From NCBI GenBank assembly GCA_019235885.1, contig JAFAKB010000070.1:1-62499 (forward strand): DNA of 62,499 nucleotides, given 5' to 3'. Below the pieces are notes generated by a model, which saw only the letters and a list, made by a program, of their open reading frames with translations, was not told the origin of the DNA and searched no databases. The stretch's first letter is position 1, and each line of letters begins with the position of its first letter. A program made the translations under genes and the position numbers. The stretch is from Candidatus Eremiobacterota bacterium (lineage in GTDB: Bacteria; Vulcanimicrobiota; Vulcanimicrobiia; Vulcanimicrobiales; Vulcanimicrobiaceae). Positions 1 through 62,499 of this stretch are shown piece by piece.

Positions 1-1
1 G

Positions 2-268
2 TCGTCGAGCGAAGCGCAGCGCTGCGCGGTCGTGTCGCTGCACCGGCTGCGCTCCGAGTTCTACGGCGACGCCGCCGACGAGAACGCGCTGTTCCAGCGG
101 CTGCTGAAGGAGAGCGTGCACGAGGTCGGCCACGCGCTCGGCCTCAAGCACTGCTACCACGCGCGCTGCGCCATGTACTATTCCAACTCGGTCTTCGACA
201 CCGACAACAAGCACTCGCATTTCTGCGAGGGCTGCGAGCGGCGCAGCCGCGCGAGCAAGTCGGCCTAG
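2..268 (+). CDS. amzA: Archaemetzincin zinc protease, 5' end outside window
   Basis: Probable zinc-dependent metallopeptidase of the archaemetzincin family. The window opens inside the gene, so only the last 88 codons are visible. They carry the family's diagnostic layout: HEVGHALGLKHC, with three zinc-binding histidines and the catalytic Glu, a short spacer, CAMYY with the Met-turn methionine, and a closing cysteine pair (FCEGC). In known archaemetzincins four cysteines hold a second, structural zinc, and the cysteine spacing here fits. The physiological substrate of the family is poorly known. The TAG stop lies inside the CCTAGG that opens the structured repeat that follows. The N-terminal half and the promoter cannot be judged. 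Confidence 0.9.
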   Translation, partial: SSSEAQRCAVVSLHRLRSEFYGDAADENALFQRLLKESVHEVGHALGLKHCYHARCAMYYSNSVFDTDNKHSHFCEGCERRSRASKSA

Positions 269-356
269 GAGTTTGCCGGGCTTCGGCCCGGCAAACGACG
301 ACGGGCGGATCGGGCGAAGCCCGAACGCGAGGGTTCACCAACGGTGAACCCACTAG
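264..356 (+). repeat. Structured three-hairpin intergenic repeat, copy 1
   Basis: A 93-nt element starting CCTAGGAGTTTG and ending CCACTAG. Three hairpins can be drawn. The first has an 11-bp perfect stem at 271-281/286-296 closed by a UUCG tetraloop. The second has a 6-bp stem at 310-315/319-324 with a GAA loop. The third has a 9-bp perfect stem at 331-339/343-351 with an AAC loop. A second copy lies at 32728-32818 with the same core and ends but different stem sequences. It sits directly behind the archaemetzincin stop and before the chemoreceptor gene. It has no U-tract, so it is not a standard terminator. Role unknown; REP-like element or structured RNA are the alternatives. Confidence 0.8.
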
Positions 357-425
357 CAGGCAAGCGCCCTAAGCCCGGCTCAAGGCGGCTCGCCGAACGT
401 CCGATGCCCCTTATGAACGGAACGT

Positions 426-2030
426 GTGCGGGTGGCACCGCTCCGCGCTTTTTCGTCCGCACCCGAGGGCCGCTTGAGACTGACCCTGGAGCCGCTCGTC
501 GCCGTTCGCCGCCGGTCTTCCCCGGCGGCTGCGCTGGCCGTTACGGCGCTGACCGCGCTCGCCGCGGCGGTGCTCGCGACGTACGCCGTTCATCCGCCGG
601 CCGGCTCGCCCGCCGCGCTGGCCGCGTCGGCCGCGCTCTTCCTGGCGGTCGCGCTGGCGAGCAGGCTGCTCGCGGGCCGCGGCCCGGCCGCGGACGCCGA
701 TCCCGACCTGAACGCCCTGCGCGGCCCCGAACGGCTTGCCTTTCCGGCGAACGGGACGCTCGGCCAGAGCGTCGCCGCGCTGACGACCGGGGTCCGTGAG
801 GTCGCCGCCGGCGATCTGACCAAGAACCTCGCCGTCGCCGACGGCCCGCTCGGCGAGCTCGCGATCGGGCTGAACAAGCTGATCTTCGGGATGCGCGACT
901 TCGTCGGCACCATGCACCGCGAAGCGCAGGAGCTCGGCGAGGCCGGCGGCGGGCTGCAGGCGACGGCGAGCTCCTCGCTGGCGGTGATCGAAGGCGGCGC
1001 GATCGCGCAGAAGCAGCTCGAGGACGGCATCGTCGAGCAGTCGCAGATCGTCGAAGGCGCGCTGCTCAAGGTGCGCGCGATGACCGAGGCGATCGCCGAG
1101 CTGGCCGGTTCGGCCGAGCAGCAGCGCAGCTCGCTGGACGAGACCGCGGTCAACGTCTCGTCGATGTCGGCTTCGATCGAAGAGGTCTCGGCGCAAGTCG
1201 ACTCGCTGCTGACGATCTCCTCGGAGACCTCGATGACCGCCGACCGCGGAGGGACGGCGATCCACACCATCGTCGACGCGATGGCGACGATCCGCACCAC
1301 CATCGAAGAGCTCGCCGCCGACATCGGCCGGCTCGGCGCGAACTCCGACCAGATCGGGGACATCGTCAAGGTCATCGACCGGATCGCCGAGCAGACGAAC
1401 TTGCTCGCGCTGAACGCCGCCATCGAAGCGGCGCGCGCCGGCGAGCACGGCCGCGGCTTCGCGGTCGTCGCGACCGAGATCCGCAAGCTCGCCGACGGCA
1501 GCGTGCAGGCGACGAAAGAGATCGCCGGCCACATTCACAACACGCAGTCGGTCGTCGGCCAAGTCACCGACGCGATGCAGCGCTTGAACGAGCGGCTCGA
1601 AGCCTCGGTCGTCTCGACCGACAGCGCGTCGGGCGCGCTGCGTGAGATCGTCACCGCAGTCATGGACGCGAACCGGCAGATCGGCCAGATCAGCTCGGTC
1701 ACCCGCTCGATGTCGGAGAACACGTTCCGCGTGATCCGCTCGATCGAGGAGATCACCACCTCGGTCGGCGCGAACCTCGCGGCGACCAAACAGATGGCCT
1801 CGCACTCGGACGAGGTCTCGCGGGCCTTCGACGCGATCACCGCGATCAGCTCGCAGAACGCCTCGTCGGTCGAGGTGCTCACCTACGTCAACGCCGAGGT
1901 CACCTCGGCGGCGCAGCGCATCGTCGAATCGGTCGGCGAGATGAGCCGGCGCGCCGCGGCGATCGACGCGCAGCTCGGACGCTACACCATCACGGACTCG
2001 GAACTCAAGGCGGAGGGAATCCCGGTATGA
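426..2030 (+). CDS. Methyl-accepting chemotaxis protein lacking a sensor domain
   Basis: Transmembrane chemoreceptor signalling protein of 534 aa. Two hydrophobic segments lie at about residues 33-54 and 62-83 with only a few residues between them, so there is no room for a periplasmic ligand-binding domain. A HAMP-like stretch (AAGDLTKNLAV) follows near residue 129, then a long coiled coil. The conserved signalling tip NLLALNAAIEAARAGE near residues 324-340 binds CheA/CheW in known receptors. The GTG start at 426 is the first in frame, and its first 25 residues could be untranslated. The stop overlaps the next start as ATGA, so the gene is translationally coupled to the dCache-like protein, which may supply sensing. 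No che genes are in the window. Confidence 0.9.
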   Translation: MRVAPLRAFSSAPEGRLRLTLEPLVAVRRRSSPAAALAVTALTALAAAVLATYAVHPPAGSPAALAASAALFLAVALASRLLAGRGPAADADPDLNALRGPERLAFPANGTLGQSVAALTTGVREVAAGDLTKNLAVADGPLGELAIGLNKLIFGMRDFVGTMHREAQELGEAGGGLQATASSSLAVIEGGAIAQKQLEDGIVEQSQIVEGALLKVRAMTEAIAELAGSAEQQRSSLDETAVNVSSMSASIEEVSAQVDSLLTISSETSMTADRGGTAIHTIVDAMATIRTTIEELAADIGRLGANSDQIGDIVKVIDRIAEQTNLLALNAAIEAARAGEHGRGFAVVATEIRKLADGSVQATKEIAGHIHNTQSVVGQVTDAMQRLNERLEASVVSTDSASGALREIVTAVMDANRQIGQISSVTRSMSENTFRVIRSIEEITTSVGANLAATKQMASHSDEVSRAFDAITAISSQNASSVEVLTYVNAEVTSAAQRIVESVGEMSRRAAAIDAQLGRYTITDSELKAEGIPV

Positions 2031-3373
2031 AGCTCGGTCTTCGAAGCAAACTCGTCGGCACGCTCGTCGGCGCGATCGTGATCTCGTCGGCGATCAGCGC
2101 GGTCGCGGCGCGCAACACGATGGCGACCGACCTCAACAAGCTCGCAGAGCAGCAAGTGCAGAGCGGCTCGACCGGCTTCGCCGGATACTGGGACGGCAAG
2201 CGCGATCTCGTCAAGCTGATGGTCGGACAAGCCGCCATCAACGACGTGATCCGGCGCGGCACCGCGACGCACGCGAAGAACCTCGAAGGAACGCTGACCG
2301 GGATCGCGCACCAAGGCGGCCTCTCGTTCCTCACCATCGTCGATGCCAAAGGGATCGTGGTCGCGCGCTCGACCGGCGGGCGCGCGGGCGTTCCGCTCGC
2401 CTCGCCGTTCGTGAAGCGCGCGCTCGCCGGCGAGACGGTGAGCACGGCGGCGACGCTCCCGCACGACGAGCTCGTCCCCGAATTGTTGGAGCCGCAGATC
2501 GAGTCGACCACCGCCGGCCGCGAAGGACTGGTCGAAGGGCTCGGCATCATCTCCGCGGTCCCGATCTCGGACGCCAACGAGCGCACGATCGGCGCCGTCT
2601 ACGGCGGGATCGTCGTCGACCACTACTACGACATCGTCGACTCCGCGGCGCACGCGCTCGGCGGCAAGGCGGCGGTGATCTTCGAGAACGAGCTGATCTC
2701 CAGCTCGATCACGCGGCCCGACGGGACGCGGCTCGTCGACGACGCGGCCTCGGCGAAGGTCAAGGACGTCAGCTCGGCGTTCTACGGCGTCGACAACGAA
2801 GGCGGCGTCGACTACCTGGTGCGCGTCGAGCCGATCTACAACGATCAGCTCAAGGTCGTCGCGCTGCGCTGGTTCGGCGTCCCGCTCGCCACGTTCACCG
2901 GGGTGCAGGCGCACACCATGATATCGTTGCTGCTGTGGGGTCTGGTCGGGATCGTCATCGGCCTCGGGATCGCGGTCCCGGTCGTCGAGCGGATCGGCCG
3001 CCAGCTCGCGGCGCGCAGCCGCCAGGTGCGCGAGTCGGCGCAAGAGCTCTCGGTCGTCATCGTCGGCAGCGAGGTCTCAGGCGATCACGTCGCGCAGACG
3101 CGCGCGGCGGTGGAGCGCCAGGGCGAGCTGCTGATGCAGGCCGCCACGAGCGCCCCGTCCGCGAAGCTCGATGCGAACGTGCTGACCGCGACCGGCGTCT
3201 CCGAGAAGATTCTCGCCGCCTCGGCGCTCAACGCGGAGATCCTCGGCGACGTCGTCGTCATCGACACGCTGGCGACCGAGATGGCCTCGCGCACTCAGCA
3301 GGCCGTCGCGCGCGTCGGCGAGCTGAACGAAGTCGCCGCCGGCCTCGACGAGCTGGTGAGCGGATCGAAATGA
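2027..3373 (+). CDS. Membrane sensor protein with Cache-like periplasmic domain, no signalling hairpin
   Basis: A 448-aa protein with a first membrane segment at residues 8-28, a periplasmic region to about residue 295, a second membrane segment at 297-320 and a cytoplasmic helical tail. The periplasmic part resembles double-Cache sensors, with blocks such as LTIVDAKGIVVARSTGG and an acidic linker. The tail from 321 to 448 is alanine- and glutamate-rich, as expected for coiled coil. It lacks the chemoreceptor signalling motif, a kinase domain and a GGDEF domain. It overlaps the upstream chemoreceptor by 4 bp. I infer that the two proteins form one receptor split over two chains, the upstream gene giving output and this one input. 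The ligand is unknown. Confidence 0.75.
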   Translation: MKLGLRSKLVGTLVGAIVISSAISAVAARNTMATDLNKLAEQQVQSGSTGFAGYWDGKRDLVKLMVGQAAINDVIRRGTATHAKNLEGTLTGIAHQGGLSFLTIVDAKGIVVARSTGGRAGVPLASPFVKRALAGETVSTAATLPHDELVPELLEPQIESTTAGREGLVEGLGIISAVPISDANERTIGAVYGGIVVDHYYDIVDSAAHALGGKAAVIFENELISSSITRPDGTRLVDDAASAKVKDVSSAFYGVDNEGGVDYLVRVEPIYNDQLKVVALRWFGVPLATFTGVQAHTMISLLLWGLVGIVIGLGIAVPVVERIGRQLAARSRQVRESAQELSVVIVGSEVSGDHVAQTRAAVERQGELLMQAATSAPSAKLDANVLTATGVSEKILAASALNAEILGDVVVIDTLATEMASRTQQAVARVGELNEVAAGLDELVSGSK

Positions 3374-3379
3374 GACGCG

Positions 3380-3595
3380 ATGGCTGACGTCATCCTGTTC
3401 TTTTCGTCGAACGCCGACACGATGATCGCCACCAAGGCGCTCAAGGACGGTGGCGTCTCGGCGAAGATGATCCCCAAGCCGTCGCACGTCAATGCGACGG
3501 CCAACCTCGCGCTGAGCGTCGACGGCACCGCCGAGTCGGCAGCGATCGCCGTCCTCGGCAAAGCGAACGTCGCGCTCGGCGGCGTCGTGAAGTAA
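3380..3595 (+). CDS. DUF3343-like small protein without the usual cysteine
   Basis: A 71-aa soluble protein that resembles DUF3343 (putative Se/S carrier-like) proteins. These have the pattern of a beta strand, a helix marked by a KALK-type motif, then a P-x-P turn. Visible here are VILFFSSNADTMIATKALK and KMIPKPSHV. Family members usually carry a conserved Cys-Gly after the proline turn. This protein has NATANLAL there and contains no cysteine at all, so a redox or sulfur-carrier role looks unlikely. It starts 6 bp after the sensor gene and is probably the third gene of the chemoreceptor operon. An alternative is a small adaptor for the receptor complex. Family assignment is from memory of the pattern. 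Confidence 0.6.
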   Translation: MADVILFFSSNADTMIATKALKDGGVSAKMIPKPSHVNATANLALSVDGTAESAAIAVLGKANVALGGVVK

Positions 3596-3601
3596 CCCTC
3601 G

Positions 3602-4414
3602 TCAGCTAGTCTCGGTCAGCACGCGCGCGTCGGCCAGGTGGACGGCGCGCTCGCGGCCGCCGGACGCGATCACCAGCCCGCCTTCGTGGTCGAGCCGGAG
3701 CGCGGGTCCTTCGAGGATCGAGCCGTCGGCGTCGAGCCGCAGGCGGTACGGTTGCCCGCGCAGCGCGGCGCGCTCTTCCCACGCGCGGCCGACGTCGGCC
3801 GGCCGAGCGAGAACGTCGAGCAGCCCGTCCATCGCGCCGAGGATCCCGGCCAGCACCACCTCGCGCTCGACCCGCGGCGCGCGGTCGGAGAGATACGCCG
3901 GCGGCGGCTCGATCGCAGCCGCGGCTGCCGCTTCCGGCCGGCGCACGTTGAGGCCGACCCCGCAAGCCGCGAATGCCTCGGTCCCCAGCACGCGCGAGAG
4001 GCAGAGGATGCCGCCCGCCTTGCGCGCGCCAAGGTCGAGGTCGTTCGGCCAGCGGAGGTCGAGCCGGACCCCGCACGCGGCCTCCACGCCGTCGGCGACG
4101 GCCAGCGCGGTCCAGAACGGCACGGCCCACAGCGCCGCGCTCGCGACCGGCTCGGGGAGGATGGTGGTGAAGAGCAGCGCGCTGCCGGGCGGCGCGATCC
4201 AGCTCCGGCCGGCCTTCCGCCCGCGGCCGGCCGTTTGAAACTCGGCGACCAGCGTCGCACCCGCCGCGCGCGGATCGCCGAGCAGCGCGGCCGCGTCGTC
4301 GTTGGTGCTCGCCGTCTCGCGCACCGCGCGCACGCCGCCGAAGCGCGTTCCGGCGAGCGCCTCGCGCACGCGCGCCGCGTTCAGCGTCGCGAGAGGTGCG
4401 TCATCGTCCGGCAC
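3602..4414 (-). CDS. birA: Biotin--protein ligase without DNA-binding domain
   Basis: Activates biotin with ATP and transfers it to the biotin carrier protein of biotin-dependent carboxylases in the cytoplasm. The 270-aa protein has the BPL/LPL catalytic domain. The biotinyl-AMP loop GRGRKAGRSWIAPPG is near residues 63-77, RWPNDL follows near residue 122, then KAGGILCL, and a C-terminal SH3-like cap ends the protein. There is no N-terminal winged helix, so this is a group I enzyme and not a biotin repressor. It is divergent from ndk, with 16 bp between the two starts, so the promoters must overlap. It converges on the DUF3343-like gene with only 6 bp between them. Confidence 0.93.
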   Translation of the reverse strand: MPDDDAPLATLNAARVREALAGTRFGGVRAVRETASTNDDAAALLGDPRAAGATLVAEFQTAGRGRKAGRSWIAPPGSALLFTTILPEPVASAALWAVPFWTALAVADGVEAACGVRLDLRWPNDLDLGARKAGGILCLSRVLGTEAFAACGVGLNVRRPEAAAAAAIEPPPAYLSDRAPRVEREVVLAGILGAMDGLLDVLARPADVGRAWEERAALRGQPYRLRLDADGSILEGPALRLDHEGGLVIASGGRERAVHLADARVLTETS

Positions 4415-4430
4415 GTATCACAGGTCCGCT

Positions 4431-4889
4431 ATGGCAGTCGAACGGACCTTGATCCTCGCCAAAGCCGACGCGGTCGTCCGCGGCTTGGTCGGTGAGGTTC
4501 TCGCGCGCTTCGAGCGGCGCGGTTACGTCATCCTCGGGCTGAAGATGCTGCGCGTGAGCGACGCGCAGGCGAAAGAGCACTACGCCGAGCACGAAGGCAA
4601 ACCGTTCTTCCAAGGACTCGTCGACTACATCACCGCGACGCCGATCGTCGCGTTCGTGATCGAGGGCGAGGACGCGATCGAAGGCTGCCGCAGCACGATC
4701 GGCGCCACCAACCCGATCAAGGCGAATCCCGGGACGATTCGCGGCGACTACGGTCAGACGATCGGGCGGAACCTCGTGCACGGTTCCGACTCCGCCGCGT
4801 CGGCGCAGCGCGAGGTGAAGATATTCTTCTGCGACGACGAGCTGTTCCCGCGCGCGCACGTGCTCGGCGAGTGGATCGCGGCCAAGTGA
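4431..4889 (+). CDS. ndk: Nucleoside diphosphate kinase
   Basis: Transfers the gamma phosphate of NTPs to NDPs through a phosphohistidine intermediate and so balances cytoplasmic nucleotide pools. The 152-aa length is typical. The N-terminus ERTLILAKADAV matches the family opening, although the usual Lys-Pro-Asp reads Lys-Ala-Asp. The active-site motif RNLVHGSDS places the phosphorylated histidine at residue 117. The ATG at 4431 is chosen because homology starts immediately (MAVERTL); the frame stays open upstream across the birA start but without family similarity. It is divergent from birA and followed by eno after 21 bp, probably one transcript. Confidence 0.95.
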   Translation: MAVERTLILAKADAVVRGLVGEVLARFERRGYVILGLKMLRVSDAQAKEHYAEHEGKPFFQGLVDYITATPIVAFVIEGEDAIEGCRSTIGATNPIKANPGTIRGDYGQTIGRNLVHGSDSAASAQREVKIFFCDDELFPRAHVLGEWIAAK

Positions 4890-6236
<1,347 letters not shown>

Positions 6237-6309
6237 CCAAGGGCCAGTGTCGGGCGGAAGGGAGAAGGGGAAGGTCGCCCTCTCCAGCGAACCTGCCGCA
6301 CCTTTCCCT

Positions 6310-6329
6310 ATATTAAATCTTGATAATAT
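6310..6329. promoter_or_regulatory. AT-rich inverted repeat, possible TA operator
   Basis: ATATTA and TAATAT arms separated by 8 bp (6310-6315 and 6324-6329), just upstream of the putative hicA promoter. Toxin-antitoxin operons are normally repressed by their antitoxins at such dyads, and both HicB's ribbon-helix-helix domain and the Xre protein are candidates. The arms are short, so confidence is low. Confidence 0.35.
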
Positions 6330-6333
6330 CCGC

Positions 6334-6363
6334 TTGACATGATACCAGATGCGGTACTATGCT
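6334..6363 (+). promoter_or_regulatory. Probable promoter of the hicA operon
   Basis: A perfect -35 box TTGACA lies at 6334-6339. Two -10 candidates follow: TACTAT at 6355-6360 (15-bp spacer) and TATGCT at 6358-6363 (18-bp spacer, better placed). The hicA GTG start is at 6378. This is the clearest sigma-70-type promoter in the window and stands in a locally AT-rich stretch typical of imported TA loci. Confidence 0.6.
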
Positions 6364-6377
6364 TGCACGGGTGATTT

Positions 6378-6650
6378 GTGAATCGAGTACGCCGGCTCCG
6401 CGAGCGCGTCGTCAATACCAAAAACAACTGTTCGTTTGAGGACCTCAGCGCTCTCTTACAAGCATTGGGCTTTTCCGTGCGACAACCTCGACGTGGCGGT
6501 TCCCATTACACCTTCAAGCACACGATTTATACGATCACCGTTCCCTACGCGCGACCGGTCAAGCGCTGCTATGTTCGTGAGGTCCTCGAGATAGTAGCAC
6601 CGCTGATTGCAAGTAGCCAAGAGAACGGTGATTCGGAGGGACATCAATGA
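6378..6650 (+). CDS. hicA: HicA-family mRNA interferase toxin
   Basis: Toxin of a type II toxin-antitoxin pair; HicA proteins use a small dsRNA-binding-like fold to cleave mRNA in the absence of antitoxin. The 90-aa protein has the hallmark GGSHYTFKH with the catalytic histidine at residue 43, then ITVPYARPVK and YVREVLEIV. It is longer than typical 60-aa HicA, with about 15 extra residues at each end. The GTG start at 6378 is the first in frame after the promoter. It overlaps hicB by ATGA, with a strong GGAGGG Shine-Dalgarno before hicB, so more antitoxin than toxin is expected. GC content and codon use differ from the neighbours, supporting horizontal origin. Confidence 0.85.
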   Translation: MNRVRRLRERVVNTKNNCSFEDLSALLQALGFSVRQPRRGGSHYTFKHTIYTITVPYARPVKRCYVREVLEIVAPLIASSQENGDSEGHQ

Positions 6651-7027
6651 AGACGCCGACAGCTGACCCTGCAGAGAAATATCTCACGCTTCCGTATTCG
6701 CGAGAACTTGTACCGGAAGACGATGGAACGTGGTACGCTCGCATCGTCGAACTCTCCGGCTGCATGACGGTCGGCGACACGCCTGAGGAGGCGCTCGCAA
6801 ACCTCGACGATGCGATGGCATCGTGGATCGAAGCGAAGCTGGAAGCGCAGGAAGAGATTCCCGAGCCGCTCGCGTCTTCGGACTTCAGCGGCAAGTTTCT
6901 CGTGCGCATCCCTAAGTCGCTTCACCGCGAGGTGAAGAAGGCGGCCGATCGCGACGGCGTGAGCCTAAATCAGCTCGTTACTATGGCGCTTGCGCGTTTG
7001 GTTGGCGCACCGACATCGTCGCGTTGA
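6647..7027 (+). CDS. hicB: HicB-family antitoxin with ribbon-helix-helix domain
   Basis: Antitoxin expected to bind and block HicA and to repress the operon. Residues 10-70 form the HicB partial RNase H-like fold, seen in YSRELVPEDDGTWYARIVEL, the Gly-Cys turn and TPEEALANL. Residues 81-120 (GKFLVRIPKSLHREVKKAA, then VSLNQLVTMAL) are a ribbon-helix-helix DNA-binding domain of the Arc/MetJ type. Its length of 126 aa fits two-domain HicB proteins. It overlaps hicA by 4 bp and is followed after 22 bp by the HicA-Xre fusion gene in the same direction, so all four genes are probably one transcript. Confidence 0.88.
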   Translation: MKTPTADPAEKYLTLPYSRELVPEDDGTWYARIVELSGCMTVGDTPEEALANLDDAMASWIEAKLEAQEEIPEPLASSDFSGKFLVRIPKSLHREVKKAADRDGVSLNQLVTMALARLVGAPTSSR

Positions 7028-7049
7028 TCTGCACGGCGTTTGCAATCTG

Positions 7050-7751
7050 ATGGAGAGGGTTGCATCTTCGGATCCTCTTACGCAACTGTTGTACGAACAG
7101 GTGGCGGCACACGGACGCGCGGACTACAACGACATGCGAGCGATGCTGGAGAGGGGTGGTTTCGTGCGGCTGGAGAGCCGGCGCGACAGTGCTCACGTCC
7201 TTTTTCGCCGGGGACCAGAGATGATCTCCGTTCCCTTGTCGAAACCCGTTAATGTCTCGTATATCGAGCGTGTGATCGATATCGTCGAAGAGGGGTCATA
7301 TATCGCCGAGCCTCATGACGAGGGATCGGCATTGGAAGAACGCGACGATCCTATTCGCGCGCTGGCGCGCCTCTATGAAGGCACCAGCGCAGACGCCGAT
7401 CGTGCGGTTCGTGCCGGCTTACCGTCGATCACGTGGGGACATCTGGTTCAAGTCGGGTACACACCTCAAGAGCTTGCGGCGATCGTCGGATGCAGTGAAG
7501 AGGCGATCGCGCGCAAGCACGATCGACGAGAGGTACTTGACGTCGCAGAGGGCGATCGGACCATGCGACTGGTACGTATCACCGGCGATGCGATCGCGGC
7601 GTTTGGCGATCCGGCCAAGGCGGTGCGCTGGATGCGAAAGCCAAATCGAGCGCTAAGCGGAGAGCGCCCGATCGATGCAGTCGTCACCGAGCACGGCCTC
7701 TCTCTCGTCCGTCGAGCGGTAGGGGTCGTCGCATACGGCGGAGTCGCATGA
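7050..7751 (+). CDS. Xre/DUF2384 antitoxin fused to an N-terminal HicA-like domain
   Basis: Antitoxin partner of the RES toxin that follows (ATGA overlap). Residues about 105-233 match Xre-type antitoxins of Xre-RES pairs: a helix-turn-helix region (YTPQELAAIVGCSEEAIARK) and the C-terminal DUF2384 toxin-binding segment (AVRWMRKPNRALSGERPID). Residues about 26-82 are unexpected. They align without gaps to the HicA toxin encoded two genes upstream, from the RR before its histidine to IVxxx, with 13 of 36 identities by eye, including the HicA histidine (H49), a phenylalanine, VP and PV. Standard Xre antitoxins of this class are about 130-150 aa; this one is 233. The ATG at 7050 is chosen because it restores this domain exactly. 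No clear Shine-Dalgarno. Confidence 0.8.
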   Translation: MERVASSDPLTQLLYEQVAAHGRADYNDMRAMLERGGFVRLESRRDSAHVLFRRGPEMISVPLSKPVNVSYIERVIDIVEEGSYIAEPHDEGSALEERDDPIRALARLYEGTSADADRAVRAGLPSITWGHLVQVGYTPQELAAIVGCSEEAIARKHDRREVLDVAEGDRTMRLVRITGDAIAAFGDPAKAVRWMRKPNRALSGERPIDAVVTEHGLSLVRRAVGVVAYGGVA

Positions 7752-8245
7752 TACGCGCCTGGCGCTTGACGCGCCGGACGCACGCGGTTCCTTCGAGTGC
7801 CGCATTCAGCGGAAGAGGAGCGGAGCTGAATGGTGGCCGCTGGAACGCGGTTGGAACACCAGCTGCTTATGGGTCGGCTTCCGCAGCGCTGGCGGCGCTG
7901 GAATATCTCGTCCACGTCGATCCCGAAGAGCTGCCAGCTGATCTCGTATTCGCCGAAGTTTCTTTCGACGAAGTAGATGTGGAGAGTTGCACCCCGCCAC
8001 CGGGCTGGCGCGAGAGTGGCTCGGAAACAGCGGTCACCTTCGGCGAAGCATGGCTCCATGAACAACGGAGCTTGGTCCTCGCCGTGCCATCCGCCGTGAT
8101 TGCATTCGAAATGAATTACGTTTTCAATCCGGCACACGATAGGGCCGGGACGCTCACCGTCGCTGAAAATCTGATCGACTTCATCTTCGACGATCGCTTA
8201 CTGCCGCTGAGTGGCCGCCAGGAGCACCCCCGACAGGGTCCCTGA
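7748..8245 (+). CDS. RES-domain toxin
   Basis: Toxin of an Xre-RES module. RES proteins have an ADP-ribosyltransferase-like fold, and characterised members degrade or consume NAD+ or modify host enzymes. The 165-aa protein shows the family order: AWRL at the start, the Arg block [10 protein letters not shown] (R31), an Ala-rich helix with the Glu (ALEYLVH, E52), the Ser block LAVPSAVI (S115), then NYVFNPAH and FIFDDRLL. The reading frame ends at TGA 8243-8245, whose last base is the first base of the right 64-bp repeat. The last 14 residues look like junction sequence, not conserved domain. It overlaps the antitoxin gene by 4 bp. Confidence 0.87.
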
Positions 8246-8308
8246 AGACCGGGTCGCTGGCGCGCAGCGAGCGGACCGCCAAGTATAACCGTTTGATGGC
8301 AATTGCCG
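8245..8308 (+). repeat. Right 64-bp direct repeat (eno, attR-like)
   Basis: Exact copy of 6105-6168 placed directly at the end of the RES gene. It begins at an eno codon boundary and keeps the eno reading frame into the displaced gene end. Together the two copies define the island's boundaries. Confidence 0.9.
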
Positions 8309-8403
8309 AAGACTTAGGTGCGGGCGCGGCGCGATACCCCGGGGAGAGAGCCTTCACGGCCTTGTCGAAACGAGAGGCGCGGGGGCCCGTAGCTCAGCGG
8401 TAG
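8245..8403 (+). pseudogene. Displaced original 3' end of eno
   Basis: In the eno frame this segment encodes 52 codons starting [10 protein letters not shown] and continuing [20 protein letters not shown], which is clearly an enolase C-terminus. It differs from the end now attached to the intact gene. There is no start codon or promoter, so it is a remnant. After the conserved end the frame runs on through [12 protein letters not shown] and stops only at 8401-8403, inside the tRNA-Met gene. The ancestral stop may have been lost after displacement, or the original eno overlapped the tRNA. The position beside the tRNA suggests that this copy, not the functional one, marks the ancestral end of eno. 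Confidence 0.8.
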
Positions 8404-8454
8404 AGCAGCCGGCTCATAACTGGTCGCGCGCTGGTTCGAATCCAGCCGGGCCTA
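8383..8454 (+). tRNA. tRNA with CAU anticodon (Met type)
   Basis: Cloverleaf with acceptor GGGCCCG/CGGGCCT (one G-U closing pair), D arm GCTC...GAGC, anticodon loop CTCATAA with anticodon CAT, and T arm GCTGG-TTCGAAT-CCAGC; discriminator A, CCA not encoded. From the anticodon it could be elongator Met or the lysidine-type Ile(CAU). The acceptor's first pair is not the C-A mismatch of initiator tRNA. Confidence 0.88.
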
Positions 8455-8483
8455 GCTCCCCCGATCGGCGATGAATCTTTGAC

Positions 8484-11072
8484 GTGACCGCTCCCTCGTC
8501 GCTCGTCTTTCCGCGGGATCGGCTGTTCTTACGGCTCGATGCGGTCCGGCGCGCCCCGATCGCGCTCGTCGTCGCCGGCGCCGAGACGGGGAAGAGCACC
8601 GCCGTCCGGGCGTACTTGGCGGCACGGGCGATCGCGCACGTGCGGGTCGGCCACCAGCCGGAGTTCCTGCGCGGGCTGGTCGATTCGTTCGCCGCCGTCG
8701 CGCCGGCGCTCCGCTCGTCGGCCTCGGGCGCGCTGGCGCGCTTCGCCGGCGGCGACGGCGAAGGGACGGTCCTGAGCTGGCTGTGCGAGCACCTCGCCGG
8801 CGTGGCGACGACCGTCGTCGTCGAAGAGCTCGAGCTGATCGGCGCGGAGCCGCGCAGCGTCGCCCTGCTGCGCGGCCTGATCGACGCGACGATCCCGCGC
8901 ATCCGCTGGATTCTGGTCGGGCGGGAGGCGGCCGCCTTCCCGGTCGCGCGCTGGCTCGCCGGCAGCCTCACCGACCTGCCCGTCGACGACGACGACCTGC
9001 GGATCGATCTGGGGGAAGCGCGCGCCGCTGCCGCCGCCGCCGGCCTGGTGCTCGACGAGCTGCTTCTCGCCAAGCTGCACCGTGCCGCGGCCGGCAGCCC
9101 GCTCCGCCTGGCGGTCGCGCTGGCGAGCGGCCGTGCCGACGAAGGTGAATCGCACGCCGAGCTCTACGACCGCCTCGCCGCCGCCGCGCTCGACGCGTGC
9201 GACGAGCGCACCCACCAGCAGTGGTGCGAGGCGGCGCTGGTCGGCCGGTTCGACGCGGCGCTGCTGCGCGCGATCGACCCCGGCACCGACGCCGAAGCGA
9301 CGCTCGCCGCGCTGACCGCGGCGGGGTTCGTCTACGCCGACGACGACGGGACGCGCGCGTTTCACGAGCCGTTCCGGGAGCGGCTGCTGGCCCATCTGCA
9401 AGCGCTGCCGCGCGCGCGCCGCGAGGCCTCGTACGCCCGCGCCGCCGCCGCGCTCGAAGCGAACGGGCGCTGGCCGGAGGCGGTCGCGCTGCGGATGCGC
9501 GCGCCGGACGGCGAGCGCATCGCCTGCGCGCTCGAGGCGCGCGGCTTCCGGGCGATCGACTCGGGCGAGATCGCGACGGTCCGCGAAGCGCTCGAAGCGG
9601 TCCCCGACGAGATCCTGAACCGCCACCCGATCGCGCTGGCGATGCGCGCGCTCGTCGCCTCGCTCGACGAAAGCTACGACCTCTCCGAAGCCTGGTTCCG
9701 CATGGCGATCGACGCCGCGAGCGAGAGCGTGCGGCGCTCGATCGTGGTGCGCTACGGCCTCGATCTGGTGCGGCGCGGGCGCACCGACGTGATCGAGCTG
9801 CTCGAGGCCGAAGCGGCCCGCGGCGGCGCCGCCGAAGGCGACGACTTCGCCGCCGAGCTGTACGGTCTGCTCGGCACCGCGTACGTCGGCGCGCGCCGGC
9901 TCGACGACGCGCGCGAGGCGGCGCGGCGCGCGCTCTCCCGGCTGCACGACGTCTCCGACGTCGGCGTGCGCGCGCGCATCCTGCACCAAGCCGCCTACGT
10001 CGCGCTGAACGACGGCGACTACATCGCCGCGAAAGACCTCGCCGAGCGCGCCTACGAGACGGCCGAGTCGGCCTACCTCTACGACCTTGCGGCGCGCGCG
10101 CTCAGCGTGCTCCACAACGTCGCGGTCTTCTACGACGACGACCTGCCGGCCGGGCGCCGCGCGCTGGCGAAGCTCGACGGCGCCGCGCGCAAAGCCGGCA
10201 GCACCACGCTTCGTTTATATGCGATCCTCAATGCCTACGGGCTCGAAGTCGACGCCGGCGACAACGAGGAGATCGCGCGGCTCGACGCCGAGCTGCGCGA
10301 GCTGCGCATCTTCCTCACGCCGATGGCGAGCGAGGCGCTCTTGCCGGCGCAGGCGCTGCGCGCGGCCTGGGACGGTCGCTTCGAGCACGCCTACGGGCTG
10401 CTGGCGCCGAGCGCCGAGAAGCTCTTTGACGACGACCGGACCGCCTATCGCTGGGCGGAAGTCGCGGTCTACGCCGCCGCCGCCGGAAAGCGCTCGGAGA
10501 GCGCCGCCGCGATCCGCCGTTGCCGGGACACCCTGCGCAAGGCCGATCCGGCCGACCGGCTCATGTTCCGCGCCCGCGCCTACCTCGCGCTGGCCGAGAT
10601 CCTGCTCGCCCACGACGGGCGGGCGCGCAGCGCGCTCGCCGAGCTGCGGGTCCTGGCCCGGCGCGGCGGCCCGCGCTTCGCGGCGCTGGTCGAGGCGGTC
10701 CGCGGGCTCTACCTGCGCTGGACGAGCGGCTGGCACGGCGCCCCGCCGCTCGCCGAAGCCTTCGAAAACCTCGAGCGGCTCGACCTGGGCGGGGTGGCCC
10801 GGTTCTTCGGCGCGCTCCCGCTGCCCAGCTCCGACCGCGCTCGGCTCGGCCTGCTCAGCGAGACCGAGAAGCGGATCCTCAGCGCCGTCGCGTCGGGCGC
10901 GACCAGCAAGGAGATCGGGGTCGACCTGGACCGCAGCTCGCAGACGATCGACGTCCACATCCGCTCGATCTGCCGGAAGCTCGGCTGCAGCGGGCGGCGC
11001 CAGGCCGTCGCCCTGGCCCTGCGCGAGGGGCTGATCGGCGAGCGCCGTCGGCAGGAACGGTCGGCAGGGTAG
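8484..11072 (+). CDS. Large LuxR-family (MalT/LAL-like) TPR regulator
   Basis: Transcription factor of 862 aa. The order is an N-terminal STAND-type NTPase region, a long helical TPR-like region from about residue 300 to 760, and a C-terminal LuxR helix-turn-helix (LSETEKRILSAVASGATSKEIG, then SSQTIDVHIRSICRKLG) at about 795-855. The nucleotide site is weak. The P-loop reads VAGAETGKST, lacking the first glycine of the GxxxxGK[ST] pattern, and the Walker B strand VVVEELE has Glu in place of the usual Asp. It may bind ATP poorly or act without it. The GTG at 8484 follows tRNA-Met by 29 bp. Targets are unknown; the neighbouring HD-GYP gene is one candidate. Confidence 0.85.
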   Translation: MTAPSSLVFPRDRLFLRLDAVRRAPIALVVAGAETGKSTAVRAYLAARAIAHVRVGHQPEFLRGLVDSFAAVAPALRSSASGALARFAGGDGEGTVLSWLCEHLAGVATTVVVEELELIGAEPRSVALLRGLIDATIPRIRWILVGREAAAFPVARWLAGSLTDLPVDDDDLRIDLGEARAAAAAAGLVLDELLLAKLHRAAAGSPLRLAVALASGRADEGESHAELYDRLAAAALDACDERTHQQWCEAALVGRFDAALLRAIDPGTDAEATLAALTAAGFVYADDDGTRAFHEPFRERLLAHLQALPRARREASYARAAAALEANGRWPEAVALRMRAPDGERIACALEARGFRAIDSGEIATVREALEAVPDEILNRHPIALAMRALVASLDESYDLSEAWFRMAIDAASESVRRSIVVRYGLDLVRRGRTDVIELLEAEAARGGAAEGDDFAAELYGLLGTAYVGARRLDDAREAARRALSRLHDVSDVGVRARILHQAAYVALNDGDYIAAKDLAERAYETAESAYLYDLAARALSVLHNVAVFYDDDLPAGRRALAKLDGAARKAGSTTLRLYAILNAYGLEVDAGDNEEIARLDAELRELRIFLTPMASEALLPAQALRAAWDGRFEHAYGLLAPSAEKLFDDDRTAYRWAEVAVYAAAAGKRSESAAAIRRCRDTLRKADPADRLMFRARAYLALAEILLAHDGRARSALAELRVLARRGGPRFAALVEAVRGLYLRWTSGWHGAPPLAEAFENLERLDLGGVARFFGALPLPSSDRARLGLLSETEKRILSAVASGATSKEIGVDLDRSSQTIDVHIRSICRKLGCSGRRQAVALALREGLIGERRRQERSAG

Positions 11073-11154
11073 ACCTCTTCCGACCGCTACCTAATCTTGG
11101 GTAGTGTAGAGGCGGGCGAAACGGCGGTACAGTGATCTCGGACACGCGGCACGG

Positions 11155-12168
11155 ATGTGCGCGATGTGGGCGGAGAAGGACCTCATGCAGCTCAGCGTCA
11201 GTACGCGACACGGCGACCAACGGCTCGCCGAGGCGCTCAACGAACAAACCCGGGAGCTCGCTGCGGCGGCGCTCGATTTGGTCCCCCCGCCCGACCGTAC
11301 CGTGGCGGCGGAAATTCTCGTCATGCGGTTCGTCGAGCGCTTCGCCGGCGCGGTGGGAGCGGCCGACTGGACGCGGCTGCTCAACTGGGTCGACCTGAGC
11401 TGCCGCCGGTACGCCGGAATTCTGCCGGTCGGGACGCTCGTCGCCGCCGCCGCGAAGGCGATCGCCGACGAGCTCGACGACGTCCCCGGCGTGCGGATCA
11501 GCTCCGGCGAGCTCGAGGTGGTCTGCGCCGAGGTCGACCGGCTGGCGGCGCGGCCGCGGCTCGTGCGCGACGCGGCGCGCCACGAGGCGCTCGACGAGAT
11601 CGACGTCGCGCTCGACGATTTGATCACCCGCCTCGACGGCGCCGACCAGCTCACCGCCGAGCACTCGCGCGCGGTTTCGACGTGGTGCGCGCGGCTCGCG
11701 CAGCGGCTCGCGCTCGCCAAGCACGACGCGGTCTTCGTGACCCGCGCCGGACTGGTGCACGACGTCGGCAAGATCACCACGCCCCTCTCGATTCTCAACG
11801 CACCACGCACGCTCGACGAAGAAGAGATGGCGGTGATGCGCAACCACGCGGTCGCGGGCGCGGCGATCGTGTCGGAGATTCCGCTCGTCGCACACCTCAC
11901 GCCCGCGGTGCGCAACCATCACGAGCGCTTCGACGGGCGCGGCTATCCCGACGGCTTGCGCGCCAGCACGATCCCGATCGCGACGCGCATCGTCACCGTC
12001 GCCGACGCGTTCAACGCGATGATCGGGCGGCGTCCGTACCGCCCGCCGTTCTCTCCCGCGGTCGCGCTCGAGCGGCTCGAAGCGAATCGCGGCACGCAAT
12101 TCGATCCTATCGTCGTCGACGCGATGATCGACGTCGTCACCAACCGCGCCCAACAGGAGCGTCTCTGA
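11155..12168 (+). CDS. HD-GYP domain phosphodiesterase
   Basis: Putative cyclic-di-GMP phosphodiesterase of 337 aa. The C-terminal half has the metal-binding HD-GYP set: HDVGK at residues 202-206, NHAVAGA, HHERFDGRGYPDGL around residue 262, and RIVTVADAFNAM. The N-terminal 180 residues are helical with no recognised sensor domain and no membrane segment, so it is probably cytoplasmic. The ATG at 11155 is the first; a second in-frame ATG follows 9 bp later. The stop overlaps the sedolisin start (ATGA). Why a second-messenger enzyme is coupled to a secreted protease is unclear; coordinated control of secretion is an inference. Confidence 0.88.
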   Translation: MCAMWAEKDLMQLSVSTRHGDQRLAEALNEQTRELAAAALDLVPPPDRTVAAEILVMRFVERFAGAVGAADWTRLLNWVDLSCRRYAGILPVGTLVAAAAKAIADELDDVPGVRISSGELEVVCAEVDRLAARPRLVRDAARHEALDEIDVALDDLITRLDGADQLTAEHSRAVSTWCARLAQRLALAKHDAVFVTRAGLVHDVGKITTPLSILNAPRTLDEEEMAVMRNHAVAGAAIVSEIPLVAHLTPAVRNHHERFDGRGYPDGLRASTIPIATRIVTVADAFNAMIGRRPYRPPFSPAVALERLEANRGTQFDPIVVDAMIDVVTNRAQQERL

Positions 12169-13403
12169 TGCGCAAGGCTTTCGCTGTCCCCGCGCTCGCG
12201 ACGCTGACCATCGCCGCGCTCCTCGCCGGCTGCACGGGCGGCGGCGTTTCCTCACTGACGCCCAGCGACTCCGGCCACGCGCTGTACGCGTCGAACCAAT
12301 CCCGCGCGCTCCCCGCGCAGTCGCCCACGCCGACGCCGGCAGCCACGCCGACGCCGTCGGGCGGCCTGCTCGGCGGCCTCCTCGGCGGCGTGCTCGGGCT
12401 CGTCGGTGGGCTCGTCGGATGCGTCGCCGGCACGCTGACGTCCGCCGGTTGTCACAGCGCGCAAAACACGAACGTGGCAGCGACGTCGTCGTACCAGAAC
12501 GGACTCGGGGCGCGAGATCTGTGGTCGGCGTACGCCTTGGCGGCGCCGCAGTTCGGCGCGGTTGCGAACGGCCGCACGATCGCGGTCGTCACCGCGTATC
12601 CGGCACCGAACGCGGAGAGCGATCTCGCCGCGTACCGCCGCGCGTTCGGGATGCCGGCATGCACCTCGTCGAACGGCTGCTTCAAAGTGATCGCGCAAGG
12701 TTCGAGCGCACCGGTTCCCGCGTGGGCGATGGAGACCGATATCGACCTCGCGATGGCGTCGGTCGGATGCCCCACGTGCCGGCTGGTGCTGGTGGAAGCC
12801 GCGAGCAGCGAGATCGCAGCGCTGGCCGCCGCCGAAGACGCCGCGGCAGCGCTGCATCCGGCCGCGATCACCAACAGCTACGGCGTGCCGGAATCCGCCG
12901 ACAGCTCCGCGCTGGCCTCGCACTGGAATCATCCCGGGGTCGCGATCACCGCCAGTGCGGGCGACGCGAAGAGCGCCACGTTCCCGGCAACGCTCGCGTC
13001 GGTGACGGCCGTCGGCGGCACGGTGTTGGCGAAGGACCGCGCGGTCGCGCGCGGCTGGTCGGAGGCTCCGTGGACGAACTCGGGCGCCGGCTGCAGCACG
13101 CAGGAACTCAAGCCGGACTGGCAGACCGACTCGTACGGTTGCGCGAACCGCGCCGTCGCCGACGTCTCGGCGGTCGCCACGTCGAATCCGGGGATCGCGA
13201 TCTACGACAAGGCCGCGGGCGGCTGGATCGTGGTGACGGGAACGAGCGTCGCGGCGCCGCTGGTCGCGGGCCTGTACGCGGCGGCCGGCAACTATCCGAG
13301 CACGGCGGTCGGCGCCGGCGGGATCTACGCGAACGCGAGCAAGCTGCACCCGCTCGCCGGCGCGTTCTCGCAAGGGACGCCGGACGGCCTGGGAGCGTTC
13401 TGA
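12168..13403 (+). CDS. Secreted sedolisin (S53) family peptidase, lipoprotein
   Basis: Acid-type serine peptidase of the subtilisin-like sedolisin family, 411 aa. The N-terminus MRKAFAVPALATLTIAALLAGC is a lipoprotein signal with the lipidated Cys in LAGC. A Pro/Thr-rich linker and a Gly/Leu-rich stretch (GGLLGGLLGGVLGLVGG) follow. Catalytic features are Glu and Asp in METDID (E-x3-D), the oxyanion Asp in SAGDAKS, and the nucleophile in GTSVAAP. The propeptide that most sedolisins carry is short or absent, and the C-terminal calcium site is abbreviated, so this is a minimal family member. It is translationally coupled to the HD-GYP gene. Confidence 0.85.
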   Translation: MRKAFAVPALATLTIAALLAGCTGGGVSSLTPSDSGHALYASNQSRALPAQSPTPTPAATPTPSGGLLGGLLGGVLGLVGGLVGCVAGTLTSAGCHSAQNTNVAATSSYQNGLGARDLWSAYALAAPQFGAVANGRTIAVVTAYPAPNAESDLAAYRRAFGMPACTSSNGCFKVIAQGSSAPVPAWAMETDIDLAMASVGCPTCRLVLVEAASSEIAALAAAEDAAAALHPAAITNSYGVPESADSSALASHWNHPGVAITASAGDAKSATFPATLASVTAVGGTVLAKDRAVARGWSEAPWTNSGAGCSTQELKPDWQTDSYGCANRAVADVSAVATSNPGIAIYDKAAGGWIVVTGTSVAAPLVAGLYAAAGNYPSTAVGAGGIYANASKLHPLAGAFSQGTPDGLGAF

Positions 13404-13420
13404 ACGAAGGGACGGCGGTG

Positions 13421-13442
13421 CCGGGCGGGCAAACCCGCCCGG
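13421..13442 (+). terminator. Strong hairpin after the sedolisin gene
   Basis: Perfect 9-bp GC stem CCGGGCGGG/CCCGCCCGG with CAAA loop, 17 bp after the stop and 4 bp before tRNA-Glu. There is no T-tract, so termination is uncertain; it may separate the protease transcript from the tRNA. Confidence 0.45.
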
Positions 13443-13446
13443 TCCC

Positions 13447-13521
13447 GGCGCCATAGTCTATCGGTTAGGACGCCGCCCTTTCAAGGCGGAGAGACGGGTT
13501 CGACTCCCGTTGGCGCTACCA
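13447..13521 (+). tRNA. tRNA-Glu (UUC), CCA encoded
   Basis: Acceptor GGCGCCA/TGGCGCT, anticodon stem CCGCC/GGCGG with loop CTTTCAA (anticodon TTC), T arm ACGGG-TTCGACT-CCCGT, discriminator A and a genomically encoded CCA at 13519-13521. The other two tRNAs in the window lack encoded CCA. Confidence 0.95.
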
Positions 13522-13572
13522 CCGATCCACCGATCTTGGATCCGCCGCCGGTCGGAACACGCCCTTGCCGCG

Positions 13573-13923
13573 TCACCTTGCGCGCGAAAGCAGCAGTGAA
13601 GCAAGGGCCAAACAGAAATAGAATCCAGGAAAGGCGATGTTGTAGAACACCCCTGCGCGTGCGTGTGCTATCAGTGCGCCGATAAAGTACAGCACCAGCC
13701 CGGCAGCTGCCGCCGTTTGTATCACGGGCACGCCGAGCAGGCCGAGCAGCAGCCCTGCGGCGCCCGCCAACTTGAGACCGGCGAGCCCCGGCAGCCACGA
13801 GCGTGGGACCCCGACTTCGGTAGAGGTCTTCAGCACGAATTTCGCCTTTGCGAGATCGGCGAACCCTGCTCCCGCGTTCGCCAAGATCGTCGCCGCGGGC
13901 ACCGCCACGAAGAGCGCGTTCAT
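13573..13923 (-). CDS. DoxX-like membrane protein
   Basis: Small integral membrane protein of 116 aa with about four hydrophobic segments, resembling the DoxX/DoxX-like family. It begins MNALFVAVPAATILANAGAG, then a polar PRSWLPGLAGLKLAG segment, and ends with LLLSRAR. The family's function is poorly defined; members have been tied to respiratory quinol oxidase and to oxidative stress. The ATG at 13923 is preferred over in-frame upstream starts, which would read through the adjacent sigma gene. It follows the sigma-factor pseudogene by one base, an arrangement common for SigJ-type regulators and small membrane partners. Confidence 0.72.
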   Translation of the reverse strand: MNALFVAVPAATILANAGAGFADLAKAKFVLKTSTEVGVPRSWLPGLAGLKLAGAAGLLLGLLGVPVIQTAAAAGLVLYFIGALIAHARAGVFYNIAFPGFYFCLALASLLLSRAR

Positions 13924-13924
13924 C

Positions 13925-14832
13925 TCAGGCGTCCTGTGCAATGCGGACGGCCAAGTGCGCAAGACGCGCGGGATCGGCGACCACGTCGAAGTGAACAACG
14001 AGCTCCCCGACGACGCGCACGAGCAGAACCGAACGAATTTCGGCACCGTCGCGAACCACAATTCCGGGCCGTCCGTCAATGAAGGCGAGCCGAGCTCGAC
14101 GTGCGTTGGCGCGGTACGCGCGGGCCTCCGCAACGACCGCCTGAACGCCCTGAATTCGTTGTGGTGCTCCACGCCGAAGTACCTGAGGGTCCGCGGTCCT
14201 TACGACGGCGGGATCGAGCACGGCGACGAGACCTTCCGTGTCACCTTCTTGCGCTGCACGCAGAAACGCTTGCACGACGTGCCGCGCTTTTGCGACGTCT
14301 GCGATTGGAGCGAACGGACGGCCGCGAACCCGCGCTCGCGCACGGCTGGCTAGCTTCTTTGCCGACTCGGTCGAGGTCCCGAGGATGTGTGCGATCTCCT
14401 CAACGGCACTCCGAACGCGTCGTGGAGGACGATTGCGACTCGCTGTGGCGGGGTTAGCTCGGTGAGGACGACCACAAACGCGGCGGTTAACTCTTCCGAG
14501 AGCAGCGCAGCCTCTTGGGGTATGTCTGCCGCGTCGTCCGCAGGCAACGAGGCTGCCTCGTACGGAATTTCGCGGCGACGACGCAGCGTGTCAAGGCAGC
14601 ATCGCGTGGCGACGGTCGTTAACCACGCCGGCACATTCCGAACCCCGCTCGTGTCGCTGGACTGAAATTTGATCCACGTCTCCTGCACGACGTCTTCCGC
14701 TTCGGATTGCGAGCCGAGCACCCGGAATGCAATTGCCAGCAGATGCAGCCGTTCTCGCTCGAACGTAGCTACTCGGTCCGTGTCCTTCGCGTGGGGCGCA
14801 CAAGCCATCACGTTCACCTTGCCCTTTGCCAT
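13925..14832 (-). pseudogene. SigJ-type ECF sigma factor with SnoaL-like tail, frameshifted
   Basis: RNA polymerase sigma factor of the ECF type with a C-terminal SnoaL-like domain. The first reading frame gives region 2 (LLAIAFRVLGSQSEAEDVVQETW) and the start of region 4 (LTPPQRVAIVLHDAFGVPL). It then leaves frame near 14399-14403. The next frame resumes perfectly with EEIAHILGTSTESAKKLASRAR and runs through QAFLRAAQEGDTEGLVAVLDPAVV to the SnoaL part. A single missing base explains this; with it restored the product would be 302 aa, normal for the family. It may be a true mutation or a sequencing error. The start is taken at ATG 14832 (MAKGKVN); ATG 14847 is possible. Confidence 0.8.
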
Positions 14833-15022
14833 AGGTTGCCGTGTCATCGACGCAGCGGGAGTGAAAAAGGTGACTCGGGGCGAGGAGAAATGCCGGTGTT
14901 CCCGGTCTGGAGCGGCCCGGCGGCTGCTCCTCTCCTGACGCTGCAATGAAAGGCGCCGGTTCCCGTCGGACGAGCAAGCCGGGCTAGCGCTCCAAGGGGA
15001 CGGCGGCGAGCACGCCGGAGTC

Positions 15023-16963
15023 GTGCCGGACGCTCCCGAATCCGTAGGGATGCGCATCAGCGGGGCGCGCGAAGAGGCAAGTACGCCGACGGCGATCGCA
15101 GACGACACCGCCCGGCTGGCGCGCATCCTCGCCGACGAGGTGAGTCCGCGCTGGCTCCGTGAGCTGCACAGCTACCTCGCGGTCAAGTCGCAGTTCGTCC
15201 TGTACGGCAACGTGCGGGACACCGTCGCGATCCCGGTCGGTCCGAACGCCTACGATCTGCGCACGGTCACCGAGGCGGTCGTCGACACGCTCGCGCTGCG
15301 TGGCTACGAACACGTGTGCACCGTCGATCCGGTCCACGGCGTGACCTTGCTGACGCCGACCGACGCGGCCAACGAGGAAGGCCGCGTTCGGGCGTCGATC
15401 CTGTGGGCCGAAGGGCTCGGCCGCGGTTTGATCCAGGAGTTTTCCCGCGACGAGAGCTCGGGCCGCACGCGCGCCGCGGCGCCGTTCCCGGCTGCCGTCG
15501 AGTTCGCCGAGCGCGTCGCGCACGACCGCAGCGCGCGCGCCGCCGTTTTGTTCGACTACCTCATGGGGAGCCAGAACTTCGGCGCCTTCGTGCGCGCGCT
15601 CGTCGCGAGCTATGAAGCGCAGGCCGATCGCTGGTTCAATCCGATCCTGTGGTTGGCGGATCGCGAAAACGACCTGCCGCCGTGGCTCTCGCTCGGCAAC
15701 CCGCGCGTTCGCGTCCTCTCCGTCGCGCGTCCGGACAAGCTCGTGCGCCGCACGATCGCATCGTCGCTGCTGCGCGGGATTCGCGGCTACGACGCGCTCA
15801 GCTCCGAGGACCAGAACCGCGTCGTCGACGAGTTCACCTTGCAGACCGACGGGATGACGCTGAACGATCTCTCGCTGATCGCGAACTTCTGCGCGGACCG
15901 GGGCCTCGACGCGTCGCGAATCGCCGAGGGCGCGCGCAGCTACAAGCTCGGCATCACCGAGAACCCCTGGGCCAGAATGGGACGGCGGGAGCTGATCCAG
16001 GCGGAGGCGCGCATGCGCGAGCGCGTCTGCGGTCAGGAGCCCGCGGTCACGAAGACGCTCGACATCATTCGGCGCGCGCTGAAAGGTCTGTCGGGCGCGC
16101 AGCACGGCGGCGGCATCACCACCAAACCGAAGGGCGTCCTGTTTTTCGCCGGCCCGACCGGCGTCGGAAAGACCGAGCTCGCGAAGAGCCTCACGGAAGG
16201 GTTGTTCGGCGACGAGCGCTCGTACATCCGGTTCGACATGAGCGAGTTCAACCACGAGCACGCCGACCAGCGGCTGATCGGCGCGCCGCCGGGCTACATC
16301 GGCTTCGACGCCGGCGGCGAGCTGACCGACGCCGTGCGCGAGCGGCCGTGCTCGGTCATCCTGTTCGACGAGATCGAGAAAGCCCACGGCAGAATCCTCG
16401 ACAAGTTCCTGCAGATCCTCGACGAGGGCCAGCTCACCAGCGGCAAAGGCGAGCGCGTCTACTTCAGCGACTCGATCATCATCTTCACCTCGAACCTCGG
16501 CATCACCAGCGAGCTCGAGCAGCAGCGAGGGAAGATCTCGTACGCGGAGGTCGAGGAGCGCATCCGGCGCGGGGTTACGCGGTACTTCAAAGACGAGCTC
16601 GGCCGGCCGGAGCTGCTGAACCGAATCGGCGACAACATCGTCGTGTTCAACTTCATCGCCCCCGACGTCGCCGATCAAATCCTCGACAAAATGCTGCGGA
16701 ACGTCATTGCGAGGCTCGCCAAGACGCAGAAGATCGAATTGAGAATCGACGACGCGGTCTGCAAACAGCTCTCTGTGCACGTCAAGTCCGATCTGTCGAA
16801 TGGCGGCCGCGGGATCGGAAACGCGCTCGAGTCGTTGCTGATCAACCCGCTCGGCCGGGTGCTCTGGGACCTCGACGTCGCCGAAGGAACGGCGATACGC
16901 GTCACGCAGCTGGCGTTCGAAGACGGCGTGCCGGTACTCCAGGCCGAGCGGCTGCAGGGTTGA
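15023..16963 (+). CDS. Clp/HSP100-like AAA+ ATPase with degenerate N-terminal half
   Basis: AAA+ protein of 646 aa. The C-terminal half is a complete ClpA/ClpB D2-type module: Walker A GPTGVGKTEL near residue 378, a pore-loop region GAPPGYIGF, Walker B VILFDEIEKAH, an arginine-finger region (RPELLNRIG) and the D2 small domain. The first 330 residues have no Walker motifs but look like a worn AAA domain (QFVLYGNVRDTV, then DRENDLPPWL). There is no ClpN domain and no clear ClpP-docking loop. The start is uncertain between GTG 15023 and ATG 15050. The stop overlaps an FHA gene, so the pair probably act together as a phosphothreonine-regulated remodelling machine (inference). Confidence 0.78.
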   Translation: MPDAPESVGMRISGAREEASTPTAIADDTARLARILADEVSPRWLRELHSYLAVKSQFVLYGNVRDTVAIPVGPNAYDLRTVTEAVVDTLALRGYEHVCTVDPVHGVTLLTPTDAANEEGRVRASILWAEGLGRGLIQEFSRDESSGRTRAAAPFPAAVEFAERVAHDRSARAAVLFDYLMGSQNFGAFVRALVASYEAQADRWFNPILWLADRENDLPPWLSLGNPRVRVLSVARPDKLVRRTIASSLLRGIRGYDALSSEDQNRVVDEFTLQTDGMTLNDLSLIANFCADRGLDASRIAEGARSYKLGITENPWARMGRRELIQAEARMRERVCGQEPAVTKTLDIIRRALKGLSGAQHGGGITTKPKGVLFFAGPTGVGKTELAKSLTEGLFGDERSYIRFDMSEFNHEHADQRLIGAPPGYIGFDAGGELTDAVRERPCSVILFDEIEKAHGRILDKFLQILDEGQLTSGKGERVYFSDSIIIFTSNLGITSELEQQRGKISYAEVEERIRRGVTRYFKDELGRPELLNRIGDNIVVFNFIAPDVADQILDKMLRNVIARLAKTQKIELRIDDAVCKQLSVHVKSDLSNGGRGIGNALESLLINPLGRVLWDLDVAEGTAIRVTQLAFEDGVPVLQAERLQG

Positions 16964-17460
16964 TGCAATACAGGTGCGTCGCCGCCGACTGCCCGCTGCC
17001 GGACGAGAGATACGATGCGAAGTTGCGGCGGCCGCCGGCGTGCCGGCTCGGCCATTGCCGCGTCGAGCCGGTCGATGCGGCCGGACCGCCGCCCGCGCGG
17101 CAGTCGTACGAGGCGATGCCGGGTGACGCCACCTGGGTACCACGGCCGCGCCGTCCGCGCAGCACGGCCGTGCTGATCGTCGGCGAGCGCCGATTCGCGT
17201 TGCCGCACGAGTGCGTTCTCGGGCGAAAGGGAGACATCGCGCGGGACGCCTTCGGCGACGACGTGAGCGTGTCGCTGGAACACGCGCGGCTAACCGTTCA
17301 CGGCGACGTCGCATACCTCAAGAACGTCTCGAACGGCGGGCATGCGCTGGTCGTCAACGGCGCGTCGCTCGCGTTCGGCGACGAAGCGAAGCTGAAGCTG
17401 GGGAGCAGCCGCGTCCGGTTCGGATCCAGCTTCACCTGCGTGATCGAGCTGATCGAGTAA
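16963..17460 (+). CDS. Zinc-ribbon plus FHA domain protein
   Basis: A 165-aa soluble protein. Residues 5-32 hold four cysteines as Cx4C and Cx4C with a Gly-His-Cys ending (C5, C10, C27, C32), a probable zinc-binding finger. A Pro/Arg-rich linker follows. Residues about 72-165 form a forkhead-associated domain, with the GR motif (CVLGRKGD), the Ser-x-x-His element in VSLEHARL and the NVSNGG...VVNG loop. FHA domains bind phosphothreonine peptides. The ATG start overlaps the stop of the AAA+ gene, so stoichiometric expression is likely. No Ser/Thr kinase or phosphatase is nearby, so the phosphorylated partner must be encoded elsewhere. Confidence 0.8.
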   Translation: MQYRCVAADCPLPDERYDAKLRRPPACRLGHCRVEPVDAAGPPPARQSYEAMPGDATWVPRPRRPRSTAVLIVGERRFALPHECVLGRKGDIARDAFGDDVSVSLEHARLTVHGDVAYLKNVSNGGHALVVNGASLAFGDEAKLKLGSSRVRFGSSFTCVIELIE

Positions 17461-17470
17461 GCCGGACGGT

Positions 17471-18118
17471 TCAGCGCGTGTTTTCGCGAACGATTCGATC
17501 GACGATCGGCGCCGGGAGCCCCGCGGCGAGCATCTCCATGATGACGGCGCCGTGCTTCCAGCGCCGCGGCTGTACCATCGGCACGATGCGTTCGGTCCAC
17601 CCGTTCTTGGCTTTGAAAATCAAGCGGTGGCGACGAACGGGCGGTTCGCTGACGGCCGTCGTTTCGTTGATGTTGATGCGATAGTAACGCCCACCGATCT
17701 GGGTCTGGTAGTTCAGCGCGACGCGCGGAACCGGCTGTTCGCTGACCACATGGGCATATTGAAGGCTCGTGTGCGGCGGCAATCCCGCCGGTACGACGAT
17801 CGTGAACGGCATGTGCTGCTGCGCTTGCGCGACGGTGAGCTGGTCGGCGCGATGAATGAGCGGCGGCATCGGCTTCGACGAACCGTCCAGCCACATGAGA
17901 TGCGCAAGGGCCGGCGGTAGCGCACCCGAGGCCTGCGCAGCGACGCCCCCGAGCGCGAGCACGCCGAGCACGACGCTCGTGTAAGCGAAGCCGCGCGACC
18001 GAGTGTGCCGGACGGCCGGCGCGTTCTTCGCGCTCCACGGCCCGGGCGGAACGTTTGGAATCGCGACGCGCGCAAAGCGCCGCGCGACCGCCGCCGTGAT
18101 GGTCTGCTCTTCGTTCAT
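17471..18118 (-). CDS. Probable membrane anti-sigma factor
   Basis: A 215-aa protein with a short cytoplasmic N-terminus, one membrane segment at about residues 46-68 (YTSVVLGVLALGGVAAQAS) and an extracytoplasmic domain of about 145 residues. That domain resembles the DUF4367-like part of some regulators (HMPFTIVVPAGLPP, then GGRYYRININETTAV). The sequence itself does not prove anti-sigma activity. The inference rests on its 4-bp overlap with the upstream ECF sigma gene and on its topology. No zinc-binding anti-sigma motif (HxxxCxxC) is present. Confidence 0.6.
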   Translation of the reverse strand: MNEEQTITAAVARRFARVAIPNVPPGPWSAKNAPAVRHTRSRGFAYTSVVLGVLALGGVAAQASGALPPALAHLMWLDGSSKPMPPLIHRADQLTVAQAQQHMPFTIVVPAGLPPHTSLQYAHVVSEQPVPRVALNYQTQIGGRYYRININETTAVSEPPVRRHRLIFKAKNGWTERIVPMVQPRRWKHGAVIMEMLAAGLPAPIVDRIVRENTR

Positions 18119-18687
18119 GATGCCGCCTCCGGCGCCGTTGCCGGCGCGGTCGAATCGCTGAGAAGTGGCCGCAAGCGCTGCCGGGCGATCATCAGCCGGA
18201 AGCGCACCGTCGCGGCCGGTACGCCGAGGACGCGGCCGGCCTCGCTGCTCGACAAGCCCACGAAATACCGGAGCTCGAGCACGAGCCGCAACGGCTCGGG
18301 CAGCGAGCCGATCGCCGCTTCGAGGTCGAGCCGAGCGCTCGGATCGTCGCGTGTCGAGACGCCACTCGCATTTTCATAGCCGACCGCCTCCCGCCGCCGC
18401 CGGCGCGCTCGCGCGCGAGCGTGATCGCGAGCCTGTGAGACGATGATCCGGTACGCCCAGCCGGGGAAGGCCCGCGCGTCGGAGAGGCTCGGCAGCTTCG
18501 CGCAGATCGCGGCGCACGCTGCCTGCGCCGCATCTTCCGCGGCGGTGCGCTCGCTCAGGATCGACCACGCGATCCGGTACGCGTTCGGCCACAGCGCGTC
18601 CACGAGCGCTTCGTAGTCCTGTTCCATCCCGGTCGAGGCGGCTCGCGCCAAGTCCGAGAGCCCGGCGACATCCTTCACATCGGACAA
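18115..18687 (-). CDS. ECF-family RNA polymerase sigma factor
   Basis: Alternative sigma factor of 190 aa. Region 2 is seen in YEALVDALWPNAYRIAWSIL and the acidic EDAAQAACAAICAKL; region 4 is LPEPLRLVLELRYFVGLSSSEAGRVLGVPAATVRFRLMIARQRL, ending in the recognition helix. Regions 2 and 4 are joined by a very Arg/Ala-rich linker. The start may be TTG 18687 or GTG 18678. It is followed by the putative anti-sigma gene with ATGA coupling. The inducing signal is unknown. Confidence 0.85.
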   Translation of the reverse strand: MSDVKDVAGLSDLARAASTGMEQDYEALVDALWPNAYRIAWSILSERTAAEDAAQAACAAICAKLPSLSDARAFPGWAYRIIVSQARDHARARARRRRREAVGYENASGVSTRDDPSARLDLEAAIGSLPEPLRLVLELRYFVGLSSSEAGRVLGVPAATVRFRLMIARQRLRPLLSDSTAPATAPEAAS

Positions 18688-18735
18688 GACGCCGGCCGGG
18701 GCAGAAGTGTTTGCTCCGGCTCGCTCATCGGGCGA

Positions 18736-21174
18736 TCAGGTCTCCTGGCGCAGCTCGGCGAGCCAGAAGCCTTTGCGCTCGAGCTGCACCGGGAGGCCGT
18801 TGGCGAGCGCGTCCGCCGAGACGCGGCCTTCGTCGGTCCACGCGCCGCGCAGGCTGTTGAACGTGCGCAGCTCGTACGAGCCGCTCACGCCGTCCCCGAG
18901 CCGCAGCGCGGTCGCGATCGTTCGCTCCGCGGTGTTGCCGGCGAACAGAACGAGATCGCTCTCCTGGCGCAGCGCGAGCGTGACGGCCGCGTGGTCGAGC
19001 GACTGCACCGCGTCGCTGACGTCGTCTTCGTAGGCGACGTACGGCGAGGGCTGGTGGAAGGCGAAGTTCGAGTACATGCGCAGCTCCGGGACGCGCACGA
19101 CGAACCAGGTGAGCGCGTTGCCGCGGTACGGCAGGTTCTGCACGCCGAGCCACTTCCAATCCGGCGCGAGCCGCGGCGAGACGGTCGGCGTTCCGCCGGA
19201 GAGGTCGAGCCCGGCCGCGCCTTCGACCGCGGCCCACAGGTAGCGCGGCGGAAACCACGGCGAGAGCATCATCCCTTGGTTGACGAGCGTCTCGCCGTGC
19301 AGCCACTCCGAGAACTGGCCCGGCACCGTGTTGTTGCGGCGCGGGTCGCGCGAGTAGTGCCGGAAGCTCGTGCCGAGCGCGTACGCCATGAACGCCGCGT
19401 TGAAGCGCGCCGCCGCGAACGCGAACCAAAAGGTGACGCCGACCCACACCCCGCCGAGCAGGCCGTAGCCGTGTGTCGGGCCGTAGTTCGGCGCGTCGCG
19501 CGGCACGGTGCGGATGCCTGCGCTCGTCCAGAAGTCGTCGCTGCTGAGCCGGCTGATGATGCGCGCCGCCGTCTCGTCGTCGGCCACCCCGAACATGACG
19601 GGAAAGACGAGGTCGGCGGTCACGTCGCTGCGCGGCTGGTCGTCGATCCCGATGTTGAGGTAGTACAAGCCGTTGTCGGGATTGCGCAGGTGTGTGTTGA
19701 TCGCTTCGCGCAGCTCGGCCGCCGCCCGGCTGAACTCGGCGCTCGTCTCGTGATGCTCCAGGACGCGCGCCATGTGGCCGATCGTCTCGAGCGCGGCGAA
19801 GCACTCGGAGTTCAGTTCCGTCGTCGCGCCGGAGAGCCGGTAGTTCTCGATCACGTTGCGCCAGCCGACGATCCCCCAGTCCTGCGTCTTCTCGGAGGTG
19901 CACCACACCAGCCCGCGCTCGTCGCGCTGCGCGAGCACGTACCGCGCCGCCTTCAGCGCCGTCGGGTAGACGCGCTCGAGGAACGCGCGGTCGCCGGTGG
20001 TGTTGTAGTGGTGCCAGAGCGCGAGGATGAGCAGCGGTGTGTCGTCGTTGACGTTGAGCCCGTAGTCCGCCGTCTCGCCGGTGCGGACGTCGTAGTACTC
20101 GACGATCATCCCGCGCTTCTCTTGGCGCTCAACGTACGCCAACAGCGAGTCGCGGGCGAACTCGGGCGTGAGGTAGTCCGCCCCGAACGCGAACCACGCC
20201 GTGTCGCGCGCGACGCTGTTGTTCGAGCGCGCCGGGTCGTTGACGAAGGCCCAGCCCGTCGGCGTGCGCAGCTCCGTGCGCAGCATGTTCGCCTTCGCCC
20301 ACAGCACGCCGCGGTTCACCTCGGCGTCGGGCGTCACGACGACCGCGCGCGCCAGCACCTCGGCGTAGTGCGCCGACGTGCGCGCGAGCGCGTCTTCGGC
20401 GCCGGGCAGCGCGCGGAAGCGTTTGCGCGCCGCCTCGTGGCCGTTGAGCGCGAAGGTCAGCGTGTACGCGACCCGCGCGGTTTCGCCCGGGCGCAGCACG
20501 TGGCTCGAATGGAACACGCCGAGCGGGTCGCCCTCGCCGCTGTCGGTCGTGTTGTGCAGCACCGGCCGGTGGTCGGCGAGCGCCTTGGCGTGGTCGACCG
20601 TCGTCTCGTAGCTCGCCGGCCGCTCGGAGATCGCGAACACCCGAACGTAGTCCGGATTCGCCCCGCGGTTGTGCGCGAGAAAGGCGCGCAAGCCCGGGTC
20701 GTACGCCACCACGACGTCGTGCCCCAAGCCGCCGCGCAGCTGGCAGAACGCGTACGAGCCGATCCGAACCTCGTCTTGCCCTTCGTTGCGCAGCTCCAGC
20801 ACGTAATACGCTGCCGGCGGGTCGACGCGCTCGCCGTGCGGCTTGCCGCTCAGCACGAAGAGCGTTTCGTGCACGGCGACGCCGTTGGTGAGCGTGAACT
20901 TGTGCTCCTGGCGTTCCGGGTGGATGTCGAAGCTGCCCGGCAGCGCGCCCAAGTGGATCCCCGTGCGCTCGTCCCAGTGGTGCAGCACCACCGTTCCGAG
21001 CATCACCTCGCCCGCGTCGACCGAGTAGAACTTCTCGATCGCGCCGGTCGCCTTGATCACGAGACAGCAGCGCGGCGCACCGAGCGTGCTGCCCGCCGCC
21101 ATCTCGCCGTCCGCGATCGTATACGCTGCGAGGCGCGCGCCGGTGCCCGGCGAGCGCGCGGAGTCGGCGGCCAC
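18736..21174 (-). CDS. Glycogen-debranching-type glycoside hydrolase
   Basis: An 812-aa protein with an N-terminal beta-sandwich (about residues 1-290) and an (alpha/alpha)6 six-hairpin barrel, the architecture of amylo-alpha-1,6-glucosidases and related enzymes. Barrel motifs include RSNNSVARDTAWFAFGADYL near residue 330, GLNVNDDTPLLILALWHHY, and a late GLLGGVWVGVTFWFAFAAARF. The exact bond and substrate cannot be read from sequence. No signal peptide is visible, so it is probably cytoplasmic and acts on imported or stored oligosaccharide. The GTG start is 3 bp downstream of the SDR stop, so the two share a transcript with NDH-2. A polyol- or glucose-releasing role would feed the SDR. Confidence 0.72.
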   Translation of the reverse strand: MAADSARSPGTGARLAAYTIADGEMAAGSTLGAPRCCLVIKATGAIEKFYSVDAGEVMLGTVVLHHWDERTGIHLGALPGSFDIHPERQEHKFTLTNGVAVHETLFVLSGKPHGERVDPPAAYYVLELRNEGQDEVRIGSYAFCQLRGGLGHDVVVAYDPGLRAFLAHNRGANPDYVRVFAISERPASYETTVDHAKALADHRPVLHNTTDSGEGDPLGVFHSSHVLRPGETARVAYTLTFALNGHEAARKRFRALPGAEDALARTSAHYAEVLARAVVVTPDAEVNRGVLWAKANMLRTELRTPTGWAFVNDPARSNNSVARDTAWFAFGADYLTPEFARDSLLAYVERQEKRGMIVEYYDVRTGETADYGLNVNDDTPLLILALWHHYNTTGDRAFLERVYPTALKAARYVLAQRDERGLVWCTSEKTQDWGIVGWRNVIENYRLSGATTELNSECFAALETIGHMARVLEHHETSAEFSRAAAELREAINTHLRNPDNGLYYLNIGIDDQPRSDVTADLVFPVMFGVADDETAARIISRLSSDDFWTSAGIRTVPRDAPNYGPTHGYGLLGGVWVGVTFWFAFAAARFNAAFMAYALGTSFRHYSRDPRRNNTVPGQFSEWLHGETLVNQGMMLSPWFPPRYLWAAVEGAAGLDLSGGTPTVSPRLAPDWKWLGVQNLPYRGNALTWFVVRVPELRMYSNFAFHQPSPYVAYEDDVSDAVQSLDHAAVTLALRQESDLVLFAGNTAERTIATALRLGDGVSGSYELRTFNSLRGAWTDEGRVSADALANGLPVQLERKGFWLAELRQET

Positions 21175-21177
21175 CGC

Positions 21178-21942
21178 TCAGAGGCTTCCGGATTTGCGCA
21201 TCAACCCGCCGTCGATCACGTACGTCGCGCCGGTGACGTACGCGGCTTGGTCCGAGGCCAGGAAGGCGCACAGCGCGGCGATCTCCTGCGGCTGGGCCAT
21301 GCGGTGCAAAGGAATCTCGTTCAGCAGCCTCTCCATCTCGCTGCGGTCTCGTTTGAGGTCCGCGTCCATCGGCGTGTCGACCGCGCCCGGCGCGACGTTG
21401 TTCACCGTGATCCCGTGCGGCGCCAGCTCGACCGCGATCGTGCGCGTCAGCATCCGCAGACCGCCTTTGGTCGCGCAGTACGCGGCGTTGCCGGGCATCG
21501 TGATGTCCTCGTGCACCGAGGAGATGTTGATGATGCGCCCGCCGCCGCCTTGATCGACCATCTGCTTGGCGGCGCGCCGGCTGCACAGGAACGGCCCGGT
21601 CAGGTTCACCGCGACGACCTTGTGCCAGTACTCGGTCGGCGTTTCGAGGAACGGGTGCTTCTGCTCGATCCCGGCGTTGTTGACGAAGACGTCCAGCCGC
21701 CCGAACGTCTTCACCGCGTGCTGGACGAGCATGTCGACCTGCTGCTCGTCGCTCACGTCGGCCGCGACCGCCACCGCGCTCCCGACCGTGTCGAGCGCGT
21801 GGGCGAGGTCGTCGGCTTTGTCGCTCGGGCCGACGTAGTCGATGACGACCTTCGCGCCGTCGCGGACGAACTGCGTCGCGATGGCGCGCCCGATCCCGGT
21901 GGCGGCGCCGGTGACGACGGCGACTTTGTCTTGCAGGTTCAT
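21178..21942 (-). CDS. Short-chain dehydrogenase, glucose 1-dehydrogenase-like
   Basis: NAD(P)-dependent oxidoreductase of the classical SDR family, 254 aa. It has the cofactor motif TGAATGIG (residues 12-19), the NNAG motif, the catalytic Ser in IINISSVHE and the YCATK active site with Tyr and Lys. The C-terminal YVIDGGLMRK and substrate-loop VDTPMDADLK resemble glucose 1-dehydrogenases, which make gluconolactone. That specificity is an inference. The ATG at 21942 overlaps the NDH-2 stop (ATGA), and the glycosidase follows 3 bp downstream. An SDR producing NADH coupled to NDH-2 is a sensible pair. Confidence 0.85.
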   Translation of the reverse strand: MNLQDKVAVVTGAATGIGRAIATQFVRDGAKVVIDYVGPSDKADDLAHALDTVGSAVAVAADVSDEQQVDMLVQHAVKTFGRLDVFVNNAGIEQKHPFLETPTEYWHKVVAVNLTGPFLCSRRAAKQMVDQGGGGRIINISSVHEDITMPGNAAYCATKGGLRMLTRTIAVELAPHGITVNNVAPGAVDTPMDADLKRDRSEMERLLNEIPLHRMAQPQEIAALCAFLASDQAAYVTGATYVIDGGLMRKSGSL

Positions 21943-23195
21943 GACGATGATCCGATGCTCGCGATGTCGGGTGGAAAGGGGAGTGAGAGCGTCCAGTCCA
22001 GCGCGACGCGCGTCTTGCGGTACGCGCCGTGCAGACGCGAGAGATAGTACGCGCGCCACAGCAGCCACGCGGGCAGGCCGGCAATGAGCGCGCGGCCGCC
22101 GAGGTCGGCGAGGCCTTCGCGGTCGCCGAGCGAGGCCATCATCCCCAGCGAGCGATAGCGCATCGGGCGCGTCGCGCCGCCGCGCAGCGACGCGACGAGG
22201 TTGCGCGCGAGGAGGGCCGCTTCGCGCACCGCGTGCTGCGCCGTCTGCGGATACGCGCCGCCGCCCGGCTTCGGCACGTGCGCACAGTCGCCGAGCGCCC
22301 ACACGCCGGGCCGCTGCGGCACCGAGAGATCGGCGTTCACCGCGATCGCGTGGTGCGCGGCGTGCGGGACGTCGAGCTTCTCGACCAGCTCCGGGACGCG
22401 CACGCCGGCCGCCCACACCACCGTCTTCGCTGCGTGGCGAACGCCGGATTTCAAGGTAAGACCGCCCGCGTCCACCGACGCGACATCGTCGCGCAGGATC
22501 AGCTCGACGCCGCGCCGGGTGAGCATCGCGCGCGCGCGCTCGGAGAACCGCTCAGGGAACTGCTCCAGCAGGCGCGCACCACCGGCGACCAGCACGACGC
22601 GAACGCGCTCGGAGCCGAGCGCGGGATACTCGCGCCGCATGCGGTTCAGGTACGCAAACGTCTCGCCGGCCGCCTCGACGCCGGTGAAACCGCCGCCCAC
22701 CACGGCGACGGTGAGCAGCGCGCGCCGTTCGCCGGCGTCCGCGACGGTCGCGGCTTCGAGCGAACGGATCAAATGCGCGCGCAGGCGGACCGCGTCGTTC
22801 AGCGTTTTCAGCGGGAGCGCGTGTGCGTCCGCGCCGGGGACGCCGTGCGTCGTGCTGACCGCGCCGAGCGCGATCACCAGCTGGTCGTACGCGATGCCGT
22901 TCACCTTGCCGGTGACCGGGTGGCGCGTGGAGACGCTGCGCCGCTCGAAGTCGACGTGCTCGACCTCGCCCAGCACGAACCGCGCGCGCGGCACGCTGGT
23001 GCGGAACGGTTCGGCGACGTGGCGCGACTCCAGCGCGCCGCTCGCGACCTCCGGCAGCAGCGGGGTGAAGAGCGCGAAGTTCTGGCGGTTCACCGCGGTG
23101 AGCGCGAGCTGCGGCTCGCGGCGGTGCCGTGCGAGCGCGCGCGCAAGGGTGAGGCCGGCGAAGCCGGTGCCGAGGACGACGACGCGCGCGCTCAC
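21939..23195 (-). CDS. ndh: Type II NADH dehydrogenase (NDH-2)
   Basis: Single-subunit, non-proton-pumping NADH:quinone oxidoreductase, 418 aa, peripheral on the inner membrane. The FAD Rossmann motif is at the start (VVVLGTGFAGLTLA), the NADH Rossmann motif is VAVVGGGFTGVEAAGE, and the late FAD motif WALGDCAHV and the quinone-site-like YPQTAQHAVREA follow. The C-terminus LLWRAYYLSRL is the usual membrane-binding amphipathic helix. The GTG start at 23195 is only 15 bp from the divergent TIM-barrel start. It heads a three-gene operon with the SDR and the glycosidase. Confidence 0.9.
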   Translation of the reverse strand: MSARVVVLGTGFAGLTLARALARHRREPQLALTAVNRQNFALFTPLLPEVASGALESRHVAEPFRTSVPRARFVLGEVEHVDFERRSVSTRHPVTGKVNGIAYDQLVIALGAVSTTHGVPGADAHALPLKTLNDAVRLRAHLIRSLEAATVADAGERRALLTVAVVGGGFTGVEAAGETFAYLNRMRREYPALGSERVRVVLVAGGARLLEQFPERFSERARAMLTRRGVELILRDDVASVDAGGLTLKSGVRHAAKTVVWAAGVRVPELVEKLDVPHAAHHAIAVNADLSVPQRPGVWALGDCAHVPKPGGGAYPQTAQHAVREAALLARNLVASLRGGATRPMRYRSLGMMASLGDREGLADLGGRALIAGLPAWLLWRAYYLSRLHGAYRKTRVALDWTLSLPFPPDIASIGSSS

Positions 23196-23210
23196 GGGTA
23201 TCTCCTATGC

Positions 23211-24062
23211 ATGTGGACGTTCGGCATCAGCGAGGTCACGACGTGGCCGTGGCGCTACGACGAAGATCTCGCGCGGTACGCGCAGCTCGGCGCGCGCGCG
23301 ATCGAGGTGTGGGAGTTCAAGCTCGCCGGCGATACGGGAGCGCGGCGCGAGCAGCTCGCCGCGGCGCGCCCGCACGGGCTCGGCGTCTCGTCGTTTCAGG
23401 CCGCCGTGCACTCGCTCTTCCCGACGCGCATGCAGCCCGAGCCCGCGAGCCTCGACGCGCGGCGGGACGCCTTTCTGCGCGCGCTCGAATCGGCGGCGCC
23501 GCTGCTGCCGGGCACGGTGTTCGTGCTGAACACCGGGATCGCGCGCGACGGCGACGTGCAGCGCGCGTTCGAGACGACCGTCGGCGCGTACCGTGAGCTC
23601 GCGCGCCGCGCGGCTGACGCGGGCGTGCGGCTCGCGCTCGAGCCCTTGCACCCGCTGGCGATGAACGAGGACACCTTCGCGTGGAACCTCGAGGACGCGC
23701 GCGACGTCGTCGACGCCGTCGGCCACGACGCGCTCGGCATCTGCGCGGACATTTGGAATCTCGCCGGCCAGCACGATCTTCGGACGCGGCTCGCAGCCTG
23801 CGGCGACCGCCTCTTCGTCGCGCAAGTCTCCGACTATCGGAGACCGCGCTCGTACCTGGACCGGCTCGCCATCGGCGACGGCTCGCTCGACTTCGCGCCG
23901 TTCCTCGCCGGCTTGCGCGACGCGCGCTTCGCGGGGCCGCTCGTGCTCGAGATCTTCTCGAAGGACGTGCCCGACTCGCTGTACGACGGTGATCTTCACG
24001 CGGTCGTCTCCCGCAGCCGCGACGCGCTGGCACGCCTCATCGGCGCGCCGCCCAGCGCATGA
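23211..24062 (+). CDS. Sugar phosphate isomerase/epimerase-like TIM barrel
   Basis: A 283-aa protein of the xylose-isomerase-like TIM-barrel superfamily. Likely metal ligands stand at strand ends: Glu in LALEPLHP, Asp in GICADIWNLAG, then VAQVSDYR, and Glu in LVLEIFS. Members act on sugars, inositol or related polyols, and the substrate cannot be told here. The start is ATG 23211 (MWTFGISEV), with weak GGTA upstream. It is the only plus-strand gene of the cluster. It is divergent from NDH-2 by 15 bp, and its last 26 bp overlap the 3' end of the FAD/Fe-S oxidase. Confidence 0.78.
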   Translation: MWTFGISEVTTWPWRYDEDLARYAQLGARAIEVWEFKLAGDTGARREQLAAARPHGLGVSSFQAAVHSLFPTRMQPEPASLDARRDAFLRALESAAPLLPGTVFVLNTGIARDGDVQRAFETTVGAYRELARRAADAGVRLALEPLHPLAMNEDTFAWNLEDARDVVDAVGHDALGICADIWNLAGQHDLRTRLAACGDRLFVAQVSDYRRPRSYLDRLAIGDGSLDFAPFLAGLRDARFAGPLVLEIFSKDVPDSLYDGDLHAVVSRSRDALARLIGAPPSA

Positions 24063-27000
24063 CGCGCGCCAGCGCGAAGCCGCCCGCGAGCGCGAGCGCG
24101 GTCAGCGCGACGGTCGCGTCACGCCGCGCGCGGGCGCGCTGCGCGCGCACGTCCGGCATCGCGGCGAGCTCGGGGTAATCGCCCGGCGGCCCGGCGGGAC
24201 CGAATCGCAACGCCAGCCACACGACGTCGGCGAGGTGCAGGCCCTGGCGCGGCGTCGTCTGCGCCGCCTGCTCGCGGCACGAGAACCCGTCGCCGATCAC
24301 GATCGTGTCGGGCGCGGCCTCGCGCAGCTTCGGCAAGTACTCCAGCTCGCCGCACGCGAGCGAGACGTCGTAGTGCTCCCCGGCCTCGAACCCGAACGCG
24401 CCCGCCATCCCGCAGCAGCCGTCGTCGAGCTCGCTCAGCTCGACGCCGAGCGCGTGCAGCACCTTGCGGTCGCCTTCCATTCCCAGCACCGACTTGTGGT
24501 GGCAATGGCCGTGCAGCAGCACCTTGCGATGCAGCGCCGGCGGCGTCCAGCCCTTCTCCTGGGCCAGAAAGTCGCCGAAAAGCAGCGTCTGCTGCGAAAG
24601 GCGGCGCGCGTCGTGGTCGTTCGGAAACAGGTTGAGCAGCTCGCCCTTGAACACGCTGACGCACGAGGGCTCCAAGCCGACGACCGGGGTTCCGGCCTCG
24701 ATCTCCGGGCGCAGCGCGTCGAGGATCTCGCGCAGCAGCCCCTTGGCGAGCGGGATCATGCCGTAGTCGTACAGCGGCCGCCCGCAGCACAGCAGCTGCT
24801 CCGGCACGACGACGTCGTAGCGCGCCGCTTCGAGCACCTCGACGGCGTGGCGCGCGGTGTCCGGGTGGAAGTACGTGTTGAACGTGTCGGCCCACAAGAT
24901 CACGCGGGGGCCGCCGGCGTTCGGCCCCGCGCCGCGCGCGCGCCACCAGTCGCGGAACGACTGCTCGGCGAACGGCGGGATCTCGCGCTGCGGCGCCATC
25001 CGCACCAGCCCTTTGGCGAGCTGTGCGAGCCCGGGCGTCTGCGCCGCGGCATTGAGGAGGCGCGCGAAGCGCGAGCCGTAGCGCGCCCACCATGGGATCA
25101 GCCCGAACGCGTACGCCCACACCGGCCGCCGCTTCGACTCGTAGTAGTGCGAGAGAAACTCCGCCTTGTACGTCGCCATGTCGACGTTCACCGGGCAGTC
25201 GCCCTTGCAGCCTTTGCAGGCCAGACACAGATCGAGCGCGTCCTTGACCGCTTCCGACTCCCAGCCGCCGGCAAGCGGTGCGCGCTCTAGCATCTCGAAC
25301 AGCAGCCGCGCGCGCCCGCGGGTGGAGTGCATCTCTTCCTTCGTGACGCGGTACGACGGACACATCGTGCCCTTGCCGTCGTGGCGGCGGCAGTTGCCCA
25401 CGCCGACGCAGCGGTTCGCCGCATATGCGAACGAGCCGTAGTCGTCCGGCTCGTAGGTGAAGTGCGTCTGCGGCTCCCACGGCCGGTAGTACTGGCCCAT
25501 GCGCAGGTTCTCGTCGGGCGCGTACGCGTCGACGACCTTGCCGGGATTCATCTTTCCGGCCGGATCCCAGATGCGCTTGTACTCGCGGAACGCCTGATAG
25601 ATCTCCTCGCCGAACATGATCGGGAGCAGCCGCCCGCGGGCTTGCCCGTCGCCGTGCTCGCCCGAGAGCGAGCCTTTGTACTTCGCGATCAGGTGCGCGG
25701 CCTCGTCGAGAAAACGCATCCACGCGGCGACGCCGTCCGCCGTGAACAGATCGAAGCTCACCCGGCAGTGGATGCAGCCTTGGCCGAAATGCCCGTACAG
25801 CGCCGCCTCGTAGCCGTACTTGTCGTAGAGCGCGCGCAGCTCGCGCAGGTACGCGCCGACGTCCTGCGGCGCGACCGCGGAGTCTTCCCAACCCGGCCAG
25901 TTCGCCGGCTCGTCCTTGAGCTTCGCCGTCGCGCCGAGGCCCGACTCGCGCACCGCCCACAGCATCTGCTGCTGCGCTTCGTCGGTGACCAGCTTCATCG
26001 ACTTCGCCTTGCCGCGCAGCGCCTCCATGCACGCCTCGGCGCGGCGCTTCGACTCCTCGAGATCGTCGGAGCCGAACTCCGCCATCAGCCAGCCGCCGCC
26101 CTCGGGGAGCAGCGCGACGTCCTCCGGCTTCATGTTCTTCTTGCGCATGTAGCCGATCAAGATGTCGTCGAGCCCTTCGAGCGCGATCGGCTCGTGCGCG
26201 TTGACGTCGGGGACGTGGTCGCCGGCGGTGTAGATGTCGTCGAACCCGAGCACCAGGATTACCCGCTTGGACGGATTCGGGATCAGCTTCACCTTCGCGC
26301 TCAGCACGACGCCCAGCGTGCACTCGGTGCCGACGAAGGCGCGCGCGACGTTGAACCCGTTCTCCGGCAAGAGCTGCTGCAGCGGGTAGCCGGAGACGAG
26401 GCGCGGGATGTCGGGGAAGCGCGCGCGGATCGTGTCGGCGTACCGGTCGCGCAGGCCGCGCAGGCCGCGGTAGATCTCGCCGACGCGGTCCGAGCGCGCG
26501 CAGAGTGCGTCGAGCGCCGCCGGCGAGGTCTCACCGACCGTCAGGCGCAGGCCCTCGTACGTCAGGATCTCGAGCTCGTACACGTTCTCTTCCGTTTTGC
26601 CGGCCATCTGCGCGTGCATCCCGCACGAGTTGTTGCCGATCATCCCGCCCAGCGTGTTGTGCGTGTGCGTCGCGGGATCGGGCCCGAACCACAGCCCGTA
26701 CGGTGCGGCCGCCGCGCGCAGGTCGTCGAGCACGATCCCCGGCTCGACGCGCGCCCAGCGCTGCTCCGCGTCGATCTCGAGCACGCGGTTGAAGTACTTC
26801 GAGCAGTCGAGCACGATCGCGATGTTGCAGCACTCGCCGGCCAGCGAGGTCCCGCCGCCGCGCGCGAGGATCGGCGCGCCGTACAGGCGCGCGATCTCGA
26901 CCGTGGCGACGACGTCGTCCGCGTTGCGCGGCACGACGACGCCGATAGGAACCTGGCGGTAGTTCGAGGAGTCGGTCGCGTACAGCGCGCGGCTGCCGTC

Positions 27001-27162
27001 GTCGAAGCGAACCTCGCCGGCGATGCGCGCGCGCAGCGCCGCGGCGAGCGCGCCGGCGTCACCGTGCCACTCGCCGCGCTGGTCGGGGCGCACGCCGGGC
27101 GGCGTTTCCGGGGCGCCGGCGAGCCGGGTTCCGTCGAGTCCGGTGATGAGGTCGATGAGCAC
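24037..27162 (-). CDS. FAD-linked oxidase fused to Fe-S (GlpC-like) domain, D-lactate/glycolate type
   Basis: A 1041-aa fused dehydrogenase. The N-terminal half is an FAD_binding_4 flavoprotein (ARGGGTSLAGECCN, NNSCGMHAQMAGK, GTECTLGVVLSAKVKL, SGEHGDGQARG). The C-terminal half resembles GlpC/LldE proteins: two cysteine clusters for 4Fe-4S centres (CLACKGCKGDCPV and an upstream CVGVGNC...MCP) and two CCG motifs (LLCCGRPLYDYG, GCCGMAGAFG). A final hydrophobic segment may attach it to the membrane. Relatives oxidise D-lactate, D-2-hydroxyglutarate or glycolate and pass electrons to quinone. The GTG start at 27162, with an AGGA-type site upstream, is chosen because homology begins there. It lies 20 bp after the dehydratase gene. 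Confidence 0.85.
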   Translation of the reverse strand: MLIDLITGLDGTRLAGAPETPPGVRPDQRGEWHGDAGALAAALRARIAGEVRFDDGSRALYATDSSNYRQVPIGVVVPRNADDVVATVEIARLYGAPILARGGGTSLAGECCNIAIVLDCSKYFNRVLEIDAEQRWARVEPGIVLDDLRAAAAPYGLWFGPDPATHTHNTLGGMIGNNSCGMHAQMAGKTEENVYELEILTYEGLRLTVGETSPAALDALCARSDRVGEIYRGLRGLRDRYADTIRARFPDIPRLVSGYPLQQLLPENGFNVARAFVGTECTLGVVLSAKVKLIPNPSKRVILVLGFDDIYTAGDHVPDVNAHEPIALEGLDDILIGYMRKKNMKPEDVALLPEGGGWLMAEFGSDDLEESKRRAEACMEALRGKAKSMKLVTDEAQQQMLWAVRESGLGATAKLKDEPANWPGWEDSAVAPQDVGAYLRELRALYDKYGYEAALYGHFGQGCIHCRVSFDLFTADGVAAWMRFLDEAAHLIAKYKGSLSGEHGDGQARGRLLPIMFGEEIYQAFREYKRIWDPAGKMNPGKVVDAYAPDENLRMGQYYRPWEPQTHFTYEPDDYGSFAYAANRCVGVGNCRRHDGKGTMCPSYRVTKEEMHSTRGRARLLFEMLERAPLAGGWESEAVKDALDLCLACKGCKGDCPVNVDMATYKAEFLSHYYESKRRPVWAYAFGLIPWWARYGSRFARLLNAAAQTPGLAQLAKGLVRMAPQREIPPFAEQSFRDWWRARGAGPNAGGPRVILWADTFNTYFHPDTARHAVEVLEAARYDVVVPEQLLCCGRPLYDYGMIPLAKGLLREILDALRPEIEAGTPVVGLEPSCVSVFKGELLNLFPNDHDARRLSQQTLLFGDFLAQEKGWTPPALHRKVLLHGHCHHKSVLGMEGDRKVLHALGVELSELDDGCCGMAGAFGFEAGEHYDVSLACGELEYLPKLREAAPDTIVIGDGFSCREQAAQTTPRQGLHLADVVWLALRFGPAGPPGDYPELAAMPDVRAQRARARRDATVALTALALAGGFALARVMRWAARR

Positions 27163-27182
27163 GAGCGGGGTCCTCGGTGAAG

Positions 27183-28295
27183 CTAGGTGAGCGCGAATTG
27201 CGCCGCGTCGGCGTGCTTGAACGCCAAACCGTGTCCGGGGCGCGAGCGGTCCGGCCGCAGCGCGCCGCCGACCGGCTCGACCACGCCGTCGAACAGCATG
27301 CGCTCGATGCGCACGTGATCGTGAAAGTACTCCATGTGCCGCAAGCGCAGGCACGCGGCGGCCGCGTGCAGGTGCAGCGCCGGCCCGCAGTGCGTCGAGA
27401 GCGGCAAGCGGTTCACCTCGCAGAACCCGTCGATCGCGAGCAGCCCCGTGTAGCCGCCGCAGCGCGTCGCGTCCGCCTGCAGCACGTCGACGGCGGGCGC
27501 GACGAGCGCGGCGTCGGCGGTGTCGGTCACGTACTCGCCGGACGCGATCGCCATCCCGGGCGGCGCGTGCTCGCGCACGCGGCGCGTGCCGTCCACGTCA
27601 CGGTGGTCGACCGGCTGCTCGAACCAGGTGACGCCGAGCGGCGCGAAGTCGTGCGCGACCGCGATCGCCGCGGCCACGTCGTAGCCGCCGTTGCCGTCGA
27701 CGAACAGCTCGCAGCGCGGTCCGATCGCCTCGCGCGCGGCCTTCGCGCGCGCGACGTCGCGCCGGTGATCGCGGCCGACCTTCATCTTCACGGCGTGAAA
27801 ACCGGCTTGCGCCCAACCGCCGAGCTGCTCTTGCAGCGTGGCCTCGTCGTACGAGGTGAAGCCGCCGCTGCCGTACGCGGGGACGCTCTCGCGCACCAGC
27901 CCGATCAGATCGCACAGCGCGACGCCGTGCAGCCGCGCGCGCAGATCCCACAGCGCCACGTCGATCGCCGCGATCGCATACGAGGCGATCCCCGCGCGCC
28001 CGGCGTTGCGCACTACGCCCGTCATGCGCGTCCACAGCGCGCGCGTGTCGAGCGCGTTGCTGCCGTGCACGACCGGCGCCAGCGTCTCGGCGATCACCGT
28101 CGCGGCGGCGGCGCTCGCATACGACCAGCCCGTCCCGTGCGCGCCGCCGGCGTCGATCTCGACCAGCACGAGGGTCGTCGATTCCCAGCGCGCCGTTCCG
28201 TCGGACTCCGGCCGGTCCGTCGGAACGCGGTATGCCGACACCGCGAGACGGTCGACCGGGACGCCGTTGGCGCGGCTCACGGCCGCCGCGCTCAC
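27183..28295 (-). CDS. Mandelate racemase/muconate lactonizing family enzyme, sugar-acid dehydratase-like
   Basis: Enolase-superfamily enzyme of 370 aa. The catalytic order is clear: KMKVG (KxK lysines), metal ligands in LFVDGNGGYD, WFEQPV and SGEYVTD, then the Asp in QADATRCGGYTG and the His in THCGPALH that form the His-Asp dyad of the mandelate racemase subgroup. Such enzymes dehydrate or epimerise acid sugars (gluconate, fuconate, arabinonate and similar). The exact substrate is not readable. The GTG start overlaps the stop of the TPP enzyme (GTGA). It probably supplies a 2-keto-3-deoxy acid within this sugar-acid cluster (inference). Confidence 0.83.
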   Translation of the reverse strand: MSAAAVSRANGVPVDRLAVSAYRVPTDRPESDGTARWESTTLVLVEIDAGGAHGTGWSYASAAAATVIAETLAPVVHGSNALDTRALWTRMTGVVRNAGRAGIASYAIAAIDVALWDLRARLHGVALCDLIGLVRESVPAYGSGGFTSYDEATLQEQLGGWAQAGFHAVKMKVGRDHRRDVARAKAAREAIGPRCELFVDGNGGYDVAAAIAVAHDFAPLGVTWFEQPVDHRDVDGTRRVREHAPPGMAIASGEYVTDTADAALVAPAVDVLQADATRCGGYTGLLAIDGFCEVNRLPLSTHCGPALHLHAAAACLRLRHMEYFHDHVRIERMLFDGVVEPVGGALRPDRSRPGHGLAFKHADAAQFALT

Positions 28296-30088
28296 GTGTC
28301 GTGACGCGTCGGGAACAGGCCCGCCAGCACGCCTTTCAGCGATTGCACGAGCACCGGCTCTTCGTCGGGATCGCCTTTGAGCATTGCGCTCGCGAACGCT
28401 TTCGCCTGTTCCGGGGTCACGTGCGGCGGCAGCATCGAGATGTTCGGATCGGTGAGCACTTCGAACACGGCCGGCCGGTCGGCGTGCAGCACCTGCTCCC
28501 AGCCGGCGGCGAGGTCGTCGGCTCGCTCGACGCGCACGCCCGCCAGGCCCAGCATCTTCGCGTAGTCCGCGTACGGAAAATCGGGCAGGTCTTGGGAGCC
28601 CGGAAACTTCGGGACGCCGGTCTCGATGCGCATCTCCCACGTCACCTGGTTGAGGTCGCGGTTGTTGGCGACGAAGAACACGAGCCGCGGATCGCTCCAG
28701 CGCTTCCAGTACTTCGCCACCGTGATGAGCTCGTTGATGCCGTTCATCTGCATCGCGCCGTCGCCGGTGATCGCGATGACGGGGCGGTCGGGGAACGCGA
28801 ACTTCGCCGCGATCGCGTACGGAACGGCGGAGCCCATCGTCGCCAGGCTGCCGGAGAGCGACCACTTCATCCCGCGCCGCATGTCGAGGTGCCGCGCCGA
28901 CCAGTTCGTCGACGTGCCGGCGTCCGCGGTGAGGATGGCGCGGTCCGGCAGCCGGCGGTTGAGCTCGACGAACACGTCCTCGGGGTTGACCGGATCGCCG
29001 GCGATCGCTGCGCGCGAGGCGTCGACGCGCGCGTCGTGCCGCTCGGCCTTGGCGATCTTCTCGCGCCAGCCCGTGTCGCTCTTTTGCCGCAGCAGCGGCA
29101 GCAGCGCCGCGAGCGTGTCGCGCGCGGATCCTTGCAAGCTCACCTCGGTGGGATAGCGGATGCCCACCCGCGCGCCGTTGACGTCGATCTGCACGCCGCG
29201 CGCATGGCCTTCTTTCGGCAAGAACTGCGCGTACGGATAGTTGGTGCCGACCATCAGCAGCGTGTCGCACGACGCCATCATCTCGCTCGACGCCTTCGTG
29301 CCGAGGAGTCCGAGGGTGCCGGTGACCCACGGCAGGTCGTCGGGAAGCACCGCTTTGCCGAGCAGCGCTTTGGCGCAGCCCGCTTGCAGCCGGTCGGCGA
29401 GCGCGATCAGCTCCTCCTCGGCGCCGAACGCGCCCGCGCCGGCCAGGATCGCGACCTTCGAGCCGGCGTTCAGCACCTCGGCCGCGCGCTCGAGATCCGC
29501 CTGCGGCGGGATCATGCGCGCCAGCGCGATCCCGATGCTCGACGCGTTGTTGCTCATCATGTGCGGCGGGTGGGCGACCGCTTTTTCTTCCTGCAGATCC
29601 TTGGGGAAGATCAGCGCGGTGACGGTGCGCGCCGAGAGCGCGGCGCGCACGGCGCGGTCGATCGCGTGGCGGACCTGCGCCGGGCTCATCAGCGTCACGC
29701 AGTACTCGCTCGCGACGTCCTTGTAGAGGCTCTGCAGGTCGACTTCTTGCTGGTACTCGCTGCCGATCGCCGTGGTCGCCGACTGGCCGGTGAGCGCCAG
29801 CACCGGCGTGTGGTCGTTCTTCGCGTCGTAGAGCCCGTTCAGCAGGTGGATCGCGCCCGGGCCCGAGGTCGCCAGGCACACGCCCAGCTCGCCGGTGAAC
29901 TTCGCGTGCGCGCAGGCCATGAACGCCGCCTGCTCTTCATGACGCACTTGGATGAAGTCGATCGCGTCGTCGTGGCGGTCGATCGCGGCGATGATGCCGT
30001 TGATCCCGTCGCCGGGATACCCGTAGATGCGCCGCACGCCCCAGGCGATCAGGCGCTCGATCAGAAAGTCGCTGACGGTCGTTGCCAC
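28292..30088 (-). CDS. TPP-dependent pyruvate oxidase/acetolactate synthase-like enzyme
   Basis: Thiamine-diphosphate flavoenzyme of 598 aa with the three domains of the POX/AHAS family. The N-terminal Pyr domain has the catalytic Glu in FIQVRHEEQAAFMA, the central domain has GAGAFGAEEELIALADRL, and the C-terminal PP domain has the ThDP motif GDGAMQMNGINELITVAKYW...NN. It most resembles pyruvate:quinone oxidoreductase (PoxB-like), which oxidises pyruvate to acetate, but the PoxB membrane-binding tail is not obvious. Acetolactate synthase is less likely because no regulatory subunit is next to it. GTG start; coupled to the MR-family gene. Confidence 0.83.
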   Translation of the reverse strand: MATTVSDFLIERLIAWGVRRIYGYPGDGINGIIAAIDRHDDAIDFIQVRHEEQAAFMACAHAKFTGELGVCLATSGPGAIHLLNGLYDAKNDHTPVLALTGQSATTAIGSEYQQEVDLQSLYKDVASEYCVTLMSPAQVRHAIDRAVRAALSARTVTALIFPKDLQEEKAVAHPPHMMSNNASSIGIALARMIPPQADLERAAEVLNAGSKVAILAGAGAFGAEEELIALADRLQAGCAKALLGKAVLPDDLPWVTGTLGLLGTKASSEMMASCDTLLMVGTNYPYAQFLPKEGHARGVQIDVNGARVGIRYPTEVSLQGSARDTLAALLPLLRQKSDTGWREKIAKAERHDARVDASRAAIAGDPVNPEDVFVELNRRLPDRAILTADAGTSTNWSARHLDMRRGMKWSLSGSLATMGSAVPYAIAAKFAFPDRPVIAITGDGAMQMNGINELITVAKYWKRWSDPRLVFFVANNRDLNQVTWEMRIETGVPKFPGSQDLPDFPYADYAKMLGLAGVRVERADDLAAGWEQVLHADRPAVFEVLTDPNISMLPPHVTPEQAKAFASAMLKGDPDEEPVLVQSLKGVLAGLFPTRHDT

Positions 30089-30101
30089 GTGTGCCGCTCC
30101 G

Positions 30102-30476
30102 TTATGCCGCGGGATAGGCGATGGTCGTGATGAGCGCGTTCTCGGACTGCCGCGAGTCCAGCCGCGTGTGCTGGACGACGATCGGCTCGTCGGAGAGGAT
30201 CACGCTGGCGTAATCCGTTGCGCGCGGGATCGGCTCCGGGTCGTCGAGCTCGTTGAAGCGCTGGTGCAGCGTGCGCCGGGCCGGAACCGTCAGCCGGTAC
30301 GGACCGGCCGGCTCGCGATCTTTGAAGTAGACGGTGATCTCGACGTGGGCGTCGCGTTCGCCGGTGTTGAGCATGCACGCGGTCTCATGGCTGGTGAACT
30401 CGGGAGCGGGGCCGTTGCTCCACGCCGGAATATACCCTTCCGCGATCACCCACGCGGTCGAACCGAAGGTCTGCAT
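30102..30476 (-). CDS. Sensory rhodopsin transducer-like protein (ASRT family)
   Basis: A 124-aa beta-rich protein strongly resembling Anabaena sensory rhodopsin transducer: AWVIAEGYIPAW, the conserved S.HET..MLNT (SHETACMLNTGE), VEITVYFKDREPAGPY, VPARRTLHQRFNEL and PIVVQHTRLDSRQ. In Anabaena it forms a tetramer that couples a rhodopsin to transcription. Most homologues, as here, have no rhodopsin next to them and sit by sugar-metabolism genes, which has led to the idea that they bind carbohydrate. It is the first gene upstream of the TPP enzyme (13 bp gap) and may be a metabolite sensor for this cluster. Confidence 0.85.
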   Translation of the reverse strand: MQTFGSTAWVIAEGYIPAWSNGPAPEFTSHETACMLNTGERDAHVEITVYFKDREPAGPYRLTVPARRTLHQRFNELDDPEPIPRATDYASVILSDEPIVVQHTRLDSRQSENALITTIAYPAA

Positions 30477-30587
30477 CGTCCCGGGATATACCCCTCCCCA
30501 CCAGGGGTCGACACGCGGCCGGCGGCGCCTCGGTCTGCCCCGGTCCGGCCAAGTTGTCGAACGCCGCCTTCGCGAAGAATCCGATGC

Positions 30588-31922
30588 TTAGGGCGTGTAG
30601 GCGGTCGCTTTGCGTCTCACGAGATAGAGCGCGATTCCGAGCAGCGCCCAGACCGAGCCGACGGCTTTCGCCGTCGTGCCGAGGTAGGTCCAGATCACGA
30701 AGCACACGATGAGGCCGAGCAGCGCGAGCACGATCGCGTACCAGTTCGCCCACCGGCCTTCGCGCCAGGCGTTCACGGCGGCGGCGAGGTTCACGCCCAT
30801 GAACGCGATCAGCGCGCCGAAGTTCAGCAGCTCCGCGCCGAGCTCGTAGCTGAACGCGAGGCCGCCGGCGAGAACGATCGCGCCGATGATCAGCACGTTG
30901 TTCGCCGGAATGCGGCTGTTCGGGTCGAGCGCGCCGAAGAGCTTGCGCGGCAGCGCGCCGTCGCGTCCCATCGCGAACAGCAGGCGCGCCGCGCCGAGGT
31001 GCGAGGCCATCCCCGAGCCGATCGTGGCGACCAGCAGCGAGACGTTCACGACCCCGAACAGCAGCGCGCCGCCGACCTGGCCCGAAACGTGGACGTACGC
31101 GGTGTCGACGTCGGGGAACGGCTTTCCGGCCGGCCACGCGAGCTGCGCGAGATAGACTTCGAGCGCGGCCAGAACGCCGGTGATCAAACAGGTCGCCACG
31201 ATCGCGCGCGGGATCGTGCGCTGCGGCTCGTGCGCTTCGTCGGTCAGCGTCGAGATGCCGTCGAACCCGATGTAGGTCAGCACGGCGATCGCCGTGCCGC
31301 TGAACACCGCGCGCGTCGACCACGTCGCCGGGTCGTAGAACGGCTTCGTCAGCGCGGCGCCGGCCAGGTGCAGCTGCAGCACGTAGTGCACGGCGGCGAT
31401 CCCGAACGCGACGATGACGACGCCGAGCCCGGCGGCGAGCAGCGCGTTGATCAGCGCCGACGTCTCGACGCCGCGCAGGTTCAGCCCGGTGAACAGCAGC
31501 GCGAACGCGATCACCAGCAGCGGGTACGGCAGGGCCGGAAAGAAGTTCTCGACCGCTTTGCTCGACCAGATCGTGCAGATGAGCGGGTTGACGACGTAGT
31601 CGAGGACCATCGCCCAGCCGACGAAGTAGCCCGCGCCGGCATGCAATTCTCGGCCGACGTACGTGAACGCCGAGCCGCCTTGCGGATACGCGCGGGCCAT
31701 CCGGCCGTAGCTGACCGCGGTGAACGCCATCGCGACCAGCGCGATCAAGATCGCGGTGACGACGTGTCCGCGCGCCTCCTTGTCGATCACGCCGAACACC
31801 GGCATCGGCGCCGTCGGCTGGATCAGGATCAGCCCGTAGAGGACGAGGTCGCGGAAGCGCAGCGCGCGCTTGAGCGTGATCGGCCGGCCGGTGACGGCCT
31901 CGGCTTCGGCGGGACTGATCAG
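30588..31922 (-). CDS. APC-family amino acid/polyamine permease
   Basis: Inner-membrane transporter of about 444 aa with some 12 hydrophobic helices. The APC hallmark is in helix 1 (LVLYGLILIQPTAPMPVFGV), followed by AYPQGGSAFTYVGRELHAG, GFDGISTLTDEAHEPQRTIPRAI and the loop AMGRDGALPR. The substrate is unknown. The start is doubtful. No ATG, GTG or TTG lies in frame near the expected N-terminus, and the best guess is CTG 31922 (LISPAEAEAVTGRPI). A rare start codon, or a sequence error close to an out-of-frame ATG at 31933, would explain this. It is divergent from the OmpR-type regulator gene. Confidence 0.8.
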   Translation of the reverse strand: MISPAEAEAVTGRPITLKRALRFRDLVLYGLILIQPTAPMPVFGVIDKEARGHVVTAILIALVAMAFTAVSYGRMARAYPQGGSAFTYVGRELHAGAGYFVGWAMVLDYVVNPLICTIWSSKAVENFFPALPYPLLVIAFALLFTGLNLRGVETSALINALLAAGLGVVIVAFGIAAVHYVLQLHLAGAALTKPFYDPATWSTRAVFSGTAIAVLTYIGFDGISTLTDEAHEPQRTIPRAIVATCLITGVLAALEVYLAQLAWPAGKPFPDVDTAYVHVSGQVGGALLFGVVNVSLLVATIGSGMASHLGAARLLFAMGRDGALPRKLFGALDPNSRIPANNVLIIGAIVLAGGLAFSYELGAELLNFGALIAFMGVNLAAAVNAWREGRWANWYAIVLALLGLIVCFVIWTYLGTTAKAVGSVWALLGIALYLVRRKATAYTP

Positions 31923-32059
31923 CGGGCGCGCTCCATGCCTCGCCCTCGTTCGCCGCCCGCTCGGTTGCGTCTTGCAGTTCTCCGGCAGTATCGCAACGCT
32001 GTCACCGATCGGGCACCGCGTTTTGCAACATCTGCTTCCCTGGCCGCTAATGTAAGAGC

Positions 32060-32722
32060 ATGCAGCAAACGGTATGGAAGCGCGCGAAACCGCGGCTCGC
32101 GCTTCTCGGCGGCGAACCGGGCGCGCGCAACGAGGTTGCGCCCGCACTTGCACTCGACTTCGAGCTGTGCGCGTTCGAGGGCGCGCGCCCGCCGCAGGCG
32201 CTGCTGCTGTTCGGCACGCCGGCGACGTTCCGCGAGGCGCTGCTCGACCTGCGCGCGCGCAGCGACGTGCCGGCGCTGCTGATCCTCGACGAAGCGGGGC
32301 CGGCGGACCGTATCGACGCGCTCGAGCACGGCGCCGACGACGTGCTGGTGCAGCCGGTCGACGCCCCCGAGCTGATGGCGCGGCTGCGCGCGGTGATCCG
32401 GCGCGTCGTGCGCCCGGCACCGAGCGTGCTGCGCGCCGGCGACATCGAGATCAACCTCGATTCCTCGTCGGTGCGGCGCGGCGCGCGCGAGGTGGCGCTC
32501 TCGCCGACGGAGTTTTCGCTGCTGACCGTGCTCGCGCGCAGCAACGGCGCCGTCGTTCCGCGCGCGCGGCTGATCGACGAAGTGTGGGGCTCCGAGCGGC
32601 AAGCCTCCGCGACGACGGTGCACACCTTCGTCTCGTACCTGCGCGCGAAGCTCGGCGACGCCGGCACGGCGCCCGTCGTGCGCACCGTGCGCGGCGTCGG
32701 TTACGCGCTCAACGTCGGGTAG
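32060..32722 (+). CDS. OmpR-type regulator with inactive receiver domain
   Basis: A 220-aa transcription factor. The C-terminal winged helix (residues 122-220) is intact: REVALSPTEFSLLTVLARSN, RLIDEVWGSE, TVHTFVSYLRAKLG, VRTVRGVGYAL. The N-terminal receiver-like half has lost its chemistry. The strand that should end in the phosphoacceptor Asp reads QALLLFGTP, the Thr/Ser strand is PALLILDEAG, and the switch lysine before Pro is glutamine (LVQPVD). It is therefore unlikely to be phosphorylated and no kinase is adjacent. Control by abundance, dimerisation or a ligand is more likely. ATG 32060; structured repeat copy 2 follows 5 bp after the stop. Confidence 0.82.
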   Translation: MQQTVWKRAKPRLALLGGEPGARNEVAPALALDFELCAFEGARPPQALLLFGTPATFREALLDLRARSDVPALLILDEAGPADRIDALEHGADDVLVQPVDAPELMARLRAVIRRVVRPAPSVLRAGDIEINLDSSSVRRGAREVALSPTEFSLLTVLARSNGAVVPRARLIDEVWGSERQASATTVHTFVSYLRAKLGDAGTAPVVRTVRGVGYALNVG

Positions 32723-32727
32723 CGAAA

Positions 32728-32818
32728 CCTAGGAGTTTGTCGAGCTTCGCTCGGCAAAACGACGACGGGCGGATCGGGCGAAGCCCGAACGCGAGGGTCA
32801 CCGCAGGTGACCCACTAG
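32728..32818 (+). repeat. Structured three-hairpin intergenic repeat, copy 2
   Basis: Second copy of the element at 264-356, in the same orientation, between convergent genes. Ends (CCTAGGAGTTTG and CCACTAG) and core (GACGACGGGCGGAT, then the TCGGGC-GAA-GCCCGA hairpin at 32774-32788) are identical. The outer stems differ in sequence yet still pair: CGAG/CTCG around the UUCG-containing loop in hairpin 1, and GGGTCACC/GGTGACCC with loop GCA (32795-32813) in hairpin 3. The last bases overlap the stop codon of the minus-strand TPR regulator. Confidence 0.82.
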
Positions 32819-34395
32819 ACGGCGAACCGCTCCAGCGCGCGCGCTTCGGCCTCGAACCGCAGCTCGCCGGTGAGGCGCGCCGCGAAGCGCAGCGCGGCGA
32901 TGACGTCGCGCACGAGCCCGCCGCGCCGGATCAGCGCCAACCCGCGCTCGCCGTGCTCGAGCGCGCCGCGGCGGTCGCCCACCAGGTCGAGCGCGCGCGC
33001 CTTGGCGAGCAGCAGCGAGCCGAAGTGGTGCGACTCGGTGTCCGGCGCGCGGAGCGCGAGCGCCGCGTCGGCGTGCGCCAGCGCGCGGCTGCCGTCCAGC
33101 AGCGCGACGCGCACCTCGGCGGCGCGCAGCTCGTAGAACCAGCGCAGCAGGTAGTGCCGTTCGGGGATCGCGTCGCGCGCCAGCGCGAGGTAGCGGAGCG
33201 CTTCCTGCGAGCGCGCGCCGGCGACCTGGATGCGCGAGACGAGCAGATAGATCCGTCCCAGCCAGCTGCCGCCGACGACGGCGGGCGCGAGCGAGCCCGC
33301 CTCGTTCGCGTGGCGAAGCGCATCGTCGCTCGCGGCGTTGGAGGCGGCACACGCGAGTGCCAGCAGCGCCCAGACGCGCTCGTACCCGAGTGCGTGCCAG
33401 GACGCGGCGGCGTGCGCTTGCGCCGCCTCGCTGTACGCGTGCGGCTGCAGCTCGGCGAAGGCGAGCTTCGTGATCGCGATGTCGGTCGCGATGCGCAGCT
33501 CGGCGGCTTTCGGCACCGCCGTGCACGCGAAGAGCGCGTCCTGCGCGCGGCCGTAGACGGCGAGCGCGGCTTTGGGGTCGTGACCGCCCTGCAGCACGTT
33601 GGCGAGGAAACGCAGATGGCGGGCGTGCGCGCGCCGCTGCCAGTCCTGCGCGCCCGGCGGCGGAACGCTCAGCTCCGCCGCGCGCGCCGCGAGCTCGCTC
33701 GCGCGGCGGTAGTCGGGCCGGACGTATTCCGCATAGGCGGCCGCGAAGGCCAGCTCGGCGGTCGCCGCTCCGGACGCGGTGCGTTCGCCGAGCGCGTACT
33801 CCGCGCGCGCGCGCTCGTGCTCGCCGCTCTCGGTGTGCGCGGTCGCGCGCGCGGCGTGCAGCGAGGCGCAGATCTCCGGCGGCGCACCGCGCTCCAGCAG
33901 CATCTCGCCGTAGGCGAGCGCTTCGGCGGTGCGGCCTTGGTTCACGAGCTCGTGCAGCGTCTCGATCGCCTCGAGGTACGACTCCTGGCGCGTCTTGCCG
34001 ACCGCGGCGTTCGGGTGCTGGCGCAGCGCCTCGACGATCAGCTCTCTGGCGCGCGCGCGCTCGCGGTAGAACTGCCGCCGCGAGATCCCGAGCTCGTGCA
34101 CGACCGCTTTGTGGCTGGCCCCTTCGATGTCGCAGCGCTGCACGATGCGCGCGGCGCGCGAGCCCTCCGGCAGCGCGGCGCGGATCGTCGCGCGCAACTG
34201 CAGCATGAACGCTTGCTGCTCGTCGGCGCGCGCGGCGGCGAGCCGCTCGGCGACGAGGGGATTCTTGCGCAGCTCGGACGGTTCGGCGATGTGGCGCACC
34301 AGATGGCGAATCGCAGCGTCGAGCGCGGCTCCGCCGAGCGGCGCGGCTTTCGGTTCGCCGTACACAGCTTGAGCGAAAACCTCAGAGGGGCGCAC
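32815..34395 (-). CDS. TPR-rich regulator with N-terminal helix-turn-helix
   Basis: A 526-aa protein. Residues about 75-120 look like a sigma-region-4-type helix-turn-helix (ALPEGSRAARIVQRCDIEGA, then SHKAVVHELGISRRQFYRERARA). The rest, about 150-520, is a run of helical repeats resembling tetratricopeptide units. This layout is seen in several transcriptional regulators of unknown trigger. The GTG at 34395 is the first start after a convincing minus-strand promoter. It is divergent from the TonB receptor gene and may control it (inference). A 16-bp palindrome in its 5' leader could be its own operator. Confidence 0.75.
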   Translation of the reverse strand: MRPSEVFAQAVYGEPKAAPLGGAALDAAIRHLVRHIAEPSELRKNPLVAERLAAARADEQQAFMLQLRATIRAALPEGSRAARIVQRCDIEGASHKAVVHELGISRRQFYRERARARELIVEALRQHPNAAVGKTRQESYLEAIETLHELVNQGRTAEALAYGEMLLERGAPPEICASLHAARATAHTESGEHERARAEYALGERTASGAATAELAFAAAYAEYVRPDYRRASELAARAAELSVPPPGAQDWQRRAHARHLRFLANVLQGGHDPKAALAVYGRAQDALFACTAVPKAAELRIATDIAITKLAFAELQPHAYSEAAQAHAAASWHALGYERVWALLALACAASNAASDDALRHANEAGSLAPAVVGGSWLGRIYLLVSRIQVAGARSQEALRYLALARDAIPERHYLLRWFYELRAAEVRVALLDGSRALAHADAALALRAPDTESHHFGSLLLAKARALDLVGDRRGALEHGERGLALIRRGGLVRDVIAALRFAARLTGELRFEAEARALERFAV

Positions 34396-34421
34396 TGGGA
34401 AACTCCCGGAAACAGCCGACC

Positions 34422-34437
34422 TACTAATTGATTAGTA
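34422..34437. promoter_or_regulatory. 16-bp palindrome, probable operator
   Basis: TACTAAT-TG-ATTAGTA, perfect 7-bp arms in an otherwise GC-rich region. It lies just downstream of the expected transcription start of the minus-strand TPR regulator and 27 bp upstream of its start codon. That is a good place for a repressor, possibly autoregulatory. Confidence 0.6.
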
Positions 34438-34449
34438 TATTCGGTTTTC

Positions 34450-34479
34450 ACTATACCCAGCGGCGACACGCGAAGTCAA
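34450..34479 (-). promoter_or_regulatory. Putative promoter of the TPR regulator
   Basis: On the minus strand a TTGACT -35 box (34474-34479) and a TATAGT -10 box (34450-34455) are separated by 18 bp. The predicted start of transcription near 34443 gives a leader of about 48 nt that contains the palindrome. Confidence 0.6.
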
Positions 34480-34572
34480 GCGGCGCAAGCGGCGAAATGC
34501 TGTCTTAATACTGCCTCGCACTCGCGCAGAATTCGCTCATGTGTCGCAGCGGCAGAGCTGCGGCAGTTTGTG

Positions 34573-34594
34573 TGCGGCACCGTTGCGGCACCGC
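34573..34594 (+). repeat. Two tandem 11-bp units upstream of the TonB receptor
   Basis: TGCGGCACCGT followed directly by TGCGGCACCGC, one helical turn apart, 126 bp before the receptor start. Tandem 11-bp spacing is typical of OmpR/PhoB-type sites. It could be a site for one of the two OmpR-type regulators in the window, but chance repetition in GC-rich DNA is possible. Confidence 0.35.
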
Positions 34595-34719
34595 TAATGC
34601 GGGGTTAACGTTGCGCGCAGGTGGTACCGAAGCGAATGTCCCCGGCCACGTGCCGCGGGGCATTATTTCCACTCACCACTTTGAAAAGGCTAAGCGTGAT
34701 AGAACGAATCGTACACGCG

Positions 34720-37700
34720 ATGAGCCGGTCCTTGCGCGGCATCATTGGAATGGCGCTTGCGATCGCACTCATGGCGTCGATCGCCGCTCCGACGCTCGCC
34801 GACACGACGACAGGCAACATCTCGGGAACGGTGACGGCCAACGGCCAGCCTCTCTCCGGTGTTTCCGTCAGCGCGGTCGCTCCGTCCGGACGCTACACCG
34901 CACGCACCGACGCGAAGGGTTTCTTCAGCATCGTCGGCGTGACCCCCGACACCTACACCATCACGTTCAGCGCTCCCGGGTACACCGAGGCTTCGGTCAA
35001 CGGCGTTACGGTGAACCCGACGCTCACGGCGACGGTGAATCAGGCGCTGAGCACACAGCTCAAGACGATCGGCTCGACCACGAGCCGCTCTTCCGGCATC
35101 AGCGCGTTCCAGCCCCAGCAGCCCCAAGACACGTACAGCGTCAACTCCAACCAGATTCAAACGATCCTCGGCAAGTCGCACGCCGCAAGCGAGACGCAAT
35201 TGATCATCTCGCTGCCGGGCGCGACGCTCGACGCGCTGGGCTACCCTGTCCTGCGCGGCGGCCGCCAGACCGACGAGGGCTTCCAGTTCGAAGGCATCGA
35301 CTACACCGACGCGTTCACGCACCAGTTCGTGAACTCGCTGGCGCTCAACGGCGTCTCGAACTTCCAGCTCAGCCCCGGCGCCGGTGACGCGTCGGTCGGC
35401 AACGTCGGCACCGGCCAGATCAACGCAACGGTCAAGCGCGGCACGCGGCCGGCCTTCGGTTCCTTCGAAGGCGATCTCCGCGGTCCGACGTTCGACCATC
35501 TGTTCGCCGGCGAGTACGGCTGGGCGACGCCGAACGGCGCGCTCTCGAGCTATACCTCGTTCCAGGGCGAGGACTACCAGAACCAGTGCGGGCACACCGG
35601 GACGAACTGCAATCTGGTCGGTCTGCAACTCGTCAACCCGGCGTTCGTGAACGGCCGCGACCTGATCGAGAACGCGGTCTACAAGTTCGGCAGGGACAAG
35701 AACCAGTCGCTGCAGGTGTTCTATCAGAACCAGTACTACAACTTCTACACGACCGCCGCGTTCGTGCCGCGCACCGACGACCTGCTGTTCCGCACGTCGA
35801 TGCCGGATTACCTGTTCTACACGTCCGGCCAGCTCGGCATCACCCCGACCGAGCTCGCCGGCGTCCTGCCGTTCGAGTACGGTCAGACGTCGCTGCTCCA
35901 GACGATCCGGCGGCCGGCGCGTTCGAACCCGCAGCCGAACGAAACGCTCAAGCTGCAGTACAGCAACAGCCTGAACGCCTCGACGTTCATGACGATCAAG
36001 GCGTACAAGGTCAATGCCGCGGTGGTCTTCGACAATCCGTACGCCGTGCAATCGTGCCAGGGGATCGTCGGCGCCTGTGACAGCTTCGGGCCGCAGGGCG
36101 GCCAGCGCACGGGTTTCGCCGGCGACATCACCAAGCAGCTCGGCACGAAGCACCTGCTGGGCTTCGGCGCCAAGTACGAGCTCGTCCACCCGATCGATGC
36201 GTTTCAGAGCTCGTCGCTCGGTATTTTCGACCTCGCGCTGAGCAGCTCGAACATCTACGACTTCCTGCCGGCGAACTCGCCCTCGTGCACCGGCTTCCTC
36301 ACGGCGGCGTTCGGCGGGAACCCGTGCGGGTATCTGCCGACCGCCGTCGGCGCGCCGAACACGCCGGTTCGCATCCCCGACTACAACCAGTCGCCGGTCA
36401 TGAACCGGCACGACACCGGGTACTACCTGCAAGACCAGTTCCAGGCGAGCGACAAGCTGAAGATCACCGGCGGGCTGCGCGTCGACATGGCGACGTTCGA
36501 CTACCCGAGCAATCCGCACTTCGGCGCGTTCAACGACCCGAACGGCTACTCGTCCTCGCTGTTTCTGCCGATCTCGACCGGCCGGTACACCAGCGGTCCG
36601 CTGGCGGGGACGCCGAACCCGGCACTCGACGTGTACGCGTCGGACCTGCACCGCACCTCGAGCACGCTCGAGCCGCGGTTCGGATTTGCGTACCAGTTCT
36701 CGCCGCGTGACAGCGTCACGTTCAACTACGGACGGTCGGTCGATCTTCCGCCGATCGCCTTCATCGACGCGCGCGTTCCTTTCGCTCAGTATGCCGGCTT
36801 CGCCGGGATCCCCGCCAACGCGAACATCTGCGGTCCGACGGGCGACCGCACGTGCCGGAACTATGCCGACCAGCTCTACTGGGTGAACCAGAACGTCGGC
36901 GCCGGCGTGCCGATCGAACCGGCCAAGCCGAGCACGTTCAACAACTACGACTTCTCGCTGCAGCACGACTTCGGGCGCGGCCTCTCCGCGAAGCTGACGC
37001 CGTTCTACCGCCGCGGGTACGACGTGCTGGCGAACTTCTCGACGCCGCTGATCGTCAACGGCAAGCAGCAGTTCGACGTGAACGGCAACCCGCTGCAGAA
37101 TCCCTCGGTCACGTCGAATCTCGGGACCTCGTACACGACCGGCGTCGAGTTCTACATGACGAAGACGGCGACGTACGGGCTCTCGGGGACGCTCTCGCTG
37201 ACCTATCTCAACGAGTTCACCAACGTGATCCCGCTCTCCGGCGGCGAGGACTTCTTCCCCTCCATTCCGCTTGTCTCGATCGCGCAAGGGAACTTGTACC
37301 GCGTCGGCTTCATCTCGCCGTTCAACGGCGTGGCGGCGGTGCAGTACAAGTGGCGCAGCGGCTGGCGGGTGAACCCGATCATCGGGTTCAACGACGGCTA
37401 TCCGATCGGCGCGGGGCTGATCACATCGTTCGGGTTGAACGGGAAGAACTACAACCTACCGTCCACCAACGTGACGAACCCGACCGGCTCGTTCAACACG
37501 ACGCAGTACGTCGACCCGGCCAACCCGGGCTCGGTCTTCCACCCGAACGTCGCCGCGACACGCGGGACGCCGGAGAAGAACAGCCCCGGCGGCGTGCTGA
37601 GCGCGCCGCGCGTGAACATCGCGGATCTCACCGTCGAGTACAGCAAACCGGGAACGCGCAGCACGTTCGGCATGCAGGTAACGAACCTGTTCAACCAGAT

Positions 37701-37908
37701 CTACAGCGAGCCTGGGCTCAACCAGCGGTACCAGCCGGTCGCAACCGGGATCGCCGGTCCGAAGTCGGGCACGACTTCCGGCTCGGTGCTGTTCCCGAAC
37801 TTGGGCTATACGAACTACGCGAGCTTCCGCGGCAACAACCAGCCGTATCTGCTCACGCCGTTAAACAACCCGACGGAGTTCCGCTTCTACTACCAGCTCT
37901 CCCTGTAA
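34720..37908 (+). CDS. TonB-dependent outer membrane receptor with carboxypeptidase-like N-terminal domain
   Basis: Outer-membrane importer of 1062 aa. A signal peptide (MALAIALMASIAAPTLA) is followed by a carboxypeptidase-regulatory-like beta-sandwich (about residues 30-115: ISGTVTANGQPLSGVSVSA, YTARTDAKGFFSI), a plug domain with VLRGGRQTDEGFQFEGIDYTD, and a long aromatic-rich barrel ending in FRFYYQLSL with a terminal aromatic/Leu pattern. This is the architecture of SusC/Oar-type receptors. The ligand is unknown. ATG 34720 gives a clean signal peptide; GTG 34696, with AAAAGG 6 bp upstream, is an alternative. A lipoprotein gene follows 9 bp downstream and is probably its partner. Confidence 0.88.
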   Translation: MSRSLRGIIGMALAIALMASIAAPTLADTTTGNISGTVTANGQPLSGVSVSAVAPSGRYTARTDAKGFFSIVGVTPDTYTITFSAPGYTEASVNGVTVNPTLTATVNQALSTQLKTIGSTTSRSSGISAFQPQQPQDTYSVNSNQIQTILGKSHAASETQLIISLPGATLDALGYPVLRGGRQTDEGFQFEGIDYTDAFTHQFVNSLALNGVSNFQLSPGAGDASVGNVGTGQINATVKRGTRPAFGSFEGDLRGPTFDHLFAGEYGWATPNGALSSYTSFQGEDYQNQCGHTGTNCNLVGLQLVNPAFVNGRDLIENAVYKFGRDKNQSLQVFYQNQYYNFYTTAAFVPRTDDLLFRTSMPDYLFYTSGQLGITPTELAGVLPFEYGQTSLLQTIRRPARSNPQPNETLKLQYSNSLNASTFMTIKAYKVNAAVVFDNPYAVQSCQGIVGACDSFGPQGGQRTGFAGDITKQLGTKHLLGFGAKYELVHPIDAFQSSSLGIFDLALSSSNIYDFLPANSPSCTGFLTAAFGGNPCGYLPTAVGAPNTPVRIPDYNQSPVMNRHDTGYYLQDQFQASDKLKITGGLRVDMATFDYPSNPHFGAFNDPNGYSSSLFLPISTGRYTSGPLAGTPNPALDVYASDLHRTSSTLEPRFGFAYQFSPRDSVTFNYGRSVDLPPIAFIDARVPFAQYAGFAGIPANANICGPTGDRTCRNYADQLYWVNQNVGAGVPIEPAKPSTFNNYDFSLQHDFGRGLSAKLTPFYRRGYDVLANFSTPLIVNGKQQFDVNGNPLQNPSVTSNLGTSYTTGVEFYMTKTATYGLSGTLSLTYLNEFTNVIPLSGGEDFFPSIPLVSIAQGNLYRVGFISPFNGVAAVQYKWRSGWRVNPIIGFNDGYPIGAGLITSFGLNGKNYNLPSTNVTNPTGSFNTTQYVDPANPGSVFHPNVAATRGTPEKNSPGGVLSAPRVNIADLTVEYSKPGTRSTFGMQVTNLFNQIYSEPGLNQRYQPVATGIAGPKSGTTSGSVLFPNLGYTNYASFRGNNQPYLLTPLNNPTEFRFYYQLSL

Positions 37909-37917
37909 GGACCGCTA

Positions 37918-39021
37918 GTGCACAAACGAATCCTCGCTCTTGCAGCGCTGGGGGGGCTCATCGCCCTCCCGGCCTGCACGTCCGGACAGGCGGCGGTCGA
38001 GCCGCAAAAGACGATCGCGAACACGGCAGCTTCCGAGCTGCAGTTCCAGGTCGGCACGGCGAACCTGCAAGGCGTCGCTGGACTCAACACCGTCGTGACG
38101 TTCCGCCAGCCGAACGGGCTCTCGGCACTGCTCGACAACACCCCTACCATCACGCTCCCGTTCACGAACACGGCGCCGCCGTCGGTGGCGGCCAACGACT
38201 CCGGGACGAACCGGATCAGCGGCACACCGCAGACCAACAACGGTCAGCCCTCGACCGATCCGCGCACGTTCTCGCAGAGCGTGGGCGCGTTCGCGTACGG
38301 GTTCCTGGCCTCGAACTCGACCACGACCGGGGCGAACAACTCGGCGTTCTACCCAAGCACGAACTCGATGCCGTACTACACCGCGGCGGCGCGGCGCGCG
38401 TTCTACGTGGGCCCGGGTAACCCGTTCGTACCGAACTTCAAGGACGGTTCGCTCGGAACGACCTTCAGCGGCTACCCGTCAGGCTTCACCACCTTCGTGC
38501 TCACGCCGGGGGCCGGGACCTACACGCTCGCGGTCGGCTTGCCGAACGCGAGCACGCCGATCCCGACCTTCACCGCGACCACGACGCTGGCGAACACCAC
38601 GCTGCTCCCGAACATGCCCGCGCCGGTGGTGACCTCGGACGGGACCGGTGGCTTGACGGTGACCGAGACGATCCCGCCGGGGATTCTGGAGACGCTGATC
38701 TTCATCGTCGACCGGAACACGGCGAACTTCTACACCCTGGTGATGCGCGGAACGGGGCCGCAGACCGCGACCTTGGCCGACAACCTGGGCCCGATCACGG
38801 GCGGGGTGGCCGGACCCTCGCTGAACCCGGGCGACCTGTATCGCGTCTTCGCCTTCGGGTTCGACTACCCGGCGATCGAGGCGGTGCCGGTGGGTGCGAA
38901 CCCGCCGCAGGCGCCGGTGATCAACAACGCGGGCACGCCGTGCACGTTCTCCGGAACGAGCTCGACCTGCCCCGGGCAAGCGGACCTCACCCAGTCCCCG
39001 CCGGCGACCGGCGCGGAGTAG
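37918..39021 (+). CDS. Secreted lipoprotein of unknown function
   Basis: A 367-aa protein with a lipoprotein signal (ILALAALGGLIALPAC, lipidated Cys about residue 20). The mature part is rich in Thr, Asn, Ser and Pro, with no domain I recognise. A stretch around residues 195-260 alternates hydrophobic and Thr residues (TYTLAVGLPN, TFTATTTL) like a fibronectin- or bacterial-Ig-type beta-sandwich. GTG start, 9 bp after the TonB receptor stop and before a clear terminator. I infer a surface partner of the receptor, by analogy with SusD-like or OM lipoprotein accessories, but it is not SusD-like in sequence. Confidence 0.7.
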   Translation: MHKRILALAALGGLIALPACTSGQAAVEPQKTIANTAASELQFQVGTANLQGVAGLNTVVTFRQPNGLSALLDNTPTITLPFTNTAPPSVAANDSGTNRISGTPQTNNGQPSTDPRTFSQSVGAFAYGFLASNSTTTGANNSAFYPSTNSMPYYTAAARRAFYVGPGNPFVPNFKDGSLGTTFSGYPSGFTTFVLTPGAGTYTLAVGLPNASTPIPTFTATTTLANTTLLPNMPAPVVTSDGTGGLTVTETIPPGILETLIFIVDRNTANFYTLVMRGTGPQTATLADNLGPITGGVAGPSLNPGDLYRVFAFGFDYPAIEAVPVGANPPQAPVINNAGTPCTFSGTSSTCPGQADLTQSPPATGAE

Positions 39022-39054
39022 CATACGGCTCCGCGCGCTCGCCGCGCACGCGAG

Positions 39055-39088
39055 GGGAGGCCGCTCCGGCGCCTCCCTTCTTTCTTTT
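39055..39088 (+). terminator. Intrinsic terminator after receptor-lipoprotein operon
   Basis: Stem GGGAGGC/GCCTCCC (7 bp, 9-nt loop) followed by TTCTTTCTTTT at 39078-39088. It lies 34 bp after the lipoprotein stop and defines the end of the two-gene operon. Confidence 0.8.
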
Positions 39089-39143
39089 CCGTTTCTCCGC
39101 AATAATACGGAGGTTCAGGCCCGTTTCGGCCGTATCAACGGGC

Positions 39144-41339
39144 ATGCGGCTTGCCTCTTCGGTCGTCGCGGGCGGACTCTGCGCGATGGCGGCTTGGTGC
39201 GGACCGGCGGCGGCGAGCGGGCCTGGCGGCAGCTTTGCGGCCGTCCGGGCCGAGAAGCCGCCGCCGCTCGATCCCGCGCTCACGGATCCGGCGTGGGAGA
39301 AGGCGGTCGTGGCGACCGGCATGCAGACGATCACCACCCAGCGGCCGAGCGCGTTCGGCGCGCGCTTCATGCTGCTGTACGACGACGCGAACCTGTACGT
39401 CGGGATGCGCCTGCAGCAGAGCGGCGCCGCGGTCACGGCGACGCAGACCGCGAACGATGTCGGCTTCGGGCTCGACGACTTCGCCGGCGTCGGAATCGAC
39501 CCGACCGCGAACGGCGGGCAAGTCTACTTCTTCATAACGACGCCGCTCGGAACGCGCTACCAGCAGTCGACCGAGTCGGCCCGCTTCGCGCCGCCGTGGA
39601 CGGCGGTCGCGAAGCGCACGGCGGACGGCTGGAACGCGATGATGGTGATCCCGCTGAAGGTGCTGCGCCGGCCGAGCGCCACGGTGCAGACGTGGCGCTT
39701 CAACTTCATCCGCCGCATCGCGGCGCTCAACCTCAACGAGTCGTGGGCGTACGATCCGACGATGAACGACAACGGCGGCGGGATCAACAGCTTTCCACAG
39801 GCCGGCGACGCGCGCTTCTGGCCGAAGCTGACCGGCCTGCGTCTCGTCGCGGCGCAGGCGCGCCGCCCACCGCGCGCCGAGGTGTACGCGCTGGCGAGCG
39901 CCGGCGAAGACCACCGCCGCTTCCAAGCCGCCGACGGCAACTTCGTGCAGACCGGTGCGCGCCACCTCGGCGCCGACGTGGTCGTGCCCATCACCGGGAC
40001 GTCGGCGTTCGTCGCCGCGCTCGCGCCCGACTACTCGAACGTCGAGATCGACCAGCAGACGATCGCGCCGCAGGAGTTCCGCCGCGCGCTGAACGAGTAC
40101 CGGCCGTTCTTCACGCAGGGCGCGAACTTTTTCAACCCCGTCTCGCTGAACGGGATCAACGCGCCGCCGAACCAGATCTGGTACTCGCCCTCGATCGGGC
40201 CGTTCGACCGCGGTCTCAAGCTCGAAGGGACTCAAGGCTTTCAGAACTTCGGCGCGATGGAAGTGCAAGGCGCGGGGTTCGACGACATGGTGTTCGGGCT
40301 GCGCCACGCGCCGCCGAACCGCTCGTTCCTGTGGTCGCTCGACGGCGTCATAACGCATCATAGCCTCGGCAACGACACGGTCGACCCGCGCGCCGGCAAC
40401 GACGCGACCTGGGAAGGGCAGGTCGGCGGCCGCGACGACAGGACCGGGCTCGTCTACACGCTCGACTACGCGCACGAAGCGGGGACGTTCGTCGCGATCC
40501 CGCGGCTGGCGTACAAGAGCGAAAACTTCGTCGACGTGCACCAGCACAACTACGAGATCTATACCGGCTACCGCATGATCGGTCCGGAGTACGCGCCGGT
40601 CGACGGCTTCACGGTGAACGCCGACCTGCGCGGCCCGCAGTTCTACTTCGACCTCAACGGAACGCTGGCGAAGAACGGCTGGATCAAGCGCGCCGACCTG
40701 TTCGTCACCGCCGACCGGTTCACCGACGGCAGCGGCGCGGTGCACCAAGCCGACAGCAACCTCAACGTCGACCTGCAGTTCAAGAACGGCCTGCACCTCT
40801 CGGGCGGCCCGTTCAGCTCGTTCCTGCGCACCTACGACAGCGGGCTGATCGGGTATCCGTTCTACACCGGCGGAATCACGCGGACGTACAACCAGCACGG
40901 CGTGAACCTGGGCTGGCACGAAGGGACGCCCGCGCCGTTCAACGCCGGCTACGGCTGGGGGCCGTTCGGCGACATGTTCCTGCAGCAGCTCGCCGTCTCG
41001 ACCTCGCGCGCGATCGGGACCCGCTGGAACGTCGGCGCGGAGATCGACGGAACGCGCGAGCGCCCGACGTTCGGCGGCGCGCCGAACGGGCAGTGGCTGC
41101 GCCGTCTCTCGGTCGGCGAGACGATCGACAAGTACACGAACTTCACCATCGGCTTGCGCGACATCACCGGAACCGGCGGCTTCGCGCAGCCCGGCGTCAA
41201 CCTGGCCGGCTCGTTCCACCACCGCTTCAAGAACGACAGCGAGCTGTTCGTGAACTACGGCACGCCCGCCGCGCCGGCGACGCTGCAGCGCGTCGTCGTG
41301 AAGTACGTGCTGCGCACCGGCGGCGGCGCGGGGACCTGA
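39144..41339 (+). CDS. CBM9-like plus DUF5916 beta-barrel protein, first paralogue
   Basis: Secreted or outer-membrane protein of 731 aa. A signal peptide is followed by a CBM9/DOMON-like sandwich (about residues 35-210: LDPALTDPAWEKA, LLYDDANLYVGMRL). A DUF5916-type C-terminal region follows, with alternating hydrophobic strands typical of a barrel. The family signature PDYSNVEIDQQTIAP...EYRPFFTQGANFF is present. Such proteins occur next to TonB systems and peptidases, and their role is unknown. ATG 39144 starts 56 bp after the terminator, so it has its own promoter. The cytochrome P460 gene follows 57 bp downstream. A paralogue lies at 44155-46272. Confidence 0.8.
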   Translation: MRLASSVVAGGLCAMAAWCGPAAASGPGGSFAAVRAEKPPPLDPALTDPAWEKAVVATGMQTITTQRPSAFGARFMLLYDDANLYVGMRLQQSGAAVTATQTANDVGFGLDDFAGVGIDPTANGGQVYFFITTPLGTRYQQSTESARFAPPWTAVAKRTADGWNAMMVIPLKVLRRPSATVQTWRFNFIRRIAALNLNESWAYDPTMNDNGGGINSFPQAGDARFWPKLTGLRLVAAQARRPPRAEVYALASAGEDHRRFQAADGNFVQTGARHLGADVVVPITGTSAFVAALAPDYSNVEIDQQTIAPQEFRRALNEYRPFFTQGANFFNPVSLNGINAPPNQIWYSPSIGPFDRGLKLEGTQGFQNFGAMEVQGAGFDDMVFGLRHAPPNRSFLWSLDGVITHHSLGNDTVDPRAGNDATWEGQVGGRDDRTGLVYTLDYAHEAGTFVAIPRLAYKSENFVDVHQHNYEIYTGYRMIGPEYAPVDGFTVNADLRGPQFYFDLNGTLAKNGWIKRADLFVTADRFTDGSGAVHQADSNLNVDLQFKNGLHLSGGPFSSFLRTYDSGLIGYPFYTGGITRTYNQHGVNLGWHEGTPAPFNAGYGWGPFGDMFLQQLAVSTSRAIGTRWNVGAEIDGTRERPTFGGAPNGQWLRRLSVGETIDKYTNFTIGLRDITGTGGFAQPGVNLAGSFHHRFKNDSELFVNYGTPAAPATLQRVVVKYVLRTGGGAGT

Positions 41340-41396
41340 GCGGCTCGCGCAGAAACGCTCGCTCGCATCTTCTCGGCTTTCTTCAAGGAGTCGCGC

Positions 41397-42050
41397 ATGC
41401 GCTGGTTCCCGCTCGTTTTCGTCTTGATGCTGGTCGGTTTCGGGCTGCGCGCGCACGCGCCGCCGGCGCTCGCCGCGTCGCCGGCTCCCGCCGCGACGCC
41501 GGCCGGGACGGTCACGGTGCCGCCGGACTACCGGAGCTGGGCGTACGTGTCGACCGGTCTTTCGATGAAGTACGCGCAGGAGCAGCAGACCACGACGATG
41601 GGCGCCTCGCCGCACGCCGCGCGCGCGGTGCAGCCGTTGGCGCGCACCACCGCCGGCGGACAGGTGTTCCACAACGTCTTCGTCACCCCGGCCGCGTACA
41701 AGTACTTCGTCGCGAACGGGCACTGGCCGGACAAGACGATGTTCGTGCTGGAGATCCGGGCCGCGGTCAACCGGGACAAGCCGTTCCTCACGCAGGGGCT
41801 GTACCAGGCCGAGATCGTCGACTTGAAAGCCGAGCTGCGCGACGACGCCCGCTATCCCGTCGACAAGTGGAAGTGGTTCTCGTTCACGCAGAAGAACGGC
41901 GCGTGGCAGCCGGCTGGGCCCGAGCCGAACGCCTCGTGCTTCGACTGCCACACGAAGCACGGCGCGGTCGACAAGTCGTTCGTGCAGTTCTACCCGACGC
42001 TGTACCCGATCGCCAAGCAGAAAGGAACGCTCAACCCCGGTTTCAAGTAG
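41397..42050 (+). CDS. Cytochrome P460-family protein
   Basis: Periplasmic c-type haem protein of 217 aa. The signal peptide ends near ALAASPAP. The cytochrome P460 domain follows, with motifs RSWAYVSTGL, GQVFHNVFVTPAAYKYF, WPDKTMFVLEIR and the haem site CFDCH (CxxCH) near residue 182, then FVQFYPTLYPIA. In nitrifiers P460 oxidises hydroxylamine; in other bacteria the role is unclear and detoxification of NO or hydroxylamine is often suggested. The lysine that cross-links the haem in true P460 cannot be assigned by eye. The gene may share a transcript with the upstream DUF5916 gene. Confidence 0.85.
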   Translation: MRWFPLVFVLMLVGFGLRAHAPPALAASPAPAATPAGTVTVPPDYRSWAYVSTGLSMKYAQEQQTTTMGASPHAARAVQPLARTTAGGQVFHNVFVTPAAYKYFVANGHWPDKTMFVLEIRAAVNRDKPFLTQGLYQAEIVDLKAELRDDARYPVDKWKWFSFTQKNGAWQPAGPEPNASCFDCHTKHGAVDKSFVQFYPTLYPIAKQKGTLNPGFK

Positions 42051-42056
42051 CTTCCG

Positions 42057-43457
42057 CTACGTCGCGAGCGGCTCGGCCGGCTTCGTGTCGCCGAGCAGCG
42101 TCGTGAGCCGCTTGCGGCGCCAGAAACCGTAGTAGTACGTCGTCTGGAACAGCAGCGAAGCGCAGAACGCGACGGGGTACGCGAACCACACGCCGCGCAG
42201 GCCGTAGTGCGGCGCGAGCGCGTACGCGACCGGGACCTCGACGCCCCAGATCGAGAGGATCGAAAGCGCGGTCGGCCAGAGCACCGTCCCGCTCGAGCGC
42301 ATGAGCCCCGAGAGCACGGCCGAGGTCCCGAAGATCACGTAGCTCCAGAGCGTGATCGCGAGCAGGTCGCGCGCGGTCGCGAGCACGCGCGGGTCGGTGA
42401 TGAACAGCGAGAGGATCGCGTAGTCGAAGACGTAGACCAGGACGATCAAGGTGCCGCAGATCACCCAGTTCAGCGAGATCCCGGCGCGCGCGATCTTGCG
42501 CAGCCGGTCGAACCGCTGCGCGCCGATCGACTGCGCGCCGAAGATCGACGCGCCGATCCCGATCGAGATCGCCGGGAACTGCACGTACGAGACGATCTGG
42601 TTCACCGCGCCGTAGGCGGCCGTGGCGCCGGAGCCGAACCGGTTCACCAGCGCGATGACCGCCACTTCCGCGAGCGAGACCATCACCATCTGCACGCCGG
42701 TCGGGATCCCGATCCGGATCAGCGTGACGAGCAGTTTCGGTTCGACGTTCATGTGCCGCACGATCGAGGCGTCGAGCGTGAGCGGGTTCTTCTCGCGGGC
42801 CAGCGCGACGAGCAGGAACCCGAACGCGACCGCGTTCGCGATGATGTTGGCGAGCGCGGCGCCGATGATCCCGAACTGCGGGAACCCGAGCCAGCCGCGG
42901 ATCAGCCACGGCGTGAACAGCACGATCAGCGCGGTGCTGACGATCAGCGAGAGGAACGGCGTGCGCGAGTCGCCGGTCCCGCGCACGAACGTCGTGTACG
43001 CGATGTAGACGAACAGCAGCGGCAGCGAGTAGAAGAGCACGCGCGCGTATGCCAGCGCGTCGTCGAAGACGTCGAGCGGGGTCCCGATCAGGTGGAGCAG
43101 CGGGGGCAGGAACCAGGTGCTCGCGATCGCGACGACGACCCCGGACCCGATCGCGAGCGTGAGCGTCGTGCCGGCGACGGCCTTGAGGCGCTCTTCGTCG
43201 CGGGCGCCGTACGCCTGGCCGATCAGCACCGAGCTGGCGCTCGCGATCCCGATGAAGAACGCGATCATGAAGAAGATGATCGGAAAGAACGACGACGCGG
43301 CCGCCAGCGCGCGCACGCCGAGCAGCCGCCCGAGGTAGATGCTGCTCAGCGTCCCGGAGGCCGACTGCAAGATGTTGCTCAGCATCAGCGGGATGAGGAA
43401 CACCAGCATCGACCGCCAGATGGGGCGGGTGTCGTCGAGGGCGAGCCGGCGCTGCAT
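42057..43457 (-). CDS. MATE-family multidrug/metabolite exporter
   Basis: Inner-membrane cation-coupled exporter of 466 aa with 12 helices in two MatE repeats. The repeats begin MLVFLIPLMLSNILQSA and TLIRIGIPTGVQMVMVSLAE. Other family features are IYLGRLLG, FVRGTGDSRTP, MRSSGTVLWPTALSI and the linker near residue 225. The substrate is unknown. It converges on the P460 gene with 6 bp between stops. The ATG at 43457 is chosen; an upstream in-frame start is possible. Confidence 0.9.
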   Translation of the reverse strand: MQRRLALDDTRPIWRSMLVFLIPLMLSNILQSASGTLSSIYLGRLLGVRALAAASSFFPIIFFMIAFFIGIASASSVLIGQAYGARDEERLKAVAGTTLTLAIGSGVVVAIASTWFLPPLLHLIGTPLDVFDDALAYARVLFYSLPLLFVYIAYTTFVRGTGDSRTPFLSLIVSTALIVLFTPWLIRGWLGFPQFGIIGAALANIIANAVAFGFLLVALAREKNPLTLDASIVRHMNVEPKLLVTLIRIGIPTGVQMVMVSLAEVAVIALVNRFGSGATAAYGAVNQIVSYVQFPAISIGIGASIFGAQSIGAQRFDRLRKIARAGISLNWVICGTLIVLVYVFDYAILSLFITDPRVLATARDLLAITLWSYVIFGTSAVLSGLMRSSGTVLWPTALSILSIWGVEVPVAYALAPHYGLRGVWFAYPVAFCASLLFQTTYYYGFWRRKRLTTLLGDTKPAEPLAT

Positions 43458-43519
43458 CCCGGACCGTATGCCCCGTCCGGGGAGCCGCCTCCCGCACGGC
43501 GAAGCCGCTCGAGCGCGGC

Positions 43520-43591
43520 GGGCGATTAGCTCAGCGGGAGAGCAGCTCCTTTACACGGAGAAGGCCGGCGGTTCGAATCCGTCATCGCCCA
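43520..43591 (+). tRNA. tRNA-Val (UAC)
   Basis: Perfect acceptor GGGCGAT/ATCGCCC, D arm GCTC...GAGC, anticodon loop TTTACAC with anticodon TAC, T arm GGCGG-TTCGAAT-CCGTC, discriminator A, CCA not encoded. The anticodon stem's first pair is a G-A mismatch, slightly unusual but tolerable. Confidence 0.9.
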
Positions 43592-43638
43592 TGTGTCGCC
43601 GTCGAGGAGACGGTGTCGAGCCGTCAAAGCGCGCGCGC

Positions 43639-43995
43639 ATGGTGAAAGAGCTGGCGTTCATCGCGTACTACGTTCGGGACGTTCCGCGCGCGAGACGGTT
43701 CTATGGCGAAGTTCTCGGCTTGCAGCCGGGCGAGTGGTTCAACGACGGCTGGATCGAGTTCGATCTGGGCAACGCTACCTTCGCGCTCGACGCAACCGGC
43801 GAGGAGCTCGGCATCACGCCCGGCACGTCGAGCGGCGCGGCGTTCGAGGTCGACGACATCGACGCGATGCGCGCACGGCTGCTCGACGCCGGCACGCCGG
43901 TGAGCGAGGTCTACGACTTCCCGCCGTGCCGGGCGTGCTTCGCGAGCGATCCGGAAGGCAACCGCTTCACGGTGCACCAGCGACGGCTACGGTGA
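43639..43995 (+). CDS. VOC (glyoxalase/bleomycin resistance fold) protein
   Basis: Small cytoplasmic protein of 118 aa with the vicinal-oxygen-chelate fold. It opens with LAFIAYYVRDVPRARRFYGEVLGL, then FDLGNATFAL, AAFEVDDIDAMRARLLDAG and the closing FASDPEGNRFTVHQ. Members may be lyases, dioxygenases or binding proteins, and no specific function can be given. ATG 43639 matches the start of the fold and is chosen over in-frame codons that extend back across tRNA-Val. Confidence 0.85.
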   Translation: MVKELAFIAYYVRDVPRARRFYGEVLGLQPGEWFNDGWIEFDLGNATFALDATGEELGITPGTSSGAAFEVDDIDAMRARLLDAGTPVSEVYDFPPCRACFASDPEGNRFTVHQRRLR

Positions 43996-44154
43996 GACGC
44001 CGCGCGCGCGGCGCCGCACAAAACGCGGTCGCAGCCGCGCCGCCGCCGGAACGCTTCGCGCCGAATCCGTGGGTGCGAGCCGGCTGCTAATAAGTCCGTT
44101 TGGTAAACCTTTTCGGAATTGCGCGAAAACGTCGTTGCTTCTTCCCGGTTCCGC

Positions 44155-46272
44155 ATGTATCGTAGCGCGGTGGTCGCCGTTCGGCTCGCGCGTCTCTTCG
44201 CCTGCATGGCAGTCGCCTGCACGCTTTTCGTCGCGTCACAAGCGACCGCTGCGTGGGCCGCCGACACCGCGAGCACGTTCGTGATGAATGCGGTGCGTGC
44301 GAGCGCGCCGCCGAACCTCGACGGCAACCTGGATACGCCGGCCTGGCGGGCGGCGGCGCACGTCGACTTGAGCTGGGACATAGGCTATCAGCGCCCCGTG
44401 GCGCAGCGCACCGCGGCGTATCTGTCGTACGACGACACGAACGTTTACGTCGCGTTCCGGTGCTGGCAGACGACGCCGGCGGTGGCGACGCAGCATACGA
44501 ACGACGTCGGCGCGATCAGCTCCGACGACCGCGTCGCGGTCCGGTTCTGGCCCGACGGCACCAGCGGTTTCAGCTACAGCTTCATCATGAATCCCGCCGG
44601 CGCACACCGCGCCGGCTCATCGGAGAACGCCGCCTTCGCGCCGACGTGGCGCTCGTTCGGCGAAACGCTCCAGGACGGTTGGGTCGTGATGGCAGCGATC
44701 CCGCTGAAGGTCATGAAGGCGGCCGGCACGTCGGCATGGCGCGTGCAGTTCTCGCGGGTCATCGCGGCGACCAACGAAGTTCCCATATGGTCGTACGACA
44801 AGAGCTTGAATACCGACTCCGACGTCAACTACGCGGGCTCGCTGCGGAACTTCCAGCCGCTGCTCGCCAAAGCGCGCCCGCAGCCGCGCTTCGCGCTGTA
44901 CGGCCTCGGCCAAGCCGGCGCACGCGCTGCCGGCGGCGACACCAGTGCGACCGGCGCGGACGTCTCGGTTCCGATCACGCGAAAGACGTCGCTCGTCGGA
45001 ACGTTCCACCCGGACTACTCGAACGTCGAGCTCGACCAGCAGACGATCGCGCCGACCGAGTTCGCCCGCTCCTTCCAAGAAGTGCGGCCGTTCTTCACCC
45101 AGCTGCTGAACTACTTCAACAACGTCAACTGCAACAACTGTCTCGACTGGCGCCAGCTGTACACGCCGGGGATCCCGACGCCGCGCGACGGCTACGCGAT
45201 CGAAGGGCAGGAAGGCCGCTTCAAGTTCGCCGCGTTCGACGCGATCGGTTCCGGGCTCTCGCGCGCCGACAACGCCGAGTCGTTGCGGTACTCGACGCCC
45301 GACAACACCCGCGCGCTGCAGTTTCAGCGCGTCGGCGTCGATTACCGGGGCCTGCACGACGTCGCGGATTTCACTCAGCTCAACCTGTGGAACCATCACA
45401 ACGCCGGCGCGTACGTGACCTACGGCGACGAGCACGGAACGACGGTGACCGATCCTGGCGCGGCGACCTGGCGCGAGGCCGGCGCGTACACCGCCTCGCC
45501 GACCGCCGGGATCTACGGCGCGATCCGCAAGATCGGCTCGCAGTACGCGCCCGCCGACGGTTTCACCGAGCACAACGACGTCGCCGGCTACTCGCTCTAC
45601 GGTTTCCGCACCTGGAACTTCGGGCCGAAGGCGTTCGTGCAGTCGCTGACGCTGGGCGACTCGTTCGACCTCTACCACGGAACCGGGATCGGCGTGAACC
45701 AGCTCGACGCGAACCCGAGCCTGAGCCTTTCGACCCGCACGCAGTTCTCGCTCAACGTAGGGCTGGGCGACAACTATCTCTCGTACGGCCCGGGAGCCTC
45801 GTATGACTTCAACCAGAACGGCGCTACCCTCGGCTACAAGACCAGCACGTCGACGCCGACGCAAGTCGGCTACTTCGTCGGCCGCTTCGGACCCGGCAGC
45901 CTGCGCTCATCGTTTCGATCGACCACGCTCCCGCTCGGGCGCCGCATGACGGTCACGTTCGAAGCCGACGACACGCGCTACCTCGCCGACAACGGCGCGT
46001 TCTACACGAACTGGCTCGAGCGCGCGAGCTTCGCGTACGAGATCAACCGCGGCACCTCGTTCGCCGCGGGAATCCGCAAGATCGTCGGGACGCAGCCGCC
46101 GGTCTTCGGGCCGCCCTCGCCGCTCGACGCGACGAACGTCTCGCTCGCGTTCCACCGGCGGCTCGGCGCCGACGAACTCTTCGCCGTTTACGGCGATCCG
46201 AACCAGCTCAGCACCCGTCCAGCCGCGATCGTCAAGTACGTCCACTACTTCGGCGCCGAGAAAGGCACCTGA
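44155..46272 (+). CDS. CBM9-like plus DUF5916 beta-barrel protein, second paralogue
   Basis: Secreted protein of 705 aa similar in layout to the gene at 39144. A signal peptide (ending about ATAAWA) precedes a CBM9/DOMON-like domain (NLDGNLDTPAWRAA, YLSYDDTNVYVAFRCW) and the DUF5916 barrel with PDYSNVELDQQTIAPTEF and VRPFFTQLLNYF. A short Cys-rich insert (NVNCNNCLDW) near residue 325 is absent from the other copy. ATG 44155 is preferred over TTG 44119. The 159 bp upstream hold an AT-richer patch (44090-44125) with a small GTTTGGTAAAC dyad but no clear promoter. The formamidopyrimidine glycosylase gene follows after 25 bp. Confidence 0.8.
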   Translation: MYRSAVVAVRLARLFACMAVACTLFVASQATAAWAADTASTFVMNAVRASAPPNLDGNLDTPAWRAAAHVDLSWDIGYQRPVAQRTAAYLSYDDTNVYVAFRCWQTTPAVATQHTNDVGAISSDDRVAVRFWPDGTSGFSYSFIMNPAGAHRAGSSENAAFAPTWRSFGETLQDGWVVMAAIPLKVMKAAGTSAWRVQFSRVIAATNEVPIWSYDKSLNTDSDVNYAGSLRNFQPLLAKARPQPRFALYGLGQAGARAAGGDTSATGADVSVPITRKTSLVGTFHPDYSNVELDQQTIAPTEFARSFQEVRPFFTQLLNYFNNVNCNNCLDWRQLYTPGIPTPRDGYAIEGQEGRFKFAAFDAIGSGLSRADNAESLRYSTPDNTRALQFQRVGVDYRGLHDVADFTQLNLWNHHNAGAYVTYGDEHGTTVTDPGAATWREAGAYTASPTAGIYGAIRKIGSQYAPADGFTEHNDVAGYSLYGFRTWNFGPKAFVQSLTLGDSFDLYHGTGIGVNQLDANPSLSLSTRTQFSLNVGLGDNYLSYGPGASYDFNQNGATLGYKTSTSTPTQVGYFVGRFGPGSLRSSFRSTTLPLGRRMTVTFEADDTRYLADNGAFYTNWLERASFAYEINRGTSFAAGIRKIVGTQPPVFGPPSPLDATNVSLAFHRRLGADELFAVYGDPNQLSTRPAAIVKYVHYFGAEKGT

Positions 46273-46297
46273 CCGCACCGAGACGTAGCGAGCCGCG

Positions 46298-47197
46298 ATG
46301 CCTGAGCTGCCCGACGTCGCGGCGTACATCGCGGCGCTCGAACCGCGGATCGTCCAGCAGCCGCTCGAGCGCGTGCGGCTGGCGAACCCGTTTTTGCTGC
46401 GCACCGCCGAGCCGCCGATCGCCAGCGCGGAAGGCCGCGCCGTGCGTGAGCTGCGGCGCGTCGGGAAGCGGATCGCGATCGGGCTCGAGGGCGAGCTGTG
46501 GCTGGTGATCCATTTGATGATCGCGGGGCGGCTGCACTGGCGTCCGCACGGCGCGACGCTCGCCGGCCGCAACGCGCTCGCGGCGTTCGATTTTCCCGAC
46601 GGGTCGCTGGTGCTGACCGAGGCCGGCTCGAAACGGCGCGCGTCGTTGCACCTCGTGCGCGGCGAAGCGGAGCTGGCGGCGCTCGATCCGGGCGGGATCG
46701 ACGTGTTCGCGTGCGACCTCACCGCGTTTCGCGCGGCGCTCACCGCCGAGAACCGCACGCTCAAGCGCGCGCTGACCGATCCGCGCATCCTGAGCGGGAT
46801 CGGCAACGCCTACTCGGACGAGATCCTGCACGAGGCGCGGCTCTCGCCGGTGGCGCTGACGCACAACCTGAAACCGGAGGAGTGGGAACGGCTTTTCGAC
46901 GCGACGCGCAAGACGCTTCAGCTCTGGATCGACCGCCTGCGCGACGAAGCGTCCTCCGCATTCCCCGAAAAGGTCACCGCGTTTCGCGACGACATGGCCG
47001 TGCACGGCCGCTACGGCAAGCCGTGTCCGCGCTGCGGCGCGCCGATCCAGCGGATTCGCTACGCCGACAACGAGACGAACTATTGCCCCGCGTGCCAGAC
47101 CGGCGGGAAGCTGCTCGCCGATCGAAGTCTTTCGCGGCTGCTCGGCTCCGACTGGCCGCGCACGCTGGACGAGCTCGAGGCGCTCAAGCGGCGTTAG
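46298..47197 (+). CDS. Formamidopyrimidine-DNA glycosylase family repair enzyme
   Basis: Bifunctional DNA glycosylase/AP lyase of 299 aa that removes oxidised bases. The N-terminus MPELPDV exposes Pro2 and Glu3 as catalytic residues after Met removal. The H2TH region includes [20 protein letters not shown], and the C-terminal zinc finger has CPRCGAP...YCPACQTGG. The second half of the finger differs from classical Fpg (usually TxxCPxCQ near the very end). About 25 residues follow, so a Nei or Fpg assignment is open. It converges on the thiolase gene with a 14-bp overlap of coding ends. Confidence 0.9.
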
Positions 47198-48371
47198 CTG
47201 ACAGCCGCTCGACGATCGTCACGTTGGCGAGGCCGCCGCCCTCGCACATCGTCTGCAGGCCGTAGCGGCCGTTGCGGCGGGCGAGCGCGTGCAGCAGCGT
47301 CGTCATCAGCTTCGTGCCGGAAGCGCCGAGCGGGTGGCCGAGCGCGATCGCGCCGCCGTGGACGTTGAGCTTCACCGGATCGGCGCCGGTCTCGCGCAGC
47401 CACGCCAGCGGGACCGGCGCGAACGCTTCGTTCACTTCGTACAGGTCGATCTGATCGATCGTCATTCCCGCCTTCGCGAGTGCGCGCTGCGTCGCCGGAA
47501 TCGGCGCTTCCAGCATGATCACCGGATCGTGTCCCAGCACGCTTAGGTGCACGATCCGCGCGAGCGGCTCGATCGCGAGCGCCTTCAGCCCGCGCTCGTT
47601 CGCGATGAGGCACGCCGAAGCGCCGTCGCAGATCTGACTGGAACTCGCCGCGGTGACGCGCCCGCCTTCACGCAGCAATTTCACCGACCGTATCGCTTCG
47701 AGGCTCGCGTCGAACCGAATCCCTTCGTCGATCGCGTGCACGGCGTTCGAGCCGTCCGCGAGCGTGACCTCGAGCGGGACGATCTCCGCGCTGAAGAGCC
47801 CGTCCTCGGTCGCGGCGATCGCCTTGCGATGGCTGTCGAAGCTGTACGCGTCGAGCTCGTCGCGGGAAAGCTCGTACTTACGCGCGATCATCTCGGCGCC
47901 ATCGAACTGGCTGAACTCCACCCCGGGATACCGCTCGTCCATGTGCGGGCTCTTGTAGACGCCGTAGCCATGCTGGGCGGGAAACGCCGTCGACGCGCTG
48001 ATCGGAACGCGCGTCATGCTCTCGACGCCGCCGGCGATCACGACGTCCATCGTCCCCGACATCACCGCTTGCGCGGCGAAGTGCAGCGCCTGCTGCGAGG
48101 ATCCGCACTGCCGGTCCACGGTGGTGCCCGGCACGCTCTCCGGAAGCTTCGAAGCCAGCACGGCGTTGCGCGCGACGTTCATCGCCTGCTGTCCGATCTG
48201 CACCACGCAGCCGAGGATCACGTCCTCGACCGCGGCGGGATCCGCGCCGCTGCGCTCGATCAGCGCGTCGAGCACGTGCGCGGCCAGGTCGGCCGGATGC
48301 CAGCCGGCGAGCTTCCCGCCCTTGCGGCCGCCGGCGGTCCGCACCGCGCCGGCGATGTAGGCTTCTGCCAT
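47184..48371 (-). CDS. Acetyl-CoA acetyltransferase/3-ketoacyl-CoA thiolase
   Basis: Thiolase of 395 aa, active in acyl-CoA breakdown or acetoacetyl-CoA formation. It shows [19 protein letters not shown] at the start, the nucleophilic Cys in [17 protein letters not shown], the NEAFAPVP loop, [14 protein letters not shown] with the catalytic His, and the second Cys in [10 protein letters not shown]. The start may be ATG 48371 or ATG 48404 (adding 11 residues). It is divergent from the ABC transporter gene. The enoyl-CoA hydratase at 61494 acts in the same type of pathway but is distant. Confidence 0.92.
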
Positions 48372-48428
48372 GGGCGCTTCTTCGCGCGGCGCTGCAACAT
48401 TCATCGCGTTTTCGCGGTCACACCGGCC

Positions 48429-49349
48429 GTGAGCGATGCGATCGTCGTCGAGCGGCTCGTCAAGCGCTACGGCGAGCTCGACGCGGTCGCCGGCATCAGC
48501 TTTTCCGTCCCGCGCGGCACGGTCTTCGGGCTGCTCGGCCGCAACGGCGCGGGAAAGACGACGACGCTGGAATGCTGCATCGGGCTCAACCGGCCGACCT
48601 CGGGCCGGGTCCGCGTCCTGGGCTTGGATCCGACGGCGCCGCGCGATCTGGCGCGGCTGCGGCCGCGGATCGGCGTTCAGCTGCAGGCGACCTCGCTGCC
48701 GGAAAAGGCGAGCGTGCGCGAAGTGCTGGAACTCTACGCCGCGTACTACGGGATCGCACCGCGTTCGGCCGAGATGGCGGCGCGGGTCGGGCTCGACGGC
48801 AAGCTCGAGCGCCAGGTCGCGCAGATGTCGGGCGGCGAGCAGCAGCGGCTCGCTCTCGCGCTGGCGCTGCAGCACGATCCCGAGGTGTTGTTTCTCGACG
48901 AGCCGACCGCCGGGATGGACGCGTTCGGACGGCGCATCTTGTGGGGTGAGGTCGAGCGGCTGCGCGACGCGGGGAAAACGATCGTGCTGACGACGCACTA
49001 CATCGAGGAGGCGCAGCGGCTCGCCGGCTGCGTCTGCGTCGTGCAGCGCGGGACGATCGTCGCCGAGGACACGCCGGCCGAGCTGGTCGCGAAGCACGGC
49101 GGCGAGGCGACGGTAACGATCGTCGCGGACGGTTTCGAGCCGGACGCCGCGCTGCGCGCGCTCGGCCGCTGGACGAACGGCGCGGAGTGGAAGCTCACCA
49201 CGCACGGCGAGCCGGGGCTCGCGCTGGCCGCGGTGGTCACGCACGCGAACGCGGCCGGCGCGACGATCCACTCGCTCGACATGCACCGGCCGACGCTCGA
49301 GGACGCCTTCATCGCGATCACCGGCGAGAAGATCGGAGAAGCGGGATGA
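48429..49349 (+). CDS. ABC exporter ATP-binding protein (DrrA-like)
   Basis: Cytoplasmic ATPase subunit of 306 aa of a type-2 (ABC-2) exporter. It has Walker A GRNGAGKTTT, Q-loop region IGVQLQATSL, signature MSGGEQQRLALALAL, Walker B VLFLDEPTAGMD and the H-loop TTHYIEEA. A C-terminal 85-residue extension is common in drug, antibiotic and lipid exporters. The GTG at 48429 gives the normal N-terminus. It overlaps the permease by ATGA, making a two-gene transporter. The substrate cannot be told. Confidence 0.92.
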   Translation: MSDAIVVERLVKRYGELDAVAGISFSVPRGTVFGLLGRNGAGKTTTLECCIGLNRPTSGRVRVLGLDPTAPRDLARLRPRIGVQLQATSLPEKASVREVLELYAAYYGIAPRSAEMAARVGLDGKLERQVAQMSGGEQQRLALALALQHDPEVLFLDEPTAGMDAFGRRILWGEVERLRDAGKTIVLTTHYIEEAQRLAGCVCVVQRGTIVAEDTPAELVAKHGGEATVTIVADGFEPDAALRALGRWTNGAEWKLTTHGEPGLALAAVVTHANAAGATIHSLDMHRPTLEDAFIAITGEKIGEAG

Positions 49350-50089
49350 CGCTGCTGCGGATGTTCCTCGTGCAGACGAAGATGCACTTCCTGTGGTACT
49401 TCCGGCGCGACGGCGAGATGATCTTCTGGACGCTCGCGATGCCGGTCTTCTTTCTGGTGCTGTTCTCGTTCGCGTTCTCGAGCGGGCCGACGTCACGCAC
49501 GTCGGGATTCCTGGTGCCGGGGATCATCGGCGCGCAAGTGCTGAGCGCGGGGTTCTGGGGCGTCGGCGTGATGCTGGCGACGTTCCGCGAGAAGCACCTG
49601 CTCAAGCGCGTCTACCTGACGCCGATGCCCGCCTGGGTGTTCTTCGCCTCGCTGGTCGTCTATCGCATGGTGCTGCTCGCCGCGCAAGCGCTGCTGCTCG
49701 TCGCGGCCGGCGCGCTGCTGTTCCACGTGCGGATCGCCGGCAACCCCTTCGAGATTGCCTTTGTGTTGCTGTTGGGGACGGCGACGTTCGTCTCGCTCGG
49801 CACGATCGTCGGCGCGCTGGCCCGCACCACGGAGAGTGCGAACAACATCGCCTCGGTCCTCACCGTCCCGCTGGCATTTCTCTCCGACGCGTACGTGCCG
49901 ATCGACCGCTTCCCGCACGCCGTCGCCTCGACGCTGCGGCTGCTGCCGTCGACGCAGTTCATCGACACTTTCCGCGACGTCTCGATCTACGGCCAGTCGC
50001 TCGCGCAGCACGGCGCGTGGCTCGGGATGCTGGTGCTGTGGGCGCTCGCCGGGACGGCGATCAGCGCGCGCACGTTCCGCTGGACGTAG
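49346..50089 (+). CDS. ABC-2 type exporter permease
   Basis: Inner-membrane subunit of 247 aa with six hydrophobic helices: FWTLAMPVFFLVLFSFAF, GIIGAQVLSAGFWGVGVML, LVVYRMVLLAAQALLLVAAG, LLLGTATFVSLGTIVGALA, IASVLTVPLAFLSDAYVPI and a final C-terminal helix. The LPSTQFIDTFRDV element before the last helix is typical of ABC-2 permeases. It is translationally coupled to its ATPase and probably works as a homodimer. The next gene starts 9 bp downstream but is unrelated in function. Confidence 0.9.
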   Translation: MTLLRMFLVQTKMHFLWYFRRDGEMIFWTLAMPVFFLVLFSFAFSSGPTSRTSGFLVPGIIGAQVLSAGFWGVGVMLATFREKHLLKRVYLTPMPAWVFFASLVVYRMVLLAAQALLLVAAGALLFHVRIAGNPFEIAFVLLLGTATFVSLGTIVGALARTTESANNIASVLTVPLAFLSDAYVPIDRFPHAVASTLRLLPSTQFIDTFRDVSIYGQSLAQHGAWLGMLVLWALAGTAISARTFRWT

Positions 50090-50097
50090 CGCGCGCG

Positions 50098-51267
50098 GTG
50101 GGCGGTTCGGCGGCGGCCATCGTCATCGTCGGCGGCGGCGTGATCGGCGCCAGCGTCGCTTACCATCTCGCCGCGCGCGGCGTGCGCGAGGTCGTCGTGC
50201 TCGACCGCGCACCGCGCGCCGGGGAGGGCAGCACGGGCCGCGCGACCGGAGGTTTTCGCGTGCAGTTCGCGAGCGCGGTCGAGGTGCGGCTCTCGCTGCT
50301 CGCGCGCGAGAAGCTGCGCCGTTTCACCGCAGAGACGGGCGGCGACTGCGGCTATGTCCCGGCCGGCTACCTCTGGGTTGCGACGAACGAGGACGAGCTC
50401 GCCGCGCTGCGCGATGCGCTCGCGGTGCAGCGCGCGAACGGCGTCGCGGACGCGCGCGAAGTGAGCGCCGCCGAAATCGCGGCGCTGAACCCCGCGCTCG
50501 CGCGCGACGGGATCGCCGGCGGAACGTACTGCCCGAGCGACGGCTTCATTCGCCCGCTGCAGATCCTCGACGGCTATCGCCGCGCGGCAGAACGTCTCGG
50601 CGCGCGCTTCGTCTGGGACGCGGAAGTCACCGCATTCGAGCGCGCGCACGACGGCCGCATCGCGAACGTTCACACCGCGCGCGAGGCGTTCGCGGCCGAC
50701 CATGTCGTCAACGCGGCCGGCGCGTGGGCCGCGCAGGTTGCGCGGCTCGCCGGCGTCGAGCTGCCCGTGACTCCGCTGCGACGGCAAGTCGCGGTGACGG
50801 TGCCGACCAGCGCGCTGCCCGCGACGATGCCGATGACGCTCTTCGCCGGCGACGGCTTCCACCTGCGCGTGCGCGACGGCCGGGTCTTGCTGCTGCTTCC
50901 GACCGACGGCGCCACCGACGACCCGTTCGGCGTCAGCGTCGAACCGGAATGGGTCGAAACCGTCGCGCGGCTGGCGCGCGCGCGCGTGCCGCTGCTCGCA
51001 GACGTGCCGATCGACCGTGCCGCGTGCTGGGCCGGCTTGTACGAGATGTCGCCGGACGGGCGGGCGATCGTCGGCATCGCGCCCGGCGTGCCGAACTTGT
51101 GCTTCGTGAGCGGCTCGTCCGGACACGGCGTCATGCACGCGCCGGCGCTCGGTCAGCTCGTCGCCGAGATCATCGTCGACGGCGCGGCGCGCTCGCTCGA
51201 CGCCGAGCCGCTGCGCCCGGATCGTTCCTTCGGCGCGGTGCAGCCGGCGCGCGCGCACCGGCTGTAG
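50098..51267 (+). CDS. FAD-dependent oxidoreductase (DAO family)
   Basis: D-amino-acid-oxidase/sarcosine-oxidase-type flavoenzyme of 389 aa. It has the FAD-binding motif IVIVGGGVIGASVAYHLAARG at the N-terminus, the GSTGRATGGFRVQF loop near residue 41, the middle substrate domain (HVVNAAGAWAAQVARLAG) and the C-terminal FAD contact GSSGHGVMHAPALGQ. It oxidises an amine or imino acid; the exact substrate is unknown. The GTG at 50098 is the first start after the permease stop. Probably cotranscribed with the transporter. Confidence 0.88.
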   Translation: MGGSAAAIVIVGGGVIGASVAYHLAARGVREVVVLDRAPRAGEGSTGRATGGFRVQFASAVEVRLSLLAREKLRRFTAETGGDCGYVPAGYLWVATNEDELAALRDALAVQRANGVADAREVSAAEIAALNPALARDGIAGGTYCPSDGFIRPLQILDGYRRAAERLGARFVWDAEVTAFERAHDGRIANVHTAREAFAADHVVNAAGAWAAQVARLAGVELPVTPLRRQVAVTVPTSALPATMPMTLFAGDGFHLRVRDGRVLLLLPTDGATDDPFGVSVEPEWVETVARLARARVPLLADVPIDRAACWAGLYEMSPDGRAIVGIAPGVPNLCFVSGSSGHGVMHAPALGQLVAEIIVDGAARSLDAEPLRPDRSFGAVQPARAHRL

Positions 51268-51376
51268 CATTCATCGTTCGTTCACGTCGGCGCGCTAGGA
51301 TCGTCCACAGCCGAGCCGGTCGCGCTCGGGGCGATTTTGTCGACCTATCGACCCCGCGCGCCGGCTCGGCTCATCG

Positions 51377-51601
51377 TTAGGGTTTCGAGCCGCCCGACGT
51401 CGAGCCGCCGGAGGTCGTTCCGCCGGTCGTACCGTTGGTCGTCGTGGTGGTGGTCTGCCCGTTCGTCGTCTGCTGCGTGGTCGTGCGCTGGTTCCACGGC
51501 TGCCACACGAACAAACCGATCGCAACGACGACGACGACGATCACCGCGATGAGAATCGGCGTCGAGTTGTTGGCGCTGCTTGTCGAGTCGCGTTCTACCA
51601 T
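51377..51601 (-). CDS. Small membrane-anchored Thr/Gly-rich protein
   Basis: A 74-aa protein with a short polar N-terminus, one strong membrane helix (PILIAVIVVVVVAIGLFVW, about residues 15-33) and a tail of Thr, Gln, Gly and Ser repeats (TTTTTT, GGTTSGGSTSGG). It looks like a single-pass inner-membrane protein with a flexible outer tail. No family is recognised. The opposite-strand reading frame is only the non-coding upstream extension of the Rieske gene, and the helix pattern argues that this frame is real. It stands alone, convergent with the FAD oxidoreductase gene. Confidence 0.6.
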   Translation of the reverse strand: MVERDSTSSANNSTPILIAVIVVVVVAIGLFVWQPWNQRTTTQQTTNGQTTTTTTNGTTGGTTSGGSTSGGSKP

Positions 51602-51728
51602 GCAATCGTGTCCTTCCGGGGGTGGCGATGTTGGGCTTGCTTACCCGCAAACGGCTTTTTCGAATCGGCGGCGCTGGCGTAATGCAGGCAGGCAGTCGCT
51701 TCGCACGTGCGCGCCGAACGAGCGCGGT

Positions 51729-52838
51729 ATGGAGACGTTCGTCAAGCCGCAGGTCGGCGCCGGAGCGCGAGCGCTCGGCGCACCGTGGTACCGTTCAGCG
51801 GAGGTCTTTGCGGCGGAGCGCGAGCGCATCTTCGCGCGCGACTGGATCTGCGTCGGCCGCGCCGAGCAGGCCGAACGCGCCGGCGACTTCTTCCTCGCCG
51901 ACGTCGCGGGCGAGTCGCTGATCGTCACGCGCGGCGAGGACGGTGAGCTGCGCGCGTTCTACAACGTCTGCCGCCACCGCGGCACGCGCATCTGCACCGA
52001 GCGCCGCGGACGGTTCGGCGGCTCGATCCAGTGCCCGTACCACGCCTGGACGTACGCGCTCGACGGCGCGTTGTTGGCAGCGCGCACGATGGCCGACGTG
52101 CCGGGGTTCGAGCGCGCGGGCTATCCGCTGCACCAAGCCGCGCTTGCGGCGCTCGACGGCTTCGTCTTCGTCTCGCTCGCCGCCGAGCCCGAGCCGTTCG
52201 AGCGCGCGTTCGCGCCGCTGCTCGGGCGGTTCGCGCGCTGGCGGATCGGCGCGCTGCGCACCGCGCGCACGATCGAGTACGAGCTCGCCTGCAACTGGAA
52301 GCTCGTGTTTCAAAACTACTCGGAATGCTATCACTGCCCGCTCGTCCACCCGCAGCTCGAGCGGCTCTCCCCGTCCGAGAGCGGCCGCAACGACTTGAGC
52401 GAAGGCCCGTTCCTCGGCGGCTACTCCGAGCTGCGCCGCCACGGTACGAGCCTGACCGCCAGCGGCACCACGGCGCGCGCGCCGCTCGGCGAGCTGTGCG
52501 GCGCGGATCTGCACCGCGTCTACTATTACACGATCTTTCCGTCGCTGCTGCTCAGCCTGCACCCGGATTACGTGATGGCGCACTACGTCGAGCCGCTCGC
52601 GGCGGACCGCACGCGGATCGTCTGCGGGTGGCTGTTCGATCCGCTCGCCGCCGCCTCGCCGGAGTTCGATCCGAGCGACGCGGTCGGCTTTTGGGACGTG
52701 ACCAATCGCCAAGACTGGCGGATCAACGAGCTGACGCAGCTCGGGATCGGCTCGCGGGCGTACGAGCCCGGGCCGTACGCGAACGCGGAAGGGCTGCTGG
52801 CCGCGTTCGACCGCCACTACCTGGCCGTCATGCGCTGA
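51729..52838 (+). CDS. Rieske non-haem iron oxygenase, large-subunit type
   Basis: Aromatic-ring-hydroxylating-dioxygenase-type oxygenase of 369 aa. The Rieske 2Fe-2S domain has CRHRGTRIC (C81, H83) and CPYHAW (C102, H105). The catalytic domain has the iron site NYSECYHCPLVHPQL with two His ligands and a later Asp (DVTNRQDW region). Relatives act on choline, carnitine, glycine betaine or aromatics, and the motif spacing resembles the choline/betaine group as much as classical dioxygenases. No ferredoxin or reductase gene is adjacent. ATG 51729 begins the conserved part. Confidence 0.88.
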   Translation: METFVKPQVGAGARALGAPWYRSAEVFAAERERIFARDWICVGRAEQAERAGDFFLADVAGESLIVTRGEDGELRAFYNVCRHRGTRICTERRGRFGGSIQCPYHAWTYALDGALLAARTMADVPGFERAGYPLHQAALAALDGFVFVSLAAEPEPFERAFAPLLGRFARWRIGALRTARTIEYELACNWKLVFQNYSECYHCPLVHPQLERLSPSESGRNDLSEGPFLGGYSELRRHGTSLTASGTTARAPLGELCGADLHRVYYYTIFPSLLLSLHPDYVMAHYVEPLAADRTRIVCGWLFDPLAAASPEFDPSDAVGFWDVTNRQDWRINELTQLGIGSRAYEPGPYANAEGLLAAFDRHYLAVMR

Positions 52839-52861
52839 AGCGCCGGGCGAAGCGCGGACGC

Positions 52862-52912
52862 AAAAAAATCCCGCGAGCTTCGCCGGGGGTTGACCCACCG
52901 GCGAGCCCGCGG
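52862..52912 (-). terminator. Intrinsic terminator read on the minus strand
   Basis: On the minus strand a hairpin of about 15 bp with a small bulge (arms 52898-52912 and 52871-52886, an inner GGG/CCC pair in the loop) is followed by a run of seven T (52868-52862). It could end a minus-strand small RNA or the more distant transcript of the peptide-binding lipoprotein gene. Confidence 0.7.
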
Positions 52913-52976
52913 TCGTGTTGACGAACGCGAGCCCGACACGTTGCTCCGTCCCTCACCACGAGGCCGTACACCCGTC
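52862..52976 (-). ncRNA. Candidate small RNA behind 11-bp direct repeats
   Basis: Proposed transcript of about 115 nt. It starts roughly 7 nt after the CACAAT box (52983-52988) and ends at the T-tract after the strong hairpin. The -10-like box has no -35 box but lies 10 bp after the last 11-bp repeat unit, the spacing at which PhoB-type activators replace the -35 element. No convincing reading frame was seen in it. This is an inference from layout; expression data are needed. Confidence 0.4.
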
Positions 52977-52998
52977 GAACCGATTGTGCAAGGCGCGA

Positions 52999-53038
52999 CT
53001 TACGGCGCGCTTACGGAAACCTTATCAACCGCTTACGG
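52999..53038 (-). promoter_or_regulatory. Four 11-bp direct repeats, OmpR/PhoB-type binding site
   Basis: Read on the plus strand the 7-bp units CTTACGG, CTTACGG, CTTATCA and CTTACGG start at 52999, 53010, 53021 and 53032, exactly 11 bp apart, each followed by a 4-bp spacer. A 7+4 arrangement in direct repeat is the geometry of Pho boxes and related winged-helix regulator sites, although the sequence is not the enterobacterial one. The minus-strand -10-like box sits 10 bp beyond the array. Confidence 0.6.
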
Positions 53039-53053
53039 CCGGGCGGAAAGGAC

Positions 53054-53097
53054 GTGTGCGGCGCTCACCCCCTGCAAGCCTGTGTGCGGCCACTCAC
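53054..53097. repeat. Pair of 15-bp near-identical repeats
   Basis: GTGTGCGGCGCTCAC at 53054-53068 and GTGTGCGGCCACTCAC at 53082-53097, 28 bp apart start to start. Both begin GTG and end CAC. They could be a second regulator site next to the 11-bp array; meaning unknown. Confidence 0.4.
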
Positions 53098-53140
53098 AAT
53101 GCTCGGCGCTGCAGCTAGCCGTAGAAACATGCTACGCTGC

Positions 53141-54763
53141 TTAGATCGACCACGTGTAGGCGTTCCACCACGGCGCGGCGACCGGCGCCGGGTCGTAGCC
53201 GTGCAGGTCGTCGTTGAAGACCGACGGGCGCCGCTGGCGGTAGAGCGGCAGGTACGGAACGAGATCGTGCACGCGCCGGCCGATCTCGCGGTAGATCGCC
53301 GCGCGCCGCCGCGGATCGTCGGTCGCGAGCCCGGCGCGCTCGAGCGCGTCGACGCGGCGGTCGCAGAACCGCGACTCGTTCTCGCCCTTCGGCGCCAGCT
53401 CGCCGCACGCGAGGGTGCTGGTCGAGTCGGGATCGTACGGCAGCGTGTTCGCGAACACCGCTAAGTCGAAACGCCCGTTCACGATCGGGCCGTCGAACGC
53501 GAAGATGCCCTTGTACGGGTACGGTTTGATCGTCAGCTCGATCCCGACCTCGCGCAGCATCGCCTGCACTTGCACCGCGACCAGCGGTGCCAGGCCGGTC
53601 GGCCCGATCACCATCACCAGGCTGAGCCGGGCGCCGTTCTTGGTGCGGATCCCATCCCGTCCGGTGCGCCAGCCGCTGCGCTCGAGCAGCGCGCGCGCCG
53701 CTACCGGATCGTGCGGATACGGCGCGTTGTTCGCGAACCCGAGCGAGGTGGGCGGGACGATGTCGCGCGCCGGCAGCGCGGTGCGGTACGTGAGCTTGTC
53801 GATCAGCACCGAGTAGTCGATCGCGCGCGCGAGCGCGCGCCGCACGTTCGGATCGCGCAGCGCGGGCCGCGCGTCGTCGAGCATCAGCAGCAGCTCGGAG
53901 TTCCAATCGGTCAGCGTCGCGCGAACGCCGGGCAGCGCACGGAGCTCGTCGTAGATCAGCGCGTTCGCGGCGACCGGCATGTCGATCTCGTGCGTGCGCA
54001 GCGCCGTCGCGACGGTGTTCATGTCCGGCATGATGGTGAGCTCGATCCGCCGGAGCTTCGGCCGTCCCTTGAAATAGCGGTCGTTCGCGGCGAGGACGAT
54101 GCGGTGCCCGCGCTCCCAGGCGACGAAGCGGAACGGACCGCTCCCGACCGGCTGCGCGTTGAACGGCGCGTCGTTGATTTCGGGAAGCCCGTCGAGCAGG
54201 TGCGCCGGGACGACCGGCTTCGCGCCTTCCTGCAGCGTGGTGAAGAACTGGGTGACGAACGGCGGGTAGCGGCGTTTCAAGTGCACGACGACGGTGCGCG
54301 GGTCGGGCGTCTCGATCCGCGCGACCTCTTGATAGCCTTCGCGGTGGAGGACGTTGTTGCGCGGGTTGACGATCGCGCGCCAGGAGAAGGCGACGTCGCG
54401 CGAGGTCAGCGCGGCGCCGTCGTGCCAGCGCACGTTCGGCCGCAGATGGTACGTGTACGTCTTGCCGTCGGGCGAGATGCCGCCGTTCGCGAGCGACGGC
54501 ACCGCGGTCGCCAGATCGCCGATCGGCCGGCCGTGCGCGTCGGCGATCACCAAGTACGAGAAGAGCAGCGAAGAAAGATCGTAGCTCAAGTCCATCGTCG
54601 AGAGCAGCGGGTTCAGCGAGTCGGGATCGGCGACGTCGGCGATGCGCAGCACGCCGGGACGCGTCCACGGATGCCGACCGCCCACCGCGGCGTCGTGCGC
54701 CGGCGTGCAGGCGCCGAGCGCGAGCAGCGCGCCGAGCGCGAGCGCTGCGCACGTCCGTCTCAA
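53141..54763 (-). CDS. Peptide/oligopeptide ABC transporter substrate-binding lipoprotein
   Basis: Family 5 extracytoplasmic solute-binding protein of 540 aa. The lipoprotein signal ends LALGAC (Cys about residue 19). Typical motifs are ADPDSLNPLLSTMD, ISPDGKTYTYHLRPNVRWHDG, PFNAQPVGSGPFRFVAWERG, IMPDMNTVATALRTHEID and RRALARAIDY. It would deliver peptides or similar ligands to an ABC importer, but no permease or ATPase genes are adjacent. TTG 54763 overlaps the stop of the upstream barrel gene (TTGA) and gives the normal signal peptide. Pairing an outer-membrane barrel with a binding protein suggests an uptake route (inference). Confidence 0.85.
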   Translation of the reverse strand: MRRTCAALALGALLALGACTPAHDAAVGGRHPWTRPGVLRIADVADPDSLNPLLSTMDLSYDLSSLLFSYLVIADAHGRPIGDLATAVPSLANGGISPDGKTYTYHLRPNVRWHDGAALTSRDVAFSWRAIVNPRNNVLHREGYQEVARIETPDPRTVVVHLKRRYPPFVTQFFTTLQEGAKPVVPAHLLDGLPEINDAPFNAQPVGSGPFRFVAWERGHRIVLAANDRYFKGRPKLRRIELTIMPDMNTVATALRTHEIDMPVAANALIYDELRALPGVRATLTDWNSELLLMLDDARPALRDPNVRRALARAIDYSVLIDKLTYRTALPARDIVPPTSLGFANNAPYPHDPVAARALLERSGWRTGRDGIRTKNGARLSLVMVIGPTGLAPLVAVQVQAMLREVGIELTIKPYPYKGIFAFDGPIVNGRFDLAVFANTLPYDPDSTSTLACGELAPKGENESRFCDRRVDALERAGLATDDPRRRAAIYREIGRRVHDLVPYLPLYRQRRPSVFNDDLHGYDPAPVAAPWWNAYTWSI

Positions 54764-56484
54764 CGCGCGACGAGGCCGAAGGTAACCGTGCGCCGCGCGC
54801 CGCGCGCCCGAAACGTACCGGCGCTTAGGGCGTAGCGCGCGCCCAGCGGAACGCGCACGTTTCCTTCGAGCGCGCCGTTGCGCAGCAGCACGTCGAAGCG
54901 CGCCGGCGCGTCCCAGGTCAGCCACACGACGTCGCGGTCGAACAGGTTGGTGAAGCGCAGCGTTCGCTGCGGTCCGCCGGGATAGAGCGGAACGCTCGTG
55001 TCGAGCGCGTCGCCGTCGCGCAGCGACCACGCGCGCAGCGAGAGCCGCGGCGCGATCTCCCAACCGAGCGAGGCCGCGAAACCGCGGTTGACCGCGGTCG
55101 GCGCGGTGTCGCCTTCGCTGTACGCCCACAGCTCGGCGTGCAGCCGCCGCCGGTCGGTGTACGCCAGCGCCGCTTCGCCGAGCGACGCGCGCGCTATCCC
55201 GTAGCCCGGCGTTCCGAGCGACGAGGAGCCGGCCCCGGCGTGAAACGACCAGCCCTCGCCGAGCGGCGCGTCGAGCGCCAGCGACGGCAGCAGCGAGAGC
55301 CCGCCGTACGTGCCGGCTTCCGCCGGATGCTCGTCGCCGTAGGCGAGCGCGAGCGCGGCGGTCACGCGCGCGACGTTCCCGCGCGCCGTGCCGAACACCA
55401 GCGCGGCGTCGTGATGCTCGACCGCGGCGTCGCCCAGGACGGCGTGCTCGTCGCGCCAGCGCGCGCGCACCGCGAGCGCGTTCGGCCCGCGCCCGGCCGC
55501 GTCGAGCGTGATCCCGGCGACCGCGCCGTCGTCGCGAAGCGCCGCGTCGGCGTCGTCGCTGGTCAGCTGAACGCGCGCCGCCAGATCGGTGCGCTGCGTC
55601 GCGGCGCGCAGCTCCGCGCCGGCGCCGGCGTAGTGCGCGCCCGGCGCATCGCCGAGCAGCGCGACGAACCGCGCGCTCACCGGGCCGAACGCCGCCGCCG
55701 TCTGCGCGGCGAGCAACCGCCGCAAGCCGTCCGGATCCGCCGACTCCGACGCGAGCAGTGCGCTGGTGCGGCCCAGCATCACCGCGCCGTCGCGGTTCGT
55801 CGCGCGCAGCGCGTCTTGGCGGTCGAAGAGCCGCGCGTCGACGACCCCGCCGCCGCCGCGGTCCCCGTACCACACCCCCTGCAGCGGATCGCGCACGTCG
55901 AGCGCGCCGAAGCTGTGCGCCGGGAGCAGGCTCGTGGTGTCGCCGCCGTCGCCGCGTCGGTAGAACGAGAGCCCCTCGACGGTGACGACCCCGCGCCCGC
56001 GCGCCAGCCAGCGGTCGCTGATCGAGCCGGGAAACGCGACGCGGTAGGGCAGCACCGACCCGACCTCGCCGAGCGAACCGGCCGGGAGTGCCGCCACGTC
56101 GGCGGTTGACGGAAGCCGGTCGGCGGCACGGTGGTGGCGCACGATCGCGGCGATCGGCGAGCCGTCGGCCGGGACGGGGACGCGCAGCGGCTCGGCATCC
56201 TCGGCCTGCACCAGAACCGCCACCGGCCGGGCCGGCGTAGTGAGGGCGAACGTCCCGTCCGGGGCGCTCCGGTCGCGGGCGAGGACGCCGCCGTTCGCGT
56301 CGAGCGCCGCGACGGCGGCTCCCGCCACGACCGTTCCGTCTTGGTCGCGGAGCGCGCCGACCACCAGCTCGTCCGCCCGGGCCGGGAGCCCCAGGGCGCA
56401 GACGAGCGCCGCCGCGAGGGCCGCCTTCAGGAAGCCTTCACGAGGATGGTGTACGATGGCTGCTATGAGGGAGATCCTGCGCAT
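54760..56484 (-). CDS. TonB-receptor-like beta-barrel protein
   Basis: A secreted 574-aa protein with a probable signal peptide (LKAALAAALVCALGLPARA). A small carboxypeptidase-regulatory-like domain follows (LVVGALRDQDGTVVAGAAVAAL, PDGTFALTTPARPVAVLVQA), then a plug-like part and a barrel with many alternating strands, ending VTFGLVAR. It is much shorter than normal TonB receptors, the plug is poorly conserved and I see no TonB box, so transport competence is uncertain. The start is unclear. ATG 56484 would overlap the divergent small gene by 29 bp, while a shorter CTG start would avoid this. It is coupled to the peptide-binding lipoprotein gene. Confidence 0.65.
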   Translation of the reverse strand: MRRISLIAAIVHHPREGFLKAALAAALVCALGLPARADELVVGALRDQDGTVVAGAAVAALDANGGVLARDRSAPDGTFALTTPARPVAVLVQAEDAEPLRVPVPADGSPIAAIVRHHRAADRLPSTADVAALPAGSLGEVGSVLPYRVAFPGSISDRWLARGRGVVTVEGLSFYRRGDGGDTTSLLPAHSFGALDVRDPLQGVWYGDRGGGGVVDARLFDRQDALRATNRDGAVMLGRTSALLASESADPDGLRRLLAAQTAAAFGPVSARFVALLGDAPGAHYAGAGAELRAATQRTDLAARVQLTSDDADAALRDDGAVAGITLDAAGRGPNALAVRARWRDEHAVLGDAAVEHHDAALVFGTARGNVARVTAALALAYGDEHPAEAGTYGGLSLLPSLALDAPLGEGWSFHAGAGSSSLGTPGYGIARASLGEAALAYTDRRRLHAELWAYSEGDTAPTAVNRGFAASLGWEIAPRLSLRAWSLRDGDALDTSVPLYPGGPQRTLRFTNLFDRDVVWLTWDAPARFDVLLRNGALEGNVRVPLGARYALSAGTFRARGARRTVTFGLVAR

Positions 56485-56695
56485 GGCGATCGCCGGCGTG
56501 CTCGCGCTCGGCGCGTGCGCAGGCGCTGCCGTGGGCGCTGAGCTTCTCCTCGACGACCCGGCGGCACTTGTGACGAGCGCTCCGCCCGCGCTGCTGGGGC
56601 CGATCACCGAGACCGGCCGCACCGGCTGGAACTGCGCGCCCGAGCGCGCCGCGACCGCCAAGACGGCGGCCGCCGCCGGCCTGCCGCACGACTGA
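56456..56695 (+). CDS. Small secreted protein, unknown
   Basis: A 79-aa protein with an N-terminal signal-like helix (MREILRMAIAGVLALGACAGAAVGA) and a short mature part rich in Ala, Pro and Leu with a single Cys in the signal (GAC) and one later (WNCAP). The LALGAC pattern could be a lipobox. No family is recognised. It starts at ATG 56456 (a second ATG follows at 56465) after an AGGATGG stretch and ends one base before the TPR gene, so the two are probably an operon. Its 5' end overlaps the possible start of the divergent barrel gene. Confidence 0.5.
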   Translation: MAAMREILRMAIAGVLALGACAGAAVGAELLLDDPAALVTSAPPALLGPITETGRTGWNCAPERAATAKTAAAAGLPHD

Positions 56696-56696
56696 G

Positions 56697-57509
56697 ATGC
56701 GGAAGGCGGCGGTCATGGCGGTCGCGTCGGTGGTGGCGCTCGCGGCCGTAACCTGCAGCGCCGCGGCGCAGAACTACTCGCGCCCCACCGCGCCGCCGCG
56801 CACGACCGACGCCGGCGCGCTTGCCGCCCAGGCGCGCGACCGGCTCGTCCACGAGCGCTTCCTGCGCGGCGTCGCCGCCGAGGAGCGCGGCGACTGGAGC
56901 GCGGCGGAGAGCGAGTTCCGCAGCGCCGTCGCGCTCGACCCGCCCGAGCCGAAGGGGTCCTCGGCGCGGTACGACTTGGCGCTGGCGGAGACGCACCTCG
57001 GCCGGGACGACGCCGCCGTCACGCTGCTGCAGGAGGCACTCCATCGCGATCCGCGTTTCGCGGCGGCGGCCGCGAACCTGGTCGTGATCGAGCTGCGGCG
57101 CGGCAACCTTCCCGCCGCGCGCGCCGCCGCCGACCGCTATCTGGCCTTTGCGCCGGACTCGGTGCTGGCGCGCTACGCGCGCGGGCTGGCGGCGCTGAAA
57201 GCCGGCGACCTCGCAACGGCGCGGGCCGACTTCCGCGCGCTGATCGGCGCCGACCCCTCGTACGCGGCGGCGCACTACGACCTCGCGCTGGTCGAGCTGC
57301 GCGCGGGCCGTGATGACACGGCGCGCATCGAGCTGGACCGCGCGCTCGAGCTCTTTCCGGCGTACGCGCGGGCGCGCTTCGCGCTCGGCACGCTGCTGAT
57401 GCGCGACGGGCGCCGCGCCGACGCCCGCGTCGCGTTCGACCGCGCGGCGCGCGACGCGGCTGATCCGGCGCTGCGCGCGCTGGCGATCGATCTGCGCGAC
57501 CGGCTTTAG
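56697..57509 (+). CDS. Secreted tetratricopeptide repeat protein
   Basis: A 270-aa protein with a signal peptide (VMAVASVVALAAVTCSAAA) and at least five TPR units: RGVAAEERGDWSAAESEFRS, YDLALAETHLGRDDAAVTLL, LVVIELRRGNLPAARAAADR, YARGLAALKAGDLATARADF and DLALVELRAGRDDTARIELD. Such proteins act as periplasmic scaffolds. It may be a lipoprotein if the Cys in AVTCS is processed, but the lipobox is poor. Its coding end overlaps that of the SCO1-like gene by 4 bp (convergent). Confidence 0.82.
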   Translation: MRKAAVMAVASVVALAAVTCSAAAQNYSRPTAPPRTTDAGALAAQARDRLVHERFLRGVAAEERGDWSAAESEFRSAVALDPPEPKGSSARYDLALAETHLGRDDAAVTLLQEALHRDPRFAAAAANLVVIELRRGNLPAARAAADRYLAFAPDSVLARYARGLAALKAGDLATARADFRALIGADPSYAAAHYDLALVELRAGRDDTARIELDRALELFPAYARARFALGTLLMRDGRRADARVAFDRAARDAADPALRALAIDLRDRL

Positions 57510-58096
57510 TGGGTTCGCCGCGCGGCGGCGGCGCGCAAGTCGTTCAGCAGCTCGTCGTCGGCGGCGGTCGAGAGCAGCACCAGCCGGGCCGGGAGCGCGC
57601 GCGCGTCGAGCACGTAGGCGAAGGTGCCGTGAAACTTTCCGTCGAGCCGGGGGACGTTGAACGCGTCGAGGACGCGCCGAACCGCGGCGGGATCGCCGCT
57701 CGCCCAGCGCCAGCGCGCCGGATCGGCGTTGAACGTGCGCGCCTTGCGTGCCATCACGAAGGGCCGATCGTAGTCGGGCTCGAGCGTCACCGTCAGCAGC
57801 CGCGCGTCGACGTGCGCGCGCCGCAGCTTCGCGTCGAGCCGGGCGAAGAGCGCTTCGGCGATCGGGCAGGCGTCGGTGCAGCGCGAGGCGACGAAGATGA
57901 CCGCGGTCGGCCGTGCCAGCGCCCGCAGGGTGAAGGCCGCGCCGCGCTGGTCGATCAGCGGGACGTCGCGGACGTCGTGCGGGACGCCAGCGATCGCCGG
58001 CGCCCCGCACATGATGCGGTCGCCGGCTATCGCCGTCGCCCCGCACATGATCACGAGCGCGACACCCGCTCGGACCACATTCAATGCCATCTTCAC
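57506..58096 (-). CDS. SCO1/SenC-family copper-binding thioredoxin-fold protein
   Basis: A 196-aa exported protein. SCO proteins carry copper to the CuA site of cytochrome oxidase or act in thiol-redox. The thioredoxin fold shows AVIFVASRCTDACPIAEALF with the CxxxC copper/redox pair, LLTVTLEPDYDRP, and the late conserved His in FHGTFAYVLD. The signal region contains an imperfect internal duplication (IMCGATAIAG and IMCGAPAIAG) that lengthens the N-terminus. ATG 58096 is taken; ATG 58090 is two codons later. Neighbouring cupredoxin and cytochrome genes support a copper/respiration role. Confidence 0.8.
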   Translation of the reverse strand: MKMALNVVRAGVALVIMCGATAIAGDRIMCGAPAIAGVPHDVRDVPLIDQRGAAFTLRALARPTAVIFVASRCTDACPIAEALFARLDAKLRRAHVDARLLTVTLEPDYDRPFVMARKARTFNADPARWRWASGDPAAVRRVLDAFNVPRLDGKFHGTFAYVLDARALPARLVLLSTAADDELLNDLRAAAARRTH

Positions 58097-58210
58097 GGTA
58101 CGCGCTCATGCTGCGCGCCCCGTCTGAGCCCGGCGTGAAACGCCGGCCGGCGGCGGCTCAGAGATTCTTCACGAACGGAGCAGCGCGCGCTGGGGGCGAA
58201 GCAGGAGCGC

Positions 58211-58879
58211 GTGCGCATCCTCGTGGTCGAAGATCAGCGCGAGATCGCGGACGCGATTCGTGCGATGCTCGAGCGCCGTAAGTACGCCGTCGACGTCGCG
58301 GCCGCCGGCGAGAGCGGCTACGACATGCTGCTGCGCGGAACGTACGACGCCGCCGTCGTCGACGTGGTGCTGCCGGGCCGCGACGGCTTCGCGATCTGCC
58401 GCGAGGCGCGCGCCGAAGGGATCGCGACGCCGGTCCTGTTCCTGACCGCGCGCGACGCGGTCGAAGACCGCGTGCGCGGCCTCGACGCCGGCGCCGACGA
58501 CTACTTGGTGAAACCGTTCGTCGAGGACGAGCTCGCCGCGCGGCTGCGCGCGCTGCTGCGCCGGGCCGCGCTGCCGATCCACGCGACGCTCGAGGTCGGC
58601 GATCTCGTCGTCGACCGCGGCGCGCGCGCGGTGCGCGTCGCCGGCCGTGAGGTTCCGCTCGGCGCGACCGAGTTTCGGCTGCTGGAATATCTCGCGGCGA
58701 ACGCGGGGATCGCCGTGACGCGCGCGCAGATCCTCGAGCGCGTGTGGGGCGACGACTTCGACGGCTCGAGCAATGTCGTCGACGTGTACGTCAGCGCGGT
58801 GCGCAAGAAGCTCGCCGCGGTCGGCGCGCGCGACCGCATCACCACCGTGTGGGGAGTCGGGTACTCATTGCACGCGTAG
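58211..58879 (+). CDS. OmpR-family response regulator
   Basis: A 222-aa two-component regulator with an intact receiver: acidic pair in VVEDQ, phosphoacceptor D51 in VVDVVLP, T79 in FLTAR and K101 in LVKPF. The winged helix follows (EVPLGATEFRLLEYLAANAG, ILERVWGDDFDGSSNVVDVYVSAVRKKL, GVGYSLHA). The GTG start at 58211 gives MRILVVEDQ. It overlaps the kinase gene and is divergent from the SCO1 gene, which is a likely target (inference). It resembles copper-responsive CusR-type regulators only in general layout. Confidence 0.92.
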   Translation: MRILVVEDQREIADAIRAMLERRKYAVDVAAAGESGYDMLLRGTYDAAVVDVVLPGRDGFAICREARAEGIATPVLFLTARDAVEDRVRGLDAGADDYLVKPFVEDELAARLRALLRRAALPIHATLEVGDLVVDRGARAVRVAGREVPLGATEFRLLEYLAANAGIAVTRAQILERVWGDDFDGSSNVVDVYVSAVRKKLAAVGARDRITTVWGVGYSLHA

Positions 58880-59781
58880 TCGCGCGGCTGTGCGCGTCGT
58901 ATCTCGCGATCCTGGTCGTCGTGCTGCTCGTGCTGGACGCGCTCGCGTTCTGGTATCTCGCCGGCCGCGACCGCGATCTGATGCAGCCGCTGCTGACGAC
59001 CGAGGTCGGGCAAGCCGCGTACGCCGCGGCGCTGCGCCGCAACGCGCTCGGCCTCGCGCTGCTCGACGTCCCGCTCCTGCTCGCCGCCGGCGCGGCGTCG
59101 TACGCGCTCGCGGTGATCTCGGTGCGTCCGCTGGTCGAGGCGCGCGAGCGGGAGGCGCGCTTCGCCGCCGAGGCGGCGCACGAGTTGCGCACGCCGCTGG
59201 CGCGAATCGCCTCGCTCGCCCAGAGCGCGCGCGCCGCGACCGGCGAAGCGGCGCCCGGCGAAGCGTTCGACAAAATTTGCGCGCTCGCGCTCGACGCGTC
59301 GGGGACGATCAGCGATCTGCTCGCGCTGGTGCGCGAAGAGCGGGTCGCGCCGAAGCTCTCCGAGCCGGTCGAGCTGGGCGCGCTCGCGCGCGCCTCGGTC
59401 GCCGCCGCGCAGCGCGACGGCTTGAGCTACGACCTCGCGGCGGGCGAAGAGTGCTGGGTCGAGGGCGACGAGCGGCGGCTTCGGCGGCTCGCCGAGAACC
59501 TGCTCGACAACGCGAACCGGCACGCGCGCGCCCGGGTCCGCGTGGCGGTGCGGCCCGACGGCCGCGCGGTCGCGCTCAGCGTCGAGGACGACGGCCCGGG
59601 CGTGCCGGCCGAGCTGCGCGAGCGGATCTTCGAGCGGTTCGTGCGCGGCGACGACGACGAGCGCGGGAGCGGCCTGGGGCTGGCGATCTGCCGCGCGATC
59701 GCGCGCGCGCACGGCGGCGACGTCGTCCTCGAGGGCGAAAGCCGGTTCGTCGCCCGGCTACCGCGGTTCGAGCCGGTGTGA
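58849..59781 (+). CDS. Sensor histidine kinase
   Basis: Inner-membrane kinase of 310 aa, partner of the preceding regulator. There are two membrane helices (about residues 14-37 and 63-88) with only a 25-residue periplasmic loop, so sensing is probably in the membrane or of a small ion. The HisKA box AAHELRTPLARI has the phosphorylated His at residue 111. ATPase motifs are ENLLDNANRHA (N box), VEDDGPGVP (G1) and GSGLGLAICRAI (G2). There is no HAMP of normal length between helix 2 and HisKA. GTG 58849 is chosen, overlapping the regulator by 31 bp; ATT 58864 is the only closer option. Confidence 0.88.
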   Translation: MGSRVLIARVVARLCASYLAILVVVLLVLDALAFWYLAGRDRDLMQPLLTTEVGQAAYAAALRRNALGLALLDVPLLLAAGAASYALAVISVRPLVEAREREARFAAEAAHELRTPLARIASLAQSARAATGEAAPGEAFDKICALALDASGTISDLLALVREERVAPKLSEPVELGALARASVAAAQRDGLSYDLAAGEECWVEGDERRLRRLAENLLDNANRHARARVRVAVRPDGRAVALSVEDDGPGVPAELRERIFERFVRGDDDERGSGLGLAICRAIARAHGGDVVLEGESRFVARLPRFEPV

Positions 59782-59848
59782 AGAAAATCTGAAAGCGGCG
59801 CGCGCGCCGGCTCATCAGCGGCTCACGCCGCTGCGGCACGATCCGTTC

Positions 59849-60307
59849 GTGCGGTTCGTCTCGCTCTTCATCGCCCTCGCTCTGACCGGTTGCACTCCTG
59901 GTGCTCCGCCGGCCGGAACGGGGGCCGCTGCCGTCACGGCGACCACCACGATCGACGTCTCGCTGAGCACGTTGACCGTCACCGCGACGCAGTTCGGAAG
60001 CGCGGGCGGCTTCACGCCTCCGGTGACGACCGTCACCGTTGGGTCGACGATCCGCTTCGTCAACGTCGATGCTGCTACGCCGCACACGTCGACGTCGCTG
60101 AGCGGGTCGTCGTTCCCCGCTTCTTCACCGTTCGCGGCGAACGCGCTGAGCCCGTCGGGCGGAACCCTCTCCGGCGGCTGGTCGACCGGGACGATCGGCG
60201 GCGGCAACGGCTCGCAGATCCTCCTCGCCGACAAGGCTGGAACGTATCTGTACGGCTGCGCTTACCACTACGGCACGCCGATGCGAGGAGCGATCGTTGT
60301 CCGCTAG
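59849..60307 (+). CDS. Cupredoxin (plastocyanin-like) lipoprotein
   Basis: Periplasmic blue-copper electron carrier of 152 aa. The lipoprotein signal ends LTGC (C15). The cupredoxin fold shows VTTVTVGSTIRFVNVD, and the type 1 copper ligands H79 (ATPHTST), C137, H140 and M145 (CAYHYGTPM). The closing MRGAIVV matches the final strand. It probably shuttles electrons to or from the haem protein encoded next, whose TTG start overlaps its end by 11 bp. Confidence 0.88.
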   Translation: MRFVSLFIALALTGCTPGAPPAGTGAAAVTATTTIDVSLSTLTVTATQFGSAGGFTPPVTTVTVGSTIRFVNVDAATPHTSTSLSGSSFPASSPFAANALSPSGGTLSGGWSTGTIGGGNGSQILLADKAGTYLYGCAYHYGTPMRGAIVVR

Positions 60308-61451
60308 GTCGTCGGCCGTTCGGCGCGGCGCGCTCGCCGCGGCGTTTGCGCTCACCGCGCTGCTCTGCGCGGCGCCGCGCGGTGCGCAGGCGGTTCCGCT
60401 GTTCGCGCAGCGCTACAACCTGCAGTGCGGCGCGTGCCATGCGGTGCTGCCGGAGCTGAACCAGTTCGGCAACGAGTTCCGCAACCGCGGCTACCGTTTG
60501 GCCGGCGCGCCGAAGCACGGCACCACGATCGTCGGTTTGCGCGAGCAGGTCGGCTACAACCGCGATCCCGGCGGCGGCAGCACCCAGCGCACGGTTCCGG
60601 CCGGCGCGCTGCTCGGCGCGGTCGAAGTCGGACAAGTCGAAGCGTTCGTGCACGACAGCCTGGGCAGCCAGGGCGGTCCTTCGTCGCTGTTTCTCGCCTA
60701 TCTCGCGCACTACGACGACAACTCGAAAATTCTGTATCGCGCGGGGTTGATCGAGCTGCCGCTGGTACACTCGCCGGCGCAGCGCAACGACACGCTCACG
60801 ACGTACGGATACGAAAGTGCGCTGGTCGGCCTGAACGACTTGACGTTGGCGACGACGCGCTGGGCGCTCGAAGCCGAGCGCAACGTCGGGCGCGGCCGCA
60901 TCGCGGCCGACGTCGCGTTCGCCAACAGCAGCGGCTCGCTGTACGGCGGCAAGCCGGAACCGACCGGGCGCACCGAGAGCTTCGCGCAGCCGGAAGTCGG
61001 GATCTTCGCGCGCTACCCGCTCACCGACGAGGTGCAGGTCGGCGTCGACGCGCTGACCGGCTCGCGGCAGATCACGCTCGTCGGCCGCCGTCCGTTCGAC
61101 GATCCGTACCGCCGCGCCGGCGTCTCGCTCGAAGCGAAGCGCGGGCGGCTGGAGCTGCTCGCCGAGCAGTGGTACGGCCGCGACTGGAACGGCGACGGCG
61201 CCGGCAACGCGATCGGCTCGTTCGGCGGCTACGCGCGGCTGCGCTGGCGGATCGGCGATCACGCCTTCGTCGGGATCCGCGAGGACGCCGCCGCGACGCC
61301 GACCGCGCTGCGCACGCTGCTCTGGTACGCCGAAGCGCACGTCACCCGCCACGCGCGCGTGCTGATCCAGCAGCGCCGCCCGATCTCCGGCGGCCCGACG
61401 ACGCTCGAGGGGGCGCTGACCGTCGGCGTCCCCTGGCCGCGCGGGCAGTAG
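60297..61451 (+). CDS. Monohaem c-type cytochrome-porin-like outer membrane protein
   Basis: A 384-aa exported protein. The signal peptide ends near GAQA; one haem c site CGACH (C44-H48) is followed by a 320-residue barrel-like region of short alternating strands (GLREQVGYN, VEVGQVEAFVH, GIFARYPLTDEVQVGVDAL, AHVTRHARVLIQQRRPI). This combination suggests a barrel with an N-terminal haem that carries electrons across the outer membrane. Alternatively it is a periplasmic cytochrome with a sandwich domain. TTG start 60297, coupled to the cupredoxin gene, so a two-step electron path is likely. Confidence 0.75.
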   Translation: MSARSSAVRRGALAAAFALTALLCAAPRGAQAVPLFAQRYNLQCGACHAVLPELNQFGNEFRNRGYRLAGAPKHGTTIVGLREQVGYNRDPGGGSTQRTVPAGALLGAVEVGQVEAFVHDSLGSQGGPSSLFLAYLAHYDDNSKILYRAGLIELPLVHSPAQRNDTLTTYGYESALVGLNDLTLATTRWALEAERNVGRGRIAADVAFANSSGSLYGGKPEPTGRTESFAQPEVGIFARYPLTDEVQVGVDALTGSRQITLVGRRPFDDPYRRAGVSLEAKRGRLELLAEQWYGRDWNGDGAGNAIGSFGGYARLRWRIGDHAFVGIREDAAATPTALRTLLWYAEAHVTRHARVLIQQRRPISGGPTTLEGALTVGVPWPRGQ

Positions 61452-61493
61452 CCGGGCGAAGGCGCCTGCCGGCGCGGGTCGTAGACTACCGGG

Positions 61494-62279
61494 ATGCTCG
61501 CCACGACGCCCTATCGCCACATCTTGGTCGAGTCGGAGAACGCGATCGGTACGGTAACGCTCAACCGGCCGGAGAAGCGCAATGCGCTCTCGCTCGAGGT
61601 GATGCGCGAGCTGATCGCGGCGTTCGAGGCGATCGGTGCGGATCGGTCGATCAAGGTCGTGATCCTGCGCGGGCTCGGGCCGGCGTTCAGCGCCGGACAC
61701 GACTTGCGCGAGATGCTCGAGCGCAGCGTCGCGGAGTACCGGCTCACGTTCGACACCTGCGTGCGCCTGATGGAGACCGTGCAAGCGATCGCGCAGCCGG
61801 TGATCGCGGAGATCGCCGGCATCGCGACCGCCGCGGGTTGCCAGCTCGTCGCGACGTGCGATCTCGCCGTCGCCTCGAGCGAGGCGCGCTTCGCGACGCC
61901 GGGCGTGAAGATCGGATTGTTCTGCACGACGCCGATGGTCGCGCTGACGCGCGCGATCGGCCGCAAGCGCGCGATGGAGATGCTGCTGACCGGCGAGATG
62001 ATCGACGCGCGCACCGCCGCCGAGTGGGGGCTCGTGAACCGCGTCGTTGAGCCGAACGAGCTACGCGAGGAGACGCTGAAGCTCGCGCGCCGGATCGCGT
62101 CGGCGGCCGGTTTCGTCGTCGGGCTCGGCAAGGCGGCGTTCTACGCGCAGATCGATCTCGATCAGCCGAAAGCGTACGCGTACGCGAAGGAAGTGATGTC
62201 GATGAACGCGCTCGCGGCGGATGCGCAGGAAGGGATGGGCGCGTTCGTCGGCAAGCGGTCGCCGGTCTGGCACAGCTGA
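61494..62279 (+). CDS. Enoyl-CoA hydratase/isomerase family protein
   Basis: Crotonase-fold enzyme of 261 aa. It starts with GTVTLNRPEKRNALSLEVM, followed by the oxyanion-hole motif FSAGHDLREM and IAGIATAAGCQLVATCDLAVAS. The second half has FATPGVKIGLFCTTPMVAL and ARTAAEWGLVNRVV. In hydratases two Glu residues act as acid and base. Here the position after AGCQLV, where the first Glu often sits, is Ala-Thr, and the second region reads GLFCTTP, so classical hydratase activity is doubtful and an isomerase or hydrolase is possible. ATG 61494. It stands alone, followed by the hairpin-rich region. Confidence 0.85.
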   Translation: MLATTPYRHILVESENAIGTVTLNRPEKRNALSLEVMRELIAAFEAIGADRSIKVVILRGLGPAFSAGHDLREMLERSVAEYRLTFDTCVRLMETVQAIAQPVIAEIAGIATAAGCQLVATCDLAVASSEARFATPGVKIGLFCTTPMVALTRAIGRKRAMEMLLTGEMIDARTAAEWGLVNRVVEPNELREETLKLARRIASAAGFVVGLGKAAFYAQIDLDQPKAYAYAKEVMSMNALAADAQEGMGAFVGKRSPVWHS

Positions 62280-62293
62280 GCGACACACGGCCC

Positions 62294-62471
62294 CGTTAAG
62301 CAACCTTAACGCGCGCAGTTCCGGGGTAAGAGGATTCACACCCGGACCGAGGCAACTCTGATCTATCGTCTGTGTGGGCAGCGCCGTCTCGGCCGTGTAA
62401 TCGTCGCCCACACCCGGTAGTAGGGAAACCTGCTACGCGACGGCACCAAGACCCGCTTCACAGCGGGTCTT
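62294..62471 (+). ncRNA. Hairpin-rich intergenic region, candidate structured RNA or leader
   Basis: Five stem-loops in order: CGTTAAG/CTTAACG (62294-62311); CCGGG/CCCGG (62321-62345); GTGTGGGC/GCCCACAC enclosing GCCG/CGGC (62372-62413); GTAGTAGG/CCTGCTAC with a GAAA tetraloop (62417-62436); and AAGACCCGCT/AGCGGGTCTT with a TCAC loop (62448-62471). The last is terminator-like but followed by CGTGTGTCTG, not a T-run. The GNRA loop and the nested stem suggest an RNA with a fold. I do not recognise a known riboswitch or housekeeping RNA. The downstream gene lies outside the window. Confidence 0.45.
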
Positions 62472-62499
62472 CGTGTGTCTGCACGGAAGGCGGGGCGCC

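Follow-up and report, generated by a model that had tools for sequence, protein, structure and literature searches.

Small RNAs with a promoter of their own are found in the 3' region of mRNAs or between convergent genes. The binding sites of SARP activators are heptamer direct repeats with 4-bp spacers, the heptamer of PimR being CGGCAAG (PMC5930380), and SARP promoters have a poor -10 box located 8 bp from the repeats (PMC10936776). The Pho box is made up of two 11-bp direct repeats (PMC3978041). For the largely uncultured phylum studied here promoter architecture and regulators are little studied, and a literature search turned up no paper on either.

The element in question lies between two convergent genes of the window, i.e. 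the whole stretch of 62,499 nt of Candidatus Eremiobacterota DNA that was analysed. The best named relatives of the Rieske protein likewise place the genome with a Candidatus Eremiobacterota species. On the plus strand a Rieske/ring-hydroxylating oxygenase alpha-subunit gene (51729-52838, stop at 52838; Pfam PF00355 and PF00848) ends outside the unit, and on the minus strand the gene of an SBP_bac_5 solute-binding protein (53141-54760, start approximate, stop at 53141; Pfam PF00496 and ORF) flanks it upstream on the same strand. Read on the plus strand the units are CTTACGG at 52999, 53010 and 53032 and CTTATCA at 53021. The minus-strand order is CCGTAAG-CGGT-TGATAAG-GTTT-CCGTAAG-CGCG-CCGTAAG, followed by TCGCGCCTTG (10 bp) and CACAAT at 52988-52983. 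Sequence reading gives CCGTAAG, a motif found genus-wide, for unit 1 (53032-53038, the most distant from the -10 box), unit 3 (53010-53016) and unit 4 (52999-53005, 10 bp upstream of the -10 box), and TGATAAG for unit 2 (53021-53027). The initial annotation had described four 7-bp units at an exact spacing of 11 bp; the spacing stands and three units are identical, but the remaining one, unit 2, is degenerate and agrees at 4/7 positions. The 10-bp gap, the CACAAT box and the subsequent hairpin with seven Ts, all placed on the minus strand, were confirmed by reading the sequence, with the hairpin beginning about 70 nt past CACAAT.

This layout resembles that of the Streptomyces SARP promoters (AfsR/afsS and PimR/pimM), where heptamers with an 11-bp period stand upstream of the -10 box and there is no usable -35 box. 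The window array likewise consists of heptamer direct repeats with 4-bp spacers, and CCGTAAG matches the PimR heptamer at five of seven positions. The distance from the repeats to the -10 box differs, being 10 bp instead of 8 when CCGTAAG is taken as the unit, the borders of which are not experimentally fixed. The SARP systems further belong to another phylum, and no SARP is tied to sites of the window class. Promoters of the OmpR/PhoB family are similar in that tandem 11-bp sites adjoin the -10 box and replace the -35 box, but the motif here differs from the phylum's own Pho box and no CGTAAG class array was found near the response-regulator genes checked. With the small RNAs mentioned above the locus shares a predicted promoter of its own, a structured RNA of about 100 nt, an intrinsic terminator and a position downstream of a same-strand gene; unlike known small RNAs it has no sequence relative in Rfam, where no family was found for the region and a relaxed threshold gave chance-level matches only.

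We suggest, with a probability of about two in three, that the minus strand carries a small but complete transcription unit here, which is controlled by an OmpR-fold activator and most likely gives rise to a regulatory small RNA. From the layout we infer an OmpR-fold binder, a site that is in use, the exact transcript ends and a regulatory role of the RNA. The activator, a winged-helix protein whose DNA-binding domain is of the OmpR/PhoB/SARP type and whose sites are specific to the genus, would bind the four tandem CCGTAAG-N4 half-sites, stand in for the -35 box and recruit RNA polymerase to the CACAAT -10 box (52983-52988). Transcription would then start near 52976, as predicted from a start about 7 nt past the -10 box, and stop at the hairpin and T7 near 52862, so that the product (52862-52976) would be a structured RNA of about 115 nt without a complete ORF.

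The evidence for the promoter comes mainly from comparison within the genus. Within this genus (Ca. Eremiobacterota), 11 genomes together gave 28 matches to CGTAAG-N5-CGTAAG against 2 for the reversed-pattern control, whereas the rest of the family sample, outside the genus, gave 10 against 34 and hence no excess; the motif is thus characteristic of the genus. Of the 33 distinct arrays, 26 have a BANNNT hexamer 10/11, 21 or 31/32 bp away, compared to a mean of 4.5 for shifted gaps, and with both the window and one recurrent locus with a Cys-rich gene excluded the phased hexamer was still seen in 14 of 21 arrays (3.8 for shifted gaps). The longer gaps (21 and 31/32 bp) correspond to one or two extra periods and are often filled by weaker units, e.g. 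CCGAAAT. When array and -10 pattern were searched jointly, allowing at most one mismatch, 22 sites were found against 4 in the controls, and the window site is among the four that match without any mismatch. The class is defined by two or more CGTAAG units spaced 11 bp apart, together with a -10-like hexamer 10/11 bp away or further off by one or two periods; the window site has such units, and its CACAAT lies at exactly 10 bp. These counts strongly support CCGTAAG arrays as a genus-specific activator-promoter class, defined in the present analysis, with a recurrent and phase-locked layout. Equally strong is the support for the prediction that the window array is a promoter-proximal activator site on the minus strand, with CACAAT as its -10 box.

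The array taken alone is only suggestive, because a first-order Markov model produced a comparable four-unit 11-bp array of any 7-mer in 5 of 60 simulated windows. The terminator carries more weight than the array alone. It occupies 52862-52912 on the minus strand, with the hairpin at 52912-52871 and the T7 run at 52868-52862, and its folding energy of -37.2 kcal/mol compares to a shuffle mean of -20.7 (z -5.8). Apart from this T7, neither strand of the 62.5-kb window has a run of six or more Ts. It should be noted that a standard scan of the region for sigma-70 promoters and terminators gave no match, since a layout of this kind is excluded by its demand for a -35 box and by the limits that it sets on loop and tail.

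The members of the class that we examined have a gene start close downstream, and these are generally protein genes. Most genus members carry one array between the end of a ROK-type sugar-kinase-like gene, identified as such from the peptide and not from a database result, and a small Cys-rich gene whose product (CDDCGHRASLHHLDGCRALLLGRG...CGC.TTLREILG) has no Pfam match (L050-L052, L054, L057, L058, L061, L064, L067 and L076). In most of them the GTG/ATG start of the Cys-rich gene lies 6-7 nt past the -10 box, making the gene near-leaderless. The genome of the window has its own copy of this locus (C11:23076), where a hairpin with T5 is positioned after the small gene. Other arrays of the same genome precede an FAD-binding oxidoreductase (C84:51052), a small exported-type protein that recurs in three relatives (C79:23968; G001, G007, G010) and a recurrent family without Pfam match (C77:1662; also in G003 and G010). 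Further targets are a TonB-C-type protein, an Rce1-like protease and a LuxR-type ATPase regulator. The array at C30:20549 of this genome is also without a clear nearby gene; only a weak hairpin precedes its T run, and its -10 box is off the standard phase. Of the 42 arrays listed, the window's alone has a strong hairpin with a long T run in the next 340 nt and no ORF between. In one relative two array promoters stand 380 bp apart on one strand (G005:C11:56226-56638; L225, L231), with an ORF of about 100 aa after the first.

Downstream of the window promoter, the annotation had noted about 100 nt without a gene. We predict a non-coding transcript of about 115 nt, and from its predicted start to the T run there is no ORF that has both a start and a stop. 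The RNA from box to terminator folds better than all of 200 shuffles (z -4.4), and folding predicts a 5'-proximal stem-loop at 52914-52960. At the level of sequence, then, there is a candidate promoter and an intrinsic terminator enclosing a segment within the range of about 50-300 nt, while conservation, which is a supporting rather than a strictly defining property of small RNAs, was not found in the relatives searched. As the predicted RNA of about 115 nt folds well and contains no complete ORF, a small RNA is the best reading, and the small RNA gene proposed by the annotation is to this extent supported by inference.

The main rival to this interpretation is a decayed promoter whose gene has vanished. 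The site would be a true member of the class, the short transcript, if made at all, would be functionless and the terminator would belong to the solute-binding mRNA. We regard this as rather unlikely. In its favour, protein genes are what almost all of the other class members drive, hence a member leading to an RNA only would be unusual; the region is not conserved, unit 2 is degenerate, and the hairpin follows the solute-binding gene on that gene's strand. A decaying promoter is, on the other hand, at odds with the match to the full promoter consensus without mismatch and with an RNA that outfolds every one of its shuffles.

As for conservation, the expectation that relatives would share these features holds for the array with its -10 box, which recurs genus-wide, but not for the array-box-hairpin unit at this locus. 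When 60 genomes were searched with the 321-bp region, the others gave no homologue, only short weak matches. The unit is absent in G008, the sole relative with the same convergent gene pair (L078/L104), where the 3' ends of the Rieske and solute-binding genes overlap and leave no intergenic space. The Met-Arg-stop end that the window and some other relatives have is missing from the Rieske protein of G008, which has acquired a short tail whose coding sequence is antisense to the neighbour gene. Because the Rieske ORF has lost this end and runs into the solute-binding gene, the missing gap in G008 is apparently a deletion, a single comparison that does not date the element. We also considered a small mobile insertion in the gap between the stop codons and rejected it, as G008 fits a deletion better and no second copy of the region was found in the genome.

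Another possibility would be a small protein of leaderless type, starting at the GTG at 52971 and yielding a 47-aa peptide. This GTG is 11 nt past the -10 box, and class promoters of the genus often place a GTG 6-7 nt past it, as in the recurrent Cys-rich gene. However, the 47-aa ORF has no stop before the T7 run, spans the hairpin and ends at 52828 inside the Rieske gene, and we find this alternative very improbable.

Returning to the small RNA reading, we looked for the regulator that might act on the array. The genome has nine strong Trans_reg_C matches, mostly response regulators, and encodes several Trans_reg_C+BTAD proteins, none of them linked to array sites. Autoregulation was rejected as a route to the regulator, as the Trans_reg_C genes that were checked had no class CGTAAG array within 1.5 kb and none was found near the SARP-type genes that we looked at; in the 1.5 kb scan the PhoB locus showed a Pho-box-like match. 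The C81 SARP, the only one tested, was discarded as candidate, having close relatives in G008 and G005 and only a distant one in the array-bearing G006. An array-controlled gene of the sister species G003 was considered as a Trans_reg_C protein and turned out from its sequence to be a LuxR-type ATPase regulator instead. Here the CCGTAAG-class promoter, with its array at 1232 of C55 (L211), precedes a large regulator gene, which hints at a regulatory cascade. The window itself holds two Trans_reg_C genes (58211-58880 and 32480-32715), neither with an array, and a histidine-kinase-like gene after the first.

The annotation had seen the layout of a PhoB/OmpR-activated gene. An activator-dependent promoter on the minus strand is strongly supported by the genus-wide layout and spacing, but PhoB specifically is not. 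In the phylum, CTTAA-type 11-bp arrays are found before or between pst-type genes (pstS, pstC and pstB, identified by our own reading of the peptides), reading toward the gene (G000 C86:47333-47358 (L028); also L018, L019, L024 and L025). On this comparison the CTTAA arrays are the cyanobacteria-like Pho box of the phylum, distinct from the CCGTAAG class. The window array is not of this type, its CCGTAAG motif being the one that reads toward the promoter. PhoB is thus disfavoured, and the least likely regulator, because the pst genes of the phylum have a separate Pho box, and SARP-type activators would seem to fit as well as response regulators.

The array could in principle be a Pho-type box on the plus strand, read in the CTTA orientation and driving an RNA antisense to the solute-binding gene, as the pst-linked arrays of the phylum show CTTAA when read toward the gene. 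Against this, it is on the CCGTAAG strand that -10 boxes in phase with CTTACGG arrays are found in the genus, and the plus strand here shows no convincing phased -10 box and no gene; the Pho-box reading was rejected on the phase statistics, and we consider it most improbable. Least credible of all are chance repeats between convergent genes combined with a read-through terminator, for although simulated windows do hold comparable arrays, the exact motif is enriched in the genus and phase-locked to -10 boxes, so that chance is largely refuted by the genus statistics.

Further, we speculate that the genus may have evolved a regulon of its own, in which an OmpR-fold (possibly SARP-type) activator acts through phased CCGTAAG heptamers and which in this species includes a dedicated small RNA; this wider proposal is tentative and somewhat doubtful. 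The comparison nevertheless gives a testable activator-promoter class, with a defined heptamer, period, distance to the -10 box and target genes, separates it from the CTTAA-type Pho box, and flags one member as a small-RNA candidate. If the wider proposal is true, no activator-controlled small RNA has to our knowledge been predicted in the phylum before this one, and it would be an example of SARP-like promoter architecture outside Actinobacteria. Directly upstream of the array we also observed an imperfect direct repeat, GTGTGCGGCGCTCAC / GTGTGCGGCCACTCAC, at 53054-53068 and 53082-53097 of the window, which is perhaps the site of a second regulator.
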